Positions 1 through 64,000 of a stretch of DNA of 64,000 nucleotides are shown here, in pieces. How positions within the stretch are numbered: the first letter of the stretch is position 1; each line of letters opens with the position of its first letter. This DNA comes from Listeria ivanovii subsp. ivanovii (lineage in GTDB: Bacteria; Bacillota; Bacilli; Lactobacillales; Listeriaceae), in contig NZ_LT906478.1 of NCBI RefSeq assembly GCF_900187025.1, forward strand, positions 2,216,001 through 2,280,000, read 5' to 3'. The notes beneath the pieces were generated by a model. That model was not told where the DNA came from, made no database searches, and worked only from the letters and a program-made list of their open reading frames with translations. Both the position numbers and the translations under genes were made by a program.

Positions 1-30
1 TCATGTTACCCTAAAATCGAGGTGATAAAA

Positions 31-492
31 ATGAACTTAATAGTTTGGGACAAAAGCCAACCAATTCCTATCGAACTATTATTAGAAGCCGATCCTAGTG
101 AAAAACAAATTGCCAAATATTTTAATAAATCCTCTGTTTTTCAACTAGTTGATGTAAAAAAAACACTTGGAATCATTTGCCTACTTCCCCTATCTACCGG
201 CCAGCTTGAAATTATGAACATCGCTGTCTTACAAGAAGCTAGAAACCAAGGCATTGGTAAAAAACTCCTAAATCAAGCATTTGAGTTTGCAAGAATGAAT
301 TACATCTCTGAAATTATAATTAAAACTGGAAATTCAAGCATTAATCAACTTGCCCTTTATCAGAAAAGCGGATTTCGTATCCAAAAAGTTATCCCAAATT
401 ATTTTATTGAAAATTATCCCAAACAAATTATCTATGAAAATGGGATCCCCTGTTTGGATCAGATTATTCTCTCAAAAAACATAAAATCCTGA
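31..492 (+). CDS. GNAT family N-acetyltransferase
   Basis: A 153-residue GCN5-type acetyltransferase that would move an acetyl group from acetyl-CoA to an unknown amine. The core has the usual order: a beta strand ending in IMNIAV, the acetyl-CoA pyrophosphate loop ARNQGIGKKLLNQAF, then ALYQKSGFRIQKV near the C-terminal part. I start at the ATG at 31, six bases after the Shine-Dalgarno GAGGTGAT (19-26); a GTG three codons upstream overlaps that Shine-Dalgarno. It is monocistronic and converges on glmM, sharing a terminator with it. Substrate cannot be predicted. Confidence 0.85.
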   Translation: MNLIVWDKSQPIPIELLLEADPSEKQIAKYFNKSSVFQLVDVKKTLGIICLLPLSTGQLEIMNIAVLQEARNQGIGKKLLNQAFEFARMNYISEIIIKTGNSSINQLALYQKSGFRIQKVIPNYFIENYPKQIIYENGIPCLDQIILSKNIKS

Positions 493-524
493 TGAAAAAT
501 TCCATCAGGATTTTATGTTTTTTG
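475..524. terminator. Bidirectional rho-independent terminator
   Basis: Long perfect inverted repeat (ACATAAAATCCTGATG and its complement) with an 8-base loop, A-run on one side and T-run on the other. It lies between the convergent GNAT and glmM genes and would end transcription in both directions. Confidence 0.9.
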
Positions 525-525
525 T

Positions 526-1878
526 TTAATCGTTAAGAGCCATTTCGGAACGAACAACCGCTGAAATACGTTCACAATATTCATCTGTTTCTTCTTTTGA
601 TGCCGCTTCTACCATGACTCTAACAAGTGGTTCTGTTCCAGATGGGCGAACAAGTACACGACCGTTTCCAGCCATTTCCGCTTCCACTTCGCTAATCACT
701 TTGCTTACTTTCGGATTATCCGTCACGTGGTTTTTATCACTAACGCGAATATTTTCAAGTTTTTGTGGGAATGTTTTCATTTCAGAAGCAAGTTCCGACA
801 ATTTTTTCCCTGTTGCTTTCATAACATTAATTAGTTGAATTCCGGATAGAAGACCATCACCAGTTGTATTATGATCTAAGAAAATAATATGACCAGATTG
901 TTCCCCGCCAAGGTTATAGTTACCTTCACGCATTGCTTCCACTACGTAGCGATCTCCAACAGCTGTTTGTACATCCTCAATATTAAGTTCTTTTAAGCCT
1001 TTGTAAAAGCCAAGATTACTCATGACAGTGGAAACGATGGTGTTACTATTTAAAAGACCTTGTTCGCGTAGATATTTCGCACAAATGAACATAATTTTGT
1101 CTCCATCGACAATTTGGCCGATTTCATCAATCGCAATCACTCGATCTCCGTCACCATCAAAAGCTAAACCAACATCCGCTTTTTTTTCTAAAACAAAAGC
1201 AGCCAATGCTTCTGGATGTGTTGAACCAACGCCATCATTGATATTCAGCCCATTTGGAGATGCTCCCATCGAACTAATATCTGCATCTAAGTCTGCAAAT
1301 AAATGTGTTGCAAGTCCAGAAGTCGCTCCATTGGCACAATCTAATGCGATATGATAACCATTAAAGTCATTTTCAATTGTTTGTTTTAAGTATTGAATAT
1401 ATTTTTGTTTACCTTCAAAATAATCGCTAACTGTTCCTAAACCTTCGCCACTAGGACGAGGTAGTGTATCTTCTGCAGTATCTAAAAGCTGTTCAATTTC
1501 TTCTTCTTGGTCATCAGAAAGTTTAAAGCCATCTGAACCGAAGAATTTAATCCCGTTGTCATCTACCGGATTGTGGCTAGCCGAAATCATCACGCTTGCG
1601 GATGCTCCTTGGGCTTTTGTTAAATAAGCTACTCCTGGAGTTGAAATGACTCCTAAACGCATTACTTCTATCCCAACAGACACAAGCCCAGCGATTAAAG
1701 CGGATTCAAGCATTTCTCCGGAGATTCGTGTATCACGAGCAACAAGTACACGCGGATGTTCACCTACATGACGAGTTAAAACATAACCGCCCATTCGACC
1801 TAATCGGAATGCAAGTTCTGGTGTTAATTCTGAGTTTGCTACCCCTCTAACTCCATCCGTACCAAAATATTTACCCAT
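526..1878 (-). CDS. glmM: Phosphoglucosamine mutase GlmM
   Basis: Converts glucosamine-6-phosphate to glucosamine-1-phosphate in the cytosol, feeding UDP-GlcNAc and peptidoglycan synthesis. At 450 residues it has the family's normal length. Seen: N-terminal [10 protein letters not shown], phosphoserine loop ISASHNP with catalytic Ser101, metal loop DGDGDR near residue 243, sugar-binding GGEQSGH, and C-terminal phosphate-binding [12 protein letters not shown]. Start supported by Shine-Dalgarno AGAAGGAGAG. It is the last gene of cdaA-cdaR-glmM, a linkage known across Firmicutes, where GlmM can bind and restrain CdaA. A 236-base gap with a hairpin separates it from cdaR. Confidence 0.97.
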
Positions 1879-2075
1879 TTTATTACTCTCCTTCTAAGTC
1901 ATTCAGTATCTAAATGATTTTTGTTTGTCGTTTTAGATTTTACTTTTTCCAAATTCCGGTTTTATCTACTAACTTTCAACCATATACCTGTTATTATACC
2001 TTTTTTAAGAAAAAATTTCATCCTTCTGCAGTAAAGTGTTGCTAATTCTCATCCTCTTCTATGTAAAAGCATAAA

Positions 2076-2110
2076 AGGAGGAGTATGAGACTCTATATCT
2101 CATACTCCAT
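2076..2110 (-). terminator. Intercistronic hairpin between cdaR and glmM
   Basis: Ten-base-pair perfect stem (arms 2080-2089 and 2099-2108, loop 9) five bases after the cdaR stop. On the minus strand it is followed by TCCTTTTATGC, a poor U-tract, so it looks like a leaky terminator or processing site rather than a strong stop. It could lower glmM expression relative to cdaAR. Confidence 0.55.
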
Positions 2111-2114
2111 ATTC

Positions 2115-3479
2115 TTATGTGTTTTTCGATGGAACCGTATTTTGTGCTTCTTTTTCTGTAATAATAAAGTCTGCTGAGGTTGGATTAATAACATAAGCGA
2201 CATTATCAGGTAAACCATTTAGTTCTAGGGGAACCCGGAGCTCACCTGCTTTGCCTTTACTTAAGTTAGCAATAACGCTCAAATCTTTTACAGCAATCCT
2301 ATCTACTGTTTTTTTCTCACCAGTAATAGTTACCGAGACTTTACCGTTTGCTGGTGTAATCATTTGTGCGTCTAAGGTATTTTTTAAACCACTCATATAC
2401 ACTTGCATATTGGAGAAGGACTTAGATACTTTAGAGTCGGTGTCGCTATCTCCTGAATCATCTGTGGCTGTCTTGTTTGAGTCCGTATCTTTTTTATCTT
2501 CTGAGGTGTTTGATTCACTATTTGCTTCAGACTTTTTTATGGTTTTTATTTTAACCTCTATTGTCGTTGGTTGAACTGATTTTGCTCCATTTGGAACAGG
2601 AACAGTCACTTCCTTAACGGTATCTGCTTTTATTTTAGTTACATCGATTGGGATTTCAATTTCTTTAATTTTATCAAGGACCGCATCATCGCCAACCACG
2701 ACAACTTCTGACTTATCAGGCGTCATGCTAGAGATTTCAATATCGCTCTCTGGTGTTCCTTCTTGTTTAATTTTAACTGGAACCGATTTCCCTACTTTCT
2801 CAACAGGAACCGTGACTTCAATTTCTTGTGGGCTAACCTCTACGTCTAATTTATTTAAATTACTATCAAACACAGAAACGGTTGCTTTATCGGTGAATTC
2901 CGATTTATGCTTTCCATCATCTTCCAAAGTGGCTTTCACATAGGCGATTTGCTTAATGGTATCTTTTGCCCCTGTGATAGATACTTTTTTAGGATCAATG
3001 ACTGGTGTTCCTGCTTGATATCCATCTGCAATGACTGATTTACTTAATTCTACATCTACAGAGAATTTTTTCGTCACTTTTTCTTGCACATTGACGTTTA
3101 CTGAAGCTGGATCTACTTTTACTTTGAGTCTATCAGAAATGTCTTTTACTTGTAGTTTCACTTCTTGTGTTCCAATCGAGGCATTTTTCAAATCAGCGTA
3201 AACAGTAAAATCTTGCTGCGCTTTAGCCGATTGGACAATACTTCTTGGTCCAGAAATGGTCACAGTAACTGTCTCTGGAACACCAGAAATGTATAAATTC
3301 GTTTTATCATAATAAACTTTTACAGGTACGTTTTCGATTACTTCTGTATCACTCGAGGCAGTAGTTGAAAAGCTAGTTGTATCTTTATTGCTTGCGTTAA
3401 CCGATGTGAAAAGGATGGCTGCAAGTAATAAAGCTATAATCCGAATCGACCACTTATTATTTAAAATTCGATCCATCAT
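2115..3479 (-). CDS. cdaR: CdaA regulatory protein CdaR (YbbR-domain)
   Basis: Membrane-anchored extracytoplasmic partner of the diadenylate cyclase CdaA. The N-terminus has one transmembrane helix (WSIRIIALLLAAILFTSV), followed by tandem YbbR repeats recognisable by recurring VPV and VTVPV patterns. A Ser/Asp/Lys-rich low-complexity linker lies roughly at residues 320-350 and a final YbbR-like repeat near the C-terminus. I start at the ATG at 3479, which overlaps the cdaA stop by four bases (ATGA) and follows an AAAGGAGG about nine bases upstream, indicating translational coupling. The 454-residue length fits the family. YbbR proteins lack known catalytic residues and act by contact with CdaA. 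Confidence 0.93.
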   Translation of the reverse strand: MMDRILNNKWSIRIIALLLAAILFTSVNASNKDTTSFSTTASSDTEVIENVPVKVYYDKTNLYISGVPETVTVTISGPRSIVQSAKAQQDFTVYADLKNASIGTQEVKLQVKDISDRLKVKVDPASVNVNVQEKVTKKFSVDVELSKSVIADGYQAGTPVIDPKKVSITGAKDTIKQIAYVKATLEDDGKHKSEFTDKATVSVFDSNLNKLDVEVSPQEIEVTVPVEKVGKSVPVKIKQEGTPESDIEISSMTPDKSEVVVVGDDAVLDKIKEIEIPIDVTKIKADTVKEVTVPVPNGAKSVQPTTIEVKIKTIKKSEANSESNTSEDKKDTDSNKTATDDSGDSDTDSKVSKSFSNMQVYMSGLKNTLDAQMITPANGKVSVTITGEKKTVDRIAVKDLSVIANLSKGKAGELRVPLELNGLPDNVAYVINPTSADFIITEKEAQNTVPSKNT

Positions 3480-4297
3480 TCGCTTTTGCCTCCTTTCCAT
3501 TTAGAAAGGATAGAAGGTTTTTTAACGGTAACTGTGACTAGTTCTTTTAGAAGAATTTTATGTAATTCTTCTTCGGAAACATCACGGAAAAGTTCTCCGC
3601 CTTTCGTTAATGAAATCCCACCTGTTTCTTCGGAGACAACAATCGTGATACTATCTGTCACTTCACTAATTCCAAGTGCAGCCCGGTGACGTGTCCCAAG
3701 TTCTTTGGATAAGAATGGGCTATCAGAAAGCGGCAAATAGCTTGCTGCCGATGCGATTTCATTTCCTTTAATAATTACTGCGCCATCATGAAGCGGTGTA
3801 TTTGGAATAAAAATATTAATTAATAACTGGGAGGAAATTTTTGCATTGAGTGGAATCCCTGTTTCGATGTAGTCATCCATCCCTGTGTCACGCGCAACAG
3901 AGATTAATGCTCCGATACGACGTTTTGCCATATATTGGGTAGACTTCTCGATAGATTCAATTAAATGGTGCTGTTCACGCTCAATTCTTGAACCATAGCG
4001 GGTAAAAATATTCCCTCGACCAAGCGTCTCTAAAGCACGGCGCAATTCTGGTTGGAAGATAATTATTATTGCTAGGAATCCCCAAGTAAGCATCTGATCC
4101 GTAATCCATTCAACTGTTTGGAGTGCAAAAAATCCGCTTAATAGTTTTACTGCAATGATAATAAAAATACCTTTTAATAATTGAACTGCTTTTGTCCCTC
4201 GGATTAGCATGATCACTTTATAAATTACAAACCATACGACAAGAATATCTACAATATTTGCTAGATAATGCATTATCGACATATTGGAAAAATCCAT
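3476..4297 (-). CDS. cdaA: Diadenylate cyclase CdaA (DacA)
   Basis: Makes cyclic di-AMP from two ATP; the essential nucleotide second messenger controlling potassium and osmolyte uptake in Firmicutes. Three N-terminal membrane helices (roughly residues 10-80) precede a cytoplasmic DAC domain. Both signature motifs are intact: DGA (171-173) and RHR (203-205), counted from the ATG at 4297. That start fits GGAGGTGA better than the adjacent upstream GTG. Length 273 residues is that of Listeria CdaA. First gene of the cdaA-cdaR-glmM operon, with an extended -10 promoter just upstream. Confidence 0.97.
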   Translation of the reverse strand: MDFSNMSIMHYLANIVDILVVWFVIYKVIMLIRGTKAVQLLKGIFIIIAVKLLSGFFALQTVEWITDQMLTWGFLAIIIIFQPELRRALETLGRGNIFTRYGSRIEREQHHLIESIEKSTQYMAKRRIGALISVARDTGMDDYIETGIPLNAKISSQLLINIFIPNTPLHDGAVIIKGNEIASAASYLPLSDSPFLSKELGTRHRAALGISEVTDSITIVVSEETGGISLTKGGELFRDVSEEELHKILLKELVTVTVKKPSILSKWKGGKSE

Positions 4298-4367
4298 CAC
4301 TTCACCTCCGCGCCTTTTGTTAACTATTTATGCTAATTTACTAGTCATTTAATTGTTCACTTTCTTT

Positions 4368-4376
4368 ATTATAGCA
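4368..4376 (-). promoter_or_regulatory. Extended -10 promoter for cdaA
   Basis: On the minus strand TGC-TATAAT forms an extended -10 element about 70 bases before the cdaA start. No good -35 is visible, as is usual for extended -10 promoters. Confidence 0.65.
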
Positions 4377-4464
4377 TAAGAGCCCGGGCGGAAAAAGGAA
4401 TCATCTCGCCAAAAATTGGAAAGATTTGTTAAAGAAAAAAACTTTTAGTAATATACTTGTTTAG

Positions 4465-5754
4465 TTACAAAACAATGCCGTATATTTTTTTAATACCCAT
4501 ATTAGTAATATTACTACGCGTAGTACCGTTGTTCGATACTTCCATTTTCACTGCTCGATCATTTTTGAATGTTGTCAAATCATCATTAAAATTGGCTGCA
4601 TATTCATACATGTCTACATTAGTACCACTTGTATCACCAATATTGCTCGAAGCAAAAATAAATGATTTGGAAGACTCAAACAAACTTGGAGATACTAGTT
4701 TAGAAGCAGTTGTATAGCCCCCACCAGACTCAAGAACTACTTGAATAATATCAAAATTCTTGAGTGTTTCACGTAATTTAAATGTCGTTGTTAAATCTCC
4801 TTTAGTGCTCTGATCAAAAATTAACTCTGTACGTTTTCGATTCAAAATGAGATTTCGCAAACTTTCAATTTCTGTTTCTATATCCTCACTATTCATTTCT
4901 ACAAGATCAAATGCTCTATTCATACGGTTTCCTGCTCCTCCTAAAGCATATCCTACTACAATATGCTTTTTATTATTTTTGTAATACACATAAACGTTTT
5001 CTGGTTCTACGTAATTGGTTTCTGTTGGTTGCATTGCTTTAGTATTAAATTTAAAAGTAGTTTGATATACACGTCTTCCTGTCACTACATCCACGCAAGT
5101 TACCTGTTTTAGTTCCTCACTTCCACCAGAGGAAGTATATAAATAAGGGAAATCAAGTGCGCAACCTTGGTAAGTATTTGTGTCATTAGCTTCGGAGGCC
5201 ATTACTTTATAAAGTACTTCTAATTTCCCTTCTTTTATAGCAGATGCTCGAACAATTCTGATATTAAATGTTTTTGGATCTCCTCCAGAATGAAAAACTA
5301 ACATGTCATTTTTCAAATCTCCTGAAATGCGATTATAACTACCACTTTCCACTTTAGAAATGAATATACTCGCTTCAATTCCTTTTAAAATTTTGTTACT
5401 TTCATATGGATATCGTACAACTTCCCATTTATTATTCACTTTGTATGCTGACCAAATATACATTTTCTTAGTTTCACTATCATAATCAAGTGCAATATTG
5501 GTGCCATGTCCACCATTTAAACACCACATTTGATCAATATATTTGCCTTTTAAATCTGTTCTAGTGATATTATATGATTCTCCTGCATTTGCATCTGTCA
5601 TTTTCTTTCCACTATATTGTTGCGTCCAATAAATCATATTTCGCTCATAATCTACAGAAACAGATTGCATTACCCTAGCGTTATAGTCAACATTGTTTTT
5701 AGGTATAGAGGCTAAAATAGTTGCCTCATTTTCTACTAGTTTTAAATTTGCCAT
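4465..5754 (-). CDS. TagC/P68-RBP-like beta-propeller protein, phage receptor-binding or helveticin-like
   Basis: A 429-residue protein with no signal peptide or membrane helix. The first ~290 residues look like the beta-propeller shared by TagC/DinC, the phage P68 receptor-binding protein and helveticin-J-like class III bacteriocins: repeated aromatic strand patterns such as MIYWTQQYSG, the motif GGHGTNIALDYD and KMYIWSAYK. The last ~130 residues resemble a phage tail receptor-binding head (LTTTFKLRETL, then a terminal IKKIYGIVL). I start at the ATG at 5754, preceded by AAAAGGAG; an earlier in-frame start lacks a ribosome site. It has no phage neighbours and sits alone between cdaA and the maltose operon. 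Family assignment is by pattern only; a role in phage tail, bacteriocin or wall-glycan binding is inference. Confidence 0.6.
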   Translation of the reverse strand: MANLKLVENEATILASIPKNNVDYNARVMQSVSVDYERNMIYWTQQYSGKKMTDANAGESYNITRTDLKGKYIDQMWCLNGGHGTNIALDYDSETKKMYIWSAYKVNNKWEVVRYPYESNKILKGIEASIFISKVESGSYNRISGDLKNDMLVFHSGGDPKTFNIRIVRASAIKEGKLEVLYKVMASEANDTNTYQGCALDFPYLYTSSGGSEELKQVTCVDVVTGRRVYQTTFKFNTKAMQPTETNYVEPENVYVYYKNNKKHIVVGYALGGAGNRMNRAFDLVEMNSEDIETEIESLRNLILNRKRTELIFDQSTKGDLTTTFKLRETLKNFDIIQVVLESGGGYTTASKLVSPSLFESSKSFIFASSNIGDTSGTNVDMYEYAANFNDDLTTFKNDRAVKMEVSNNGTTRSNITNMGIKKIYGIVL

Positions 5755-5832
5755 TTTTACACTCCTTTTCAATATATTATCAGCTGATGAAATAAGTATA
5801 TGTTAGTTTTTCCTTCTAAAAGTATCATCTAC

Positions 5833-5870
5833 AAAAAAACTTGCATCACTTAAATTGATGCAAGTTTTAA
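5833..5870 (-). terminator. Terminator of the maltose operon
   Basis: Stem AACTTGCATCA with its complement, short loop and a seven-T run on the minus strand, immediately after the malP stop. It separates the maltose operon from the downstream beta-propeller gene. Confidence 0.88.
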
Positions 5871-5874
5871 ACAA

Positions 5875-8136
5875 TTATTTAGTTATTTTTATCTCCTTTT
5901 TAATTTTGTGGAGTTGCTCATATAATTGAATTTCTATCGGCTCCCCGTGACATAATTTAATGGTCACATCGCCTTCAGCGACATTCACTTCTAGCAAACG
6001 ATCACGGAAGTTAATTTTAAAACGGTAATTGCTCCAACCAATTGGTAAAAACGGTGCAAATCGAAGTTTCCCATCAGAAATTCGCATGCCGGCAAACCCT
6101 TGAACAATCGAGAGCCAGCTTCCTGCCATTGATGTAATGTGGAGTCCATCTTCGGTATCGTTATTAATATTGTCTAAATCAAGTCGAGCGGTTCGTTTAT
6201 AAAGTTCCACCGCTTTATCATGCTTCCCAATTTCCGCAGCTAACACGGAATGGACTGCTGGCGATAAACTGGATTCATGGACTGTCAGCGGTTCATAAAA
6301 TTCAAAATTACGTTGTTTCGTATCAAAGTCGAAGTCATCATGGAATAAATATAACCCTTGCAGAACATCTGCCTGTTTAATGAAGCAAGAACGTAAAATC
6401 TTATCCCAAGACCAGTTTTGATTAATAGGTCTGTCTTCTGCTTTCAGTGTATCTGTTGAACGTAATTCTTTATCTAAGAATGTATCGTGCTGAACGAAAA
6501 TTTGCCACTTCTCATCAAAAGGATAATACATTCTATGCACAATGTCTTCCCATTTAGCAATTTCAAATTCTGTAATATCAAAATGTTTTTTCGATTCAGT
6601 GTCTAGGTTTTGAAGCGTGTAGCGAATTGTCCACGCGGCAATATAGTTGGTATACCAGTTATTGCTGACGTTATTATCATATTCATTCGGCCCTGTAACA
6701 CCGTGAATCATGTATTTATCTAACCGATCAGATAAATGCACTCGGTCAGCCCAGAAACGGGTAATTTCAGTTAGAACTTCGATACCATCTGTTTTCAAAT
6801 AGCTGTCGTCGCCCGTATAATTTGTATAGTTATAAATCGCATAAGCAATCGCACCATTTCTGTGGATTTCTTCAAAAGTGATTTCCCATTCGTTGTGGCA
6901 TTCTACACCTGTAAAAGTTACCATTGGATAAAGCGCGCCGTCTAAACCGACTTTCTTAGCATTGATTTTGGCTCCCGCTAATTGGTCGTGACGATATTTC
7001 AATAAATTGTGACTAACAGATTTATCGGTTAATGATAAGTACATTGGTAATGCAAATGCTTCCGTGTCCCAATAAGTTGCACCGCCATATTTTTCACCTG
7101 TAAAGCCTTTAGGGCCAATGTTTAACCGTGCATCTTCACCGTAATAAGTTGCAAATAATTGAAAAATATTAAAGCGGATTCCTTGTTGCGCGGAATCATC
7201 TCCAGCAATTTCCACATCAGCTTTATCCCAGCGTTCGCGCCAACCGGCAACGTGAGCTGCGAGAAGTTCTTCGTAAGAGCTTGAGGCAAGTTTATTCAAG
7301 ATAGCCTCACCAGCACCTAGAACCTCTATCTCAGAAAAGTCACGAGAAGTCGTAATTACCACTCGTTTTTCAATTTGCGCCACTTCATTTGCTTTTAAAT
7401 CAAAGTGATACTTATTTTCTGCGTAAAGTGATTTCGTTTGATTTGTTTCGTTGGTCGCATTGGTACGATTTTCTACCACAGCAGAAACAGTAAAACGTGG
7501 CGTATCAAAGTTATTCGGAATCGTTTTTGTAATTAGTGAACCTTTATTCGTATCGGAAAATTGTTCGACTTCTTGCCAAAACATTTCTTCATAGTTAGCA
7601 TCTTCATTTTGAACATTACCATCTAAATAAGAAGTTAATTCGACTGTCGCATCGCTTAACGCTTCCACTTGGTAACGAATAACTGCCAACTCTTTTGTTT
7701 CAACACTTAAAAACCGCTCTGCCGAAACTCGGAAAGATTTGTTATTTTTAACTACTGTGAAATGACGACTGAGTGTACCTTTTTTCATATCTAAAATAAG
7801 CTCGAAATCGCTCACTTCATCTGTGAATAAATCTAGTTTTTCACCATCAAGTCGAACGTCGATCCCAATAAAATTTAGTCCGTTAATGACTTTGCCAAAA
7901 TAATCTGGGTAGCCATTTTTCCACCAACCAACGCGTGTTTTATCAGGAAACCAAACACCTGCATAATATGTTCCAATATGGCTATCGCCGGAGTATCCTT
8001 CTTCAAAATTCCCGCGCATCCCCATGTAACCATTACCAAGCGAAGTTAAACTTTCTTGAAGTCGCTTGTTTTCTTTATCTAATTTGGTTGTTCGTAATGT
8101 CCATGGACTAATTTCAAATAATTGATTCTGTGCCAT
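5875..8136 (-). CDS. malP: Maltose phosphorylase (GH65)
   Basis: Cytosolic glycoside hydrolase family 65 enzyme that would split maltose with phosphate into beta-glucose-1-phosphate and glucose. The 753-residue length is typical. Seen: N-terminal beta-sandwich with [13 protein letters not shown], the (alpha/alpha)6 catalytic barrel with YWDTEAF near residue 355, and TGPNEY holding the catalytic acid Glu485. The C-terminal part carries the substrate/phosphate region [11 protein letters not shown]. It is the last gene of the malE-malF-malG-malA-malP unit, which explains how imported maltose is used. GH65 also contains trehalose and kojibiose phosphorylases; context favours maltose. Confidence 0.92.
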
Positions 8137-8151
8137 ACTAAATCCTCCTAA

Positions 8152-8985
8152 TTAGCGACTAGCAGCCATATTTTTCTCACTAGTCTTATAAAATCTTGTC
8201 TTCAAAAATGTCCAAGCTATCATTAGCACCATTCCAAGCGACTGAACAGCCATAATGATTGTAATATCAAAATAGATAAAACCAATCAGACATGCGGCAA
8301 TCACTGGAATTCCTAGTGCGTTTAATGTTAAATTTAATGATTCTTTAAAAGAAGCAATCTTTGAAAAGCTACTCCGTTTTGTCATCCAAATGAAAAGTGT
8401 TGTAAAGATAGCTAGCATGAGCGAACTCACGAAAACGATTGAACCAATCATCATCACCATGGATAGGAAAACAAATGCTTGGTTTTCTAAATACCACTGC
8501 GCCGAAATCCAATTAACCAGTGATTCTCCGGAAGTAATTTCCGCTAATGTGGCATCTTTTGGATAAGTTACTTCAAATGTATAACCACTCGCATCTTTAA
8601 GTTGCATTTCGTTTGCTTTGAGGTTAATCACATTCTCCGCACCTCTAAGTTCAGCATCGGTTAAGTTAACACCAGCAACTCCAGCATTCGATTTTTCTAC
8701 CAAATGGGCATTTTTATCGGTTAATTCTCCGTTTTCCAGTGATAAACTTTGGATGTCATTCGCGAATTGATCCGTTCCGAGTGTAGCCATTCCCGGCATT
8801 ATTTCTGGCAAATCAAAACTTGTTTGGTTAGCAAAATGAGCCGAAACTGGTAGTAATAGTAAAGCATTTAAGAAAATAAATACAATTACCATTTGCCAAA
8901 ATCCAAGTGCTTTCCGCCCATCAAAAATGGCATTTGGACCTAATGTGCTTTTTACATATTGAATGATAAATGGAATTTTTTTCAT
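8152..8985 (-). CDS. MalA-like maltodextrin utilisation membrane protein (DUF1189)
   Basis: A 277-residue protein with one N-terminal membrane helix (FWQMVIVFIFLNALLLLPVSA), an extracytoplasmic region of about 120 residues, and three C-terminal helices. This matches the DUF1189/YfhP-like proteins linked to maltose ABC importers and often annotated MalA; biochemical function is not established. I start at the ATG at 8985; a GTG three codons earlier sits too close to the ribosome site. It lies 18-30 bases from both neighbours in the maltose operon. Confidence 0.75.
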   Translation of the reverse strand: MKKIPFIIQYVKSTLGPNAIFDGRKALGFWQMVIVFIFLNALLLLPVSAHFANQTSFDLPEIMPGMATLGTDQFANDIQSLSLENGELTDKNAHLVEKSNAGVAGVNLTDAELRGAENVINLKANEMQLKDASGYTFEVTYPKDATLAEITSGESLVNWISAQWYLENQAFVFLSMVMMIGSIVFVSSLMLAIFTTLFIWMTKRSSFSKIASFKESLNLTLNALGIPVIAACLIGFIYFDITIIMAVQSLGMVLMIAWTFLKTRFYKTSEKNMAASR

Positions 8986-9012
8986 TGATATCACAGCCTT
9001 TTTAAAAATCGA

Positions 9013-9864
9013 TTAGCCTTTTGTTCCACCAGCAGTTAAACCAGAAACAAAATTCTTTTGTAAGAAGAAGAACAGTAAACAAATCGGTAATGCTGCAAGA
9101 ATAGCTCCTGCTGCGAATAACGCGACTTTTTGTTGTTGTGGGTTAGCGATAAACGTTTGAAGACCAACCGCAATCGTTAAGTTTTCTGGTGTTCTGAGTA
9201 AGAATTTGGCAAGTAGGAAATCGCCGAACGGCCCCATGAATGCCCATAATGCTTGAACTGCAATCATCGGTCTTACAAGCGGTAAAATGATTTGCGCGAA
9301 AATCCGGAAATGCCCTGCTCCATCGAGTTTTGCAGATTCATCCAGATCCCGTGGAACCGTATCAAAGTACCCTTTCATCAACCAAGTATTCATTGGAATT
9401 CCGCCACCGATATAAATCAATGTTAGGAACCAGTACTGGTCTAGTGCGCCTAAAAGCATTGCTAAAACGTAAAATGCTGTAAGAGCTGCCATTGTTGGTA
9501 CCATTTGGATGATTAAGAAGAAAATCAAGCTATTTTTCCGACCTTTGAAACGGTAACGGCTGTATGTATAACCAGCAAGCGTTACAATCGTTACTTGCAT
9601 AATCATCGTTACAACAGCAATAATTAGCGTATTTTTGTACCAATCAAGATAAAGTGTTTCGTTAAATAGTCTCGTAAAGTTATTAAGTGTCCAACTGTCC
9701 GACCACTCTAGCGTAAATGCTGCGATATTCCCTGGTTTAAAGGCAGAGGAGGCAGTAATTAGAATCGGATACAAAATAATAATCGTCAACACGGTTAAAA
9801 ACAAATATGTGAAAAACTGTGTTAAAAACTTCGTCGTCCGCTGATCTTTCATAAAGTCTCTCAT
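9013..9864 (-). CDS. malG: Maltose/maltodextrin ABC permease MalG
   Basis: Inner subunit of a carbohydrate ABC importer (MalFGK type), 283 residues with six membrane helices. The cytoplasmic EAA loop that docks the ATPase is visible as [21 protein letters not shown]. It follows malF directly (stop and start adjoin), implying coupling. No MalK/MsmX ATPase is encoded in the operon; in Firmicutes a shared MsmX-type ATPase encoded elsewhere normally energises such importers. Confidence 0.93.
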
Positions 9865-11172
9865 TTACATCATCTCCTCGTTTCCAAAGGCATTCGTTTT
9901 CTTAAAGGCAATCATCGAAACCGTAATGACGATAATTGAAATAAGTAGCGTCACAGCAGCTGCTACAGCATATTGTGGCGAAGTACCTGTTGTTAATTTG
10001 TAAATCCATGAAATCAGGATATCGGTTGATCCTGCGCCTGCTCCGACACTCCCGGGACCACCTTCATTAAATAAGTATATAATCGAGAAGTTATTAAAGT
10101 TAAATGTATATTGTGTAATAAAAACTGGCGCTGTTACGAATAAAATCATTGGTAAAGTGATTTTACGGAAACGTTGAATCGCACTCGCTCCGTCAATTCT
10201 CGCAGCTTCATAAAGTTCACCAGGAATTGCTTGTAAGACTCCTGTAACCATGACATAAATATACGGGAATCCAAGCCACCCTTGAATACTAATTAATGCT
10301 ACTTTTGTCCAGAACGGATCTGTCTTCCAAGCAATTGCATTCATATCCACAAATGGCAAGTGATTCAGTAATGGAATGACTTGTGTATTAATCGCTCCGA
10401 TACTGTCATTAAACATATTCGAGAAACTCATAATCGTGATAAACGCTGGAACCGCCCAAGGAAGCAAGAAAACAACTCCGAATAAGCGTTTTCCCTTAAT
10501 AAAGCTCTGGTTGGCAACAATTGCCGTGAATACTCCAACAACAATTTGTAAAGAAGTCGCACAAATTGTCCAAACAAGCGTCCACGAAAATACGCTTAAG
10601 AAAGTATCACGATACGAACTCAAGAAGAAAATATTGAAAAAGTTCTTAAAACCGACCCAGTCAATCAAATTAGCTGGTGGAATATGATAAAAGTCGTAGT
10701 TAGTAAACGCCATGAAAAGTGTTACTAATACTGGGAAAATAATTACAAAAGTCATAACTAAGTATGCTGGTAAGGTTAGTAAGTACGGAAAACCTTTATC
10801 GAACATATTTTTTATAATAGCAAGTGCGGATCTATTAACAGTTTCTCCCAAGTTCCACTCTTTAGCCACACGTCTTGCATCAAAAATATTTATAAACCAA
10901 AAGCCTATAAATAGTAATGTCACAATTAATTGTAAAGTACCTTCAATCATTAAGAATAAGGAATGGTCAACACCTGGAACTGATCCAAGTGTGATCAGGC
11001 CAATAAGTGCATTTAGGCCGATTGTAAAGAATTCTATGATAAACAAAGCAAATAATGCGAAAAAGACAATCCCTTTAAAATTTTGCTTATTATAAAATTG
11101 ACCAAGCCCAGGAATGATTGATAACAAAGTCGCTTTACGAACACTTTTTATCTGTTTTTGTTCTAGTTTCAT
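9865..11172 (-). CDS. malF: Maltose/maltodextrin ABC permease MalF
   Basis: Second permease subunit, 435 residues. The first ~120 residues add extra helices (LLSIIPGLGQFYN, VFFALFALFIIEFF) before the core domain, as in Gram-positive MalF/MdxF proteins. The EAA loop reads YEAARIDGASAIQRFRKITL. Works with MalG and lipoprotein MalE to import maltose/maltodextrins. The 88-base gap after malE contains a strong GC-rich hairpin. Confidence 0.93.
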   Translation of the reverse strand: MKLEQKQIKSVRKATLLSIIPGLGQFYNKQNFKGIVFFALFALFIIEFFTIGLNALIGLITLGSVPGVDHSLFLMIEGTLQLIVTLLFIGFWFINIFDARRVAKEWNLGETVNRSALAIIKNMFDKGFPYLLTLPAYLVMTFVIIFPVLVTLFMAFTNYDFYHIPPANLIDWVGFKNFFNIFFLSSYRDTFLSVFSWTLVWTICATSLQIVVGVFTAIVANQSFIKGKRLFGVVFLLPWAVPAFITIMSFSNMFNDSIGAINTQVIPLLNHLPFVDMNAIAWKTDPFWTKVALISIQGWLGFPYIYVMVTGVLQAIPGELYEAARIDGASAIQRFRKITLPMILFVTAPVFITQYTFNFNNFSIIYLFNEGGPGSVGAGAGSTDILISWIYKLTTGTSPQYAVAAAVTLLISIIVITVSMIAFKKTNAFGNEEMM

Positions 11173-11215
11173 TTTGTTACCCTCAATTCTAGATATAGAT
11201 TCACTGACTAAGTTT

Positions 11216-11256
11216 AAAAAAATCCGGCGGGCGCGCTACCTATGCCCCGCCGAATC
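11216..11256 (-). terminator. GC-rich hairpin after malE
   Basis: Stem CGGCGGG/CCCGCCG extended by an A-T pair, then a run of seven Ts on the minus strand, directly after the malE stop. It has terminator form but lies inside the operon, so it probably causes partial termination or stabilises the malE message, giving more binding protein than permease. Confidence 0.75.
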
Positions 11257-11260
11257 TTTA

Positions 11261-12523
11261 TTATTTCGTGTATTTTTGTGTTACATTATCTTCTATTACT
11301 TTCACCGCATCGTCTGCTGATTGTTGCGGTGTTTTAGAACCAGACGCTGCATCAAACATTAGATTTTCTGCGCCAGTCCATACTTCCGACATTTCTGGAA
11401 TATTTGGCATTGGTTGTGCATTTTTATATTGTTCGATAACGGCATTAGTCAATTCATCATTTTTAGATTGTGCTGTGTCGCGTGCTTTTAAGTTTGCTGG
11501 TACTTCATTTGTCATATCATAAAGTGTTTCTTGATTTTCTTGGTTTGTTACATAATCTAACCATTTTTGAGCTACGTCTTTATTTTTAGAATAGTTACTT
11601 ACAACCCAGCCTTTACCACCTGCAAACGGAGAATATTCTTTACCATTATCAAGTGTTGGGATTTTTGCTACACCATAATTAATTTTTGCTTCTTTATAGT
11701 TAGCCGCTGACCATGGTCCACCTAAGATTGCTGCTGTTTTTCCTTTGACAAATTGGTCTTGGATGAAGTCATCTGCACTCTTATTATCTTGCATTCCTTT
11801 TGGCCATACATCTTGGAACCATTTAGTTGCATAAGTAATTCCTTCAACAGAACCTTTATTGTTTAAGCCAATATCTTTTGGATTAGTACCTTCATCGCCG
11901 AAAACATAACCACCATATCCTGCAAGAAGACCGTAAGAGAAGTAGAAGTCAGTCCATTTAGCTAAGAAACCAGTGTTTTTACCTTTTTCAGAAGTGAAAG
12001 CAAAGCGAGGATCTTTAGCTAATGTTTCTAAGTCGTTAAAAGTTTCAGGAGCTTTATCAAGCAAGTCTTTATTATAGTAAAGAACTAATGTTTCAATAAT
12101 TGCTGGAGCACCGTAAATTTTATCATCAATGGTTACTTGTTTTTGATCTTTTTTATCATAATCAGCTTTATTATCAAGCTTCACTTCTGCCAAGTGCCCT
12201 TGTTGTCCAAGACTGCCGATTCTATCAAAAGCAGACATCATAACGTCTGGTGCAGTACCAGCAGGACCATCAAGTGGAAGTGCTTCAAGTGTTTCAAACA
12301 TATCTTTTTCCACTACTTTTACTTTTACATTGTTATCACTTTCAAAGTCACCTTTTATCTTGTTCACGTAGTCTTTGTAACCTGCGTCAACAGAAACAGT
12401 CAGTGTTTTTTCACCGTCAGACGAGCCCGATTTACTAGTATCTTTTCCACCACCACATGCTGCTAAGCTTAAAGCCATTACTAAAACCGCTGAAACTATT
12501 CCCACTTTTTTAAAACGCTTCAT
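11261..12523 (-). CDS. malE: Maltose/maltodextrin-binding lipoprotein MalE
   Basis: Substrate-binding lipoprotein of the ABC importer, anchored outside the membrane. The signal peptide ends in the lipobox LAAC (Cys23), followed by a Gly/Ser/Lys-rich tether. Mature sequence shows the family 1 solute-binding signature FVKGKTAAILGGPWSAANY and FAGGKGWVVSNYSKN. Length 420 residues is standard. It is the first gene of the operon and lies behind a promoter overlapped by a cre site and preceded by a LacI-type inverted repeat. Specificity for maltose or longer maltodextrins is inferred from malP and the GH13 enzyme. Confidence 0.93.
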   Translation of the reverse strand: MKRFKKVGIVSAVLVMALSLAACGGGKDTSKSGSSDGEKTLTVSVDAGYKDYVNKIKGDFESDNNVKVKVVEKDMFETLEALPLDGPAGTAPDVMMSAFDRIGSLGQQGHLAEVKLDNKADYDKKDQKQVTIDDKIYGAPAIIETLVLYYNKDLLDKAPETFNDLETLAKDPRFAFTSEKGKNTGFLAKWTDFYFSYGLLAGYGGYVFGDEGTNPKDIGLNNKGSVEGITYATKWFQDVWPKGMQDNKSADDFIQDQFVKGKTAAILGGPWSAANYKEAKINYGVAKIPTLDNGKEYSPFAGGKGWVVSNYSKNKDVAQKWLDYVTNQENQETLYDMTNEVPANLKARDTAQSKNDELTNAVIEQYKNAQPMPNIPEMSEVWTGAENLMFDAASGSKTPQQSADDAVKVIEDNVTQKYTK

Positions 12524-12614
12524 CTACTTTTCCTCCTTTTTATGAAAAAAGTCGCTCTATCTGCCTGATCTATTGGTCCCTTCTTTTTTCAATTCTTTTT
12601 CCAAGTTTGTGAAT

Positions 12615-12626
12615 TAGGTTAACCTA
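12615..12626 (-). promoter_or_regulatory. Palindrome at the malE transcription start
   Basis: Perfect 12-base palindrome TAGGTTAACCTA located at the predicted start point of malE transcription. Could be a repressor operator, but it does not match the inverted repeat upstream of the promoter; function is inferred only from position. Confidence 0.35.
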
Positions 12627-12633
12627 TGCATTT

Positions 12634-12663
12634 ATTATATGCTGATACCGAAAGCGTTTTCAA
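12634..12663 (-). promoter_or_regulatory. malE operon promoter with overlapping cre site
   Basis: Minus-strand -35 TTGAAA (12658-12663), 18-base spacer and -10 TATAAT (12634-12639). A catabolite-responsive element CCGAAAGCGTTTTCAA (12648-12663, 14 of 16 to the consensus) covers the spacer and -35. CcpA binding there would repress the operon in glucose. Confidence 0.85.
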
Positions 12664-12675
12664 GAAGATTTCACA

Positions 12676-12689
12676 TGTTACCGATAACA
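12676..12689 (-). promoter_or_regulatory. Maltose regulon operator (inverted repeat)
   Basis: TGTTACCGATAACA is an inverted repeat with the central CG typical of LacI-family operators. It lies 12 bases upstream of the malE -35. The same motif (one arm differing) lies exactly 12 bases upstream of the GH13 -35. The LacI-type protein encoded at 15422-16387 is the natural candidate to bind it. Confidence 0.7.
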
Positions 12690-12734
12690 ACATTTTTCTA
12701 AACAATATGTGAAAAATTCCTATACTATGCGGAT

Positions 12735-14510
12735 TTAGCTGTTTTCTTTGATAACAAGAAATCCTTTACCTGGTACGATGAGGTTTTCAGATACAACTTG
12801 ATTATTCCAAATATCCGTCGCTTGCTTCTCCAATGATATTGTGAAATCTTGATTTTCTACTGCTTGATTGAAAAGGAAATAAAGTTTTTCACCATTTAGT
12901 TCTCGTGTAAACGCCGTGATTCCAGTTTCGCTACTTGCCATAAGCCATGTTAATTCCCCGGATGTGATAATTTCCTGATTTTCTTTTCTTAGTGCAATGA
13001 GTTTTTTGGTGAAAGTAAGCATATCTTGATTTTGTTTCGTTTCGTCCCATTCCATACATTTACGACAACCTGGATCATTCCCACCATCCATACCAATCTC
13101 TGTCCCGTAATAAATGCACGGCGAACCAGTATGCGCGAACATAAATGCTAAAGCTTGTTTTACTTTATCACTATCGTTATTTGCTCTAGTAAGTATCCTA
13201 GCTGTATCATGACTGTCTAACATATTGAACATGACTTCATTTACTTGGTTTGGATAGCGCATATATTGCTCATTAATTCCTGAAAGCATTTGTTCAGGCG
13301 TGATTTTCTCCTCAATAAAGTTTTCGATAATAGTTTGTGTAAATGGATAGTTCATCACTGCATGGAATTCATCTCCAAGCAACCAAATCCATGAATCATG
13401 CCAAATTTCACCTAAAATATAAATATCTTCTTTTTCCGCTTGAACTGCCTTTTTGAATTCTTTCCAAAATGCATGATCCACCTCATTAGCTACGTCTAAA
13501 CGCCAACCGTCAATATCAAATTCGCGAATCCAATAAGTCGCAATATCAAGCAAATACGCTTGTACTTCTGAATTAGCCGTATTTAATTTTGGCATATGCG
13601 TTGTAAAAGCAAACGTATCATAAGAAAGTGTTGGTTCTCCCTCGATATTACCATTTTCATTTTGGCGAACAGGGAAACTGTGAATATGGAACCAATCGCG
13701 GTAACGAGATTTCTCTTCTTTTTCCACAACATCTTGCCATTCAGCAGACGTATCTCCAATATGATTAAATACAGCGTCTAGCATAATTCGAATACCACGT
13801 TTATGCGCTTCCTGTACTAATTTTCTAAATGCCTCTTTATCGCCAAAATGTGGATCAATTTTTTTATAATCAATCGTGTCGTATTTATGGTTCGTTGGTG
13901 CTTCAAAAACCGGTGTCAAATACACACCATTAATTCCTAATTCTACTAAGTAATCTAAATGCTGGATAATTCCTTCAATGTCTCCACCAAAAAAGTCTGT
14001 CGTGCTTGGCTCCTTACTTCCCCATGGCAGAGCATTTTCTGGTGAGATACTTGGATTCCCATTTGTAAAACGTTCTGGGAAAATTTGATACCAAATCGTA
14101 TTACCAACCCATTCAGGCGCGGTAAAAGTATCTACTGCATGGATAAACGGAAATTTGAAGTAATAATCCATCGTACCTAAGTTTGCTTCCGTTGCTTCAA
14201 AAAAGCCACGACCGCCGTAAAAGATAGTTTCTCCTTCTTTATCAGTAAGCAAAAAGCCATACTGCAAACGTCTATGTTCTGGTGTTACTGGAATAAACCA
14301 ATAATCATGCTCTTCTGTTTCTGCAATTTTTCGCATTGCATAAGACTTGCTCTGCCACTTTTCGTCTTTCCATAAATAAGGGTCGGCAGCAATTAAAGTA
14401 ACTTCGCTAATATCCAATCGTTTCGTCCTAATCCGAATATGTAGTGTTTTAGCATCATAACTATAAGCATAGCTACTAGCCGGTTGATGATAAATTCCTG
14501 CTTTTTCCAT
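12735..14510 (-). CDS. GH13 neopullulanase / maltogenic amylase
   Basis: A 591-residue cytoplasmic alpha-amylase family enzyme with the domain order N-terminal CBM34-like beta domain (1-120), (beta/alpha)8 barrel and C-terminal beta domain. The GH13 regions are intact: DAVFNH (245-250), GWRLDVANE with nucleophile Asp339, LGEIWH with acid Glu368, and LDSHD with Asp435. The CBM34 domain and YQIFPERFTNGN motif mark the neopullulanase/cyclomaltodextrinase/maltogenic amylase subfamily, which cuts maltodextrins to maltose for the phosphorylase. No signal peptide. It has its own promoter with cre and operator. Confidence 0.92.
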   Translation of the reverse strand: MEKAGIYHQPASSYAYSYDAKTLHIRIRTKRLDISEVTLIAADPYLWKDEKWQSKSYAMRKIAETEEHDYWFIPVTPEHRRLQYGFLLTDKEGETIFYGGRGFFEATEANLGTMDYYFKFPFIHAVDTFTAPEWVGNTIWYQIFPERFTNGNPSISPENALPWGSKEPSTTDFFGGDIEGIIQHLDYLVELGINGVYLTPVFEAPTNHKYDTIDYKKIDPHFGDKEAFRKLVQEAHKRGIRIMLDAVFNHIGDTSAEWQDVVEKEEKSRYRDWFHIHSFPVRQNENGNIEGEPTLSYDTFAFTTHMPKLNTANSEVQAYLLDIATYWIREFDIDGWRLDVANEVDHAFWKEFKKAVQAEKEDIYILGEIWHDSWIWLLGDEFHAVMNYPFTQTIIENFIEEKITPEQMLSGINEQYMRYPNQVNEVMFNMLDSHDTARILTRANNDSDKVKQALAFMFAHTGSPCIYYGTEIGMDGGNDPGCRKCMEWDETKQNQDMLTFTKKLIALRKENQEIITSGELTWLMASSETGITAFTRELNGEKLYFLFNQAVENQDFTISLEKQATDIWNNQVVSENLIVPGKGFLVIKENS

Positions 14511-14546
14511 TTCTTCTCCTCCTATTTCCCCTGTTCGTTCTATTTC

Positions 14547-14576
14547 AAATTAGCATTTTCAGTAAAGCGTTTGCAA
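14547..14576 (-). promoter_or_regulatory. GH13 amylase promoter with overlapping cre site
   Basis: Minus-strand -35 TTGCAA (14571-14576), 18-base spacer, TGC-extended -10 TAATTT (14547-14552). A cre-like sequence AGTAAAGCGTTTGCAA (14561-14576, 13 of 16) covers the spacer and -35, the same layout as the malE promoter. Confidence 0.75.
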
Positions 14577-14588
14577 CCTTTTCTCGCT

Positions 14589-14602
14589 CGTTAACGGTAA
14601 CA
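14589..14602 (-). promoter_or_regulatory. Maltose regulon operator, second copy
   Basis: CGTTAACGGTAACA, the reverse complement of TGTTACCGTTAACG, closely matches the malE operator and lies 12 bases beyond the -35 of the GH13 promoter, an identical distance. Confidence 0.68.
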
Positions 14603-14667
14603 AAATTTCTGCACATAAAAAAACATATTTATAGAAGCTATCCATCCTTACGTGACAATTTAGTAAC

Positions 14668-14696
14668 TTTACTGTTTCAAAAGAACAAGCTATAAT
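14668..14696 (+). promoter_or_regulatory. Promoter of the CPBP protease gene
   Basis: TTTACT (14668-14673), 17-base spacer, perfect TATAAT (14691-14696), about 50 bases before the start of the plus-strand membrane protease gene. Confidence 0.75.
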
Positions 14697-14746
14697 ATTC
14701 TAGCTAAGCAAATGCTTGAAAAAACAGTTTTTAAAAGGAGGATATA

Positions 14747-15385
14747 ATGGAAAATCCATTAAATGTTAAAAAACAAGGTTATTGGTTATTCTCCAGCGCA
14801 TTACTAATTGGGATACTTTATCAGCTTTTGCCATATATCATTTCCAACATCGCTACCCTAGAATTCATTGGCGCTTATTTTAACGCATTTTTTATGGGAA
14901 TTATTGCTTATATTATTTTAAAAGCAGAGTTCTTGAATTGGTTTAAACATTTCAGCTTTAAATGGCTTCTAATTGGAGCACCATCATTAATTATTATCAG
15001 CACTGTTTTCAGCTTTATTTGGGCCTTTATCTCTGGCGGGGGCATAGCAGAAAACAGCATCAATAGTGTGCTTAGTTGGTCTTATTTACTACAATATATT
15101 CCATTTATGCTACTCGGTGAGGAATTACTATCCATCAGCTTATTATATGCCGCTTGGAAAAAGTGGAACTGGAAATTTTGGCAAGCTTCCTTGTTATGTT
15201 CCTTACTTTTCGCAGCATGGCATTTATCTGCATATGATTATAACTTATTGCAATGTATCATTACCCTCGCACCTGCTCGATTAGTTCTAAATTACTTGTT
15301 TAAAAAAAGCAACTCCATTTGGGTTACTTTCCTTGTTCATTTAATATTCGATACATTTGCTTTCTTACCAATACTACTAAAATAA
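14747..15385 (+). CDS. CPBP (CAAX/Abi) family intramembrane metalloprotease
   Basis: A 212-residue integral membrane protein with six or seven hydrophobic helices. Three short motifs of the CPBP family are present: the glutamate pair in LLGEELLS, FAAWH and HLIFD near the C-terminus, supplying the glutamate and histidine active-site residues. The arginine of the classical EExxxR motif is not seen. Members process prenylated or bacteriocin-related peptides or have immunity roles; no substrate can be named here. Ribosome site AAAAGGAGG precedes the ATG. Monocistronic, convergent with the LacI-type gene. Confidence 0.8.
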   Translation: MENPLNVKKQGYWLFSSALLIGILYQLLPYIISNIATLEFIGAYFNAFFMGIIAYIILKAEFLNWFKHFSFKWLLIGAPSLIIISTVFSFIWAFISGGGIAENSINSVLSWSYLLQYIPFMLLGEELLSISLLYAAWKKWNWKFWQASLLCSLLFAAWHLSAYDYNLLQCIITLAPARLVLNYLFKKSNSIWVTFLVHLIFDTFAFLPILLK

Positions 15386-15387
15386 AT

Positions 15388-15420
15388 AAAGCGCTTGGAC
15401 TAAGGGTCCTAGCGCTTTTT
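15388..15420. terminator. Bidirectional terminator
   Basis: Stem AAGCGCTTGGAC paired with GGTCCTAGCGCTT (one mismatch), A-rich before and T-rich after, between the convergent CPBP and LacI-type genes. Confidence 0.85.
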
Positions 15421-15421
15421 A

Positions 15422-16387
15422 CTACTCTTCTTTTCCAGTTGTCGATGCCCGTATCAGTAATTCAGGAGTAAATAATAAGTTTCCTTGAGGTTTCCCGTGA
15501 TCATTAATTTTTGCAAGTAACATTTTCGCAAGTTCTTCTCCCATTTCTACTACAGGTGAACGAACAGTAGTAATTTTTGGTGAAGAAATTCTGTCTAAAA
15601 ATACACCATCAAATCCTGTTACAGCAATATTTTCACCAAAACGCCGACCAAATGCAGCAGCTGCACGCACCACACCAATGGCAATCCGATCTGATGCGCA
15701 AACAATAGCAATTTTTTCTGAGTTATATCGTAATAATTCAAATGCTTTTTCTTCTGCCACACTAGAACTATTTGCAATAAAATAACTTTCTGGCTGTAAA
15801 TAATGATCTTTCACAACCTCTTCATAACCCTCTAAACGTGACTTCATAAACTGTTCATCTAATAAATCAATTCCTAAAAATACCACACGCGAAAACCCAA
15901 TTTCGATCATATGCGCTGTCGCAAGCGCTGTTCCTTTTTTATTATCCACATCAATCGAATCATAACCTCGCTTGTTTTCGCCATAAAAAATAACAGGCTT
16001 ATCAATATCTAAAAGGCCCATGTCATAATCTTTATCACGTATTCCAGTAACAATTAGTCCATCATAGGCGCCAATATTTCTAGAACGTTGAGTAACCAGT
16101 TGGAGTGAATAGTAATATTTATCAAGTTCTCTACTAATTCCGGTTAATAAATTCATATAATAAGGTTCTACTGTATCAATTTCTTCTAAAATTAAAAATT
16201 TAATTACTTGTGTCCTATTTTGAACAAGCGCCCGAGCAGCATAATTTGGCACATACTCTAACGCTTCCATTGCACTATAAACAAGCATTTTCAGTTCATC
16301 TGAAACTTGGTCTGGATGATTAATAACCCGTGAAACTGTCATTTTGGAGACATTTGCCCGTTTCGCAACATCTGCTAAAGTTGCCAT
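15422..16387 (-). CDS. LacI/GalR family transcriptional regulator, probable maltose regulator
   Basis: A 321-residue regulator with an N-terminal LacI helix-turn-helix (TLADVAKRANVSKMTVSRVIN) and a periplasmic-binding-protein-like effector domain (DGLIVTGIRDKDYD, IGFSRVVFLGID, TGFDGVFLDR, TTVRSPVVEMGEELA). I start at the ATG at 16387 behind GGAGGAGG; the reading frame extends 28 codons further upstream without a ribosome site. Its position beside the maltose genes and the LacI-style inverted repeats upstream of malE and the amylase make it the likely regulator of that regulon. The operators lie upstream of the -35 boxes, so it may activate rather than repress. Confidence 0.88.
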   Translation of the reverse strand: MATLADVAKRANVSKMTVSRVINHPDQVSDELKMLVYSAMEALEYVPNYAARALVQNRTQVIKFLILEEIDTVEPYYMNLLTGISRELDKYYYSLQLVTQRSRNIGAYDGLIVTGIRDKDYDMGLLDIDKPVIFYGENKRGYDSIDVDNKKGTALATAHMIEIGFSRVVFLGIDLLDEQFMKSRLEGYEEVVKDHYLQPESYFIANSSSVAEEKAFELLRYNSEKIAIVCASDRIAIGVVRAAAAFGRRFGENIAVTGFDGVFLDRISSPKITTVRSPVVEMGEELAKMLLAKINDHGKPQGNLLFTPELLIRASTTGKEE

Positions 16388-16525
16388 CTCCAACCTCCTC
16401 CATTCATAATCTTTCTTATTGTACCATCTTTTCCACAAAAAAAAATATGTATTAACCAACAAAAAAAGCATTCCTACAAAAAATGCAAAAATGCTTGGTT
16501 CATTTTAATTATGTAATGACTCACT

Positions 16526-16762
16526 TTATAGTGTTTGCCACTTTTTTTGAGAAACTCTTCTCGCTTTTGCCTGTTGATAAGTTTTTAAAAGCATTCTAAG
16601 TAATTGATGTGCACCACCAATGATAATTCCAATCACTGTAGCCACGAGCGTAGTTGTCAGAAAACTAACAAATGGAAAAGTAGTTGCATTCATTGCAGCA
16701 ATTCCCAATATGAAAACGATAATAGTAGGTAGTACATAATACCTAACATCCTGTTCCTGCAT
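16526..16762 (-). CDS. Small two-helix membrane protein
   Basis: A 78-residue hypothetical protein with two hydrophobic helices (VLPTIIVFILGIAAM; FLTTTLVATVIGIIIGGAHQLL) and a basic C-terminal tail (AKARRVSQKKW), predicted with the tail inside. Ribosome site AAAGGAGCG fits the ATG. It has its own good sigma-A promoter. No family recognised. Confidence 0.75.
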   Translation of the reverse strand: MQEQDVRYYVLPTIIVFILGIAAMNATTFPFVSFLTTTLVATVIGIIIGGAHQLLRMLLKTYQQAKARRVSQKKWQTL

Positions 16763-16807
16763 ACAAAGCGCTCCTTTACTAACATAATTACTCCATCAAC
16801 TAAAGAA

Positions 16808-16836
16808 ATTATAACGCGAAAACTGGCTTTTTTCAA
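16808..16836 (-). promoter_or_regulatory. Sigma-A promoter of the small membrane protein
   Basis: Minus strand TTGAAA (16831-16836), 17-base spacer, perfect TATAAT (16808-16813), about 45 bases before the 78-codon gene. Confidence 0.82.
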
Positions 16837-17306
16837 GGCTTCGATTGATTATCAGTTGTCTCAAAAAAATATGCAAATTGCTGTATATAGCGCTTTCTTA
16901 ACACCCTTCAAACCCACTCAGCCTGAATTCATCAAAAAGAAAAATTTGTTACCACTTTGTAACATTACTTATGACCTTTTTCTCATTTTTAATCTTATTA
17001 ATATTTATTCACATTTTTATATAAGTATTACAAACACGCTCCCATTTAAGCGCAAATTAGTTTTATTTTGCTAATATCATATACAAATCTTACTAACCTT
17101 TTTCAAAAAATAAAAAAGAGCTCCGCTCCCATTGTATAAAAAAAGTCATCCCCGTTAAAATTTTGATTTTCATTTCAATGATTACTTTCCTTTTCTCTTT
17201 TTCTTTAAGCAAAAAAGAGATTTTCTTTGTCGTTTTACTTTTAAAATGGATTTTTACCATTTTTACAAATTCACTAATTATCGCTATGCTTAGATTGTTC
17301 CATTAT
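16837..17306. other. AT-rich intergenic region without a convincing gene
   Basis: About 470 bases with no frame having a ribosome site and protein-like composition. One feature stands out: inverted repeat TGTTAC-N6-GTAACA at 16947-16964, operator-like but about 110 bases from the nearest promoter. A short GAGC-tcc-GCTC hairpin with flanking A-runs occurs near 17117-17128. Two frames of about 70 codons on the plus strand look like chance openings. Confidence 0.5.
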
Positions 17307-17355
17307 AAAAAACGAAAGAGCGTCCCTCTTCCCCCGAAGCGCTCTTCCGTTTTTC
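17307..17355 (-). terminator. Terminator of kimA
   Basis: Stem AAAACGAAAGAGCG pairing with CGCTCTTCCGTTTT around a pyrimidine-rich loop, T-run on the minus strand directly after the kimA stop. Confidence 0.85.
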
Positions 17356-17360
17356 TCTCG

Positions 17361-19184
17361 CTATTCTTTTAAATGATAAGGGTATGTGGAAACGACCACA
17401 TCTCTTTTCATTAGAAGTCTTGTGCGAATCAATAGACTTGTTTGGTTATGAAGGAGATTTTGCCATCCTTTTCTAGGGATAAATTGCGGTATCAACACCG
17501 TTAGTGAGTAATTGTCTTGATCTGCTTTTTGCTTTGCCGTGTCAATAAATTTCATTAATGGATCTGAAATCGAGCGATACGGCGAAAACAGATTAGCAAT
17601 GCGCACTTCAGGATGAACCCGATTCCATCTCTCAACAAATTCCTTTTCCTGTTTTTTATCAATAGAAATGTGGACAGCTATGACTGTATCACCAATAGAT
17701 TTAGCATATTGCAGTGCACCTTCAACAACCTTGGTGGTATCAGATACACAAATAATGACGGCATTTCCTTTGAAATCAGGCAAGTCCATTGTTTCGTCAA
17801 TCCTAAGTTGTGGTCCTACTTTCCGGTAATGATGTCTTGTACGATGGAAGACATAAATCATAATTGGCATAAAGATAAACACTGGCCAAACTGACTCAAT
17901 CCGAGTTAAGAATAATACAATTAATACTGTAAATGAAATAGATGCTCCGAGTAAGTTAGCTGACAACGACTTCTTCCAGCCTTTAGGTCGCTGTTTCCAC
18001 CATTTCACAATCATCCCAGTTTGCGAAAGTGTGAATGGAATAAATACCCCGACTGAATAAAGCGGAATGAGCAACTCTGTTTTCCCTTTGAATAAGATAA
18101 TCAGTAGTATCGAACCCACTGCAAGCGTTATAATCCCGTTGGAGTAGCCTAACCGGTCTCCCCTTGCTAAATACATTCTCGGCATAAATTTATCTTTTGC
18201 CAAATTAAATGCTAAGAGTGGAAATGCAGAAAAACCTGTATTAGCTGCTAAAACCAAGATAAGCGCTGTTGTCGCTTGAATAAAATAAAACATGAAGTTT
18301 CTGCCAAAAACATTTTCAGCTATTTGGGATAACACAGTTACTTTTAGCTCTGGAACAGTTCCATACACAAATGCAAGAACGGTTATACCTACAAAGAAAA
18401 AACCAAGTAGGCCAGCCATTAAGGTCAAGGTTTTAGCTGCATTTTTCGGACGTGGTTCTTTAAATAACGGTACTGCATTTGAAATGGCTTCGATCCCAGT
18501 TAAAGATGCCGATCCGGAAGCAAACGCTCTAAGTAATAGGAAGATGGTTACTCCTTGTACATGAGTTCCTACTGCGGCCGTTTCATGACTTGCATCCATT
18601 CCAGTTAGTATTTTAAATAAACCAGTAAATATAAGAGCAATAATAGAAAAAACGAATAAATACACTGGAATGGCAAGTAAGCTAGCTGATTCGGTAATAC
18701 CTCGTAAATTAATAATCGTTACCCCAACTACTAATACGACAGCAATGGGTACTGCAAAAGGATATAACGAAGGTACTGCTGATACAATTGCGTCTGTTCC
18801 TGATGAAACACTTACTGCGACGGTAAGCATATAGTCAACGAGTAAGGAACCACCCGCGATTAATCCTGCATTGTTTCCTAAATTTTCCCTTGAAACAATA
18901 TAAGCTCCCCCACCATGCGGATAAGAGTAAATAATTTGCTTATACGACAAATTAAGTGCGAACAAAAGAATAAGCACACAAAGTGCTATGGGTAATGAAT
19001 ACCACATAGCCGCAGCACTAACAGTTACGAGCACCAATAAAATCTGTTCTGTACCATATGCAATAGAAGAAAGTGCATCGGATGATAGGACTGCTAAAGC
19101 TTTTAATTTCCCCAATTTTTGGTCTCCAGCTTCTGATGTTTTCAGAGGGCGGCCGATTAATAATCTTTTTAGCGGCGAAGCCAT
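17361..19184 (-). CDS. kimA: Potassium importer KimA (APC superfamily, YdaO type)
   Basis: Twelve-helix APC-superfamily permease with a cytoplasmic C-terminal domain, 607 residues, exactly the length I recall for B. subtilis KimA. Seen: N-terminal SSDALSSIAYGTEQI, GGGAYIVSRENLG, GTDAIVSAVPSLYP, FASGSASLTGIEAISN, and a soluble tail starting about residue 455 (NAVIICVSDTTKVVEGALQYAKS) with a universal-stress-like fold. KimA is a high-affinity K+ importer inhibited by c-di-AMP; the Listeria homologue has been shown to bind c-di-AMP. In B. subtilis a c-di-AMP riboswitch precedes the gene; here the leader is only about 50 bases and no riboswitch is visible. Generic amino-acid permease is the weaker alternative. 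Confidence 0.9.
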   Translation of the reverse strand: MASPLKRLLIGRPLKTSEAGDQKLGKLKALAVLSSDALSSIAYGTEQILLVLVTVSAAAMWYSLPIALCVLILLFALNLSYKQIIYSYPHGGGAYIVSRENLGNNAGLIAGGSLLVDYMLTVAVSVSSGTDAIVSAVPSLYPFAVPIAVVLVVGVTIINLRGITESASLLAIPVYLFVFSIIALIFTGLFKILTGMDASHETAAVGTHVQGVTIFLLLRAFASGSASLTGIEAISNAVPLFKEPRPKNAAKTLTLMAGLLGFFFVGITVLAFVYGTVPELKVTVLSQIAENVFGRNFMFYFIQATTALILVLAANTGFSAFPLLAFNLAKDKFMPRMYLARGDRLGYSNGIITLAVGSILLIILFKGKTELLIPLYSVGVFIPFTLSQTGMIVKWWKQRPKGWKKSLSANLLGASISFTVLIVLFLTRIESVWPVFIFMPIMIYVFHRTRHHYRKVGPQLRIDETMDLPDFKGNAVIICVSDTTKVVEGALQYAKSIGDTVIAVHISIDKKQEKEFVERWNRVHPEVRIANLFSPYRSISDPLMKFIDTAKQKADQDNYSLTVLIPQFIPRKGWQNLLHNQTSLLIRTRLLMKRDVVVSTYPYHLKE

Positions 19185-19240
19185 TGTATTCCCTACCTTT
19201 TTTATTTGATTTTTAAACTGATTTCCAATTAACCAGACAC

Positions 19241-19269
19241 ATTATAGCACAGCTAATTTTAGATTGTAA
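19241..19269 (-). promoter_or_regulatory. kimA promoter
   Basis: Minus strand TTACAA (19264-19269), 17-base spacer, TATAAT (19241-19246) with a TGC extension. Predicted start near 19234 leaves a short leader before the kimA ATG. Confidence 0.75.
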
Positions 19270-19458
19270 TACTAATTTAGATTATTTTATTACTACGATT
19301 TCATTTTCAGTTTAAACCTGTTCCTAGACCTTATTTTTCTGCTATCATGTTTTAAATATTTATATGGAAACATCTCTAAGTACACATACCCATTAAACTT
19401 ATAATTAACTCATTTTCCTAGCAATTATTTTCAGAAAAAAAAGAAATTAATTTAGGTG

Positions 19459-19488
19459 TTTACAAATGACACCCTTTTTTTATATAAT
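19459..19488 (+). promoter_or_regulatory. tRNA cluster promoter
   Basis: TTTACA (19459-19464), 18-base spacer with a T-run, TATAAT (19483-19488), about 33 bases before tRNA-Glu. Confidence 0.8.
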
Positions 19489-19521
19489 AGTTTCTAGCGG
19501 TAAAAAACTTTTATGATACAT

Positions 19522-19593
19522 GGCCCGTTGGTCAAGCGGTTAAGACACCGCCCTTTCACGGCGGTAACACGGGTTCGATTCCCGTACGGGTCA
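19522..19593 (+). tRNA. tRNA-Glu (anticodon TTC)
   Basis: 72-base cloverleaf: acceptor GGCCCGT/ACGGGTC with one G-T pair, T-arm GGGTTCGATTCCC, anticodon loop CTTTCAC giving TTC, discriminator A. No encoded CCA. First of five tRNAs. Confidence 0.97.
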
Positions 19594-19614
19594 CTTTTAT
19601 CTTTAATTCATCAG

Positions 19615-19641
19615 TTTTCAAAAAAAATTTTTTTTTGAAAA
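19615..19641. terminator. A/T inverted repeat between tRNA-Glu and tRNA-Thr
   Basis: TTTTC, eight A, nine T, GAAAA: a nearly perfect AT palindrome just after tRNA-Glu. It could end or slow transcription before the next tRNA, but a stem made almost only of A-U pairs is weak. Confidence 0.4.
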
Positions 19642-19746
19642 AAAAGCTGGTAAAAATAGTAAAAATGTTATATCATATATTAGTATCTGTTTCGAAGAAT
19701 TAATTTGCAAGAGATTTCGATTTGCCAGCAGTGAGAGCGATTCTTC

Positions 19747-19820
19747 GCCGACTTAGCTCAATCTGGTAGAGCAACTGAATCGTAATCAGTAGGTTGCGGG
19801 TTCAATTCCTGCAGTCGGCA
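19747..19820 (+). tRNA. tRNA-Thr (anticodon CGT)
   Basis: 74-base cloverleaf: acceptor GCCGACT/AGTCGGC, anticodon stem ACTGA/TCAGT with loop ATCGTAA giving CGT (reads ACG), T-loop TTCAATT, discriminator A. Preceded by a 153-base spacer. Confidence 0.96.
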
Positions 19821-19830
19821 TTTTTATAGC

Positions 19831-19914
19831 GGAGGGGTAGCGAAGTGGCTAAACGCGGCGGACTGTAAATCCGCTCCTTCGGGTTCGGTGGTTCGAATCC
19901 ACTCCCCTCCACCA
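19831..19914 (+). tRNA. tRNA-Tyr (anticodon GTA)
   Basis: 84-base class II tRNA: acceptor GGAGGGG/CCCCTCC, anticodon GTA in ACTGTAAAT, long variable arm CGCTCCTTCGGGTTCGG, discriminator A and an encoded CCA end. It is the only tRNA of this cluster with genomic CCA. Confidence 0.97.
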
Positions 19915-19928
19915 TTTATTTCTATTAT

Positions 19929-20000
19929 TGGGCTATAGCCAAGCGGTAAGGCAACGGATTTTGATTCCGTCATGCGCTGGTTCGAATCCAGCTAGCCCAG
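19929..20000 (+). tRNA. tRNA-Gln (anticodon TTG)
   Basis: 72-base cloverleaf: acceptor TGGGCTA/TAGCCCA, anticodon stem ACGGA/TCCGT with loop TTTTGAT giving TTG, discriminator G. The U1-A72 first pair is typical of tRNA-Gln. Confidence 0.97.
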
Positions 20001-20009
20001 TCATATTTA

Positions 20010-20082
20010 GAGCCGTTAGCTCAGTTGGTAGAGCATCTGACTTTTAATCAGAGGGTCGCTGGTTCGAACCCAGCACGGCTCA
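20010..20082 (+). tRNA. tRNA-Lys (anticodon TTT)
   Basis: 73-base cloverleaf: acceptor GAGCCGT/ACGGCTC, anticodon loop CTTTTAA giving TTT, T-arm CTGGTTCGAACCCAG, discriminator A. Last tRNA before a terminator. Confidence 0.97.
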
Positions 20083-20092
20083 TACTTAACGG

Positions 20093-20125
20093 AAGTGAGA
20101 AAAGATATCTTATCTCACTTTTTCT
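20093..20125 (+). terminator. Terminator of the tRNA cluster
   Basis: AAGTGAGA and TCTCACTT arms (20093-20100, 20113-20120) around an AAGATATCTT-containing loop, then a T-run. Confidence 0.85.
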
Positions 20126-20126
20126 T

Positions 20127-20177
20127 TTCAAAAAAAAATAAGACAAAAGTTGATGAAAACTTCAACTTATGACTTAT
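20127..20177 (-). terminator. Terminator of the broken Crp/Fnr gene
   Basis: On the minus strand AATAAGTC..AAGTTGA pairs with TCAACTT..TTATT and runs into nine Ts, directly after the stop at 20180. Confidence 0.8.
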
Positions 20178-20179
20178 TT

Positions 20180-20913
20180 TTATAATGGAGATACTGTTTC
20201 AGAGTTTAAATCCTCCCAGGATTCCTCTGATTTTTTTAATAAAACAAAAGACTTGGAATTTTCTACTAAAAAACCAGACTCTATTAACTTGCCGCACAGA
20301 TGTGTGACTGATCTTACGGAAAGATTCGAATAGTTGGCAATAATCTTCCTTGTAAAGCATTTGGGGATTCGTAATACCCCTTCGTTTTCACTGCCAAAGA
20401 ATTTCCCCAACTGTTCCAATGATTCTTTTAATCTGCTTTCACCATTTCCTCGCATTATATTACACTTTTCAATGAGCACATTTTCATGATTTCGATTATT
20501 AAGGTATAAATAGAGCCACCTTCTTGCATCCCAATAATCGAACAAATAACATCTTCTTTAGTAAATTCATATGCTGTCACAGTTTCTATGACTCTTGTTG
20601 TATACACATTCGCTTCAGCCATAAAATAATCATTCAAACCAGCAATTTGATTTGCTCCTAAAAAACTCACTACATTTTTTCCTTTTTCTAATGATACAAT
20701 CCCTTTTTCAATAAAATAAACAGTGGAATTGATTGTGTCTTCTGATAGCAACACAGTATTATTTGATATCTTTGTTTTCTTATAGGGGATTTTATTATTG
20801 ATTAAGGTTTGTAAAAAACGTTTGTAACCAAATTCCTCTTCTAAAACTTTTTTACTATATAAATCTTCAAATAACGATTGCATATTTTCCATCTCATTTC
20901 TACTTTTGATCAT
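20180..20913 (-). pseudogene. Crp/Fnr (PrfA-type) regulator interrupted by a frameshift
   Basis: Two overlapping minus-strand frames together make one Crp/Fnr protein. The upstream frame (20455-20913) holds the cyclic-nucleotide-binding-like beta barrel (NTVLLSEDTINSTVYFIEKGIVSLE, then VTAYEFTKEDVICS) and runs out into non-family sequence. The other frame (20180-20545) supplies the dimerisation helix (YLNNRNHENVLIEKCNIMRGNGESRL) and winged helix (CFTRKIIANYSNLSVRSVTHLCGKLIESGFL). A one-base shift in about 20515-20550 would restore about 245 residues, similar to intact paralogues here. The upstream start has no clear ribosome site. A real mutation, a sequencing error or two separate proteins are possible; the first is most likely. 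Confidence 0.75.
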
Positions 20914-20941
20914 TAAAAATATTGCGTATTACTGCAATGAG

Positions 20942-21055
20942 TTAGTTCTTACAAGTGATGATACTACCAAACACTTTTAAAAGGAACCCAGTAATAAACA
21001 CAAACTTCCTGCTTTCAAGATATATTTTTGACTTTTTCGTCACATTTATTTTCAT
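20942..21055 (-). CDS. Candidate 37-residue small protein
   Basis: Short frame starting MKINVTKKSKIYLE and ending ITCKN, with a strong ribosome site (GGAGG six to seven bases before the ATG) and a TATAAT-type -10 (21099-21104, minus strand) about 45 bases upstream. Lysine-rich N-terminus and a hydrophobic middle (FVFITGFLLKVFG). It lies upstream of the frameshifted Crp/Fnr gene and could be its leader peptide or an independent small protein. No family recognised; initiation signals are the main support. Confidence 0.45.
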   Translation of the reverse strand: MKINVTKKSKIYLESRKFVFITGFLLKVFGSIITCKN

Positions 21056-21236
21056 GGTTTACCTCCAAAAGCGCTATTGCTTTATTTAATCTATTTATAT
21101 TATAAGGCAGAGCGCGGATTTTCATATTTTCTTCACATTTTATTTATGTATATTCTCACTAAAAAAAACGATTATTTTACTGCTTAAATTCCTCTTCAGC
21201 TCAAATCCCTTACTTCCCAGACATGATTATGAAGTA

Positions 21237-21251
21237 TTTGTGACATTTTTG
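21237..21251. promoter_or_regulatory. Shared 15-base motif upstream of a Crp/Fnr gene
   Basis: TTTGTGACATTTTTG, the same as at 48339-48353, about 130 bases before the regulator at 21379. A related TGTGAC also occurs at about 21041 inside the 37-codon frame. The region 21105-21378 otherwise shows only AT-rich sequence. Confidence 0.35.
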
Positions 21252-21378
21252 AGTTATTCAAGTTTATTCTTTCAAGCTTATATATGTTTCAAAAATATTC
21301 ATCCAGAAGAATAAACTCGCAGCAAATGGTTTATTTTCAATGTTTTTGGGAATCTTTAAACTACAGGGGGGAATTACT

Positions 21379-22080
21379 ATGTATTTAAAAGAAACATTGG
21401 ATCAATTTGCATCACCAGCAAATATTCTTAAATTACTAAAAAAAGATCTTGCTTTTAATAAACACTGTATTCAAGAACGCATTGAAAAAAGTGATTTTGT
21501 TATCCAGGATAAAAAAAGAAAATATGTTTATATAATAGTAGAAGGGTTTATGAAACTAGTTTTCGAAGGCATACATAAACAGAACTTTATATTTTTTATG
21601 AAACCCGGTTCACTTCCTTTTCTTCCTGTTTATTCCGAAGATGTTCCCGGAAATACTAGGGTAGTTGCGTTAACAGAAGTGGTGTGGTGGCGTGTTGATT
21701 TTCATTTTTTCAAGCAAATGATGGAACTCGAAGATCCGAGAAATTATGTAATGCTTCATCAACTTGCTGAAACACGTCGGAAATTATATTTTATTGCAAT
21801 TCAAGAAAGACTAAGTGCTCGAGATAGTATTTATCTTTCTTTGAATACAATGCTAGATTTTGGAATCCGACTTTCTACGAATACGATGGAATTACCTAGG
21901 TTCTTAACTTACCAAGAACTTGCAAACCATGCAAACACCTCTAAAAGCTATGCATCTAAGGTACTTATAGAATTACGAGAAGCAGGCATTTTGGACTCAA
22001 AAAAAAAGCCCTGGAGAATTAATGATCTCCAGCGACTAAAAAAACTAATTGATCTTGAAAGTTTACAACCTTATCTATAA
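21379..22080 (+). CDS. Crp/Fnr family transcriptional regulator
   Basis: A 233-residue PrfA-like member: N-terminal effector barrel (QDKKRKYVYIIVEGFMKLVFEG), long dimerisation helix (MLHQLAETRRKLYFIAIQERLSARDSIYLSL) and C-terminal winged helix (FLTYQELANHANTSKSYASKVLIELREAGIL). No Fnr-type cysteine cluster and no recognisable cAMP-contact arginine motif, so the ligand is unknown. I start at the ATG at 21379 behind AGGGGGG; thirteen codons further upstream is less likely. Monocistronic; it shares the LLKK...F...C.QE N-terminal pattern with the protein at 48428-49099. Confidence 0.85.
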   Translation: MYLKETLDQFASPANILKLLKKDLAFNKHCIQERIEKSDFVIQDKKRKYVYIIVEGFMKLVFEGIHKQNFIFFMKPGSLPFLPVYSEDVPGNTRVVALTEVVWWRVDFHFFKQMMELEDPRNYVMLHQLAETRRKLYFIAIQERLSARDSIYLSLNTMLDFGIRLSTNTMELPRFLTYQELANHANTSKSYASKVLIELREAGILDSKKKPWRINDLQRLKKLIDLESLQPYL

Positions 22081-22083
22081 AAA

Positions 22084-22117
22084 AACAAAGAGCCTAAAAA
22101 AGCACTCTTTATTTTTT
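22084..22117. terminator. Bidirectional terminator
   Basis: AAAGAGC and GCACTCTTT arms between the convergent Crp/Fnr gene and the aldolase, A-run before and T-run after. Confidence 0.75.
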
Positions 22118-22121
22118 ATGA

Positions 22122-23021
22122 CTAAATTAAATTACTACGCCACGCATGTGTGTTACTTTGTTGATATTTCTGAACTTGATTAGTTGATTGAAAAAGCTCC
22201 ATCTTATACTTCACGACTGCTTTGGCAGCATCTATACAATCTGGATAAATAGCATTTGCATCCCAAAGTTCCGTTGTACTTAAAATTTCTCGGCATTTCT
22301 TGTAGAAAGCATACTTATAATCACTTGAAATATTCACTTTTTGGATGCCAATTTCAACAGCAGCTGCAATTTCCGCATCAGGGTTTGCAGAGCCACCATG
22401 AAGGACGAGAGGAATCGTTACTACGTTTTTAATTTCTTGTAGTATATCTAGGCGTAGTTTCGGTTCTTTGTCTTTCGGATAAATGCCATGTGCTGTTCCA
22501 ATCGCTACTGCTAACGTATCGACACCAGTTCTACTAATATATTCTTCCGCTTCTTCTGGCTTAGTATAAATAATCTCGCTTACGCCACCTTCAATACTAT
22601 TCCCTGTTTTTCCAATAGTTCCTAGCTCTCCTTCTACTGACACGCCTAATTTATGGCAAACATCTACTACTTCTTTTGTCACCCGAATATTTTCTTCAAA
22701 AGGTAATAGTGAACCGTCAATCATCACTGAACTGAATCCACAACGAACTGCTCGCATTACGTCCGCCATGTTATCACCATGATCTAAGTGAAGCACAAAA
22801 GGTACTGGACTATTTTTAATTCGTGCAAGTACATATTCAAAAAAATCATCTTTCGTGAAATCAAGCTCTGTTGGGTGGACAGCGATAATTGCTGGTGCAT
22901 TATTTTTCTCTGCTTCTTCAACTACTACGCGTAAAAAGTTACTATCAGCTACATTAAATGCCCCCACCGCAAACTTATTTTCTTTTGCTACCTCTAATAA
23001 TTGCTTCATATTAACTAACAT
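22122..23021 (-). CDS. Class II fructose-bisphosphate aldolase family protein (second copy)
   Basis: A 299-residue zinc-dependent ketose-bisphosphate aldolase, splitting a ketose-1,6-bisphosphate into glycerone phosphate and an aldehyde phosphate. Zinc ligands appear in HLDHGD, EGELG, GTAHG and VLHGGS; the phosphate site is NISSD. The last ~25 residues (QSTNQVQKYQQSNTHAW) extend beyond the usual end. It follows the first aldolase by 15 bases at the end of the PTS operon. Substrate (fructose, tagatose or another ketose phosphate) is not decided by sequence. Confidence 0.88.
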   Translation of the reverse strand: MLVNMKQLLEVAKENKFAVGAFNVADSNFLRVVVEEAEKNNAPAIIAVHPTELDFTKDDFFEYVLARIKNSPVPFVLHLDHGDNMADVMRAVRCGFSSVMIDGSLLPFEENIRVTKEVVDVCHKLGVSVEGELGTIGKTGNSIEGGVSEIIYTKPEEAEEYISRTGVDTLAVAIGTAHGIYPKDKEPKLRLDILQEIKNVVTIPLVLHGGSANPDAEIAAAVEIGIQKVNISSDYKYAFYKKCREILSTTELWDANAIYPDCIDAAKAVVKYKMELFQSTNQVQKYQQSNTHAWRSNLI

Positions 23022-23036
23022 CTTTTCATTCTCCTT

Positions 23037-23891
23037 TTAAAGTGATTTTCCGTTAGAACCGGATAATAGAATATAATATTGAACAGCTTCTTTGCCGGCT
23101 TGAATGGTTGCATGAATTAAGTCAACAAAACTAATAGCTGGAGCTTCTTCTTGCATTTCTTTGATTTTGGTTGATTGAGCTTTCATAAAATCGGAACCTA
23201 CATTAATTTTGTTAATTCCCAGTTGAACTGATTTTTGAATATTTTCTGCACCGCACCCTGAACCACCATGTAATACTAACGGCATTTTTGTCGCTGCTTT
23301 AATTTCTCGAACAATGTCAAACTGAAATGCTGGAGTAAATCCATCTGGATAGTCTCCGTGAGAAGAACCATAAGAGATTGCAAGTGCATCAATCCCAGTC
23401 CGTTTTGCAAAATCAATAGCTACTTTTGGTTCAGTATACATTGCTTGATTTGTATAATTATCTCCAGTTACCGCGCCAATGTTTCCTACTTCGGCTTCTA
23501 CGCTCGCACCATAAGTTTCAGCAAATTGGACCATTTCTTTCGTAATAGCAACATTTTCTTCGTAAGGACGGCTGGATGCATCCATCATTACACTTGAGAA
23601 ACCATCTGCTAAGCAACGTTTCACAACCGGAACATCTTGTCCGTGATCTAAATTAATCGCTACTTCTACACTTGCTTCTTTTGCCATTTTTATAATCGGT
23701 GTTGTTAAAAAACGGCTTCCTAAATGAGTATCTAAATGCTCTTGCAATAAATCAATAATAATCGGCGCCCGAAGTTCTTGAGCTGCATCAATAACTGCTC
23801 TTGCGGTTTCTAAATTAAAACAGTTAATTGCCATGACTGCATACTTTCCTTCATTGGCACGTTGTAACATTCCTTTCATTGAAACATACAT
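23037..23891 (-). CDS. Class II fructose-bisphosphate aldolase family protein (first copy)
   Basis: A 284-residue paralogue of the adjacent aldolase with the same zinc and phosphate motifs: NLDHGQD, EAEVGNIG, SYGSSHGDYP, VLHGGSG and NVGSDF. Resembles GatY/KbaY/FbaA-type enzymes. Located directly behind the PTS EIIC gene. Two different class II aldolases encoded back to back suggest either two related substrates or a hetero-oligomer. Confidence 0.88.
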   Translation of the reverse strand: MYVSMKGMLQRANEGKYAVMAINCFNLETARAVIDAAQELRAPIIIDLLQEHLDTHLGSRFLTTPIIKMAKEASVEVAINLDHGQDVPVVKRCLADGFSSVMMDASSRPYEENVAITKEMVQFAETYGASVEAEVGNIGAVTGDNYTNQAMYTEPKVAIDFAKRTGIDALAISYGSSHGDYPDGFTPAFQFDIVREIKAATKMPLVLHGGSGCGAENIQKSVQLGINKINVGSDFMKAQSTKIKEMQEEAPAISFVDLIHATIQAGKEAVQYYILLSGSNGKSL

Positions 23892-23913
23892 CGCTCGTGT
23901 CTCCTCCCTTACT

Positions 23914-25011
23914 TTATGAGATTTTAATTCCAGACAAATCGACTTCTTCTTCCTCTTCTAAACCTTGATCAGCAATTAATTCTTCTTCTTTGGTAGGCTC
24001 TCGTTTCAATATAAGCAGAAGTGCCGCCGTAACACAGGTTCCTATCAATAAAGCTACACAGAAAAGTATTGGTTCATTCATCGCTGGCACGATGAACATC
24101 CCGCCTGACGGAACCGGTGAACCAATTCCCCACGTCATACTGAGTCCACCACCAACTGCAGCGCCTAGTGTACAAGAGATAATCACACGAATCGGGTCGA
24201 CCGCGGCAATTGGAATAACCCCTTCTGTTATCATACAAATCCCCATTGGGAAGGCGATTTTAATATTATCTTCCTCTGATTTAGTGTATTTTTTCTTTTT
24301 GATTATTTTAGAAACAACCCACGAAAGCGTGACCCCAAAAGGAGGTACCATTGAGGCAAGAATTTTAACTGCTTCCGGCTCTTTGACACCTTCAAGTAGC
24401 AACCCATCGGCAAATAACGAAGCAACTTTATTCACTGGACCGCCAAAGTCAAAAGCAGCCATTCCACCGAGCACTGCTCCAAATACAAATCGCATACTTC
24501 CCTGCATTCCTTGCAAGAAATTAGTCATCGCATCTGTTGCCCATACAATCGGAACACCAATGACAAAGTACATTAACAGTCCCATAACTAAACTGCTAAT
24601 AAGTGGAATAATCATCATCGGCATTAAACCTTGCGCCCATTTTGGTACTTTTAAATATTTCACGAGAATAAGAACAAAATAACCAACTAAGTAACCACCA
24701 AGCATCCCACCTAAGAACCCTGCTCCAATGGAATTCGCGATTACCCCCATAAGGAGACCTGGAGCAATCCCTGGCCTGTCAGCTATCGAATAAGCAATTG
24801 CAGCGGCAATGACCGGCGCGAGTAGACCCATACCGAGCACACCAAGCGAGACAAGGGCATCAGGAATAGAATATGGTGCTTTGTAATCTAAAATCACTTG
24901 CCCACTTGTTAAATTTCCAATGGCAATAAGTAACCCCGAGGCAACAACTAACGGCAACATATACGAAATCGCTGTAAGAGCATGTTTTTTGATTTGCAGT
25001 TTTTTCATCAT
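23914..25011 (-). CDS. PTS fructose-family EIIC component
   Basis: The 365-residue membrane channel of a phosphotransferase system, with about nine or ten helices. Fructose-family IIC signatures: SYMLPLVVASGLLIAIG, AYSIADRPGIAPGLLMG, GAGFLGGMLGGYLVGYF, DFGGPVNK and FPMGICMITEGVIPIAA. It ends in an acidic cytoplasmic tail (EEEEEVDLSGI). IIB and IIA are separate upstream genes. Two adjacent ATGs follow the ribosome site AGGGAGTG; I use the first. Confidence 0.92.
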   Translation of the reverse strand: MMKKLQIKKHALTAISYMLPLVVASGLLIAIGNLTSGQVILDYKAPYSIPDALVSLGVLGMGLLAPVIAAAIAYSIADRPGIAPGLLMGVIANSIGAGFLGGMLGGYLVGYFVLILVKYLKVPKWAQGLMPMMIIPLISSLVMGLLMYFVIGVPIVWATDAMTNFLQGMQGSMRFVFGAVLGGMAAFDFGGPVNKVASLFADGLLLEGVKEPEAVKILASMVPPFGVTLSWVVSKIIKKKKYTKSEEDNIKIAFPMGICMITEGVIPIAAVDPIRVIISCTLGAAVGGGLSMTWGIGSPVPSGGMFIVPAMNEPILFCVALLIGTCVTAALLLILKREPTKEEELIADQGLEEEEEVDLSGIKIS

Positions 25012-25024
25012 ACCGGTTCACTCC

Positions 25025-25336
25025 CTAGTTATTTATTTCGTTATCTATTTTGGTAATAATTTGTTTTGGTGCTTTAATAGCTAAGTCTGTTGGAATTTCG
25101 ACAATCTTTTTACCTTTAAAGCGGTCCTTTCCACTAATTTTAATATCGGCTGCAATAATGACGACATCCGCATTTTTTAATTGTTCAGCTGAGAGTTCAT
25201 CTTCAATTCCAATGGTTCCTTGTGTTTCAATATGAATGTTATGGCCGAGAGCAATTCCTGCTTTTGTCAGTTTTTCTTTGGCAATATACGTGTGAGCAAT
25301 TCCTGATGTACAGGCTGCTATTCCGATAATGTTCAT
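25025..25336 (-). CDS. PTS fructose-family EIIB component
   Basis: The 103-residue phosphocarrier of the same PTS. N-terminal IIGIAACTSGIAHTYIAKEKL carries the phosphorylated Cys9, and the ETQGTIG motif is characteristic of fructose-family IIB. Receives phosphate from the EIIA encoded just upstream and passes it to the sugar in EIIC. Ribosome site GGAGGAG. Confidence 0.94.
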   Translation of the reverse strand: MNIIGIAACTSGIAHTYIAKEKLTKAGIALGHNIHIETQGTIGIEDELSAEQLKNADVVIIAADIKISGKDRFKGKKIVEIPTDLAIKAPKQIITKIDNEINN

Positions 25337-25348
25337 TCTAAACTCCTC

Positions 25349-25822
25349 CTATACCTGATTTTTAGCTAGTAATTTGATCAATTCTTCTTTTGTTTTAACT
25401 GTCTGAAATTGTCCTATCACCTCATCATCTGCAAGTAAAATTGCTACTTTTTGGAGTAATTTTATATGGGTGGTCGTTGCATCTGAATTTTTGACTGCGA
25501 ACAGAATAATAATATTTACTGGTTTATCATCTAAAGACTCCCATTCGATTGGCTCTTTGGTTCGTCCCACCGCAATCGATGTGTTTGTTACACTCGCCGA
25601 TTTCCCGTGCGGAATTGCTACCCCTTCACCTAACCCGGTTTTGCCTTCTTCCTCACGATACAAGACGTCTGCGATAAATGCGTCCTTATCAGCAACCGCT
25701 TCCATTTGAACAAGTAAATCAGTTAGTTCTTCAATTACTTCTAACTTGGTTGTGGCTTTTAAATCTAAATTAACAAGCGCTGGATTAATTACTTTACTAA
25801 TATCTAATTCTTGAATATCCAT
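25349..25822 (-). CDS. PTS fructose-family EIIA component
   Basis: A 157-residue EIIA of the fructose/mannitol (PTS_EIIA_2) family. The phosphorylatable His72 lies in GEGVAIPHGK. It takes phosphate from HPr and passes it to EIIB. First structural gene after the regulator, 11 bases downstream, ribosome site AGGAGG. Such free-standing EIIA proteins may also phosphorylate the PRD regulator. Confidence 0.94.
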   Translation of the reverse strand: MDIQELDISKVINPALVNLDLKATTKLEVIEELTDLLVQMEAVADKDAFIADVLYREEEGKTGLGEGVAIPHGKSASVTNTSIAVGRTKEPIEWESLDDKPVNIIILFAVKNSDATTTHIKLLQKVAILLADDEVIGQFQTVKTKEELIKLLAKNQV

Positions 25823-25833
25823 GGATTTGCCTC

Positions 25834-27291
25834 CTATAAACTTTCCATTAATTTTTCCACCATCATTTTATCTTTCTCTGTAAACATGGCACTCACTAGT
25901 AGTGATGGAATAGATTCATTACTATCTGTTTTAATTGTTGTTAGAATAAAGTCAATATTCCGATAGTCTTGTAAATTATTTTTGAATCTTGTAGATGATA
26001 AAACGTCTACTATTTCAACATCTGGAAATGCTTTTTGAACTTTTACTTTTAATAATTCCGATGTTCCAATTCCGCTAGAACACATAATAATAATTCGTTT
26101 TATTAATGGTGATTGCTCGATGTGTTTGGCAAAGTAGATCGTAATATAGCCAATTTCATCCTCTGATATCGTGTGGATTTTAAATGTTGTAGCCACATCT
26201 CTAGCAGTTTCTTTCATAATTTCAAAAAGGCTGCCGTATTCTAATTTAATATCACTTAATAAATTGTTTTTTATATTTATTTGGTGGTTCATTCGATTCA
26301 CCATTGGCTTCATATGACTTAAAAGCTCGATTTTTAGTTGCTTTTTATTAAAAGGGATGTTCATTTTAGCGGCCACTTGGTTGATATAAAAATCCGTCAT
26401 TTCCTCTACTATTGGTAACATGTTGTTAGGAACTAATTCAATTTCATGATTAAAGCGTGAAGAAATTAAATACTGGAGAAAATGAAACGTTTCGCAATTA
26501 GGCAGCTTCATATCCAAATATTGTTCAATAGCTTCGATTGCTTCCACAGCGATTAAATGAAGTGTTTCATTAGTAATGGTGTATTTTTCGTTTGTCTCAG
26601 CAAATTCTTTCACCTCTCCTTGCCTGAAGCGATTGATTAAAATATACAAATGAGAAAAAATATTAATATCATATGGATAAGGGATACTAATTTCCAGTTT
26701 GTTTTCGATAATTTCCATTTGTTGTACGATAAACTGTACGTCTTCTTTATTTAAATCACTATATTCTGTTTTCAAGTCATCATAACTGGATAAATCTAGG
26801 TTGTTAATGACTTCATTAATTGCTGTTCGAATATTTTCTTCGGTTCCAACCACACGGATTTCTTTTTGCCGCTTTTGAATAGTTAAATGGTACTTATCAA
26901 TCGATTGGTTTAACAGTGTAAAATCATTTTTTATTGAGTTATAACCAACATAGTATCCTTCATATAAACGGTGGATATTTAAATATTTTGGAGATTTAAA
27001 TAGGATTTGAAGCAGGATTTTTTCTCTTCGTTCAGTAGGTGTATAGCCAAAAATATCTTCTGTCGTTTCTAGTTTCGCTTGAATATAGGCTTTATAATCA
27101 AGCTTGAAACCACGCCCCTTTTCTGAAATCAAGATGTCTTTTTTTCCTGTTGTACTATTAATATTTTTGATTTTCCGGTAAATCGTCTTAGAAGAAACAT
27201 CAAGAATTTCCGCTAATTGATTGGCTGTTAGAAAATCATTTTTCGTTAGGAACAAGTTAATTAATGTACGCTCCGTTTTTGTTAGAAGCAT
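25834..27291 (-). CDS. PRD-containing PTS regulator (BglG/MtlR type)
   Basis: A 485-residue transcription activator controlled by PTS phosphorylation. Order: N-terminal winged helix (ERTLINLFLTKNDFLTANQLAEILDVSSKTIYRKIKNI), second HTH-like region, two PRDs with conserved histidines (NIFSHLYILINRFRQG near residue 215; LLSHMKPMVNRM near 325) and a C-terminal EIIB-Gat-like domain with CSSGIG. The terminal EIIA domain found in full MtlR/LicR is absent, perhaps replaced by the separate EIIA. I start at the ATG at 27291 (ribosome site GGAGGTGATG); eleven upstream in-frame codons lack one. It should activate its own PTS-aldolase operon. Confidence 0.88.
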   Translation of the reverse strand: MLLTKTERTLINLFLTKNDFLTANQLAEILDVSSKTIYRKIKNINSTTGKKDILISEKGRGFKLDYKAYIQAKLETTEDIFGYTPTERREKILLQILFKSPKYLNIHRLYEGYYVGYNSIKNDFTLLNQSIDKYHLTIQKRQKEIRVVGTEENIRTAINEVINNLDLSSYDDLKTEYSDLNKEDVQFIVQQMEIIENKLEISIPYPYDINIFSHLYILINRFRQGEVKEFAETNEKYTITNETLHLIAVEAIEAIEQYLDMKLPNCETFHFLQYLISSRFNHEIELVPNNMLPIVEEMTDFYINQVAAKMNIPFNKKQLKIELLSHMKPMVNRMNHQINIKNNLLSDIKLEYGSLFEIMKETARDVATTFKIHTISEDEIGYITIYFAKHIEQSPLIKRIIIMCSSGIGTSELLKVKVQKAFPDVEIVDVLSSTRFKNNLQDYRNIDFILTTIKTDSNESIPSLLVSAMFTEKDKMMVEKLMESL

Positions 27292-27313
27292 TTCATCACC
27301 TCCTCTACGGTCT

Positions 27314-27344
27314 ATTATACACAAATAAAAGAAAACGGTTACAA
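27314..27344 (-). promoter_or_regulatory. PTS-aldolase operon promoter with cre site
   Basis: Minus-strand -10 TATAAT (27314-27319) with a weak -35 TTGTAA (27339-27344). A cre match TTGTAACCGTTTTCTT (27329-27344, 14 of 16) overlaps it, suggesting CcpA repression. Confidence 0.65.
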
Positions 27345-27495
27345 TAAGTTATGTCCACTACACTAGACATTCTTTTGACAAAGTTTGTGAAATCTCATTC
27401 GCTCACTTCAACAAAACTCAAGCTACTTTTAGCAAGACAATAGCTCTTTAAAAACGTATAATGATGATGGAAAGAAATTAGAAAGGGGTGTTCGT

Positions 27496-28392
27496 GTGAC
27501 GCTTGAACTACATAATGTTACAAAAAAATTTGCTGATAAAACAGCTGTGAATGACTTGTCTTTTCGAGTAGAAGAAGGGAAAATACTTGGACTCATTGGA
27601 CAAAATGGTGCTGGAAAAACGACTACTTTTCGCCTGATTTTGCATTTTTTAGAGGCCACTTCTGGAAAAATCACATGGAATGGCAAAGAAGTAAGTAAAA
27701 TCGACCCGAATATCGTCGGCTATTTGCCAGAGGAACGTGGTTTGTATCCAAATGTCACCATCGAAGAGCAACTGATATTTTTTGCAGAACTAAAAGGGTA
27801 TCCTAAGCAAAAAATAAAAAATGAGATAGATGATTGGTTAGAACGTGCCGAGGTTGTTGGTAAAAAGACAGATTTAATTAAGACGTTATCCAAAGGAAAC
27901 CAACAAAAAATCCAGCTTTTAAGTACGATTATTCATCAACCAAAACTAGTTATTTTAGATGAACCTTTTAGTGGTCTTGATCCTGTGAATGCTGAAATTT
28001 TGAAAAAGTTTGTTTTTGATTTACGTGCTTCTGGAGCTGCTATTATTTTCTCCAGCCACCGTATGGAAAATGTCGAGGAACTATGTGATTCGCTTCTAAT
28101 GTTAAAAAAAGGCAGTACGGTGCTTCAAGGAACAACTGAATCCGTTAAATCTGTCTTTGGTCGTAAACGAATTTTCATTGAATCAGGTCATACAAAAGAA
28201 CAACTAGCTGCATTGCCTGGAGTACTTCATATCAAAACTCAACGCAATGGTGTTTTCCAGCTGAAAATAGCCAATGAATCTGATGCCGAGAAAATTTTCG
28301 ATTATGTCACAAAAGATGGATTCATCCAAACATTCAGCCTCCAAGCTCCAACACTCGAAGAAATCTTTAAATGGAAAGCTGGTGAATTCTAA
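27496..28392 (+). CDS. ABC exporter ATPase (NatA/YhaQ-like)
   Basis: A 298-residue ATPase with Walker A GQNGAGKTTTF, Q-loop YLPEERGLYPN, signature LSKGNQQKIQLLS, Walker B LVILDEPFSGLDP and the H-loop SSHRM. The GTG start at 27496 follows AAAGGGG. A C-terminal ~80-residue extension (RKRIFIESGHTKEQL onwards) is usual for this subfamily. The permease gene overlaps its stop by one base. Similar to NatA/YhaQ; substrate unknown (sodium or a drug are the usual proposals). Confidence 0.9.
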   Translation: MTLELHNVTKKFADKTAVNDLSFRVEEGKILGLIGQNGAGKTTTFRLILHFLEATSGKITWNGKEVSKIDPNIVGYLPEERGLYPNVTIEEQLIFFAELKGYPKQKIKNEIDDWLERAEVVGKKTDLIKTLSKGNQQKIQLLSTIIHQPKLVILDEPFSGLDPVNAEILKKFVFDLRASGAAIIFSSHRMENVEELCDSLLMLKKGSTVLQGTTESVKSVFGRKRIFIESGHTKEQLAALPGVLHIKTQRNGVFQLKIANESDAEKIFDYVTKDGFIQTFSLQAPTLEEIFKWKAGEF

Positions 28393-29627
28393 TGAGTAAA
28401 TTTTGGGTTATTACGAAACAAGTTTATAAAAGGCGTGTAAAAACAAAATCATTTCTTATTTCCCTTTTATTTCCCGTCTTCATTGCGGCACTCATTGCTG
28501 GAATTCCCAAAATGGTTGAGTACTTTGATTCTAGCAGCGATATTACAACCATTGCGGTTTTAACAGACAATCCCATTTATCAAAAAGCATTAGCAAAAGA
28601 TAAAGATAACTTCAAAGTAATGCCGAAAATCACTGATAAAACAGCCGCTCAGTCAGCTCTTAAAGATGGTGAGATTGATGGTTTTGTGACGATTACAGAA
28701 AAAAATGATACGGTAAGCGCAGTTTATACAACGGAGGAAACAGCTGGACAAGATATCCTTACTAGATTAACGGAAGACCTTACCGCAACCAAAGTAGCCG
28801 AAAAAGCAGCTATTTATAAAATCACAAGTGATCAATTAAACGAAATTACCTCACCAGTTTCGGTAACCAATGATTTAGAGGCCAGTAACCAACTAACGAA
28901 TCATGAAAAAGATGTAATGAGTGCTGCTGTCCTGATTTTAACGCTCGTTATCTTTATTTTCGTGATGAGCTATGCAAATATTGTCGCTTCTGAAATCGCT
29001 ACGGAAAAAGGTACGAGGATTATGGAAGTTATCTTGTCAAGTGTTTCTGCCACGACACATTTGTTTGCTAAATTAACAGCCATCATCTTAATGCTCCTAA
29101 CACAAATTGGCTTTTATGTCGTTTGTGGAGCGATTGTCCTAATTGCAGGCAGAAATACAACTATGGTCCAAAACGTACTTGATCAAGTAGCTGTGTTCCC
29201 TGCTTATTACCTTGTGCTGAATCTATTATTTGTGATTTTGGGATTACTTTTATATATCTTAATCGCGGCAATGATTGGCTCGATGGTTCCGAATGTAGAA
29301 ACAGTGGCACAGTTTATTTATCCGATGACTATCCTAGCTATTATCGGTTACTGGGGCTCTATCGCAGCAGCGAACGCACCAGACAATTTACTGGTTATTA
29401 TTGGCTCCTATATCCCAACATTTTCGCCAATGATGATGTTAGCTAGAATGGACCTATTATCTGTCTCCACACTAGGTATATTTAGTTCGCTAGCTATTCT
29501 TGCACTAAGCGTAGTCGGCGCTTTTTTCCTAACCGTGCGTCTTTATCAAGGAAATGTCTTACTTTACTCCAATGATGGTTTGTGGAAAACATGGAAAACC
29601 TCCTTATCCTATGCAAAAAGAAAATAA
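28392..29627 (+). CDS. ABC exporter permease (NatB/YhaP-like)
   Basis: A 411-residue ABC-2-type permease: one N-terminal helix, an extracytoplasmic domain of about 150 residues (YFDSSSDITTIAVL to MSAAVLIL), then five or six helices with the ABC-2 loop VASEIATEKGTRIMEVILSSVS. The start ATG overlaps the ATPase stop, so the two are translated together as a two-gene exporter. Substrate not inferable. Confidence 0.9.
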   Translation: MSKFWVITKQVYKRRVKTKSFLISLLFPVFIAALIAGIPKMVEYFDSSSDITTIAVLTDNPIYQKALAKDKDNFKVMPKITDKTAAQSALKDGEIDGFVTITEKNDTVSAVYTTEETAGQDILTRLTEDLTATKVAEKAAIYKITSDQLNEITSPVSVTNDLEASNQLTNHEKDVMSAAVLILTLVIFIFVMSYANIVASEIATEKGTRIMEVILSSVSATTHLFAKLTAIILMLLTQIGFYVVCGAIVLIAGRNTTMVQNVLDQVAVFPAYYLVLNLLFVILGLLLYILIAAMIGSMVPNVETVAQFIYPMTILAIIGYWGSIAAANAPDNLLVIIGSYIPTFSPMMMLARMDLLSVSTLGIFSSLAILALSVVGAFFLTVRLYQGNVLLYSNDGLWKTWKTSLSYAKRK

Positions 29628-29643
29628 AGAAAGTTGGTAAATT

Positions 29644-30117
29644 ATGCAAATTAGATTATCCGTTCGTGAAGATGCCTCATCCATGGTGGAACTTGAACAT
29701 TTGGTTTGGACACCTGGCACAACTCCTGGAAATATTCATTTTGATAGCGAGGCAGAATTCTTACTCAAAAACCCCCCCGGCTCCAAAGTAGTCGTCGTTA
29801 AAGAGGATAAAGTAATTGGGATCCTTGGTTATAAATCGCCTATCCCTCTTCCGTCCAATAAACACGTAGTAGAACTTGATATTGCCGTACATCCTGACTA
29901 CCAGCGCGAAGGTATTGGTCAACTACTAATGGATAAAATGAAAGAAATAGCCCGTGAAAAAGGCTACCTCAAAATCTCTTTGCGCGTTCTATCTATCAAT
30001 CAAAGAGCCATTCGTTTTTATGAAAAGAACGGTTTTAAACAAGAGGGATTACTTGAAAAAGAATTTATTATTGATGGAAAATTTGTAGATGATATTTTAA
30101 TGGCTTATTTCCTCTAA
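29644..30117 (+). CDS. GNAT family N-acetyltransferase
   Basis: A 157-residue acetyltransferase: ELDIAVHPDYQREGIGQLLMDKM is the strand and acetyl-CoA loop, then INQRAIRFYEKNGFKQEG. Resembles RimI/YhbS-like GNATs of unknown substrate. The gene lies 16 bases after the exporter permease on the same strand, so it may be cotranscribed. Ribosome site (AAAGTTGG) is weak. Confidence 0.85.
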   Translation: MQIRLSVREDASSMVELEHLVWTPGTTPGNIHFDSEAEFLLKNPPGSKVVVVKEDKVIGILGYKSPIPLPSNKHVVELDIAVHPDYQREGIGQLLMDKMKEIAREKGYLKISLRVLSINQRAIRFYEKNGFKQEGLLEKEFIIDGKFVDDILMAYFL

Positions 30118-30175
30118 CTAAAGACCCTATTTCATTCATTAAGCTATGACTTTATAATCATTTTTCGTATAAAGC

Positions 30176-30200
30176 GTTTACATTTTTTGGTAGCGGTTAT
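30176..30200 (+). promoter_or_regulatory. Sigma-B-type promoter of the Rli47 RNA
   Basis: GTTTAC (30176-30181), 13-base spacer, GGTTAT (30195-30200), matching the Listeria sigma-B consensus GTTT-N13-15-GGGWAT with one change in the -10. The AAAGCGTTTACAT here also half-resembles a cre site, but the promoter reading explains it better. Confidence 0.78.
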
Positions 30201-30205
30201 ATATA

Positions 30206-30716
30206 GAATACAACGAACAAAAAAGGTGATGCGAATGACAAAAACTTGGTGTACAAGCTGATTTTTTCTCAGCTTTGTCATATGCCGGCAAAACGTCTGG
30301 TGAAGGATTTTAGTGTCAAGCAGCTAAAGTTAGCTTACAGGAGGAAGGCGAGGAGTATACGCCGCGTCAAGGACTTAACTAACTTAGTTGTAGGAAGACG
30401 GACTTTCGTTACGTCGCCCATTTATCAATATTTTTTAAGCCTCACTAAATTGGTAAATAAGCGAATAAAGTATCGTATCATTAATGGCCACTATTGGAAC
30501 AAGTTACGGGCGCTCATTTATTCGTAAGTGGAATATCTTGAGGAATAAAGGTTAGATAAAATTGGCCTACTTGTTCGAAAATGCCTCACCGTTTTCCGAA
30601 TGTTGTATGTTTATTCAGAAGCATCCAGACATGGTCCGGCCATCAGATGAGTGGCAAGACAAGCTCATCCGAAAAGAAAAACCCCGTGTGATGAAAGTTA
30701 CCACGCGGGGTTTTTT
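30206..30716 (+). ncRNA. rli47: Small RNA Rli47/SbrE (sigma-B dependent)
   Basis: A region of about 510 bases bounded by a sigma-B-type promoter and a strong terminator, between a GNAT gene and a GntR-like gene. Size, position and promoter match my recollection of L. monocytogenes Rli47 (SbrE), a ~514-nt sigma-B-controlled RNA reported to repress ilvA translation in stationary phase. Frames inside are arginine/lysine-rich chance openings without ribosome sites, except an 8-codon frame near the 5' end (30235-30261) with a good Shine-Dalgarno. Identity rests on synteny and signals, since I cannot align it. Confidence 0.8.
30678..30716. terminator. Terminator of Rli47
   Basis: AAAACCCCGTGTG pairs with CCACGCGGGGTTTT, followed by six Ts. 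The A-run upstream lets it serve the convergent gene as well, whose stop codon is at 30719. Confidence 0.9.
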
Positions 30717-30718
30717 GA

Positions 30719-31366
30719 TTAAGAAAATAAAATGGAAATATTTTTATCATAAAATTTTTGAATCACGAGATGACATTCCTCAAACTCTCTTGCCTCTAAA
30801 TGATTAACTAATTCTTCTAGTGACTCTGTAATATCCATGATAAAGGCATCAAAAAACAATTTCTCATTCTTTATTTTCATCTTCTGTAAAAGCATCGTAA
30901 ATGTATCAATATTTTTCTCCATAGCTGGCATTTCTGTATAGTGAATCATACAAGCGTAAAAGTTTTTAACATGATCAATGAACACATCTGTATTTTGATC
31001 AGCAACGGCCAGTTTTATATAGACTAATTCTTTACGAAGACAAGTCGCACATATTTCCGCATCTTGATCTTGTAACTTTTGAACCGCATAGTTAAGATGA
31101 AAAAAAGCTAACTTTAAACGTGATTTTTCACGATGTTCAGCTTCGTTTTTTGTCGTTACTGAAAAGCTTTGTCCGCCATTGTCCTCACATAACATACCAC
31201 TTTTATGTAGGCAGTGGAGTGCGCCAAAAGCCACTTGTTTGCTGACTTGAAATCGTTTCATAATGTCGTCTATACCCACTTTTTCGCCATTTCCCAAAGT
31301 GTTAGTCATTATTTCATTCTTGATTTCTCCGTATATCGGATCTGCAACATATCCACTTTTTTCCAT
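30719..31366 (-). CDS. GntR-like transcriptional regulator
   Basis: A 215-residue protein with a short winged helix near the N-terminus (YGEIKNEIMTNTLGNGEKVGIDDIMKRFQVSKQVAFGALHCLHKSGMLCED) in GntR style, and a helical C-terminal domain of about 140 residues resembling FCD effector domains. Metal-binding histidines of FCD are not clearly conserved. Start at the ATG at 31366. Convergent with Rli47, whose terminator ends two bases before this stop codon. Targets unknown. Confidence 0.7.
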   Translation of the reverse strand: MEKSGYVADPIYGEIKNEIMTNTLGNGEKVGIDDIMKRFQVSKQVAFGALHCLHKSGMLCEDNGGQSFSVTTKNEAEHREKSRLKLAFFHLNYAVQKLQDQDAEICATCLRKELVYIKLAVADQNTDVFIDHVKNFYACMIHYTEMPAMEKNIDTFTMLLQKMKIKNEKLFFDAFIMDITESLEELVNHLEAREFEECHLVIQKFYDKNISILFS

Positions 31367-31509
31367 AATTTAACCTCTTTGTTTTTTATTGCTTACAATG
31401 TTATATTTTACACGAAAAGAATACTTTTTGATACGCTATTTCAGAAAAAAATTATGTACATTCTGTTACAATGAAACTTTTATAGCTAACTGGTTTGGTC
31501 TCTGATTAT

Positions 31510-31541
31510 AACAAAAAAGCAGGACCAAGCAGCCCTACTTT
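31510..31541 (-). terminator. Terminator of the EIIC-like membrane protein
   Basis: Minus strand AAGTAGG pairs with CCTGCTT (one G-T), followed by a T-run, just after the stop at 31551. Confidence 0.75.
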
Positions 31542-31550
31542 TCCGTGTTG

Positions 31551-32567
31551 TTATTGTAGTTCAACGGTTAAATCCCCAGTTTTCAGGTGTTCTTTTTTGA
31601 TTAATATCGGTCTGACAATAAGTGAAATAACACCTGGCAAGACAACTGCAACCAAAATAAAAGCAGCAAGTGTGCTGAATCCGTAATTAGCTATTAAATA
31701 AAGTGGTGCAACAAACGCACATAACCCAAGCCCTGCCACCTCACTAGATGCTTGAATATGGAAAACCATCACACCAAGAGGTCCTGCAATTAAAGTCGTC
31801 AGTAATGGAACTAACATGACGCTAGGTTTTTTTATAATGTTTGGTGTTTGTAACTTTGGCGTACAAATAAGTTGTGCAAAAAACGCACCCCAGTTGTTAT
31901 CTCGGTAGCTTAACACTGCAAATGATACAAATTGAACCGAACAACCAATTAACGCTGCTGCACTAGCAGTTGGATCTAATTGAAGCGCAATTGCAAGAGC
32001 GGCTGACGAAGCTGGACTAAGAATTAATACTCCAAAAACAAACGCGATAACCATAGATGAAATCAGCGGTGAACCTCCAATTAATGAACTAATTCCTAAA
32101 CTAACAGAGTCTAAAATTGGCGCCATAATCTTAGCAAATAAAATACCACTAAGCCCGCCTGCCAGAAGCGATACCCCTGGAATTAAAATCATATCAAACT
32201 TAGTCTTTCCTGTTACACGCTTTCCAGTCCAAACTGCCACAATGACGGCTAAAATAGCTCCGACCGGTTCGCCACTAGTTATTCCAACACCCCCACCAGC
32301 AAGCGTCACCACTGCTCCACCACCAATAATAGCAGATGCCGCTGCACTTATCGTCACAAGTGTGTTTGCATGCAAGCACATCGCAATCCCAACGCCTATT
32401 GCCGGTATTAACATTGTCTTCCCAATTGCACCAATTGTCACAAGAACCGAAACTCCTGTCATTTGCCCGATGGTTTGTAAAAGAAGTCCGATTCCAAGTG
32501 TTACAAGAACCGCATTTGCTATTCCCATCGAGGCTTTATAGGAACGATCTATAAAATAATCCTTCAT
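31551..32567 (-). CDS. PTS_EIIC_2-like membrane protein
   Basis: A 338-residue polytopic protein with about nine or ten Gly/Ala-rich helices (GIANAVLVTLGIGLLLQTIG; LVTISAAASAIIGGGAVVTLAGGG; LILSPASSAALAIALQL). The pattern matches PF13303 (PTS_EIIC_2), proteins related to PTS membrane components but lacking IIA/IIB partners. No PTS genes adjoin it. A transporter of unknown substrate is likely. Confidence 0.75.
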   Translation of the reverse strand: MKDYFIDRSYKASMGIANAVLVTLGIGLLLQTIGQMTGVSVLVTIGAIGKTMLIPAIGVGIAMCLHANTLVTISAAASAIIGGGAVVTLAGGGVGITSGEPVGAILAVIVAVWTGKRVTGKTKFDMILIPGVSLLAGGLSGILFAKIMAPILDSVSLGISSLIGGSPLISSMVIAFVFGVLILSPASSAALAIALQLDPTASAAALIGCSVQFVSFAVLSYRDNNWGAFFAQLICTPKLQTPNIIKKPSVMLVPLLTTLIAGPLGVMVFHIQASSEVAGLGLCAFVAPLYLIANYGFSTLAAFILVAVVLPGVISLIVRPILIKKEHLKTGDLTVELQ

Positions 32568-32629
32568 TTCTTCTCCCTTTCTAAAATGTATTCTTTCTCA
32601 TTGTAATCACAACGAGGTAAAAAAGCTAG

Positions 32630-33490
32630 CTATAATGACTGATTATCATGCAAAAATGCTAAAAATGTTTCCGCGATTCGATTTTCTAGCATTTGTTTAT
32701 TTTTTAGAACAGAAAATTTACGCATCAATATCTTATCTGTATGAAAGGTAAGCAAATCACCTTTTTTTATTTCTTCTTCTACGACGCATCTTGAAATAAC
32801 GGTATAGCCAACCTCTTTAAGAACCATTTGTTTGACTGCCATATTACTCCAAGCTACGATCCGCTCTGTCACATTCCAACCATTTGTACTAATGACATGA
32901 TCTAGATATTCACGCGTGCCTGAGCCTTCTTCCCGAGCAACCCAGGTCGTACCTTTTTGAATCTCCTCTACCGATCCACTTGCTGGACCAACAATACACA
33001 TTTCATCATCTAAAAATGCACTTATTTCAAGATCTTTTTTATTTATTTGACCTTCAATTAATCCTATGTCGACTTGTAGCAATTCTACTTTATCGGCAAT
33101 TTTTGCAGTATTCTCTATAATTAACTCTAGGGTAATTTCCGGATACTGGGCATGAAACTTAGCAATCATCGCAGGCAAATAGTACTCTCCTACTGTAAAA
33201 CTAGCTCCAACTCGTAACCTTCCTTTTAAATGATGATGGTACAGGCTAATTTCTTCCTCGACTTGTTTGTACAGTCCTTCTAATTGTTTCGCCCGGTGAT
33301 AAAGTATTTCTCCTGTCGCTGTTAAAACGAACTTTTTCGCTTGTCTGTATATTAATTCTGTATCATAATGCTGTTCTAACTTTTTTAGTTGCAAAGAAAC
33401 AGCTGGTTGCGATATGTGTAATTCTTCCGAAGCTTTTGTAAAACTCTTCAACTCCACTACTCGAATATAGGTCCTAAGCGCTTCATCCAT
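32630..33490 (-). CDS. LysR family transcriptional regulator (CysL/YeiE-like)
   Basis: A 286-residue LysR regulator: N-terminal winged helix (TYIRVVELKSFTKASEELHISQPAVSLQLKKLE) and a substrate-binding-like effector domain (GRLRVGASFTVGEYYLPAMIAKFH, VDIGLIEGQINKKDLE, WVAREEGSGTREYLD). The start at 33490 has GGAGGGGAT upstream; ten further in-frame codons lack a ribosome site. It diverges from the YeiH-type gene with an inverted repeat between them, the standard arrangement for a LysR protein controlling its neighbour. Related members respond to sulfur metabolites. Confidence 0.9.
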   Translation of the reverse strand: MDEALRTYIRVVELKSFTKASEELHISQPAVSLQLKKLEQHYDTELIYRQAKKFVLTATGEILYHRAKQLEGLYKQVEEEISLYHHHLKGRLRVGASFTVGEYYLPAMIAKFHAQYPEITLELIIENTAKIADKVELLQVDIGLIEGQINKKDLEISAFLDDEMCIVGPASGSVEEIQKGTTWVAREEGSGTREYLDHVISTNGWNVTERIVAWSNMAVKQMVLKEVGYTVISRCVVEEEIKKGDLLTFHTDKILMRKFSVLKNKQMLENRIAETFLAFLHDNQSL

Positions 33491-33511
33491 TTTATCCCCT
33501 CCATAAATAAA

Positions 33512-33525
33512 TATTATCAATAATA
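33512..33525. promoter_or_regulatory. Probable LysR-type operator
   Basis: TATTAT-CA-ATAATA inverted repeat in the 104-base gap between the divergent lysR and yeiH-like genes; AT-rich T-N11-A style dyad. Assignment is by position and symmetry. Confidence 0.5.
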
Positions 33526-33594
33526 TAATTAATATAAATTTTACTAATAAAACTGGAAATGGTAAAGTAAAAACATAAAGAAAGGAGGGGTTAT

Positions 33595-34602
33595 ATGAGT
33601 CAATCTTTATTTCGACTTAAAACATTTTGGTATGGCATTGCACTTACTTTTTGTATCGCTGGATTATCTTATTTTCTAGCTAAACTACCATTTTTAATGA
33701 TTCTTGGGCAACTTGTTACAGCTATTTTAATTGGTATTATTATTCGTGCTCTTGTGCCAATTCCTGACAAATGGTTTACAGGAATTCAGTTCTCTAATAA
33801 AGTCATTCTTCGGGCCGGAATTATCTTACTAGGTTTCCGACTAAATTTAGTGGATATTTACAATGCCGGATGGCGTGTTTTCCTCATTGCAGCTCTATGT
33901 CTTAGTTTTGGCATTACTGTCGTTTACTTTTTAGCCAAATTATTTGGGGTAGATAAAAAACTAGCGATTTTAGTTGCCTGTGGAACTGGGATTTGTGGGG
34001 CTGCGGCGGTTGTAGCCATTTCTCCTCAAGTAAAGGCAGACAACAACCAAACGGCGGTAGCTGCTACGATTATTGCTTTACTTGGAACTATTTTTACTGT
34101 TGTTTATACACTCATCTATCCTATTTTACCGCTTGGACCTGATGGCTATGGTATTTTCTCAGGTGCGACACTTCATGAAATCGCACATGTAATTGCTGCT
34201 GCTGATCCTGGTGGTACTTCCGCAGTTGATATGGCCGTTATCGTCAAATTAACTCGCGTAGCCTTGCTTGTACCAGTTTGTTTCGTCGTTGCAAAAATGG
34301 TGAATGTCGGAACAAAAAACCGCTTTTCTTGGGCTGAGCTTCCTGTTCCATGGTTTATTTTTGGATTTTTAGCAACCAGTGCCATTAATAGTTTTGATAT
34401 CATTCCGTCATCTATAACAGATTTCCTTGTCGTTTGCGCTTATTTCCTAATTGCCATGTCAATGGGTGCCCTTGGATTGAATGTCCATTTACCTTCTTTT
34501 GGAAAAATGGGAGGGAAACCATTTGCCGCTGCATTTATTGGTTCTATTTTACTTTCTGCTTTCGGCTTAGGTTTGGTACTTTTGTTTCATTTAGCAGGTT
34601 AA
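33595..34602 (+). CDS. YeiH/UPF0324 family putative sulfate exporter
   Basis: A 335-residue membrane protein of about ten helices of the PF03601 family. Signatures: [71 protein letters not shown] and [21 protein letters not shown]. Related proteins are annotated as sulfate or sulfite exporters, but evidence is thin. Divergent from a LysR regulator, which probably controls it. Ribosome site AAAGGAGGGG. Confidence 0.88.
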
Positions 34603-34657
34603 GTTTCGCTCGTCACCTCAATTTATGATACAATAACTAGCACGAGGTGACTATTTC

Positions 34658-35299
34658 ATGAAGAAAGCAATTTGGACTTGCCGAGCTTTTTTAGTCGGTT
34701 ATTTTCTTATTCTGTATTTTACAGCAGATACTTATACCTTTTTGATTTTAAACGTCGGGCTTGCTTACATCCCTTTCGAAATAGCTGTGTTTCTTACTAA
34801 AAAACCTCGCGTTTGGTGGATTTTCTGGCCACTAGCTCTCGTTTGGTTAGTATTTTTCCCAAATTCTCCATATCTGTTAACTGATTTACTTCATTTACAG
34901 CGTTTAGAAATTTATGGTGCGGAAGGAATTTTATCCACTGCTCCGTGGCTATGGCGACATTTCACTTATATTATCGTTGGGGTCTTCTTTGGATTATTTA
35001 TTGGATTTTGGTCTTTTGCCAAAATGCTTGCAGAAATCAGAAAACGATTCAACTGGACTAGCAAACTTAGCTATCAACTGCTTTTAACAGGGTTAATTCT
35101 ATTATCTAGTTATGCTATTTACATCGGTCGGTTTTCACGCTTACATTCTATCCACTTACTGACACAGCCAATTGAATCGCTACAAGTTATGTTTGGCGTT
35201 TTCCACTGGCCATTCTGGAACTTTGTATTCTATTTCTCGATTATCCAATATGTTATTTACACGCTATTTAGTAAGTTTTCTAGCTCACTAAAAAATTAA
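34658..35299 (+). CDS. DUF1361 membrane protein
   Basis: A 213-residue protein with six hydrophobic helices and the aromatic-rich DUF1361 signatures WPLALVWLVFFPNSPYLLTDLLHL and SYAIYIGRFSRLHS. Function unknown. Ribosome site CGAGGTGA before the ATG. It follows the YeiH-type gene by 55 bases on the same strand without a clear terminator between them, so the pair may share a transcript. Confidence 0.85.
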   Translation: MKKAIWTCRAFLVGYFLILYFTADTYTFLILNVGLAYIPFEIAVFLTKKPRVWWIFWPLALVWLVFFPNSPYLLTDLLHLQRLEIYGAEGILSTAPWLWRHFTYIIVGVFFGLFIGFWSFAKMLAEIRKRFNWTSKLSYQLLLTGLILLSSYAIYIGRFSRLHSIHLLTQPIESLQVMFGVFHWPFWNFVFYFSIIQYVIYTLFSKFSSSLKN

Positions 35300-35349
35300 A
35301 AACGTTTGTATTGTAGGAAAATTTCTTTTCTTAAATACAAACGTTTTTT
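35297..35349. terminator. Bidirectional terminator overlapping a stop codon
   Basis: AAAAACGTTTGTATT pairs with AATACAAACGTTTTT. The right arm's T-run contains the stop codon of the convergent MazG-like gene (35348-35350). Confidence 0.9.
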
Positions 35350-35665
35350 AATCGATTTGAAGTTTACTACGCTCAGCTGAAAAGCCTTGTGGGTAGCGTC
35401 GTTTCAGTTTTTCAATATTTAGTTCTGCGACTGTTTCCATACTAATATCTGCCCATTTAGCAATTTGTGATACATACCAAAGTACATCGCCGAGCTCTTT
35501 GGTTAAGGCTTCTTTGTTTAAATCATGTCCGTGAAAAGCATATTTTTTAATCAAATCGGCAACTTCACCGGCCTCACCTGTAATTCCAAGTCCGTAGTTT
35601 GTCAGTGCCTGTTCGTGTGTTGCTGCAGTCCTGTTTGCTAAAATTTGATACTCTTTAAAATCCAT
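35348..35665 (-). CDS. MazG-like nucleotide pyrophosphohydrolase
   Basis: A 105-residue all-alpha NTP pyrophosphatase-like protein. Metal-binding motif: ITGEAGEVADLI (ExxE) and KELGDVLWYVSQIA (ExxD). Such short MazG domains hydrolyse nucleoside triphosphates to monophosphates, probably removing aberrant nucleotides. I start at the ATG at 35665 behind AAGGAGG; an upstream ATG six codons earlier has no good site. Monocistronic. Confidence 0.88.
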   Translation of the reverse strand: MDFKEYQILANRTAATHEQALTNYGLGITGEAGEVADLIKKYAFHGHDLNKEALTKELGDVLWYVSQIAKWADISMETVAELNIEKLKRRYPQGFSAERSKLQID

Positions 35666-35863
35666 ATGTTTTCCTCCTTGCATTTCTTCCTTTCTTACTA
35701 TAACAGATAAATTTTTTCGTTTGCAGTCTTGACTATTTCCTATTTATGCGAACCTATGCTCTATCAGTAGCTTTCATCTTTAAAATTTTTTTATCTTTTA
35801 AGCCTTATTTTTTTGAGTTAATTCCTTTATAATAGAAATAAGATTTCTGAAAGGAGTTTATAT

Positions 35864-36040
35864 ATGAAAATAGCTGGCTTAGTAATACTTCTTGTTGGTT
35901 TAATTGGCTTTGGTTTTTCTTTTAGCATCACTGGACTTATCGGTTTTGGTATTTGTATTATTTCCCTTATTTTAGTAATTGCAGGGATTTTTACCATGAT
36001 TCGCTCAAAAAAACGCCGGAAACGTTCTTATTCTTATTAA
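35864..36040 (+). CDS. Small 58-residue membrane protein
   Basis: Short protein with two glycine-rich hydrophobic helices (GLVILLVGLIGFGFSF; IGFGICIISLILVIAGIF) and a strongly basic tail (RSKKRRKRSYSY). Ribosome site GAAAGGAG seven bases before the ATG and a TATAAT-type -10 at about 35829. A terminator follows. Function unknown; initiation signals and composition make it a credible gene. Confidence 0.8.
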   Translation: MKIAGLVILLVGLIGFGFSFSITGLIGFGICIISLILVIAGIFTMIRSKKRRKRSYSY

Positions 36041-36045
36041 ATAAA

Positions 36046-36081
36046 CAAGCTGCTTTATCTATTTGGTAAAGTAGCTTTATT
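36046..36081. terminator. Bidirectional terminator
   Basis: AAGCTGCTTTA pairs with TAAAGTAGCTT (one G-T), with A- and T-rich flanks, between the 58-codon gene and the second MazG-like gene. Confidence 0.8.
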
Positions 36082-36084
36082 TTG

Positions 36085-36381
36085 TTACTTCGACCAAGTT
36101 CGCGTCCGATTTTCTGCTAATTTCAATCGGATAACTTCTTCGGCATCCTCACCTAAACTCTCGACAATTTGCAAAGCATAAATCATCACATCTGCTACTT
36201 CTTTTAGCATTTCTTCTCGATTTTCTTTCACAGCTTCTTCATCAGTTTTCCATTGAAAGCATTCTAGTAATTCCGCTGCCTCTAATGATAATGATAGCGC
36301 CAGGTCCTTTGGATGGTTGTATTGATCTAACCAGTCACGTTCTTTTAGGAAAGTAGTAATTTCATTTTGTAATTCCTTCAA
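36085..36381 (-). CDS. MazG-like / dCTP pyrophosphatase-type protein, TTG start
   Basis: A 98-residue all-alpha NTP-pyrophosphatase of the RS21-C6/MazG-like group: DWLDQYNHPKDLALSLSLEAAELLECFQW supplies the ExxE and EVADVMIYALQI the ExxD. The only start with a proper ribosome site (AAAGGAG, 12 bases upstream) is TTG at 36381; the frame extends upstream into Cys-rich nonsense. This is the second MazG-like enzyme within 1 kb, both beside the ribonucleotide reductase operon; nucleotide sanitation is the shared theme. Confidence 0.85.
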   Translation of the reverse strand: MKELQNEITTFLKERDWLDQYNHPKDLALSLSLEAAELLECFQWKTDEEAVKENREEMLKEVADVMIYALQIVESLGEDAEEVIRLKLAENRTRTWSK

Positions 36382-36443
36382 AATTCCAGCTCCTTTTGTA
36401 AAACGGCATTGTGAACAATTGCGCAAAAAAGCATAAAAATAAG

Positions 36444-36468
36444 CAAAAAGCCCCTTTAGAAGGAACCT
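36444..36468 (-). terminator. Terminator of the nrd operon
   Basis: Minus strand GGTTCCTT pairs with AAGGGGCT (G-T pairs included) around a three-base loop, followed by four Ts, just after the thioredoxin stop. Confidence 0.65.
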
Positions 36469-36481
36469 GTCACTTATTCGA

Positions 36482-36808
36482 TTATGCGTTTAAAGAAATA
36501 GCTTCTTCAATTTTATTAGGAGGAATAAAGCCATTTAAACGGTGGATTTCTTCGCCGCCTTTGTATAATACAAGCGTAGGTGTTTGTTGTACATCTCGAT
36601 CAAAAAAGAAGTTTTCACCCATTTCTTCCAATTTTACTTTTAATACTTTCACTTTCTTTGCGATTTCTGAGTTTTTGAATTCAGCAAATGAAAGATCAAG
36701 CATTTTACAGTTAGGACAGTTGTCTTTCCAGTAGTCCACATATACTAATTCATCCCCACTAATATGAGCTGCAAACTCTTCTGGTGATTTGATTTCAATA
36801 CTTGTCAT
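36482..36808 (-). CDS. Thioredoxin-like protein of the nrd operon
   Basis: A 108-residue thioredoxin-fold protein with active site KDNCPNCKMLD in place of the classical WCGPC, and the cis-proline segment VQQTPTLVLYKGGEEI. It probably reduces the C-terminal cysteine pair of the reductase large subunit. The start at 36808 overlaps the flavodoxin stop by four bases (ATGA) and has AAGGAG upstream. Last gene of the nrd operon. Confidence 0.88.
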   Translation of the reverse strand: MTSIEIKSPEEFAAHISGDELVYVDYWKDNCPNCKMLDLSFAEFKNSEIAKKVKVLKVKLEEMGENFFFDRDVQQTPTLVLYKGGEEIHRLNGFIPPNKIEEAISLNA

Positions 36809-37242
36809 TTCATTCCACTCCTTAGTGTTAAAATTTCTTTGACCCAATGATTGATAGCCACTCTGTCTTGTTCTGTATGTGGCATCTGTTCTACTTTTAA
36901 AGTTGGGTAGCTTGTTCCAAAATAAGTTGCCATTCGGTCGACAGCACCACAATAAAATTCCATACCCCATTGTGTTTCCCCAGTACCAAAAATGGCTATA
37001 TTCTTGGGTTTAACGGCAAGTTCCGCGATAAAATCTTTCATATCTGGCGGTGTTCTTCCGTAATCGACTGTCCATGCCCCTAACATGTACAAATCAAAAT
37101 CCTCATCAAGTGGATACTCAGCCATCGGGGATACGCGGAAAGACACAACATCATGCCCCTCACTCACTAAAATCCCTTCAATTTCATCGGCTACCATTTT
37201 CGTATTACCACTTAGAGAATCATAGGCTAACAAAATTCTCAT
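36805..37242 (-). CDS. Flavodoxin (NrdI-like role) in the nrd operon
   Basis: A 145-residue flavodoxin. FMN phosphate loop YDSLSGNTKMVA at the N-terminus, GAWTVDYGRTPPDM and FGTGETQWGMEFYCGAVD around the isoalloxazine. Its start overlaps the nrdB stop by four bases (ATGA). In this setting a flavodoxin may assemble or maintain the metal/tyrosyl cofactor of NrdB, as NrdI does, or donate electrons; sequence alone does not decide. Confidence 0.88.
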   Translation of the reverse strand: MRILLAYDSLSGNTKMVADEIEGILVSEGHDVVSFRVSPMAEYPLDEDFDLYMLGAWTVDYGRTPPDMKDFIAELAVKPKNIAIFGTGETQWGMEFYCGAVDRMATYFGTSYPTLKVEQMPHTEQDRVAINHWVKEILTLRSGMK

Positions 37243-38288
37243 AAATCGTCGAATCCGTTATCCATATTCGTTTTTTTATAACTTGAATTGCGCATTTCGA
37301 AAAAGTCGGTTTTTGTTTCTGTAAAATTATCTGCATAAGCTTTAATCCATGTCATTGTATTTTCGCTATGTCCTGGATAAAGTTCTGGAATACCAAGCAT
37401 ACCTAGCATTTTATTGGCACGATATTTGACGTAATCTACCATTTCCTCCACATCGATACCTTCAATACCTTGCATGACTTCTTCTGACCATTCTGTTTCA
37501 AGTTCTACTGCATGGCGGAAAGCTTCGTGTGTATATTCCACTAGTTCATCTGTTTGTAATTCTGGGTTTTCACCAAGGATCGCCCGAATAACTTCGGAGA
37601 TAAACTTAGAATGTGCTAATTCATCACGATTAATAAAGCTAATAATTTTTCCTGTTCCAGTCATTTTATTTTGACGAACAAGATTGTAGAAGTAAGCAAA
37701 ACCACTATAGAAATTAATTCCTTCTAAAATAGATGATTGAATTAAAGCTTTTACTAACGTTTCTCCTGTTTTATTATTCATGAAATCATCGTACGCTTCC
37801 ATGATTGGCTCGTTACGTTTAATGATTGTTGGATGCGTTCTAGCTAGTTCAAACACACGATTTTGCTCTTGCAGATTAGTGATAGAAGCAAGTACATAAG
37901 AATAACTTTCATTATGAATGACTTCTTGTTGTGCAATAATCGCTGCATTCGCATGGACAGCTGGATCTGTAATGTACTCCGCAATATTATAAATAAAACG
38001 AGTTTGCGGAGAATCAAGTGTCGCTAGTAAGCCAATAATCGCATCGAAGGCATATTTTTCTTGTTCTGAAAGTGCAGGATATTGTTTCGCATCACTTTTC
38101 ATATCTACTTCATCTGGAATCCAGTAATTAGTAGAAAGTTCTTTATAAGCTCGGTAGAAAGATGGATACGGTATATCATTCCAATTAAGAATGCCGCTAG
38201 TTTCTCCGTTTATGATTGAAGTAGAACGGTTTGGAAATAACGGTTCTAATATTTTAATACGTGTTAGTTGTTCTTTTTGGTCAGCCAT
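37239..38288 (-). CDS. nrdB: Ribonucleotide reductase small subunit
   Basis: The 349-residue radical-generating subunit. Metal ligands Asp92, Glu122, His125, Glu189, Glu223 and His226 are present, as is radical Tyr129 in EVIHNESYSYVL. The helix motif EGINFYSGFAYF and RDELAHSKF are typical. Together with the large subunit it makes deoxyribonucleotides aerobically. It follows nrdA by about 50 bases; the iron or manganese nature of the cofactor is not readable from sequence. Confidence 0.95.
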   Translation of the reverse strand: MADQKEQLTRIKILEPLFPNRSTSIINGETSGILNWNDIPYPSFYRAYKELSTNYWIPDEVDMKSDAKQYPALSEQEKYAFDAIIGLLATLDSPQTRFIYNIAEYITDPAVHANAAIIAQQEVIHNESYSYVLASITNLQEQNRVFELARTHPTIIKRNEPIMEAYDDFMNNKTGETLVKALIQSSILEGINFYSGFAYFYNLVRQNKMTGTGKIISFINRDELAHSKFISEVIRAILGENPELQTDELVEYTHEAFRHAVELETEWSEEVMQGIEGIDVEEMVDYVKYRANKMLGMLGIPELYPGHSENTMTWIKAYADNFTETKTDFFEMRNSSYKKTNMDNGFDDL

Positions 38289-38341
38289 CTAGGCAAGCCC
38301 TCCCTTTTGTTTAGTTTCAATTGATAGTTTTTAGAGATTTA

Positions 38342-40615
38342 TCAGCTTGAGCACCATTCGCACTCTTCCACATCAATATCATTAGAACGAACATAGTACG
38401 TAGTTTTTAAGCCTTCGTTCCATGCAGTCATGTGAAGTTCAAGTAATTTACTTGCTTTGATACCACTTGGCACATAGAAGTTAAAACTAAGTGATTGATC
38501 GACGTGACGTTGACGACGCCCATTTTGACGAACACTTGCGAATTGGTCCACTTTGTATGCACCTTTTTCATAGTATGGGTAAGTGCTTAGATTCAAGTCT
38601 GGTGCAATAACTGGACGACGATAATCTTTTTTCTCTTCATAATAAAATGCACTGTAAATTGGGTCAATCGATGCAGTAGAACCAGCGATTTGCGCAGTAC
38701 TCATATTCGGCGCTACAGCAACAAGGTACGCATTACGTAATCCTTTTTCCGCTACTTCTTTTGCAAGCTCTTGCCATTCAGGTGAATTGTAGTTGCGACG
38801 AGCAAAGTATTCTCCTGTATTCCAGTCACTTCCTTTGAATACTTTATAAGCACCTTTTTCTTGTGCTAATTTTGTACTAGCGCGAATAGCTAGGTAGTTG
38901 ATTTGTTCATATAATTCATCGGCATATTTTTCTGCTTCTTCTGAGTCCCAAGCGATGTTTTTAAGTGCTAACAGATGATGCCATCCAAAAGTCCCAAGTC
39001 CAATGGAGCGGTATTTTTGGTTGGTAATGGTTGCTTGTGGTACTGGTAATTCATTTAAGTCAATCACATTATCTAACATTCGAACTTCTACTTCGATTAA
39101 ACGTTCTAGCGTTCCTTCTTCCGCAACAACGGCACGACCTAAGTTAACAGAAGATAAATTACATACAACGAAATCTCCAGCTTGTTTCGTAATAACGATT
39201 TGATCTCCAGAAATAATTTCTTGGATCATTTTTGTTGGACTCATATTTTGCATGATTTCCGTACATAAGTTACTAGAATATACCATTCCTTCGTGTTTGT
39301 TTGGATTCATCCTGTTGACTTCATCACGATAGAACATGAATGGGTTTCCTGTTTCTAGTTGGCTCATCATCACACGTTTCATGATATCAATTGCTTTGAC
39401 AATTTTTTTGCTGATTGTTTCGTCAGCTACTAGTTCGTCATATTTTTCGCGGAAAGTACCTTCTCCTTTTGATTCATCGTAGAAGTCTTGCAAGTACCAG
39501 CCTTTTTTCGCTTTTACTTCATGTGGATCGAATAAATACCATTCACCACGACGTTCTACTGCCTCCATGAAAATATCTGGAATACAAACGGCAGTAAATA
39601 CATCATGTGCGCGTAAACGTTGATCTCCATTATTCAAACGTAAATCTAAAAACGACTCGATATCTTTATGGAATACGTCTAGATATACAGCAATCGCACC
39701 TTTACGTTGACCTAATTGATCGACACTAACCGCAGTATTATTTAATTGCTTAATCCAAGGAATAACACCACCACTTGCACCTTTTACCCCGCGGATAGCA
39801 GCGCCGGTTGAACGAACATAACCAAGATATGCGCCAACCCCACCGCCATGCTTAGACACTCTAGCAACGTCTGTATTGCTATCATAAATACCTTGTAAGC
39901 TATCATCTACTGTATCAATGAAGCAACTAGATAATTGTCCACCAACTTTTCCTGCATTTGCAAGTGTTGGAGTAGCCACTGTCATATAAAGATTGCTTAA
40001 AGCCCAGTATGCTTCTCCAACTAAGTTCATCCGTTTTTCTTTTGGTTCGTTTTGCATTAAGTAAAGTGCAATAGTTAGCCAACGTTCTTGTGGCAATTCA
40101 TAGACATTACGTTCAGAATCAGTTGCTAAATAACGAGTAGCTAACAAATATAAACCATTGTAAGTAAATAATTTATCTTTTTCAGGATCAATTAATTTTC
40201 CTGCGTCAATTAGTTCTTCTTTAGAATAATTTTTTAAGATGTTTCCGGAATAAATGCCACGTTCGCCTAGGCTTTCTTGAAGTCCCACATAAGAACCATA
40301 CTTGTCATCATCATTGTAAAAGCGGTTTTTACTTGCTTTTTTATATAATTTATTTAAATAAAGGCGTGCTGCAAAATGTTCCCATTCAGGGATATGAATG
40401 TCCGTACGTGCTTCGGCTTCCCGAATCAAGTAATCTACTAATTCATCTGCTGGATAATCTTCCTTTTTCTCTACAAAATTAAAAACCTTACGTTTGTAGT
40501 CTTCTAAGTCGAGTTTTGGAAATTCTTCATGGATTTTCTCTAAATATCCGTCCAATCGACTCTTATCAAAAGGTAGCTTTCTGTTTCCCCCGTCTTTTAC
40601 TATGTAAGTTGTCAT
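38342..40615 (-). CDS. nrdA: Class Ia ribonucleotide reductase large subunit
   Basis: Catalytic subunit of about 757 residues. An N-terminal ATP-cone (IVKDGGNRKLPFDKSRLDGYLEKI to about residue 95) indicates allosteric activity control and class Ia. Using numbering from an ATG six codons upstream, active-site cysteines are Cys237 (GGQLSSCFID), Cys457 (SSNLCTEI) and Cys491 (VVCNLSSVNL); the radical relay is the YY of TTYYVRS and the C-terminal redox pair is ECEWC. I use the ATG at 40615 with GGGG seven bases upstream; the earlier ATG directly abuts AAAAAAGG, leaving no spacing. Controlled by a double NrdR box. Confidence 0.95.
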   Translation of the reverse strand: MTTYIVKDGGNRKLPFDKSRLDGYLEKIHEEFPKLDLEDYKRKVFNFVEKKEDYPADELVDYLIREAEARTDIHIPEWEHFAARLYLNKLYKKASKNRFYNDDDKYGSYVGLQESLGERGIYSGNILKNYSKEELIDAGKLIDPEKDKLFTYNGLYLLATRYLATDSERNVYELPQERWLTIALYLMQNEPKEKRMNLVGEAYWALSNLYMTVATPTLANAGKVGGQLSSCFIDTVDDSLQGIYDSNTDVARVSKHGGGVGAYLGYVRSTGAAIRGVKGASGGVIPWIKQLNNTAVSVDQLGQRKGAIAVYLDVFHKDIESFLDLRLNNGDQRLRAHDVFTAVCIPDIFMEAVERRGEWYLFDPHEVKAKKGWYLQDFYDESKGEGTFREKYDELVADETISKKIVKAIDIMKRVMMSQLETGNPFMFYRDEVNRMNPNKHEGMVYSSNLCTEIMQNMSPTKMIQEIISGDQIVITKQAGDFVVCNLSSVNLGRAVVAEEGTLERLIEVEVRMLDNVIDLNELPVPQATITNQKYRSIGLGTFGWHHLLALKNIAWDSEEAEKYADELYEQINYLAIRASTKLAQEKGAYKVFKGSDWNTGEYFARRNYNSPEWQELAKEVAEKGLRNAYLVAVAPNMSTAQIAGSTASIDPIYSAFYYEEKKDYRRPVIAPDLNLSTYPYYEKGAYKVDQFASVRQNGRRQRHVDQSLSFNFYVPSGIKASKLLELHMTAWNEGLKTTYYVRSNDIDVEECEWCSS

Positions 40616-40790
40616 TTGCAATCCCCATTTCATCCTTTTTTCCTCGTTGTAAAAATATCTGATTCATTTGTGCGCTTTTACTCGTCAAGTGAATAATTAT
40701 GTCCATCCATGGAGCAAAAAAATTAACTTTTAAAGGAGCAAATTCCCCTCAATAAAAGTTAAAAGGCGATGAAGCAATATTTCGCTTTCG

Positions 40791-40838
40791 ATACTATATA
40801 TAGTATAACTTTTTCATTGTGAATGCAAGATATAGTGC
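40791..40838 (-). promoter_or_regulatory. nrdA promoter with paired NrdR boxes
   Basis: Box 1 ATACTATATATAGTAT (40791-40806, 14 of 16 to the NrdR consensus) and box 2 ATGCAAGATATAGTGC (40823-40838, 12 of 16) start 32 bases apart, about three helical turns, the normal NrdR spacing. Minus-strand -35 TTGCAT (40823-40828) lies in box 2; with a 17-base spacer the -10 falls in box 1. NrdR with dATP bound should block this promoter. Confidence 0.88.
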
Positions 40839-41161
40839 TTTTTCTTTTTAATAGAAATCTTCAAAACTACGATAAAGACAGGGTTTTTAGCTTAAAAAAA
40901 TTTTTTCTAGGTTATTATATGTGCTTTACCACACAAATCATTCTGGCTAATACCACTACTTATTGTGTCTGTTTTTTCTCTTGTCATCTACATTTAGTAA
41001 CCCGAAAATCTAATTTTCCGTCTTCACAAACTCCTTTCATTCATTCTGACAAAATTGTAAGGTTCCAAGGTGATTTTGTTAGTTAACGAATAGGATAAAT
41101 TGGTCTTTTCATTGTAAACTTAATGTAATAAATCAAAACTGTTTAGGAAGGATGAAGAAGA
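40839..41161. other. Intergenic region between divergent nrdA and yxeA-like gene
   Basis: About 320 AT-rich bases. Frames here have no ribosome site. The stretch just before 41162 must carry the promoter of the YxeA-like gene; ATTGTAAACTTAATGTAATAAATC lacks a clean -35/-10 pair. Nothing else recognised. Confidence 0.4.
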
Positions 41162-41503
41162 ATGTTTACAAAAAAGAGAGTATTAATAATGTTAGCCACA
41201 GTTCTTCTCGCTGTCTGTGCTATTTGGGAGTACGCGATACCAACTGATGCAGCTGTTAAGTCCTATTACCTTAAAGTTGAAGAAGCCGGAAAACCTGTAC
41301 AAAAAAATCAATTTAAAGGTTATGAGTACGTATCGAAAGTATATGATGATAAAGGGAAACAAAAAACGCTTACTTTCTATTCCGAAAAACAATTAACAAA
41401 AGATAATCAATTCAAAATATTAATTGGCGAAAATAAAATGGTTGTTAATTATAAAAAAATTAAAAAGGTTCCTAACAGAATTAAATATTTAGCTGGACAA
41501 TAA
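41162..41503 (+). CDS. YxeA family (DUF1093) secreted protein
   Basis: A 113-residue exported protein: N-terminal signal/anchor helix (VLIMLATVLLAVCAIW) then a small beta domain with YYLKVEEAGKPVQKN and GYEYVSKVYDDKGKQKTLTFYSE, the DUF1093 pattern (an OB-like fold). Function unknown; related genes often occur in several copies and sometimes respond to cell-envelope stress. Ribosome site AGGAAGGATG. Monocistronic. Confidence 0.82.
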   Translation: MFTKKRVLIMLATVLLAVCAIWEYAIPTDAAVKSYYLKVEEAGKPVQKNQFKGYEYVSKVYDDKGKQKTLTFYSEKQLTKDNQFKILIGENKMVVNYKKIKKVPNRIKYLAGQ

Positions 41504-41552
41504 AAACGCCTTGCATGCACCTTTTAAAAAGGTTTTGCAAAGCGTTTTCAAT
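41504..41552 (+). terminator. Terminator of the YxeA-like gene
   Basis: AAACGC-C-TTGCA pairs with TGCAA-A-GCGTTT with one mismatch, followed by TTTC. Probably serves both directions. Confidence 0.75.
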
Positions 41553-41582
41553 TTTATAAGGCGATTCCATTACCTATTTATT

Positions 41583-41768
41583 TCATTCAGATAATTTCTT
41601 TTTCGCGTCGCCAGTTTTATCTTCTACTTCACCTTTAGCTTTTTGAGCTTTACCTTCGACTTGTTTTCCTTTGTCGTCAGTTGCTTTTCCAAACTTATCC
41701 TTAGCGTCACCTACTACTTTGTCTTTCAATCCTTTTGCCTTATCTTTCATGCCCTTATCTTCACTCAT
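41583..41768 (-). CDS. CsbD-like general stress protein
   Basis: A 61-residue, highly charged Lys/Asp/Gly-rich protein with the CsbD repeat (KGLKDKVVGDAKDKFGKATDD). CsbD-like proteins are hydrophilic, probably disordered, and sigma-B controlled in B. subtilis and Listeria; the molecular role is unknown. Strong ribosome site AGGAGGTCAT. Confidence 0.88.
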   Translation of the reverse strand: MSEDKGMKDKAKGLKDKVVGDAKDKFGKATDDKGKQVEGKAQKAKGEVEDKTGDAKKKLSE

Positions 41769-41829
41769 TAATATGACCTCCTAGATTAGAATTAGTTTCT
41801 AATGAAGAATGAATGTCTTCATACTAATG

Positions 41830-41855
41830 TGTTCCACTTTGACATAAAATTAAAC
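41830..41855 (-). promoter_or_regulatory. Possible sigma-B promoter of the CsbD-like gene
   Basis: Minus strand GTTTAA (41850-41855), 14-base spacer, GGAACA (41830-41835). The -35 fits sigma-B; the -10 matches GGGWAT poorly. Suggested mostly by the gene's family. Confidence 0.35.
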
Positions 41856-41862
41856 ATCTTTT

Positions 41863-42912
41863 TTAAATAGAGTGGATAGTTTGGTTCGTTTTGGCTGCTT
41901 GGAAGATTGCTTCAATCAGTTTTAAAACTTGATATACTTCTTCGTTTGAAACGATTGGTTCACTATCATTATTTAGCACATCTACAAAATTGTTATAAAA
42001 ACTAGTGGCTAATTTGCTTGGTGATACAAGTGGTAGAGTCTCCGTTGCTTTTTCGCTTGGTGGTGCCATGGTTTTCGTTAACCCTTGACCAGCTTGAATT
42101 GGCGTTGGTTCCGATAACTTAGCGAGAGCAGTTGGTTTAACAATTTCTCCACTCAAATCCCAATCTTGAATGATTCCTGTTCCTTCCGTACCTTTAACAT
42201 ACCAGCGAGGTAATTTGATGAAGTTGGTTGTCCCTACTTCCACTTGCGCAGTTATCCCATTTTCAAAAGTGATAAAAGAAACAAATCCATCATCTACTTC
42301 ATCCCCGAGCGCAAAACTTAAATTAGCTGAAACAGATTTCACATTGCTATCAATTAAGAATAGCAGTTGATCCAATAAGTGAACGCCCCAATCAAGTACC
42401 ATTCCACCACCATGCGCTTTTAGATGGCGCCAATCGCCTGGAATACCATTTGCTCCGTGTACACGTGATTCAAGATGAAAAATATCCCCAATTGTTTTTT
42501 GCTCCATCATTTCTTTGATAATCAGGAAATCCTCGTCCCAACGTCTATTTTGATGCACCATAAAATGTTTATTTTCTTTTTTAGCAGTATCCATAATAAC
42601 GAGTAAATCTTCACTTGTCATCGTAACTGGTTTCTCACAAACGACGTGTTTTCCAGCTTCTAATGCACGAATCGCCAATTCTTTATGACTATCATTGGGC
42701 GTTGCAATCAGTACTGCATCTACCTCGTCATCTGTTAAAACAGACTCAAAACTCGGGTAAATTTTCAAGCCTTTACCTGATGCTGCAACTCGTTTTTCTT
42801 CTAAAATATCAAATACACCGCGAACTTCTAAATTATCAGCAGCAGAAGCAAGTGTTACGTGATAACTCCCCATCCCGCCGTACCCAATAATCACGATTTG
42901 GTATTTTTTCAT
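41863..42912 (-). CDS. Gfo/Idh/MocA family oxidoreductase
   Basis: A 349-residue NAD(P)-dependent sugar dehydrogenase-like enzyme. Rossmann motif IIGYGGMGSYHV near the N-terminus, the catalytic CEKPVT segment (Lys in EKP) near residue 94, and GGGMVLDWGVHLLDQLLFL holding the active-site Asp/His. Last gene of a five-gene sugar operon that also encodes a second member of the family. Substrate unknown; enzymes of this kind oxidise inositols or the C3 hydroxyl of glycosides. Confidence 0.88.
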   Translation of the reverse strand: MKKYQIVIIGYGGMGSYHVTLASAADNLEVRGVFDILEEKRVAASGKGLKIYPSFESVLTDDEVDAVLIATPNDSHKELAIRALEAGKHVVCEKPVTMTSEDLLVIMDTAKKENKHFMVHQNRRWDEDFLIIKEMMEQKTIGDIFHLESRVHGANGIPGDWRHLKAHGGGMVLDWGVHLLDQLLFLIDSNVKSVSANLSFALGDEVDDGFVSFITFENGITAQVEVGTTNFIKLPRWYVKGTEGTGIIQDWDLSGEIVKPTALAKLSEPTPIQAGQGLTKTMAPPSEKATETLPLVSPSKLATSFYNNFVDVLNNDSEPIVSNEEVYQVLKLIEAIFQAAKTNQTIHSI

Positions 42913-42932
42913 TTCAAGACATCCTTCCTAAA

Positions 42933-43901
42933 TTAAGCCCACCACATATCCAGTGGCTTATCTTTTATCAAAATGGATTGTAAATTCGTCACAGCTCGGT
43001 CAAAACCTTCATCAATCGACATTAATGGATCTTCATGTTCAATACTAACTACATAATCATAACCATAAGTTCTAAGTGCACTCATAATGTCAGACCATTC
43101 TGTTAAACTATGCCCACATCCAACCGAACGAAAAGTCCAAGCACGTGTTTGCACATCTCCATATGGTTGCATATCTGTAAGTCCATACATATTAATGTTG
43201 TCTTGATCCAAATAAGTATCCTTCGCATGGAAATGGTGAATTGCACCTGCTTTTCCAAGAATTTTAATCGCACCAACTGGATCAATACCTTGCCACCATA
43301 AATGACTAGGATCAAGGTTTACACCAATGGCATCATTTGTTTCTTCACGCAATTTTAAAATGGTGTATGGCGTGTGGCAGAGGAAACCACCATGTAATTC
43401 AATACCAATTTTCACATCTGCTGCCGCTGCAAGTTCACCAATTTCTTTCCAATAAGGAATTAGTTTCGTTTCCCATTGCCAAGCTTTAATGTCGCTATAT
43501 ACGGTTGGCCATGGTATCACTGGCCAGTTCGGTGCTTTGGCATCATCGCTATCTCCTGCTGTTCCTGAAAATGTATTAACAACTGGCACATTCATTAAAG
43601 AAGCTAACTTAATCGATTTACGTAAAATTTCATCTGCCGCAGCCGCCTCTGCTTTATTTGGTGAAATCGGATTGTCGTGGCAACTAAAAGCACTAATTGT
43701 TAAACCACGGCTAGTAAACTTTTCTAAATACGCAATACGAGCTGACTCGCTTTCTAGTAGTTCATCTGTTGGACAATGATGGTTCCCAGGGTTTCCGCCT
43801 GTTCCAATTTCTACTGCATCTAGTCCAGCTGCTTTTACTTTGTCTAACATATCTTCTAGTGATAAATTTGCAAATAATGGTGTAAATACGCCTAATTTCA
43901 T
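42933..43901 (-). CDS. Sugar phosphate isomerase/epimerase (AP endonuclease 2 fold)
   Basis: A 322-residue TIM-barrel protein of the PF01261 family. Metal-site residues appear in IGIELHGGF, GVNLDPSHLWWQG, HFHAKDTY and SIEHEDPLMS. It resembles IolE/IolI-like and 3-keto-sugar-acting enzymes. One base separates it from the ThuA gene upstream. The exact reaction cannot be assigned. Confidence 0.87.
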   Translation of the reverse strand: MKLGVFTPLFANLSLEDMLDKVKAAGLDAVEIGTGGNPGNHHCPTDELLESESARIAYLEKFTSRGLTISAFSCHDNPISPNKAEAAAADEILRKSIKLASLMNVPVVNTFSGTAGDSDDAKAPNWPVIPWPTVYSDIKAWQWETKLIPYWKEIGELAAAADVKIGIELHGGFLCHTPYTILKLREETNDAIGVNLDPSHLWWQGIDPVGAIKILGKAGAIHHFHAKDTYLDQDNINMYGLTDMQPYGDVQTRAWTFRSVGCGHSLTEWSDIMSALRTYGYDYVVSIEHEDPLMSIDEGFDRAVTNLQSILIKDKPLDMWWA

Positions 43902-43902
43902 T

Positions 43903-44625
43903 TTATTTCCTCCCCATTTTTTCTAGTGGTTGATGATTCCCATATGCTGGATAGGTATCTCTTCCATTTGCGCACCAATGAACCCCGTTGATAATCACTT
44001 GCTGAATGTCTGGGTGATGGTATGTTGGGTAAGATTCATGACCTGGTTGGAAATAGAAAATCCGCCCATTTCCTCGTTTATACGTAATGCCACTTCGGAA
44101 TACTTCTCCACCTTCAAACCAACCTAAGAAAATTAATTCATCTGGCGCTGGAATATCAAAGTGCTCACCGTACATCTCTTCTTCGTCAAGCTCAATAAAT
44201 TCACCAATTCCTTTAGCGATTGGGTGAGATGGATCTACTACCCAAAGTCGCTCTCTTTCATTTGCTTCACGCCACTTTAAATCACAACTTGTTCCCATTA
44301 AGCGCATGAAAATTTTCGACATATGACCGGAATGAAGAACAATCAGCCCCATACCTTCTAATACACGTTTTTGAACTCGGTCGACAATGTTATCTTCTAC
44401 ACGATCATGGCCCATGTGTCCCCACCAAATAAGGACATCTGTGCTTGCAAGAACTTCTTCAGTAAGCCCGTGTTCTGACTCTTCTAGTGTAGCTGTTCCC
44501 GCATCGAAACCAGCTTTTTCTAGAAAATGAGCAATTTGTCCATGGATGCCATCTGGATAAATCGCAAGTACTGCATCATCTTCTTTTTCATGCAAAAATT
44601 CATTCCAAACTGTAACTCGTGTCAT
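43903..44625 (-). CDS. ThuA-like trehalose-utilisation family protein
   Basis: A 240-residue class I glutamine-amidotransferase-like domain protein of the ThuA family (PF06283). Patterns: [51 protein letters not shown], and [20 protein letters not shown]. ThuA proteins act with Gfo/Idh partners in catabolism of 3-keto disaccharides in rhizobia. In this operon it lies between two TIM-barrel isomerases, separated from each by one base. Confidence 0.87.
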
Positions 44626-44626
44626 A

Positions 44627-45367
44627 TTACTTCTCCTCCAATAAACTTGCTAAATAGTCGCGTCCTCTACTTACACTGATTAACGGATCTTCTTCAAATG
44701 CTTCTTGTTCAATAATCAGCCACTCGGAGCCACTGTTTAAAGCTGCGGTGATATATCCTTGAATATCTAATACCCCTTCTCCGATAATCGTGCTTTCTTT
44801 TTGCTTGGCAGACCTGTCTTTAATATGCACTAAAGGAAGTCGTTGCTGGTATTTTTCAATAAAGGGAATGACACCCACACCCGCGTACTCTAGCCAATAA
44901 GTATCTAATTCCACATTCATTCCTGGTACGTTTTCTAACAACATTTCGAGACTTGTTTGATTAGAAAGCCTCTCCAACTCGTGAGCATGATTGTGGTAGC
45001 TCAACGCAAGACCTGCTTCATTGATTGTTTGCGTAATTACTTGAAGTTGTTTGCTAAATTCAAACCATTCTTCTTCCGTTTCAAAATCTGCATAAGGACA
45101 TACAATATGCCTGTTTCCTAGTTCTTTTTCAAACAAAATCACATTGTCTAGATCCGCTTCTAATTGTTCTTTACTAATATGTGAACCTGCAACTTCTAGT
45201 CCAAGCTCAGCTAGTTTTGCTTTTATTTCATGAGCTGATTTCCCGTAATATCCAGCGAACTCCACACCGTCGTAACCCATTTCAGCCACTTTTTCTAGTG
45301 TTCCAAAGAAATCGAGTTCACAGGCTTCTTTGACACTCCACAATTGCAAAGCTATTTTTGCTTGCAT
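44627..45367 (-). CDS. Sugar phosphate isomerase/epimerase (second, short)
   Basis: A 246-residue TIM-barrel protein of PF01261, shorter than its neighbour. Seen: [37 protein letters not shown] at the N-terminus, [28 protein letters not shown] and [12 protein letters not shown] near the C-terminus; His, Glu and Asp of the metal site are present. YcjR/3-keto-sugar-type or inosose-type activity is possible. Confidence 0.87.
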
Positions 45368-45382
45368 AAAGATTCAGCCTCC

Positions 45383-46459
45383 TTAATTAAAATAAACTGG
45401 TTGTCCGGTTTTAGATGATTCATAAATGGCTTCTAAAATTTGTGTCACGACAAGTGCTTGTTCTGGTTTTACAACTGGCTCTGTATTGTTTAAAATTGCA
45501 TCCAACCACTGTTCTGCTTCGATTAACGCAGGATCATCTCCTTCACCGTCATAAAAATCTACGCCATCTGCATCCAATTGGATTTTCTTTTCGTACATTT
45601 GACTATATGCTTCTCCGTTAATTCGTAAACCGTCTTCCATATCTGCGCCGCCTTCTGTTCCACTAAGAGAAGTTCTTGCTTCACCAACATCTAGCGTATT
45701 AAGTGCCCAGCTTGCTTCTAAAACAATCGTTGCACCATTTTCCATTGTAATGAAACCAAATGCGGAATCTTCTACCGTAAATTTCTTTGGATCCCATGAA
45801 CCCCAAGCATTTGCTGCATTTTCTTTTTTGGCTAATTTATGATAACTATTTCCGACAACATATTTTGGTTTATAATTGTCCATCATCCAAAGCGTTAAAT
45901 CAAGTGCGTGGGTACCAATATCAATTAGTGGTCCACCGCCTTGTGCTTCTTCATCTAGGAATACGCCCCATGTTGGTACTGCACGACGACGAATTGCTTT
46001 TGCTTTTGCATAGTAAATATCACCTAGCTCGTTATTTTCACAAATTTGGTGTAAATAATCGGAGTCTTTACGGAATCTATTTTGATAGCCAATTGTTAGT
46101 TTCTTTCCAGTACGTTCTGCCGCTGCAATCATACTTTTAGCTTCTTCCGCTGTTTTTGCCATTGGTTTTTCGCACATAACATGTTTACCGGCTTCCATTG
46201 CTGCAATCGAAATTTCAGCATGCGAAATATTTGGTGTACATACGTGAATAACGTCGATTGATTTATCTTGGAGTAAGTCTTGATAATTCGTGTATACGCT
46301 TGCATTTTCTGCACCAAATTCTTTTGCTGCTGCCTCTGCTTTTTCTCGTACAATATCGCAAAAAGCAACCATTTCTGCTTTCTCAGCTTTTAATAAGCTT
46401 GGCATATGTTTCCCGTTTGCAATGCCTCCACAACCAATAATTCCAACTTTCAATGACAT
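45383..46459 (-). CDS. Gfo/Idh/MocA family oxidoreductase, first gene of the ThuA operon
   Basis: A 358-residue NAD(P)-dependent dehydrogenase-like protein. Rossmann motif IIGCGGIANGKHMPS, catalytic EKPMAKT, and QGGGPLIDIGTHALDLTLW. I start at the ATG at 46459 (ribosome site TTGGAGG); five further in-frame codons upstream lack one. First in the run dehydrogenase, isomerase, ThuA, isomerase, dehydrogenase, all closely spaced, so one transcript is likely. An inverted repeat lies just upstream. Confidence 0.9.
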   Translation of the reverse strand: MSLKVGIIGCGGIANGKHMPSLLKAEKAEMVAFCDIVREKAEAAAKEFGAENASVYTNYQDLLQDKSIDVIHVCTPNISHAEISIAAMEAGKHVMCEKPMAKTAEEAKSMIAAAERTGKKLTIGYQNRFRKDSDYLHQICENNELGDIYYAKAKAIRRRAVPTWGVFLDEEAQGGGPLIDIGTHALDLTLWMMDNYKPKYVVGNSYHKLAKKENAANAWGSWDPKKFTVEDSAFGFITMENGATIVLEASWALNTLDVGEARTSLSGTEGGADMEDGLRINGEAYSQMYEKKIQLDADGVDFYDGEGDDPALIEAEQWLDAILNNTEPVVKPEQALVVTQILEAIYESSKTGQPVYFN

Positions 46460-46474
46460 ATAAAAAACCTCCAA

Positions 46475-46504
46475 TAGTTTTGATAGTTACATCATACAAA
46501 ACTA
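46475..46504. promoter_or_regulatory. Inverted repeat upstream of the ThuA operon
   Basis: TAGTTTTG and CAAAACTA arms separated by 14 bases, between the AraC-type gene and the operon's first gene and 16 bases before its start codon. Could be an operator for the AraC regulator or an mRNA leader stem-loop. Confidence 0.5.
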
Positions 46505-46532
46505 CTAGAGGTATTTCTTCCTGTTTTATTGC

Positions 46533-47411
46533 TTAATTATTCCCGTATATTGCCTTCCTGTATTTAAGTGGTGCTACTCCCATCGCTCGTTTGAATGCAT
46601 GATGGAACGTTTTAACACTACTAAAGCCCGCAAGTTCTGCCACTTCAGTTACTGGAAATGCTTCATTTAATAGCATCCACTTCGCTTTATTGAGACGATA
46701 ATCATTTAAAAATGTCACAAAAGTCATTCCGGTGTTTCGCTTAAAAAACTTTGTAAAATAATAAGTACTAAATCCGGTATAGTCTGCTACTTCTTGCAAG
46801 CTAACAGGTTCCTGATAATGTTTTTCTACATAGGAAAAAATTTGATCTAATTTATGTAAAGTTTCTTGTGATTTAAGTACAGCTTGTTCAGAAATCACAC
46901 TGTCAGGCTGGGTTTTTATTTGTGGGATTGCACGGTAAATAAGTACAATAATCGATAGTAAATCCGCTTTTAAAATGTAGTGTTTCCCAGGTTTATCCTC
47001 GTTTGCCTCTGCGTGTATTTCCATAATCAGTGACTGCATGTTTGCAACAACTGCTTCTGGCCATTCTCTACTCAAATGAGCCATTTCTGTAAGCATTTCC
47101 CGAAGTGGTTTTCCCATGTCGTCCATCTGCATCTCTTCTTGAAATAAGCTTAAATCAAACTGAATAACAATCCGCTCACTATTTGGAGAAGCTAAAAAAT
47201 AATGGACATTCCCGCCGTTAATAACTTGAATTTCGCCTTCATTTAATTGAATCGGCATATCGTTTATCCCTAAATTCAAGCTACCTTTTAATGCGTAAAT
47301 TATTTCGATTTCTTTGTGCCAGTGAGGATACACAAGTACCTCACCCTCATTGATGAATGACCGAAAAGGAAAAGCTTTATTTAATTCCGGAATTTCCAAG
47401 TAATCACTCAT
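46533..47411 (-). CDS. AraC family transcriptional regulator
   Basis: A 292-residue regulator: N-terminal cupin sugar-sensing domain (VYPHWHKEIEIIYALKGSLNLGIND with metal-type histidines) and C-terminal double helix-turn-helix (HYQEPVSLQEVADYTGFSTYYFTKFFKRNTGMTFVTFLNDYRL; FPVTEVAELAGFSSVKTFHHAFKRAMG). It lies directly upstream of the ThuA/dehydrogenase operon in the same direction and probably activates it on sensing a sugar. Its own upstream gap (47412-47482) is short. Confidence 0.9.
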   Translation of the reverse strand: MSDYLEIPELNKAFPFRSFINEGEVLVYPHWHKEIEIIYALKGSLNLGINDMPIQLNEGEIQVINGGNVHYFLASPNSERIVIQFDLSLFQEEMQMDDMGKPLREMLTEMAHLSREWPEAVVANMQSLIMEIHAEANEDKPGKHYILKADLLSIIVLIYRAIPQIKTQPDSVISEQAVLKSQETLHKLDQIFSYVEKHYQEPVSLQEVADYTGFSTYYFTKFFKRNTGMTFVTFLNDYRLNKAKWMLLNEAFPVTEVAELAGFSSVKTFHHAFKRAMGVAPLKYRKAIYGNN

Positions 47412-47482
47412 AGTATAACTCCTCTTTTTTTCTTCATTTTATCATAAAAAAGAAGACAGCCGTTAGACTATCATCTTAAAGT

Positions 47483-48178
47483 TTATAAAATTAATGATTC
47501 ATATGGAATTTCGTTAAACAATTTTTCAGCATTGACAACGATTGGAATTTTCGTATAGAGTAAATAACCTTCTTTTTTTAGTTCGCTCAGTGTAAGACTA
47601 AGGTATTCCCGCGTTATCCCCATAAACTTAGATAAAAATGTAGTCGATAACTCTGGAGGAATTTGGATATTACTACCATTAGAAATTCCATATTCATATC
47701 CAAGCGCTGCAATAACATGCTTGACGCGATCTTTTACTTTAAGAGTATTCAGTAAACAGCGACGTTGCAGTATCATAATTTCTTTTTTGGATTGATAAAG
47801 CATAAATTCTTCCATGCTAACGTGTTTTTCAACCATAAAAATAAAGAAGTCTCTATCCACAGCTGTAATAACACTGGCTCTTGGCGATAATAGTTTAGCT
47901 CCCATATTTCGCTTTAATTCTAGGGACATAAAGGAAGCAAAATTACAAATATCACCTTGTTTTAATAATTGATTATACCCTATGTAATCATCAATTTGTG
48001 TTCCTTTCATAACGATCCCTGTTTCAACAAAATAAATACCGGTTACAAAATCAACATCAAATAGTTCATTTTTTGAAAGCTTAATACTCATACTATGTTT
48101 TGCAAAATCACCAGACTTCTTACAAAAGTGGAGTGGATTGACTAAAATTTCATGCTGCCTTTTTTCTAATGTATTCAT
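47483..48178 (-). CDS. Crp/Fnr family transcriptional regulator
   Basis: A 231-residue PrfA-like regulator with N-terminal barrel (LSKNELFDVDFVTGIYFVETGIVMKGT), dimerisation helix and C-terminal winged helix (IPPELSTTFLSKFMGITREYLSLTLSELKKEGYL). Ligand-binding residues of CAP are not seen. Monocistronic, minus strand, with a 249-base upstream gap that shares a 15-base sequence with another Crp/Fnr promoter in this window. Target genes unknown. Confidence 0.85.
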   Translation of the reverse strand: MNTLEKRQHEILVNPLHFCKKSGDFAKHSMSIKLSKNELFDVDFVTGIYFVETGIVMKGTQIDDYIGYNQLLKQGDICNFASFMSLELKRNMGAKLLSPRASVITAVDRDFFIFMVEKHVSMEEFMLYQSKKEIMILQRRCLLNTLKVKDRVKHVIAALGYEYGISNGSNIQIPPELSTTFLSKFMGITREYLSLTLSELKKEGYLLYTKIPIVVNAEKLFNEIPYESLIL

Positions 48179-48338
48179 TATGAATTCCTCCTCTAAAGTA
48201 TAATATCATACATCGAAATTACGTTAGAGATAGGATAAAACGAATTAACTATCATTCCAGCTTAAAAAGAAGATATTTTTTACTTTTTAAGTACCAAAAT
48301 CAAATTTTTTGTAGTTCAAAATGAATAAATAAGGATTT

Positions 48339-48353
48339 TTTGTGACATTTTTG
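48339..48353. promoter_or_regulatory. Shared 15-base motif in the Crp/Fnr upstream region
   Basis: TTTGTGACATTTTTG here is identical to 21237-21251, upstream of another Crp/Fnr gene. The TGTGA core is CRP-like but no complementary TCACA half-site follows. The remainder of the gap 48179-48427 is AT-rich with nothing else recognised. Confidence 0.35.
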
Positions 48354-48427
48354 TTTCGGGTTTTTTCGATGATTTTCAAACTTTTTCACCTTTTACACTT
48401 TAAAACCAATACTTATTAAGTTTATTT

Positions 48428-49099
48428 TTACAAGACATCCATATTTCTTATCACCCATGGTTTATGACTATCATCTAAAATTTCTTCTTTGCGTAATTTT
48501 AAGACAATAATGTTGGTATACTCTCGTGTCGTGTTAGCATATTGAGCCAAAATAGAGTTATTAATCTCTTCTGGTAAAATATATTCTTTTTCTTTCGTTA
48601 CTCGTCCCATATATAAACCGATATCTTTTAGACAAGCTCGAATACGTGCTTCTTTCTTCATAAAAGTACGCTTACTTGCTTTAAAATAAACTTTTCTTGT
48701 ATAAAGCAAATTAGACAATAAATAGAGTGCTTTTTGGTTCGACTCATCTAAAGCCTTTTCCACAAAACCAGGATCTAACACCCAACATTTTACTTCGGTC
48801 AAAGTACGTAAACTGGAGTCTTCAGGTTCTTCTTTAATGATTGGCACTAAATTAACAGCTACTTCATCTCCAACAAAACAAATAATCCCAGAATCACCTT
48901 GGTCATTTTGAAGACAATAGGCAAAATAACCACTTTCTACTAGATAAATTTTGAAATCATTGGAATCATTTAATATTATTTCTTGGCCTTTTGCTAGTGT
49001 TTCTTGATAACAATATGTATGAAAATCTTCCTTTTTCTTGAGTAGTTGTAGCAATGATTTTGTTGTTGCTTCTTTGAAAATCTCTTCATCTGAATACAT
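48428..49099 (-). CDS. Crp/Fnr family transcriptional regulator
   Basis: A 223-residue regulator: effector barrel (EIILNDSNDFKIYLVESGYFAYCLQND), long helix (NQKALYLLSNLLYTRKVYFKASKRTFM) and winged helix (LPEEINNSILAQYANTTREYTNIIVLKLRKEEIL). Its N-terminus shares the LLKK...F...C.QE pattern with the regulator at 21379-22080, suggesting paralogy. It is encoded upstream of another Crp/Fnr gene on the same strand but separated by 249 bases. Ligand and targets unknown. Confidence 0.85.
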   Translation of the reverse strand: MYSDEEIFKEATTKSLLQLLKKKEDFHTYCYQETLAKGQEIILNDSNDFKIYLVESGYFAYCLQNDQGDSGIICFVGDEVAVNLVPIIKEEPEDSSLRTLTEVKCWVLDPGFVEKALDESNQKALYLLSNLLYTRKVYFKASKRTFMKKEARIRACLKDIGLYMGRVTKEKEYILPEEINNSILAQYANTTREYTNIIVLKLRKEEILDDSHKPWVIRNMDVL

Positions 49100-49124
49100 T
49101 TTCTAACATCCTCTCATTTGTTTA

Positions 49125-49160
49125 CAAAAAAATGCAGAAATCAATATTTCTGCATTTTAA
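49125..49160 (-). terminator. Terminator of the metallo-hydrolase gene
   Basis: AAAATGCAGAAA pairs with TTTCTGCATTTT around a five-base loop; T-run on the minus strand. It overlaps the stop codon at 49157. Confidence 0.85.
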
Positions 49161-49774
49161 TTAAAATAGGGGTTCGTTGCTTTTTCATGACCAATTGTTG
49201 TCATCTCTCCGTGACCAGAATAAGCTCTCAAGTCATCTGGAAGGACAAATAATTCTGTTGTAATACTATTAATCAATGTATCAAAATCACCAGTATATAG
49301 GTCTGTACGACCAATACTGCCTTTAAATAGTGCATCGCCAACAATTACAAAGTCATCAAAAATAAAACTTAAACTCCCAACAGAATGTCCGGGTGTCGGT
49401 ACAACTTTAAAATGAAAACCTTCGATATTATATTCTCCAAGCTTAAATTCATGTTCTGCAGGATTAGCAACGATTGGTGTTCCTGCAATACGCGCAGATA
49501 GATTTAGTTCTGGGTTTGAAAGCCATTCTTGTTCTTTCGGGCTAACATAAACCGGAATCGAATAAGCTTTCCGAATTTTTTCCAAAGCTCCAATATGATC
49601 ATAGTGACAATGCGTCAGTAAAACTGCTATCGGCGTCACTTGAAGTTCCGCAATTACCGCTTCGATTTTACTTGCTTCTGCTCCTGGATCAACAATGAGC
49701 GCTAAGCTATCTTGATAAATAATATAGCAATTTTCTTGAATTATTCCAGTCATGATTCGTTTAATTTTTGTCAT
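49157..49774 (-). CDS. Metallo-beta-lactamase-fold hydrolase (glyoxalase II-like)
   Basis: A 205-residue hydrolase with the binuclear metal motif THCHYDHIG (His55, His57, Asp59, His60), the third histidine in PTPGHSVGS, bridging Asp in GDALF and a final His in YSGHGEMTT. Similar to YqgX-type glyoxalase II-like proteins that cleave S-lactoylglutathione analogues or other thioesters. I start at the ATG at 49774 (ribosome site GGAAGGTGG); ten upstream in-frame codons are less likely. It diverges from a glyoxalase I gene, which fits methylglyoxal detoxification. Confidence 0.88.
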   Translation of the reverse strand: MTKIKRIMTGIIQENCYIIYQDSLALIVDPGAEASKIEAVIAELQVTPIAVLLTHCHYDHIGALEKIRKAYSIPVYVSPKEQEWLSNPELNLSARIAGTPIVANPAEHEFKLGEYNIEGFHFKVVPTPGHSVGSLSFIFDDFVIVGDALFKGSIGRTDLYTGDFDTLINSITTELFVLPDDLRAYSGHGEMTTIGHEKATNPYFN

Positions 49775-49901
49775 TATACTTCCACCTTCCTGCACATTTC
49801 TCATTATACCGAAATTCCCGCTCTACTTCAATATTCCTTGTTTGTAATCACTTATGAGATATACTACAATGGATACAGAAGTTTAAAAGGAGGAATAAAC
49901 A

Positions 49902-50291
49902 ATGACTGCAAAAATGTTACATACATGTATTCGAGTGAAAGATTTGGCTGAATCGATTAATTTTTATGAGAATGCTTTGGGTTTAAAAGAAGTTCGGCGT
50001 AAAGATTTTCCGGATTTTGAATTCACACTAGTATATATGGCTTTTGAAGAGGGCGGATTTGAACTAGAACTAACATACAATTATGACCAAAAAAAGGCTT
50101 ACGATTTAGGTAATGGTTATGGACATTTAGCTGTTGGTGTTCCTGATGTCCATGCCTTACTAAAAGAACATCAAGTTGCTGGCTATACAGTGACCGACTT
50201 AAAAGGACTTCCAGGTGAAGATCCGTTTTATTACTTCCTAACTGACCCAGATGGTTATAAAACAGAGATTATTCAAGATGGCGCATTATAG
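49902..50291 (+). CDS. gloA: Lactoylglutathione lyase (glyoxalase I)
   Basis: A 129-residue vicinal-oxygen-chelate enzyme that isomerises the methylglyoxal-thiol hemithioacetal. All four metal ligands of the GloA family are present at the expected places: His7, Glu56 (ELTYN), His75 (GYGHLAVG) and Glu122 (DGYKTEII). In Listeria the thiol would be glutathione. Ribosome site AAAAGGAGG. Followed by a small membrane protein gene 15 bases downstream. Confidence 0.93.
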   Translation: MTAKMLHTCIRVKDLAESINFYENALGLKEVRRKDFPDFEFTLVYMAFEEGGFELELTYNYDQKKAYDLGNGYGHLAVGVPDVHALLKEHQVAGYTVTDLKGLPGEDPFYYFLTDPDGYKTEIIQDGAL

Positions 50292-50306
50292 AACTGGAGA
50301 CTTTCC

Positions 50307-50465
50307 ATGGTAAAATATTTGATGATTATTTTGATTGCACTTGCAATTAATGGTATTAGCTTTCTTTTTGATAATGATATTGCTAATCTCATTGCTGTCA
50401 TTATCACCGCATTATTACTTGTATACTTAATGCTCGATTTAACCAAAATGTATCGACGTAAATAG
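50307..50465 (+). CDS. Small 52-residue membrane protein
   Basis: Two hydrophobic helices (LMIILIALAINGISFLF; IANLIAVIITALLLVYLML) and a basic tail (KMYRRK). Ribosome site GGAG seven bases before the ATG. Cotranscribed with gloA, ahead of a strong terminator. Function unknown. Confidence 0.75.
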   Translation: MVKYLMIILIALAINGISFLFDNDIANLIAVIITALLLVYLMLDLTKMYRRK

Positions 50466-50511
50466 TAAAAGCCAGAAAATCAGTTTCTCTGATTTTCTGG
50501 CTTTTATTTTA
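50466..50511. terminator. Bidirectional terminator
   Basis: AAAAGCCAGAAAATCAG and its exact complement around a five-base loop, then TTTTATTTT. Lies between the convergent small membrane protein and NMO-like genes and overlaps the latter's stop. Confidence 0.92.
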
Positions 50512-51438
50512 TTGAATAACTAAATTACTTGCAACTTGCTCGGATTCTTTCATCAAGCTTTCGATAATATTTTTTGTGGAGCGAATCTCTGTTAACATCC
50601 CGCAAATTTGACCTGCCATGACAGAGCCATTTTCGACATCCCCTTCATGAACAGCTTTTCTAAGAGAGCCTAGTGTTAATTCTTCTAGTTGATCTCGAGA
50701 AGCATTTTCATTTTCTAACTTGACATATTTTTTAATCATCGGGTTTTTTATACTTCTAACTGGTGCGCCATTTCGTCGTCCTGTTACAGTTGTATCTGTA
50801 TCACTTGCATCAAGAACGGCTTGTTTAAAGCTAGCTGGCACAGGACATTCCTCTGCCACAAGGAAAAGCGTACCAATTTGCACGCCACTAGCTCCAAGCG
50901 CATAAGCGGCTGCCATTCCGTGACCATCAGCTATTCCACCTGCTGCAATTACAGGGATATTTACTGCAGCAACAACTTGACGAACCAATGCCATCGTAGT
51001 TGTTTCACCAACATGCCCACCAGCTTCTGTCCCCTCTGCAACAACGGCATCAACGCCAATTTCTTCCATTTTTTTCGCGATTTTCACGGATGGAATTACA
51101 GCAATCACTTTGATTCCTGCTGCTTTTAGTTTCGCCATAAATGGTTTCGGTGTTCCGGCGCCAGTTGTAACAACACGAACTTCTTCCTCAATAATTACAT
51201 CGACAAGTTCAGGGCAATTAGGCATCATTAGCATAATATTTACTGCAAATGGATTCGTTGTTTTTTCTTTGCAAAGTTGAATTTGTTCGCGTAAAGCATC
51301 TGCTGTCATACCGCCTGATGCAATAATTCCTAGACCGCCTGCATTTGATACCGCGGAAGCTAACTCATAGGTTGCTATTTGAGCCATTGCCCCTTGTAAA
51401 ATTGGATACTTGATTTCTAACATTTTTGTTAAACTCAT
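50509..51438 (-). CDS. NAD(P)H-dependent flavin oxidoreductase (nitronate monooxygenase/FabK-like)
   Basis: A 309-residue FMN-binding TIM barrel of the 2-nitropropane dioxygenase/FabK family. Seen: KYPILQGAMAQIATYELASAVSNAGGLGIIASGG at the N-terminus, VVAEGTEAGGHVGE, IPVIAAGGIADGHGMAAAYALGASGVQIGTLFL for FMN phosphate binding. Such proteins include nitronate monooxygenases and enoyl-ACP reductase FabK. Last gene of the CoA-transferase/transporter cluster, so an acyl-chain role is possible. Ribosome site GAGGGGAAAG. Confidence 0.85.
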   Translation of the reverse strand: MSLTKMLEIKYPILQGAMAQIATYELASAVSNAGGLGIIASGGMTADALREQIQLCKEKTTNPFAVNIMLMMPNCPELVDVIIEEEVRVVTTGAGTPKPFMAKLKAAGIKVIAVIPSVKIAKKMEEIGVDAVVAEGTEAGGHVGETTTMALVRQVVAAVNIPVIAAGGIADGHGMAAAYALGASGVQIGTLFLVAEECPVPASFKQAVLDASDTDTTVTGRRNGAPVRSIKNPMIKKYVKLENENASRDQLEELTLGSLRKAVHEGDVENGSVMAGQICGMLTEIRSTKNIIESLMKESEQVASNLVIQ

Positions 51439-51460
51439 TTTATCTTTCCCCTCTCTGATT

Positions 51461-52684
51461 TTATGCTAATTCCTTCACAGGTTGTTTTTTCTCACGTAAC
51501 TTATAAACAATATTAATACATAGCCCTACTGCGGCCAGTGCAATCGCAATATAGAAAGCTTGTGTAAAATCGCCTCCATTTTGGCCAGCAATTTGTGCTG
51601 CCATTTTCGGTGCAAAGAATGCTGCTGTGGAATAACCAATGAATACTATTCCATAATTGACACCTTGATTTTTCGGACCATAGTTTTCCATAACAATGGA
51701 CGGGAAGACACCCATCGTTCCGCCAAAGCATAAACCTAGACCGATAATACCGATAACAAACCCTGCTACTGATTGAAGCGTAGCAAGTGATAGTAAAGAT
51801 AACGCGATGACTGTATAAATAATCATTAACGTATTAGATCTTCCTAGACGGTCTGATACAGCGCCCCAAACAACTCGTCCCAAACAGTTGCTTAGTGAAT
51901 AAATACTTACGTAAGCTGCAGCCGATGCCGCTGTTAAACCAAACATATTTTGACCTATTAAAGAAGCATTAGAAGCAATCATCAGTCCTGAAAATGCGCC
52001 AATACCGAGCATTAAAAGAATTAAATAGAAAGTCATGGTTCGAATCATTCCAGTCCAAGGTACATTGATCATTCCAGCATTGTTTCCTGCTGGAGGAGTC
52101 CAATCTTTTGGAGCATAGCCAGCTGGAGCAACTCGGATAAGGAAACTACAAACTATTACAACCGCGATATAAACCGCACCCATAATTTTAAAAGCGGTCA
52201 TGACACTATATGTTTCAATTAAATGATTCGCAATAGGGGCGGCAATAATCGTTGCACCACCCATGCCTGCTGTGATAAGCCCAGATGCAAGACCACGTTT
52301 ATCTGGGAAAAGACGAATCGTATTGCTAAGACATCCAGAGTAAGCAAAGCCTTGCCCAAGTCCAGCTAAAACGCCGTAAGATAAATACAGCATTGTGGTG
52401 GATGTCGCGAATCCAGTTAGAGAAAATCCAATGCCAAATAATATTCCACCTATCAAAATAGCCCATTTTGCCTTCCCTTTGTCGGTTAAAATCCCACCCA
52501 AAATAGTTGGAATCGGGCCAATCGCCGCATTAATTGTAAATGCCATCATTACTTGTGGAATTGTCCAACCATGAGCGGCACTGAGCGGTCCAGCAAAAAC
52601 ACTAAATGCATAAACCGCGCCTGTACAAAGAAGCACCCCTACAGAACCAATTAAAACTCCCCAACGATTTATTTCCTTAGTCAT
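51461..52684 (-). CDS. OFA family MFS transporter
   Basis: A 407-residue, twelve-helix major facilitator. The TM1-TM4 pattern (GVLLCTGAVYAFSVFAGPLS, AAIGPIPTILGGILTDKG, YGVLAGLGQGFAYSGCLSNTIRLFPDKRGLASG) is that of the oxalate:formate antiporter subfamily, which moves small carboxylates. I start at the ATG at 52684, overlapping the CoA-transferase stop by four bases (ATGA), with GAGGAAG upstream; 18 earlier in-frame codons lie within the upstream gene. Coupling to a CoA-transferase suggests uptake of the acid the transferase activates. Confidence 0.88.
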   Translation of the reverse strand: MTKEINRWGVLIGSVGVLLCTGAVYAFSVFAGPLSAAHGWTIPQVMMAFTINAAIGPIPTILGGILTDKGKAKWAILIGGILFGIGFSLTGFATSTTMLYLSYGVLAGLGQGFAYSGCLSNTIRLFPDKRGLASGLITAGMGGATIIAAPIANHLIETYSVMTAFKIMGAVYIAVVIVCSFLIRVAPAGYAPKDWTPPAGNNAGMINVPWTGMIRTMTFYLILLMLGIGAFSGLMIASNASLIGQNMFGLTAASAAAYVSIYSLSNCLGRVVWGAVSDRLGRSNTLMIIYTVIALSLLSLATLQSVAGFVIGIIGLGLCFGGTMGVFPSIVMENYGPKNQGVNYGIVFIGYSTAAFFAPKMAAQIAGQNGGDFTQAFYIAIALAAVGLCINIVYKLREKKQPVKELA

Positions 52685-54264
52685 AGTTTTACTTCCTCTC
52701 TTGTTTGTTTTTCGATAATAGTTTTTAAACCGCCCCATTTTCCGCTAAAAATGCCACTATCCATTATTTTCAAGTCACTCGCAATAGTTGGTTCAAAATC
52801 CATTTGTCCCAGCACATCTTTTTCTAAATCAATACCAGGTGCAATTTCAGTGAGAATCATTTTGCCATTTTCTAAACGGAACACGGCTCTTTCGGTGACA
52901 TACAGTATTGTTTGATCGGTTGTAGATGCATATTCGCCACTAAATGTGATTTGTTGAACTTTTTTGATAAACTTTTTAGCTTTTCCTTCTTGTAAAATCT
53001 CAAGTTTTCCATCACTCACACGTGTCTTTAGCCCCCCAGCCGTAAATGTTCCAGCAAAAATCAGTTTCTTCGCTGATTGAGATATATTAATGAAACCACC
53101 ACATCCAGCTACCCTTGTGCCAAATTTACTTACATTAACATTTCCAGCTTCATCTGTTTGCGCTAAACCAAGGACGGATAAATCAAGCCCTCCACCATCA
53201 TAAAAATCAAATTGGGAGTGATGATCAACAATTGCCTCACTATTATAGGCATGTCCAAAATCTGCTAAACCGGCTGGGACACCACCAACTGAACCAGCTT
53301 CTGTTGTTAGAATTAATTGGTCACTAACGCCTTCTTCTGCTGCTACAGTGGATACATTAACTGGAATTCCAACACCTAAATTAAGAATGGTTTGAGGTTC
53401 AAGTTCTGCAGCTGAACGTCTAGCAATGACTTTACGATCGTCTAATTCAAGTGGTTCGATATCTCCAAGCGGAACTTGAATATGTCCTGAAAACGCCGGA
53501 TTATATTGTGTGTTTTCTGTTTGGAAATGATTTTCCGGCTCTGAAATGATGATATGATCGATTAAAATCCCTGGAACTCGAACATCTTTTGGATTTAATG
53601 AACCTTTTTTAGCCACAGATTCTACCTGAGCAATAACAATTCCACCAGAATTACGAACTGCTTGGGCAATAGGTAACACTTCCATATGTAGTCCTTCTTT
53701 TTCTAATGTTAAATTTCCAAATTCATCCGCAACCGTTCCACGAATAAGTGCGACTTGAATAGGAAAACTTGGGTAAAATAACCATTCTTCTCCGTGAATA
53801 GTAAGTAACTCAACTAAATCATCTGTAGAACTTGCTGACATCTTTGCGCCTTCAATTCGAGGATCAACAAATGTTCCCATTCCGATTTTTGTAATAACCC
53901 CTGGTCGTTTTGCTGCAATTTCGCGGTAAAGTTGGGTGATAACACCTTGAGGTAAATTGTAAGCCTCACATTTATCTTCCTCAATTAATTTCGCCATTTT
54001 GGGAGAAGCAATAGCAATGCCACCAATCCAGCGTTTGATTAAACCAGCATGCCCCCAATGACTCATTCCTTTTTCCCGGCGATCTCCTAAGGCACTGGCA
54101 TGCATTACGGTTAAATTACGTGGTTCCCCACTCTCTAAAAAACGCTTTTCTACTGCAATAGCCATTTCTTCATTGACACAAGATAAGCCAAAACCGCTGA
54201 GTGCGACTGTATCTCCATCTTTAATCATTTTTGCAGCTTCACTTGCTTTGATAACTTTTGACAA
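52681..54264 (-). CDS. Acyl-CoA:carboxylate CoA-transferase (propionate CoA-transferase type)
   Basis: A 527-residue class I CoA-transferase with fused alpha and beta halves. The alpha half starts KASEAAKMIKDGDTVALSGFG; the beta half contains QTILNLGVGIPVNVS and the catalytic glutamate in LTTEAGSVGGVPAG. It swaps CoA between acyl-CoA and a free acid such as acetate or propionate. Probable start is TTG at 54264, nine bases after AAAGGAG; the GTG at 54273 lies inside that ribosome site. First gene of a three-gene unit behind a -24/-12 promoter. Confidence 0.88.
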   Translation of the reverse strand: MSKVIKASEAAKMIKDGDTVALSGFGLSCVNEEMAIAVEKRFLESGEPRNLTVMHASALGDRREKGMSHWGHAGLIKRWIGGIAIASPKMAKLIEEDKCEAYNLPQGVITQLYREIAAKRPGVITKIGMGTFVDPRIEGAKMSASSTDDLVELLTIHGEEWLFYPSFPIQVALIRGTVADEFGNLTLEKEGLHMEVLPIAQAVRNSGGIVIAQVESVAKKGSLNPKDVRVPGILIDHIIISEPENHFQTENTQYNPAFSGHIQVPLGDIEPLELDDRKVIARRSAAELEPQTILNLGVGIPVNVSTVAAEEGVSDQLILTTEAGSVGGVPAGLADFGHAYNSEAIVDHHSQFDFYDGGGLDLSVLGLAQTDEAGNVNVSKFGTRVAGCGGFINISQSAKKLIFAGTFTAGGLKTRVSDGKLEILQEGKAKKFIKKVQQITFSGEYASTTDQTILYVTERAVFRLENGKMILTEIAPGIDLEKDVLGQMDFEPTIASDLKIMDSGIFSGKWGGLKTIIEKQTREEVKL

Positions 54265-54326
54265 ATTCTCCACTCCTTTTTGTTCAACAATTCACATAAA
54301 TTTGTAATGATACGCATTTTCTTATA

Positions 54327-54343
54327 AAGCAATTTCCATGCCA
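54327..54343 (-). promoter_or_regulatory. Sigma-54 (-24/-12) promoter
   Basis: Minus strand TGGCAT-GGAAA-TTGCTT fits TGGCAC-N5-TTGCW with one change. It lies about 60 bases before the CoA-transferase start and the neighbouring gene encodes a sigma-54 activator. No sigma-A promoter is evident there. Confidence 0.82.
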
Positions 54344-54393
54344 AAATGAAAAATGGGCATTTAGCAGCATTTCGATTCATTAACCTTTTTTCA

Positions 54394-54402
54394 TTGTCGC
54401 AA
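54394..54402 (-). promoter_or_regulatory. Putative enhancer (UAS) site for the sigma-54 activator
   Basis: TTGCGACAA on the minus strand, about 50 bases upstream of the -24 element. The same nonamer and a near-complement form an inverted repeat at 55956-55982, upstream of the activator gene. A weak partner half (GAGAC) follows at 54407-54411. Confidence 0.5.
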
Positions 54403-54454
54403 AAAAGAGACGTTTTTTCATCCTCCAGTTAAATAGACTGTCGTGAAAACGCAA

Positions 54455-54488
54455 CAAAAAACCTAATCTTTATTGCAGATTAGGCTTT
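54455..54488 (-). terminator. Terminator of the sigma-54 activator gene
   Basis: Minus strand AGCCTAATCT pairs with AGATTAGGTT, followed by a T-run, directly after the activator stop. It insulates the sigma-54 promoter from read-through. Confidence 0.85.
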
Positions 54489-54492
54489 CTTC

Positions 54493-55860
54493 TTAATTAA
54501 TGACTTTAAGTTTCCGGTATAAGACAGAACGGTGAATTCCGAGCGTATGAGCCGCTTTTGTTACATTTCCATCACTTTCTTCCAACACTCGCATAATAAA
54601 ATGTTTTTCTACATCTTGCAAATAATCTTTTAAATAGATCGACTCTTTCTTCGTTTGCTCTTTAAAATGTAAATCAAGTGCAAAGTCATCTGTCACCTGT
54701 ATTTCTGCTTCTTTTGCCCCTGACATAACCACTAGTCGTTCTATTTGATTTCTAAGCTCACGAACATTTCCAGGCCATCCATAAGAAAGTAACTCTTTTG
54801 TTTTATCGCCGCTAAGTTGAAAATCTTTTTGATATTTTTGATTAAATTTTTGGATAAACTGGCGTGCAAGTCCGATAATGTCTTGCGGTCTTTCTCTGAG
54901 CGCCGGGATATGAACGGGAACAACATTAATCCGGTAATATAAATCTCGCCTGAAAGTTCCCTTCTCCACCATCTCACCAAGATTGCGATTTGTTGCTGAA
55001 ATAAGCCGAAAATGACGCTTTGTTTCTGTTGTTGAACCGAGTCTTCTTACTTCGCCTGTTTCAAGCACTCGAAGCATCTTAGCTTGAAGTTCTAAAGGCA
55101 TTTCAGAAATTTCATCTAAAAATAACGTACCTCCATCAGCAAGTTCAAGCATTCCTGGCTTTTCAATATCTGCCCCCGTAAATGATCCTTTTTCGTGTCC
55201 AAATAATTCCGACTCAAATAGTGCCTTTGGAATAGCTGCACAGTTAATCGAGATAAAAGGTCCAGTCGCTTGCTCGCTTTTCTCGTGAATATAGCGCGAT
55301 AAGACTTCCTTACCAGTACCTGATTCTCCGTATAATAAAACCTTACTATCAAACGGGGCGATTTGGTTGCAGACACGAACGATTTGCTTCATTACTACAC
55401 TTTCTGCCACCACCACGGTTCCTTCTTGCTCTTTATAATCCTCTAAAAGAAGCAATTCTTGATTACCCAAAATCGTCTCACCACGCCAAGTCTTAAAACT
55501 ATCTGGTTGTGTTTCATCTGACATCGTGACTACTAAATGAACGGTGCCATCTGGATAAAGAATCGGTGTTGAGGTAGAACGGATACTAAAACCTTTCTTT
55601 GTGTTTATTACTTTTGTTTTCTTTTCCTTCGTTCGGATTGCGTCTAATGTGACGGAATCATTATAAACTCCATCTTCTACTAAATCTCTCACATTACAAC
55701 GAAGTAATTCTTCCAAAGACATTCCAACAGTGAGTGCAGTAAACTTATTAGAAATTAAAATATTACCACCTGCATCGGTCACAAAAAGTGTTGTTGGCAT
55801 GTCTTTATTTAATTCACCAAATGACTGTACTCCCAGCAAGTTATCCATTAAGTCAAACAT
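54493..55860 (-). CDS. Sigma-54-dependent transcriptional activator with PAS domain
   Basis: An enhancer-binding protein of about 455 residues. N-terminal PAS-like sensor (TTLFVTDAGGNILISNKFTALTVGMSLEELL to about residue 125), AAA+ domain with Walker A GESGTGKE, the sigma-54-contact loop as GSFTGA (usual GAFTGA), Walker B GGTLFLDEISEM and R-finger region, and C-terminal Fis-type HTH (NVTKAAHTLGIHRSVLYRKLK). The ATG at 55860 has AAGGA upstream; the frame extends to a TTG at 55914 that sits at the predicted transcription start. It should activate the adjacent CoA-transferase operon. Confidence 0.9.
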   Translation of the reverse strand: MFDLMDNLLGVQSFGELNKDMPTTLFVTDAGGNILISNKFTALTVGMSLEELLRCNVRDLVEDGVYNDSVTLDAIRTKEKKTKVINTKKGFSIRSTSTPILYPDGTVHLVVTMSDETQPDSFKTWRGETILGNQELLLLEDYKEQEGTVVVAESVVMKQIVRVCNQIAPFDSKVLLYGESGTGKEVLSRYIHEKSEQATGPFISINCAAIPKALFESELFGHEKGSFTGADIEKPGMLELADGGTLFLDEISEMPLELQAKMLRVLETGEVRRLGSTTETKRHFRLISATNRNLGEMVEKGTFRRDLYYRINVVPVHIPALRERPQDIIGLARQFIQKFNQKYQKDFQLSGDKTKELLSYGWPGNVRELRNQIERLVVMSGAKEAEIQVTDDFALDLHFKEQTKKESIYLKDYLQDVEKHFIMRVLEESDGNVTKAAHTLGIHRSVLYRKLKVIN

Positions 55861-55917
55861 TAATAGCTCATCCTTTTGGACTAGTTCCCTAGTTATTTGC
55901 TCATCATTACACAATCT

Positions 55918-55926
55918 ATTATAGCA
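55918..55926 (-). promoter_or_regulatory. Extended -10 promoter of the activator gene
   Basis: Minus strand TGC-TATAAT; predicted start near 55911, giving a leader of about 50 bases to the ATG at 55860. No strong -35. Confidence 0.6.
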
Positions 55927-55955
55927 TAACTAGCTTGTTAGCAGTACTCGTTTTT

Positions 55956-55982
55956 TTGCGACAACTTAGTTCTTGTCCGCAA
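55956..55982. promoter_or_regulatory. Inverted repeat upstream of the sigma-54 activator
   Basis: TTGCGACAA (55956-55964), eight bases, TTGTCCGCAA (55973-55982). It lies about 30 bases upstream of the activator's -10, where binding could autoregulate the gene. The first arm recurs near the sigma-54 promoter. Confidence 0.6.
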
Positions 55983-56232
55983 TGTAAACTCGTTTTCATT
56001 CAGTAAATTTGGCTTGGCTTTTTAAATAAGTGTTCACTTATTGTGGCATCAAGATATTGCTGTTTTCATCTTTTATCTTGTTGAAATCACAAAATCTTCT
56101 TCCGTTTCTGGCCGGATATGCTCGAGCTTACTCTGCTTTTATATTTTTAATACATATTCATCCAATGCTTATATTGCAAGCTATCCAGATTCAACCTATT
56201 TATAACACTTTGTTATATTTCACTATAAAAAT
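55983..56232. other. Intergenic region, no gene seen
   Basis: About 250 AT-rich bases between the activator promoter and the terminator of the LPXTG gene. A 70-codon plus-strand frame lacks a ribosome site and looks accidental. Confidence 0.45.
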
Positions 56233-56267
56233 GACCTCCTAAAAATTAGACTAATTTTTAGGAGGTC
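56233..56267 (-). terminator. Terminator of the large LPXTG protein gene
   Basis: Seventeen-base perfect arms (GACCTCCTAAAAATTAG and complement) with a one-base centre, followed on the minus strand by ATTTTTA. It lies 20 bases after the stop codon. Confidence 0.8.
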
Positions 56268-56286
56268 TGTTGTTTATTTCGCTAAA

Positions 56287-59200
56287 TTATTGATTTCTTT
56301 TTCTTAGTAAGAACAAACTAACCATGCTGAAAAACAATCCAAAGAATATCTCCTCATTTGTGGACCCATCTCCTGTTTTAGGAAGAACTAATGCACTTTC
56401 TTTTGTTGAAGTGGGATTATTTATAGATTTAGTTTTTGTTATATCTATTGGGTTGCTTGGCTCTACAACAATACTAGTATTCTTATTATAAATAAATGTT
56501 ACTTTTTGGCGTTGCTCTTTATAAGTGCCGTGTTTGTTTGCAGGATCTTTTACTAATTTATATCCAGCTATTTGTTTTGCTGTCATTTTATATTTTGCTC
56601 CAACTATGCCAGTACTTATTTCTTCTATGGCTAGCTTCTTACCATTTGAATCTACAAACTCCGCTGTCACAACTCCACTTATAGCTTTTTTCGTATTTGT
56701 TTTTGTGACTTGAAGTGGCAATGTTTGTTGAAAAGCAATTTTCACATTTACAGGTACAGTATCTAATACATAACCTGCTGGTGCTTTTGTTTCGATTAGT
56801 TGATAATTTCCAGGTACTAGATTAGTAATTTTAAATTGTCCTGCTGCATTTGTTGTTAGTGTTTTAATAACATGATTAGTATTATCTACCAAGTTAAAAG
56901 TCGCATTTTTTAGAGGTTTTTTAGTTTGACTATCTATTTTTGTTAGTATAATAGAGCCAGTTGTCATTGTATTCATTTTGTTCACTTTTACTGTTTCTTG
57001 TTGATTAAATTCAATAGTAAATGTTACTGGCTCCTTATTTAAATCATAACCTTTTGGTGCTTTTGTTTCAACAAACTGGTAATCTCCTGGTGCTAGATCT
57101 GACACCGTAATGTTTCCATTTTCATTTGTAACTAAAGCATTCTTCACGTTTGCTCCAGCCTTCGTTTGCAACTCAAATTCTGCTCCTTTGAGTTCCGCCT
57201 CTGTCATACTATCTTTTTTGGTTAAAATAACACTACCTGTTTTTGCAGTATTTTCCTTGGTAATATTTAGAGAAGTTGCTTGGTTAAAGGCAATTGTGAA
57301 GTTGACAGGGCTAGCATCTAACTCGTAACCTATCGGCGCTTTTGTTTCGACGAACTGATATTCACCTGGCGCTAAGTCTGCTACGGTAATTTTGCCATCT
57401 TCACCTGTTACTAGATTACTTTTTACTTTTGTACCAGAATTCGTTTGTAACTCAAATTCTGCTTTGGCTAATGCCATTTTTGATACGCTATCTTTTTTCG
57501 TTAACACAACACTACCTGTTTTTGCGGTATTTTCTTTCGTAACATTCACTACGCCTGTTTGGTTAAAGATAATTGTAAAAGTTACTGGGGTCGCATCTAA
57601 CTCATAACCAGTTGCTGCTTTTGTCTCAACAAATTGATACTCACCTGGTGATAAGTCAGAAACAGTAATTTTACCATCTGTATCTGTCACTAAATCAACT
57701 TTTACTTTTGTACCTGTTTTCGTTTGTAGTTCAAATCCGGCGTCCGCAATTACTGCTTTTGTTTTACTATCTTCTTTTGTTAATACAACACTTCCAGCTT
57801 TAGCTGTATTTTCTTTTATAACATTGATTGCAGCTATTTGATTAAAGATAACTTGAAAAGGTACTGGGTTTATATCTAGGTTATAACCTGCCGGCGCTTT
57901 TGTTTCGACGAACTGGTACTCGCCTGGTGCTAGATCGGACACGATAATTTCACCGTTTGTATCGGCCACTAGGTTGTCTTTTACTTTTGTACCGGCTTTC
58001 GTTTGTAGTTCAAATTCTGCTTCGGCTAGGACTGCTTTTGATACGCTATCTTTTTTTGTTAACACAACGCTGCCCGTTTTTGCGGTATTTTCTTTGGTAA
58101 CATTAACTGTTTCTATTTGATTAATGGCAATTGTAAAACTGACAGGGCTTGCCTCTAACTCATAACCTGGTGCTGCTTTTGTTTCAACGAACTGATACTC
58201 GCCTGGCTCTAAATCAGCTATCATAATCTTACCATTTTCATCCGTCACTAAATTATCTTTTACTTTTGTCCCTGTTTTTGTTTGTAATTCAAATTCAGCT
58301 TCAGCTAAAACGGCTTTAGTTTTATTATCTTTTTTGGTCAACACAACGTTACCATTTATTGCGGTATTTTCGATTGTATAGTTAACAACTGAACCTTCTG
58401 CTCCAATTGTTATTTCTTTCCCAGTTTTATATTCATCATTAATTGTATATCCTACTGGTGCCTCAGTTTCAACCAAGTTATATTTACCCGATTGAATTCC
58501 ATCAAATATCACTTCGCCATCTGCATTAGTTGTTCCTTCTACTCCTGTTTCCTCGCCTTCAAGTGTGTAAAGTTTGAATTCAGCGCCTGCTAATTTTTTT
58601 GTGTTATCTACTTTATCTACTTTAGTAACTTTGAGTGAACCAACTGTTGCTATTCCATCGCCACTACCAATAGTAAATGCAGGTGCTACATTGGCAGTTA
58701 TTTCTCTTAAATTATATGGAAGAACCCCATAATCAGTAGAACTTACAGAAGCTGAGTTTTTGATTGTTCCTGACATCAGACTAATCGTACTATAATCCAC
58801 TTCAATCGGCGCTGTTGCTATATAATTTTTAAATTCGATTCTGAAAGTATTTTCTTCAAAAATAATATCATAATAATTTGAATTAATAACTTCTCCAGTC
58901 GTCTGATTGATTACTCTAAAACTATTTTTTACTAGTTGTGCTCCTGTTATTCCAATATCTAGAACATCTATTATAGCTGGATTGGTGATTGGTCGCTCAG
59001 GTGAGATATTGCTAAGCTCGATTTTCCAATTGACTTTATTGCCATAGGTTGCATCTATATCACCTGTTTTTTTTATTGCATTAAATTGATAAGATGAATA
59101 TACTTCTTTAGAATAAGATTTTTCATTCTTACCGTTATCTGAAACTTTTGCGATATTATTTACATATCTAGCAGAATACCATTTTTCGGTAGGTTTTGTA

Positions 59201-61671
59201 CTATATTTAATAAATACACGAGAATTATCAAAATCCTCAAATTCTAAATTAATTACTATATCTGATATATCTATTTTGGTAGGATAATTTTTCTCGCCTG
59301 GTTTAGCAAGTGTTCCTTTGGAGAACAGTGGGATGGACAAACCTAACATTTCATCTGTTGAATTAACTTTCCTAAATTGTAAAGATCCTTCCACATAAGC
59401 CGTTCCCATTGGCATATCATCATTAAAAATTAAATTATCATAGTGTTCTCCCATAGTATTTACGGATACTATCCAGTCAATATTACCAGTAGTTTTATTA
59501 TAGTAACCATATTTATCACCATTCAACATAATAGTAGCTTCTGGTGTAACGGAAGAAACGATTTCACCTATTGTTTGAAGCTGATCAATTTCATCACGGT
59601 AATGAAGGGTTGCTTTGTTACTAACCTTGTTTGTTACATCCGTTAAGTCGACACTAGTAACCATATCGACTACAATTTTTTTAGTAGTTATTTTGTAGTC
59701 ACCGATGAGTGTAATTTTAAATCCTGCTGGTACAACATCTTTATTAATTGTATAATCCTTACCTTCTTCTAGCAAAACAAAGTTATTATCATCTGTATAT
59801 GCCTTAACAGTATGACTAAGCAAGCTCTTTACACCGGTTGAAAATTCATCGATAATTGTAAGATCTTTCATTTTTATTTTGTCGGAGTTAGCGACAATTT
59901 GCCATGTCATCTTATTATTGAAGTAGTCAATACCTCCACCACTTTTTTGTAATAAGTCTGGTTTAAGAAGCAAAGTAGATTCTGCTGCTACACCATTTTG
60001 GTCTGTCACTTTATTCGTTATTTCTCGTTCGTTTACTTTCGTTAATTTAGTTGAATATTTTATTTGATACGCTTTTTTTGTTGTGCTATTATACGTAAGA
60101 TTAAAGCTCCCATTTTGTGAAATTGTTGAAATATCCCAGTCGTTTGATGCATCACTTTCAATGATTGGAGTACCCGTTCCTTCATCGAAAGTCACTCCAT
60201 TTATTCGTAGTGAATTATCCACGTAAAGCACATCCGTATCATCTAGCACATCCGTTAACACAGTTGCAGGTGTTAGATTTGCTTCATCATAGTTAACTTC
60301 AATTGTCCAATCTATCGTTTTTGTAGCACTATTATAAGATGCAGATTTTTTTAAATGCTTATAACTAGTCATAAGCACATTAACATATCCAGATTTACCA
60401 GATAATAAGCCAGTATCTCCTTTTGTTAATGCTTGTGTTGAAACTCTCGTCAAAGTACTAGGTTTATTAATAATACGGTCATATAACACTTGATACCCTT
60501 TGCCAGCAAGCCCACCAACTAGTGTCAGTTTTAGAGAAGTTGCATCATAAGTAAATGTGTAGTCTGTACCTTCTACTAGTGCCTTTTTCGTCCCCATAAA
60601 AGTTCCCCCAGCACTTACATCACTTGAGTAAACTTTTATACTAGAACGGTCAATTACTGTATCCCCACCGAATGAAAAATCATTTAATTCTAGTAAGCCA
60701 ATTGCATCTGCTTCTTTTGTTAAGTTGAATTTTGCATCCACACTTATTTTTTCTGGATTAAGTCTGCTAGGATATGGGGGCACGTTTACTGTCGTTGGGT
60801 AGTCACTGGTTGGAATTATTTCCACTTGATAGACAGTATCATTTCCAGCTGTCTCAAAAACAACTTTCTGTCCAGTTTCATCTGTTTCATCAAAACGTTT
60901 GAAAGCAGTACTAAGCGCAATGTTATAATCGCCTTCTTGTACGCCATCTTTTAAAAATTTAATAGTGAGCTGGCGCGTATTTACATCTAGAAGCCATTCA
61001 GCCTCTGTTGAAGGCAAGAAGTTTCCACTTAAATTTTTAGTACCGAAATTAAATCTATCTGAAAGAGTAGTAAAAGTGTCGCCTTTTTTATAGTTCTTCC
61101 CTACAAATGAGAAGTTCATATTTAAAATTACACCACTTCCATTAACAATTCGATCAGAAGTATTAAATTCATTGCCATTTCCGTCTTTAAGAATAACTTC
61201 CTTAAAAATATTTTCTGTAATCGTAGCCTCCAAATTGCGGCTTTTCAATGTTTGTGCATTTGGAGCTTTTTCTTCCGTTCTTTGCGTTTCTTTCTTTGTG
61301 GAGAAGGAAGTTATTATTTTTTCTTTTTCTGTTAAAGTCACATTATACTCTTTTTCATCCAAAGAATAACCTTCCGCTGCTGTTTTTTCTTTAACAAGAT
61401 AATCTCCATAAGAAAGAGAATTTGCTGTTCCAGTTCCATCTTCTTCTATTTGTAGTTCCATTATTTCATCGGTCTTGTTATTTTTTATTTCAAAAACAGA
61501 GCCATCTATCTTCTCTTGCGTTTCTTTATCTTCTTTTAAAATTTTTAGTGTTGCTGTTTTTTCCCCTGTAACATCTGTCATTGTTGCAAAAACTGGTGAA
61601 ATATTTTGACAAACCAATAATATAATTATCGTTGCAATGGCTAGTTTTTTCACCTTTGTAAAAATTTTCAT
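56287..61671 (-). CDS. Large LPXTG-anchored surface protein with SpaA/Cna_B repeats
   Basis: A 1794-residue wall-anchored protein. Order: signal peptide (LAIATIIILLVCQNISPVFA); a SpaA-like domain (residues ~35-120); a long adhesin region (~160-1000) of repeated Ig-like/collagen-binding-type domains (e.g. YNSATKTIDWTIEVNYDE; KTGDIDATYGNKVNWKIEL); seven SpaA/Cna_B repeats, six of them about 93 residues with LTKKD lysine and VETKAP glutamate suited to isopeptide bonds; a MucBP-like domain; then sorting signal LPKTG, hydrophobic helix and RKRNQ. Anchored to peptidoglycan by sortase A. Ribosome site AAGGGG. Likely an adhesin; ligand unknown. The repeats could vary in number among strains. Confidence 0.92.
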   Translation of the reverse strand: MKIFTKVKKLAIATIIILLVCQNISPVFATMTDVTGEKTATLKILKEDKETQEKIDGSVFEIKNNKTDEIMELQIEEDGTGTANSLSYGDYLVKEKTAAEGYSLDEKEYNVTLTEKEKIITSFSTKKETQRTEEKAPNAQTLKSRNLEATITENIFKEVILKDGNGNEFNTSDRIVNGSGVILNMNFSFVGKNYKKGDTFTTLSDRFNFGTKNLSGNFLPSTEAEWLLDVNTRQLTIKFLKDGVQEGDYNIALSTAFKRFDETDETGQKVVFETAGNDTVYQVEIIPTSDYPTTVNVPPYPSRLNPEKISVDAKFNLTKEADAIGLLELNDFSFGGDTVIDRSSIKVYSSDVSAGGTFMGTKKALVEGTDYTFTYDATSLKLTLVGGLAGKGYQVLYDRIINKPSTLTRVSTQALTKGDTGLLSGKSGYVNVLMTSYKHLKKSASYNSATKTIDWTIEVNYDEANLTPATVLTDVLDDTDVLYVDNSLRINGVTFDEGTGTPIIESDASNDWDISTISQNGSFNLTYNSTTKKAYQIKYSTKLTKVNEREITNKVTDQNGVAAESTLLLKPDLLQKSGGGIDYFNNKMTWQIVANSDKIKMKDLTIIDEFSTGVKSLLSHTVKAYTDDNNFVLLEEGKDYTINKDVVPAGFKITLIGDYKITTKKIVVDMVTSVDLTDVTNKVSNKATLHYRDEIDQLQTIGEIVSSVTPEATIMLNGDKYGYYNKTTGNIDWIVSVNTMGEHYDNLIFNDDMPMGTAYVEGSLQFRKVNSTDEMLGLSIPLFSKGTLAKPGEKNYPTKIDISDIVINLEFEDFDNSRVFIKYSTKPTEKWYSARYVNNIAKVSDNGKNEKSYSKEVYSSYQFNAIKKTGDIDATYGNKVNWKIELSNISPERPITNPAIIDVLDIGITGAQLVKNSFRVINQTTGEVINSNYYDIIFEENTFRIEFKNYIATAPIEVDYSTISLMSGTIKNSASVSSTDYGVLPYNLREITANVAPAFTIGSGDGIATVGSLKVTKVDKVDNTKKLAGAEFKLYTLEGEETGVEGTTNADGEVIFDGIQSGKYNLVETEAPVGYTINDEYKTGKEITIGAEGSVVNYTIENTAINGNVVLTKKDNKTKAVLAEAEFELQTKTGTKVKDNLVTDENGKIMIADLEPGEYQFVETKAAPGYELEASPVSFTIAINQIETVNVTKENTAKTGSVVLTKKDSVSKAVLAEAEFELQTKAGTKVKDNLVADTNGEIIVSDLAPGEYQFVETKAPAGYNLDINPVPFQVIFNQIAAINVIKENTAKAGSVVLTKEDSKTKAVIADAGFELQTKTGTKVKVDLVTDTDGKITVSDLSPGEYQFVETKAATGYELDATPVTFTIIFNQTGVVNVTKENTAKTGSVVLTKKDSVSKMALAKAEFELQTNSGTKVKSNLVTGEDGKITVADLAPGEYQFVETKAPIGYELDASPVNFTIAFNQATSLNITKENTAKTGSVILTKKDSMTEAELKGAEFELQTKAGANVKNALVTNENGNITVSDLAPGDYQFVETKAPKGYDLNKEPVTFTIEFNQQETVKVNKMNTMTTGSIILTKIDSQTKKPLKNATFNLVDNTNHVIKTLTTNAAGQFKITNLVPGNYQLIETKAPAGYVLDTVPVNVKIAFQQTLPLQVTKTNTKKAISGVVTAEFVDSNGKKLAIEEISTGIVGAKYKMTAKQIAGYKLVKDPANKHGTYKEQRQKVTFIYNKNTSIVVEPSNPIDITKTKSINNPTSTKESALVLPKTGDGSTNEEIFFGLFFSMVSLFLLRKRNQ
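56690..58370 (-). repeat. Six tandem 279-base SpaA/Cna_B repeats
   Basis: Six consecutive units of about 93 codons, each beginning near GSVVLTKKD and holding GEYQFVETKAP, inside the large LPXTG gene. They are diverged but recognisable at DNA level; a seventh, more distant unit (to about 58640) precedes them in the protein. Confidence 0.85.
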
Positions 61672-62034
61672 TGTTTACCCCTTCCACAAATACATAGTTC
61701 TTCTTGATTAATCTTTTAAAGTGTATCAAAAAACATAGGACAAAAATGTACTTAAAAAATGAAAAAAACTCGAAAAAGAAAAGGAGTATGTCGTTTTTGT
61801 GAACATATTAATCGAGCCAATATAAACATTATATATAGAAGGATTTTCAAATTAAATCATCTGAGAAAGCTGTTTGATAGCTAGAGATTTATTTCTCTAT
61901 ATTATCTATGCCAAATAGTATCCAGCTAATCCTTACATATTTGTTGTATTACTTTTTAGCTTTGTCACTTGAATCGAGGGTTATACTTCAACACACTTGC
62001 TATAATAAGGCCATCAAAGAAAGGTGTGTTGATT
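61672..62034. other. Intergenic region between divergent surface-protein and DUF4870 genes
   Basis: About 360 bases. On the minus strand TTGTCC, 17 bases, TTTAAA near 61720-61750 is a weak promoter candidate for the LPXTG gene. No PrfA box (TTAACANNTGTTAA) is present. Frames here lack ribosome sites. Confidence 0.4.
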
Positions 62035-62376
62035 ATGAACGATCATCGAATTTTAAACGCGTTAAGTTATTTCAGTATCTTTTTCGCACCCATCATTATT
62101 CCAACGCTAGTTTGGATTTTTGCTAAAACAGATGAAGTTACTCACCACGCAAAAGTTGCTTTACTAACACATGTTATCCCAACTATTACAGGTTTTATTT
62201 GTTTCTCTACTATTTTTTTCACCTCCTTGACTAGTATTTCAACAAATCTCACTTTAATCGTCACGATTTGCTTATTCTTTTTCATGGTAATCACGATGGT
62301 TGGTTTCTTTATTTTTAATATTGTTCGCGGTATTCAAATGTTACTTACAAAACCAGAAGAAGATGTTTGGATTTAA
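62035..62376 (+). CDS. DUF4870-like small membrane protein
   Basis: A 113-residue membrane protein with three helices: HRILNALSYFSIFFAPIIIPTLVWIF, KVALLTHVIPTITGFICFSTIFF and IVTICLFFFMVITMVGFFIFNIVRGIQ, the DUF4870/Tic20-like layout with a charged KTDEVTHHAK loop. The ATG at 62035 follows AAAGGTG; 22 further upstream codons in frame have no site. Sits between two minus-strand LPXTG genes. Function unknown. Confidence 0.8.
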   Translation: MNDHRILNALSYFSIFFAPIIIPTLVWIFAKTDEVTHHAKVALLTHVIPTITGFICFSTIFFTSLTSISTNLTLIVTICLFFFMVITMVGFFIFNIVRGIQMLLTKPEEDVWI

Positions 62377-62379
62377 CAC

Positions 62380-62415
62380 AAAAAGCTATCCTGAAAATTT
62401 CAGGATAGCTTTTTG
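62380..62415. terminator. Bidirectional terminator
   Basis: AAAAAGCTATCCTGAAA and its complement, perfect, A-rich before and T-rich after, between the convergent DUF4870 and second LPXTG genes. Confidence 0.93.
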
Positions 62416-62417
62416 GT

Positions 62418-64000
62418 TTATTCGTGTTTCTTCCTTGTTTTTCTTAGTAAGAACAGGGCAAGTGCACTAACGATAAATCCAGTAAAAATAACTTCATCTG
62501 GTAGCTTATCTCCTGTAGAAGGTAGCTTCGCAGATTTTTCAACTTTTATAGTCATTTTGTTGTTTTTGGCTGGGGTTACTGGATCTCTCGGTTTCGTTGA
62601 TTTGTTTGGATTAACCACAATTGGTCCTTTGTTTTTTGCATACACAAAAGTAACTTTCTGTGGTGTTTCTTTAAATACACCAGCTTTGTTAGTAGGATCT
62701 TTCACTAGTTGGTAATTTTTAATTTCTTTAGCATCTATTTTGTATGGCTTACCAACTACATCCGTGTGAATTTCTTCTGCAGCTAGTTCATTTCCTGCTA
62801 TATCAACAAACACTACAGTTACAGTTCCACTTACCATTTTTTTCGTGTTTTCTTTTGTTACTTGAAGTGACTGTTGTTGATTAAAAGCAATATTCACATT
62901 TACTGGAGTCGTATCTAATTCATAGTCATTTGGCGCTTTAGTTTCTATTAATTGATAGCCTCCAGGTGCTAAATCCGTTAATTCGATTACTCCGTTCTTA
63001 TCTGTTGTTAAGTTTTCTAGAACAGTTTTATTTGCAGCAACTAATTTAAATATTGCTCCAGTAAGTGGGGCTTTTGTCTCGCTGTCTATTTTTGTTAAAG
63101 TAACAGACCCTGTAGACATTATATTTGTTTTAGTTAGCTGTATCGGTTCTTGTTGGTTAAATTCAATCGTAAATTCAATCGGCGTCTTGTCCAACTGATA
63201 GCCATTTGGTGCTTTTACTTCTACAAATTGGTATTTCCCTGGCGCTAAATCTGCTACGCTTAATTTACCATCTGCGTCTGTTACTAAGTCCGTTTTCACT
63301 TGCGTTCCGTCTGCTGTTTGCAAATCGAATTCTGCTCCGGACAACTTCATTTTAGATTTAGCATCTTCTTTTGTTAAAATTGCACTACCTGTTCTCGCTG
63401 TATTTTCTTTGGTTACTTGGATAGGTGTCGTTTGATCAACTACAATCATAAACGGCACTGGAGTTGCATCTAGCTTATAACCAGTTGGCGCTTGTGTTTC
63501 TATAAATTGATAGTCACCTGGCGCTAAATCTGTCAACTCGATTTTACCATCCGCGTCAGATACTAAATCCGCTTTCACTTGCGTTCCGTCTGCTGTTTGT
63601 AACTCAAATTCTGCTCCGGATAACTTCGCTTTCGTTTTGTCATCTTCTTTTGTTAAAATTGCACTACCTGTTCTCGCTGTATTTTCTTTGGTTACTTGGA
63701 TAGGTGTCGTTTGATCAACTACAATCGTAAACGGCACTGGAGTTGCATCTAGCTTATAACCAGTTGGCGCTTGTGTTTCTATAAATTGATAGTCACCTGG
63801 CGCTAAATCTGTCAACTCGATTTTACCATCCGCGTCAGATACTAAATCCGCTTTCACTTGCGCTCCATCTGCTGTTTGTAGTTCGAATTCTGCTCCTGAT
63901 AACACCATCTTTGTTTCGCTATCTTCTTTTGTTAAAACAACACTTCCAGGTACTTGCGCATTTTCAACCGTATAGACAGTCATTTGACCATCAGCTCTAA
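62418..64000 (-). CDS. LPXTG-anchored surface protein, C-terminal part (cut by window end)
   Basis: The frame stays open to the window edge, so the N-terminus lies outside; the methionine at 63983 is internal. Visible: end of one domain (MTVYTVENA), four SpaA/Cna_B repeats of about 93 residues (first two nearly identical), a MucBP-like domain (VTVVFVDIAGNELAAEEIHTD), a Lys/Pro linker, sorting signal LPSTGD, hydrophobic helix and RKTRKKHE tail. Paralogous to the 1794-residue protein on the other side of the DUF4870 gene. Surface adhesin role inferred. Confidence 0.9.
   Translation of the reverse strand, partial: RADGQMTVYTVENAQVPGSVVLTKEDSETKMVLSGAEFELQTADGAQVKADLVSDADGKIELTDLAPGDYQFIETQAPTGYKLDATPVPFTIVVDQTTPIQVTKENTARTGSAILTKEDDKTKAKLSGAEFELQTADGTQVKADLVSDADGKIELTDLAPGDYQFIETQAPTGYKLDATPVPFMIVVDQTTPIQVTKENTARTGSAILTKEDAKSKMKLSGAEFDLQTADGTQVKTDLVTDADGKLSVADLAPGKYQFVEVKAPNGYQLDKTPIEFTIEFNQQEPIQLTKTNIMSTGSVTLTKIDSETKAPLTGAIFKLVAANKTVLENLTTDKNGVIELTDLAPGGYQLIETKAPNDYELDTTPVNVNIAFNQQQSLQVTKENTKKMVSGTVTVVFVDIAGNELAAEEIHTDVVGKPYKIDAKEIKNYQLVKDPTNKAGVFKETPQKVTFVYAKNKGPIVVNPNKSTKPRDPVTPAKNNKMTIKVEKSAKLPSTGDKLPDEVIFTGFIVSALALFLLRKTRKKHE
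62850..63965 (-). repeat. Four tandem ~279-base SpaA/Cna_B repeats
   Basis: Units about 279 bases apart. The two units nearest the window end share more than 200 bases with one difference in the first part (starts at about 63381 and 63660), indicating a recent duplication. Confidence 0.88.

Follow-up and report, generated by a model that had tools for sequence, protein, structure and literature searches.

The non-hydrolytic breakdown of glycosides is recent chemistry, and the dehydrogenase DgpA has been described as reducing 3-keto-glucose through a ping-pong cycle. Several gene clusters associated with such chemistry provide a frame for the Listeria operon described here. In Agrobacterium tumefaciens, the AtOGE/AtHYD/Gfo operon encodes a short-barrel eliminase, a long-barrel hydratase and a Gfo reductase that together take 3-keto-glucoside to glucose (PMC10628242; PDB 8BVK, 8RO4); AtOGE cleaves the beta-linked 3'-keto-cellobiose and not the alpha-linked 3'-keto-maltose, and the accessible portion of that account does not name ThuA. 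The levoglucosan cluster lgdA-lgdB1-lgdB2-lgdC follows the order of oxidation, elimination, hydration and reduction (PMC7676230, PMC10066097). A title cited in PMC4765114 connects the rhizobial thuEFGKAB genes with trehalose, maltitol and sucrose isomers; PMC4765114 itself has a thuAB-like pair of Paenibacillus JDR-2 in a table under 'Maltose utilization', where the two entries are 8.8 and 8.1, and its text reports increased expression on maltose. Finally, there are the dgpABC/dfg systems for C-glycosides, and the E. coli ycjQRST genes, which are annotated for guloside and kojibiose and likewise combine Gfo and PF01261 proteins around 3-keto-glucosides.

The window, meaning the whole 64,000-nucleotide stretch of Listeria DNA that was analysed, shares 81.7% identity with two records of L. 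monocytogenes. The earlier note had described within it five close-packed genes, for two Gfo/Idh/MocA oxidoreductases, two PF01261 TIM barrels and a ThuA-like protein, together with an AraC regulator (Table 1), and both coordinates and families hold: all six proteins exceed the Pfam gathering scores, with PF01408 at 116.9 bits and also PF02894 in GfoA, PF01408/PF02894 in GfoB, PF01261 at 112 bits in TIM-L and 61 bits in TIM-S, PF06283 at 132 bits in ThuA, and PF12833 at 79 bits plus PF02311 in the regulator. The genes run on the minus strand in the order AraC, GfoA, TIM-S, ThuA, TIM-L, GfoB, with gaps between successive enzyme genes of 15, 1, 1 and 20 bases and with AraC, in the same orientation, 73 bases from GfoA. 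The ATG at 46459 is a likelier start for GfoA than the listed TTG at 46474, because a GGAGG ends eight bases upstream of it. As all five enzyme proteins fall into the Gfo, PF01261 and ThuA families, the operon is indeed free of transporter, kinase and glycosidase genes, and a Pfam scan of nine proteins between 41162 and 49099 finds no ABC transporter.

Table 1. Genes of the Listeria operon, listed in order of transcription
Gene	Position in window	Strand	Length	Family and proposed role
AraC-family regulator	46533..47411	-		PF12833, PF02311; likely operon regulator
GfoA	45383..46459	-	358 aa	Gfo/Idh/MocA oxidoreductase; proposed glucoside 3-dehydrogenase, DgpA type
TIM-S	44627..45367	-	246 aa	Short PF01261 barrel; proposed 3-keto-beta-glucoside eliminase, AtOGE type
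ThuA	43903..44625	-	240 aa	PF06283; proposed to be a further enzyme that splits 3-keto-glycosides, perhaps those from alpha-glucosides
TIM-L	42933..43901	-	322 aa	Long PF01261 barrel; proposed 2-hydroxy-3-keto-glucal hydratase, LgdB2/AtHYD type
GfoB	41863..42912	-	349 aa	Gfo/Idh/MocA; proposed to reduce 3-keto-glucose or to be another glycoside dehydrogenase

It is a well-supported reading of the sequences that this operon represents a variant of the known oxidation-elimination-hydration-reduction route, to which ThuA would add a second arm, and we think it quite probable that the outcome is the non-hydrolytic release of glucose from glucosides. GfoA would use NAD+ to oxidise the glucosyl unit at its C3 hydroxyl; TIM-S would act on 3-keto-beta-glucosides, and ThuA on a second class of 3-keto-glucoside, most likely alpha-linked, in both cases by beta-elimination to 2-hydroxy-3-keto-glucal; TIM-L would add water to give 3-keto-glucose; and GfoA itself and/or GfoB would reduce this to glucose, making the cycle redox-neutral. 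The proposal draws on homologies, conserved active-site residues, agreement in fold and the finding that related cassettes can hold ThuA and TIM-S independently of each other, and from these we infer the reactions, the division into alpha and beta arms, the role of GfoB and the substrate. Homology, fold and gene context support the 3-keto-glycoside pathway that was first suggested. The order then given, of oxidation, cleavage and re-reduction, fits as far as it goes, but it leaves out the hydration of the eliminated glucal, the step for which TIM-L has the look of the enzyme.

The proposed oxidising enzyme is GfoA, whose nearest relative among the characterised proteins found is a glucoside 3-dehydrogenase. 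It matches DgpA1 (9m3d) with 462 bits and 63.3% identical residues and DgpA (7xr9) with 436 bits and 57.3%, and it carries the motifs EKP, with Lys98, and DIGTH, with Asp180/His184, whose Lys and Asp/His are the catalytic residues of the family. Identity and motifs together point to a Gfo-type glucoside 3-dehydrogenase. A DNA search with GfoA gave no match in E. coli genomes. GfoB, with EKP (Lys94) and DWGVH (Asp174/His178), matches 3e18, a structure named only 'oxidoreductase', with 700 bits; its nearest named relative is not LgdC but DgpA2 (9m37, solved with isoorientin; 207 bits). In a Gfo tree, in which several long branches meet and which served only to group close rows, it stands apart as a separate, long-branched clade. 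GfoB is a candidate 3-keto-glucose reductase, a part that GfoA could also play.

The relationship to DgpA and DgpA1 (57-63%), along with the position of DgpA2 as the closest relative of GfoB after 3e18, would also suit a cluster for C-glycoside deglycosylation like dgpABC. However, the Listeria operon lacks a DgpB-like small beta subunit, its five proteins all belonging to other Pfam families, and an O-glycoside-type eliminase, which TIM-S resembles, replaces DgpC, so that we regard C-glycosides as an improbable target. Action on inositol or another unrelated substrate, with no 3-keto intermediate, had been named as the finding that would overturn the 3-keto-glycoside proposal. In such a reading the operon would degrade an inositol or another cyclitol through enzymes of IolG and IolE type. 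By E-value, IolG is the best NCBIfam match of both Gfo proteins and IolE of both TIM proteins, but the scores (140 and 125 of 355 bits for IolG, 61 and 31 of 290 bits for IolE) are far under the curated cut-offs, and with an AtOGE site in TIM-S and 57% identity between GfoA and DgpA this seems extremely unlikely.

The two barrels resemble different enzymes. TIM-S matches AtOGE (8bvk) with 92 bits across residues 5-241, and its H125, H127, D155, H181 and E220, which align with His132, His134, Asp163, His189 and Glu233 of AtOGE, are invariant in all 15 rows of the alignment; a 3-keto-glycoside eliminase is its closest characterised protein found, and it would be a PF01261 beta-eliminase with the AtOGE metal ligands and base His. 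For TIM-L the closest is a 2-hydroxy-3-keto-glucal hydratase, and both homology and fold suggest that function: it is 51.6% identical to an LgdB2-type protein, whose identity as LgdB2 comes from cluster context and size and not from the B. smithii sequence itself, while its relationship to AtHYD is only a distant one in sequence. TIM-S and TIM-L are accordingly predicted to hold distinct functions and not a duplicated one.

How does the operon differ from its models? Set beside the A. tumefaciens operon, it supplies a DgpA-type dehydrogenase of its own and has an AraC regulator. The levoglucosan pathway shares its steps, but the two Gfo proteins, at 114.4 and 84.4 of 650 bits, do not reach the NCBIfam cut-off for LgdA, TIM-S is just 25% identical to the LgdB1-type protein, GfoB does not appear in the list of best matches to the LgdC-type protein, and ThuA is extra in Listeria. 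The E. coli genes raise the thought that the operon epimerises glycosides through a 3-keto intermediate, the activity on gulosides for which YcjQRS is annotated, and indeed GfoA is 36.5% identical to YcjS, and the Listeria relative of YcjR shares a Pfam family with both TIM genes. Unlike the Listeria operon, ycjQRST involves epimerisation, different TIM proteins and a zinc dehydrogenase, YcjQ; against YcjR, TIM-S reaches 31 bits and TIM-L gives no significant match, and the YcjR-like gene of the window's genome lies outside the operon, the same genome carrying elsewhere a locus (L153) homologous to ycjQRST. Epimerisation we judge very improbable.

For ThuA we know of no agreed function. It is 59.0% identical to S. 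meliloti ThuA over 234 aa and belongs with the rhizobial subfamily, weaker ThuA-domain matches reaching only 24-36%, and it matches the structure 1t0b with 377 bits. The likeness to ThuAB drawn in the earlier note holds for ThuA and does not extend to ThuB, of which neither Gfo protein is a clear ortholog: ThuB is 28-29% identical at best to the Gfo rows compared, among which an LgdA-type protein, at 28%, scores highest, and GfoA, GfoB and their close orthologs are not in its best eight. The rhizobial genes include a transporter, and the Listeria operon in contrast has none and has two TIM barrels.

That ThuA would be a lyase is suggested by its company with TIM-L, and this is the weakest step of the proposal. 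It may instead be a hydrolase that takes 3-keto-alpha-glucosides directly to 3-keto-glucose and aglycone, leaving TIM-L to serve the TIM-S branch only. The S. meliloti locus consists of ABC transporter, thuA and one listed Gfo gene, and its gene table, which is incomplete, lists no TIM barrel beside thuA, so that there a hydrolase fits as well as a lyase; another family, DUF1080, is also reported as a 3-ketotrehalose hydrolase in the accessible part of PMC9007349. Against this stands a wider sample, obtained by scanning a ThuA alignment against named contigs from one genome per species (84,980 species; at least 80 loci), with relatives detected at E 1e-20. Among the matches listed, a TIM-L relative (at least 50% identical) is nearby in 46 of 80 loci, 33 of which have no TIM-S-like gene, and there TIM-L would lack an obvious substrate if ThuA were a hydrolase. 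We hold the hydrolase to be rather unlikely. TIM-L (E<1e-80) is likewise present in 13 of 18 genomes with the ThuA subfamily (E<1e-70) versus 17 of 380 without, among 398 sampled genomes of the phylum (Fisher p ~1e-12, with counts made by eye and kinship ignored). ThuA is nevertheless not tied to the 3-keto route, since 24 of the 80 loci have neither TIM-L (at least 50%) nor a Gfo relative within ~10 kb among the matches listed, although one of these (L126) has a TIM-L relative at 42%.

Returning to the lyase reading, the relation between the two arms can be followed through cassettes, defined as GfoA (at least 55%) and TIM-L (at least 44%) on one strand within 5 kb. The 114 loci examined comprise the 80 picked through ThuA, L152, L154, 20 stretches mostly chosen for TIM-L without ThuA, and 12 more; the window's own locus is left out and L233, with TIM-L at 42%, is below threshold. 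They contain 27 cassettes, which are not phylogenetically independent: 11 with ThuA and TIM-S (including L071, whose TIM-S-like gene is 4 kb away), nine with ThuA only, four with TIM-S only, a class under-sampled because 80 of the 114 loci were chosen through ThuA, and three with neither. Of these last, two are cut by contig ends: L193 starts within GfoA where its contig starts, and L198 is confined to a contig of 5.4 kb, on which GfoA has a different PF01261-like gene as its neighbour. The third, L202, which no contig end cuts, shows no splitting-enzyme candidate among the families tested. One TIM-S-only cassette, in G268, otherwise keeps the Listeria order (GfoA 71%, TIM-L 74%, GfoB 58%), and its genome gives no ThuA match anywhere. 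Two genomes with ThuA-only cassettes, G046 and G243, have TIM-S relatives elsewhere (39% and 37%), that of G046 in a second, TIM-S-only cassette (L236); for two of the four TIM-S-only cassettes (L236 and L206 of G292) the genome carries ThuA elsewhere. The arms are thus independent per cassette, though not always per genome. That ThuA and TIM-S come and go separately while GfoA and TIM-L stay fits alternatives for one intermediate better than successive steps.

Since AtOGE cleaves 3'-keto-cellobiose and not 3'-keto-maltose, and since thuAB genes are linked to trehalose, maltitol and sucrose isomers and a thuAB-like pair to maltose, we propose that TIM-S serves beta-linked and ThuA alpha-linked glucosides. 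Put in its fullest form, and only tentatively, two unrelated splitters may serve two anomers, a TIM-barrel eliminase for beta and ThuA, a glutamine-amidotransferase-like fold acting as a carbon-oxygen lyase, for alpha, both supplying a shared hydratase and a redox cycle that primes itself, with lineages keeping one arm, the other or both per cassette according to diet. A GH13 alpha-glucosidase-like family (for instance in L074) occurs in seven of the 80 ThuA loci, all without detected TIM-S; as a substrate pointer this is suggestive only, because TIM-S itself is in just 14 of the 80, in each case among the matches listed. Two Enterococcus loci have a sulfatase, a PP-loop protein and a cation ATPase after the cassette, which give no help with the substrate. 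The function of ThuA is directly testable, as its neighbours would make the likely substrate, a 3-keto-glucoside, and consume the expected product. A conserved Listeria operon would thereby gain a function, and likely roles can be offered for structures solved without an assigned one, namely 1T0B and 3E18, and 2ZDS by fold only; if the two-anomer reading is true, ThuA, 1T0B and 3E18 would gain theirs.

Within Listeria the operon genes behave as a single inherited module. GfoA (at least 75%), ThuA and TIM-L share one distribution: of 25 genomes, counting that of the window, 20 have all three and the other five have none of them, so the association is not one of chance; among the 20, G015 has its ThuA divided between two frames. 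TIM-S (at least 57%) is present in 19 genomes, being additionally absent from G007, and it diverges more rapidly than the genes around it: 12 genomes have a TIM-S with 70-76% identity to that of the window, compared with 92-97% for ThuA, TIM-L and GfoA. By gene order the operon genes are presumably the counterparts of lmo2159-lmo2163 in L. monocytogenes. A sigma-L protein table of L. monocytogenes contains Lmo2160 and Lmo2161 (PMC3721983), and a bile study places lmo2163 in the unit LMRG_01669-LMRG_01673 (PMC6737072). In the open-licence literature searched, the passages found on lmo2159-lmo2164 are all lists or tables, and no title was found there on this operon in connection with 3-keto-glycosides or ThuA.

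Motifs do not make the regulation of the operon readable, since between 41400 and 49300 promoter matches (20 against 27.3 expected) and terminator matches (3 against 4.2) are at chance level, and a catabolite-repression-like pattern has 21 matches against 15.1 expected, a number reached by 11 of 100 shuffles. Cassettes of Listeria, Paenibacillus and Vagococcus have an AraC gene (46-66%) upstream of their GfoA. With regard to import, many related loci, chiefly in Bacillaceae, have binding-protein ABC transporter genes alongside, with the permease family at 19 of the 80 loci and the binding-protein family at 17, and LacI regulators, at 11 and 10 of the 80, all among the matches listed. The window's genome has at least two such ABC systems, in a maltose-type cluster within the window (9013-12523) and in the ycj-like locus L153.

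Judged from sequence comparison, the proposed 3-keto-beta-glucoside eliminase TIM-S (window 44627-45367) evolves distinctly faster than the other enzymes of the operon, its identity to the window's protein being 70-76% in 12 Listeria genomes in which ThuA, TIM-L and GfoA are retained at 92-97%. Weak relatives of TIM-S (26-30% identity) occur in 18 of the 25 Listeria genomes in all, the window's own included (Table).

In the Paenibacillus-type cassettes (loci L061, L074 and L154) TIM-L is 85-86% and GfoA 80-82% identical to the proteins of the Listeria window, whereas ThuA reaches only 68-69%, a pattern that suggests either transfer between the two groups or uneven constraint on the sequences. 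The same ThuA subfamily is found, among the matches listed, on three haloarchaeal contigs (L108, L121 and L125) at 67-69% identity, where a TIM or Gfo partner was not detected at E 1e-20.

One locus (L228, on G090:C14) combines an 86% TIM-L with GfoB and an AraC regulator, no matches to GfoA, ThuA or TIM-S being found within the stretch examined. The Gfo of a contig assigned to Sphingomonas sp. PsM26 (L130) groups closely in the tree with that of Peribacillus muralis, and this contig may represent contamination. The split ThuA reflects either an assembly error or a broken gene, and the short Listeria grandensis GfoB is possibly degraded.

Features in the window's genome and in other Listeria
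Feature	Position	Details
Second, weaker TIM-S relative	G000:C1:873679-874440	window's genome; 29% identity
Extra cluster	G004:C20:93222-106920	one Listeria genome; 61% GfoA relative, another Gfo, partial TIM-L relatives
ThuA split over two frames	G015:C1:2162593-2163390	one Listeria genome, 83% completeness
Listeria grandensis GfoB, shorter reading frame	L060:10058-10801	247 residues
Second 3-keto-glucoside-type locus (L153)	G000:C1:2890000-2908000	window's genome
Maltose-type cluster	window 5875-14510	GH65, ABC permeases, solute-binding protein, GH13

The maltose-type cluster, which lies near the operon, is a possible route for alpha-glucoside import. L153 carries genes related to E. coli YcjQ (75% identity), YcjR (71%), YcjS (55%) and YcjT (48%); ABC transporter genes also lie at this locus, as do genes for a glycerate kinase and for a member of the GH13 family.
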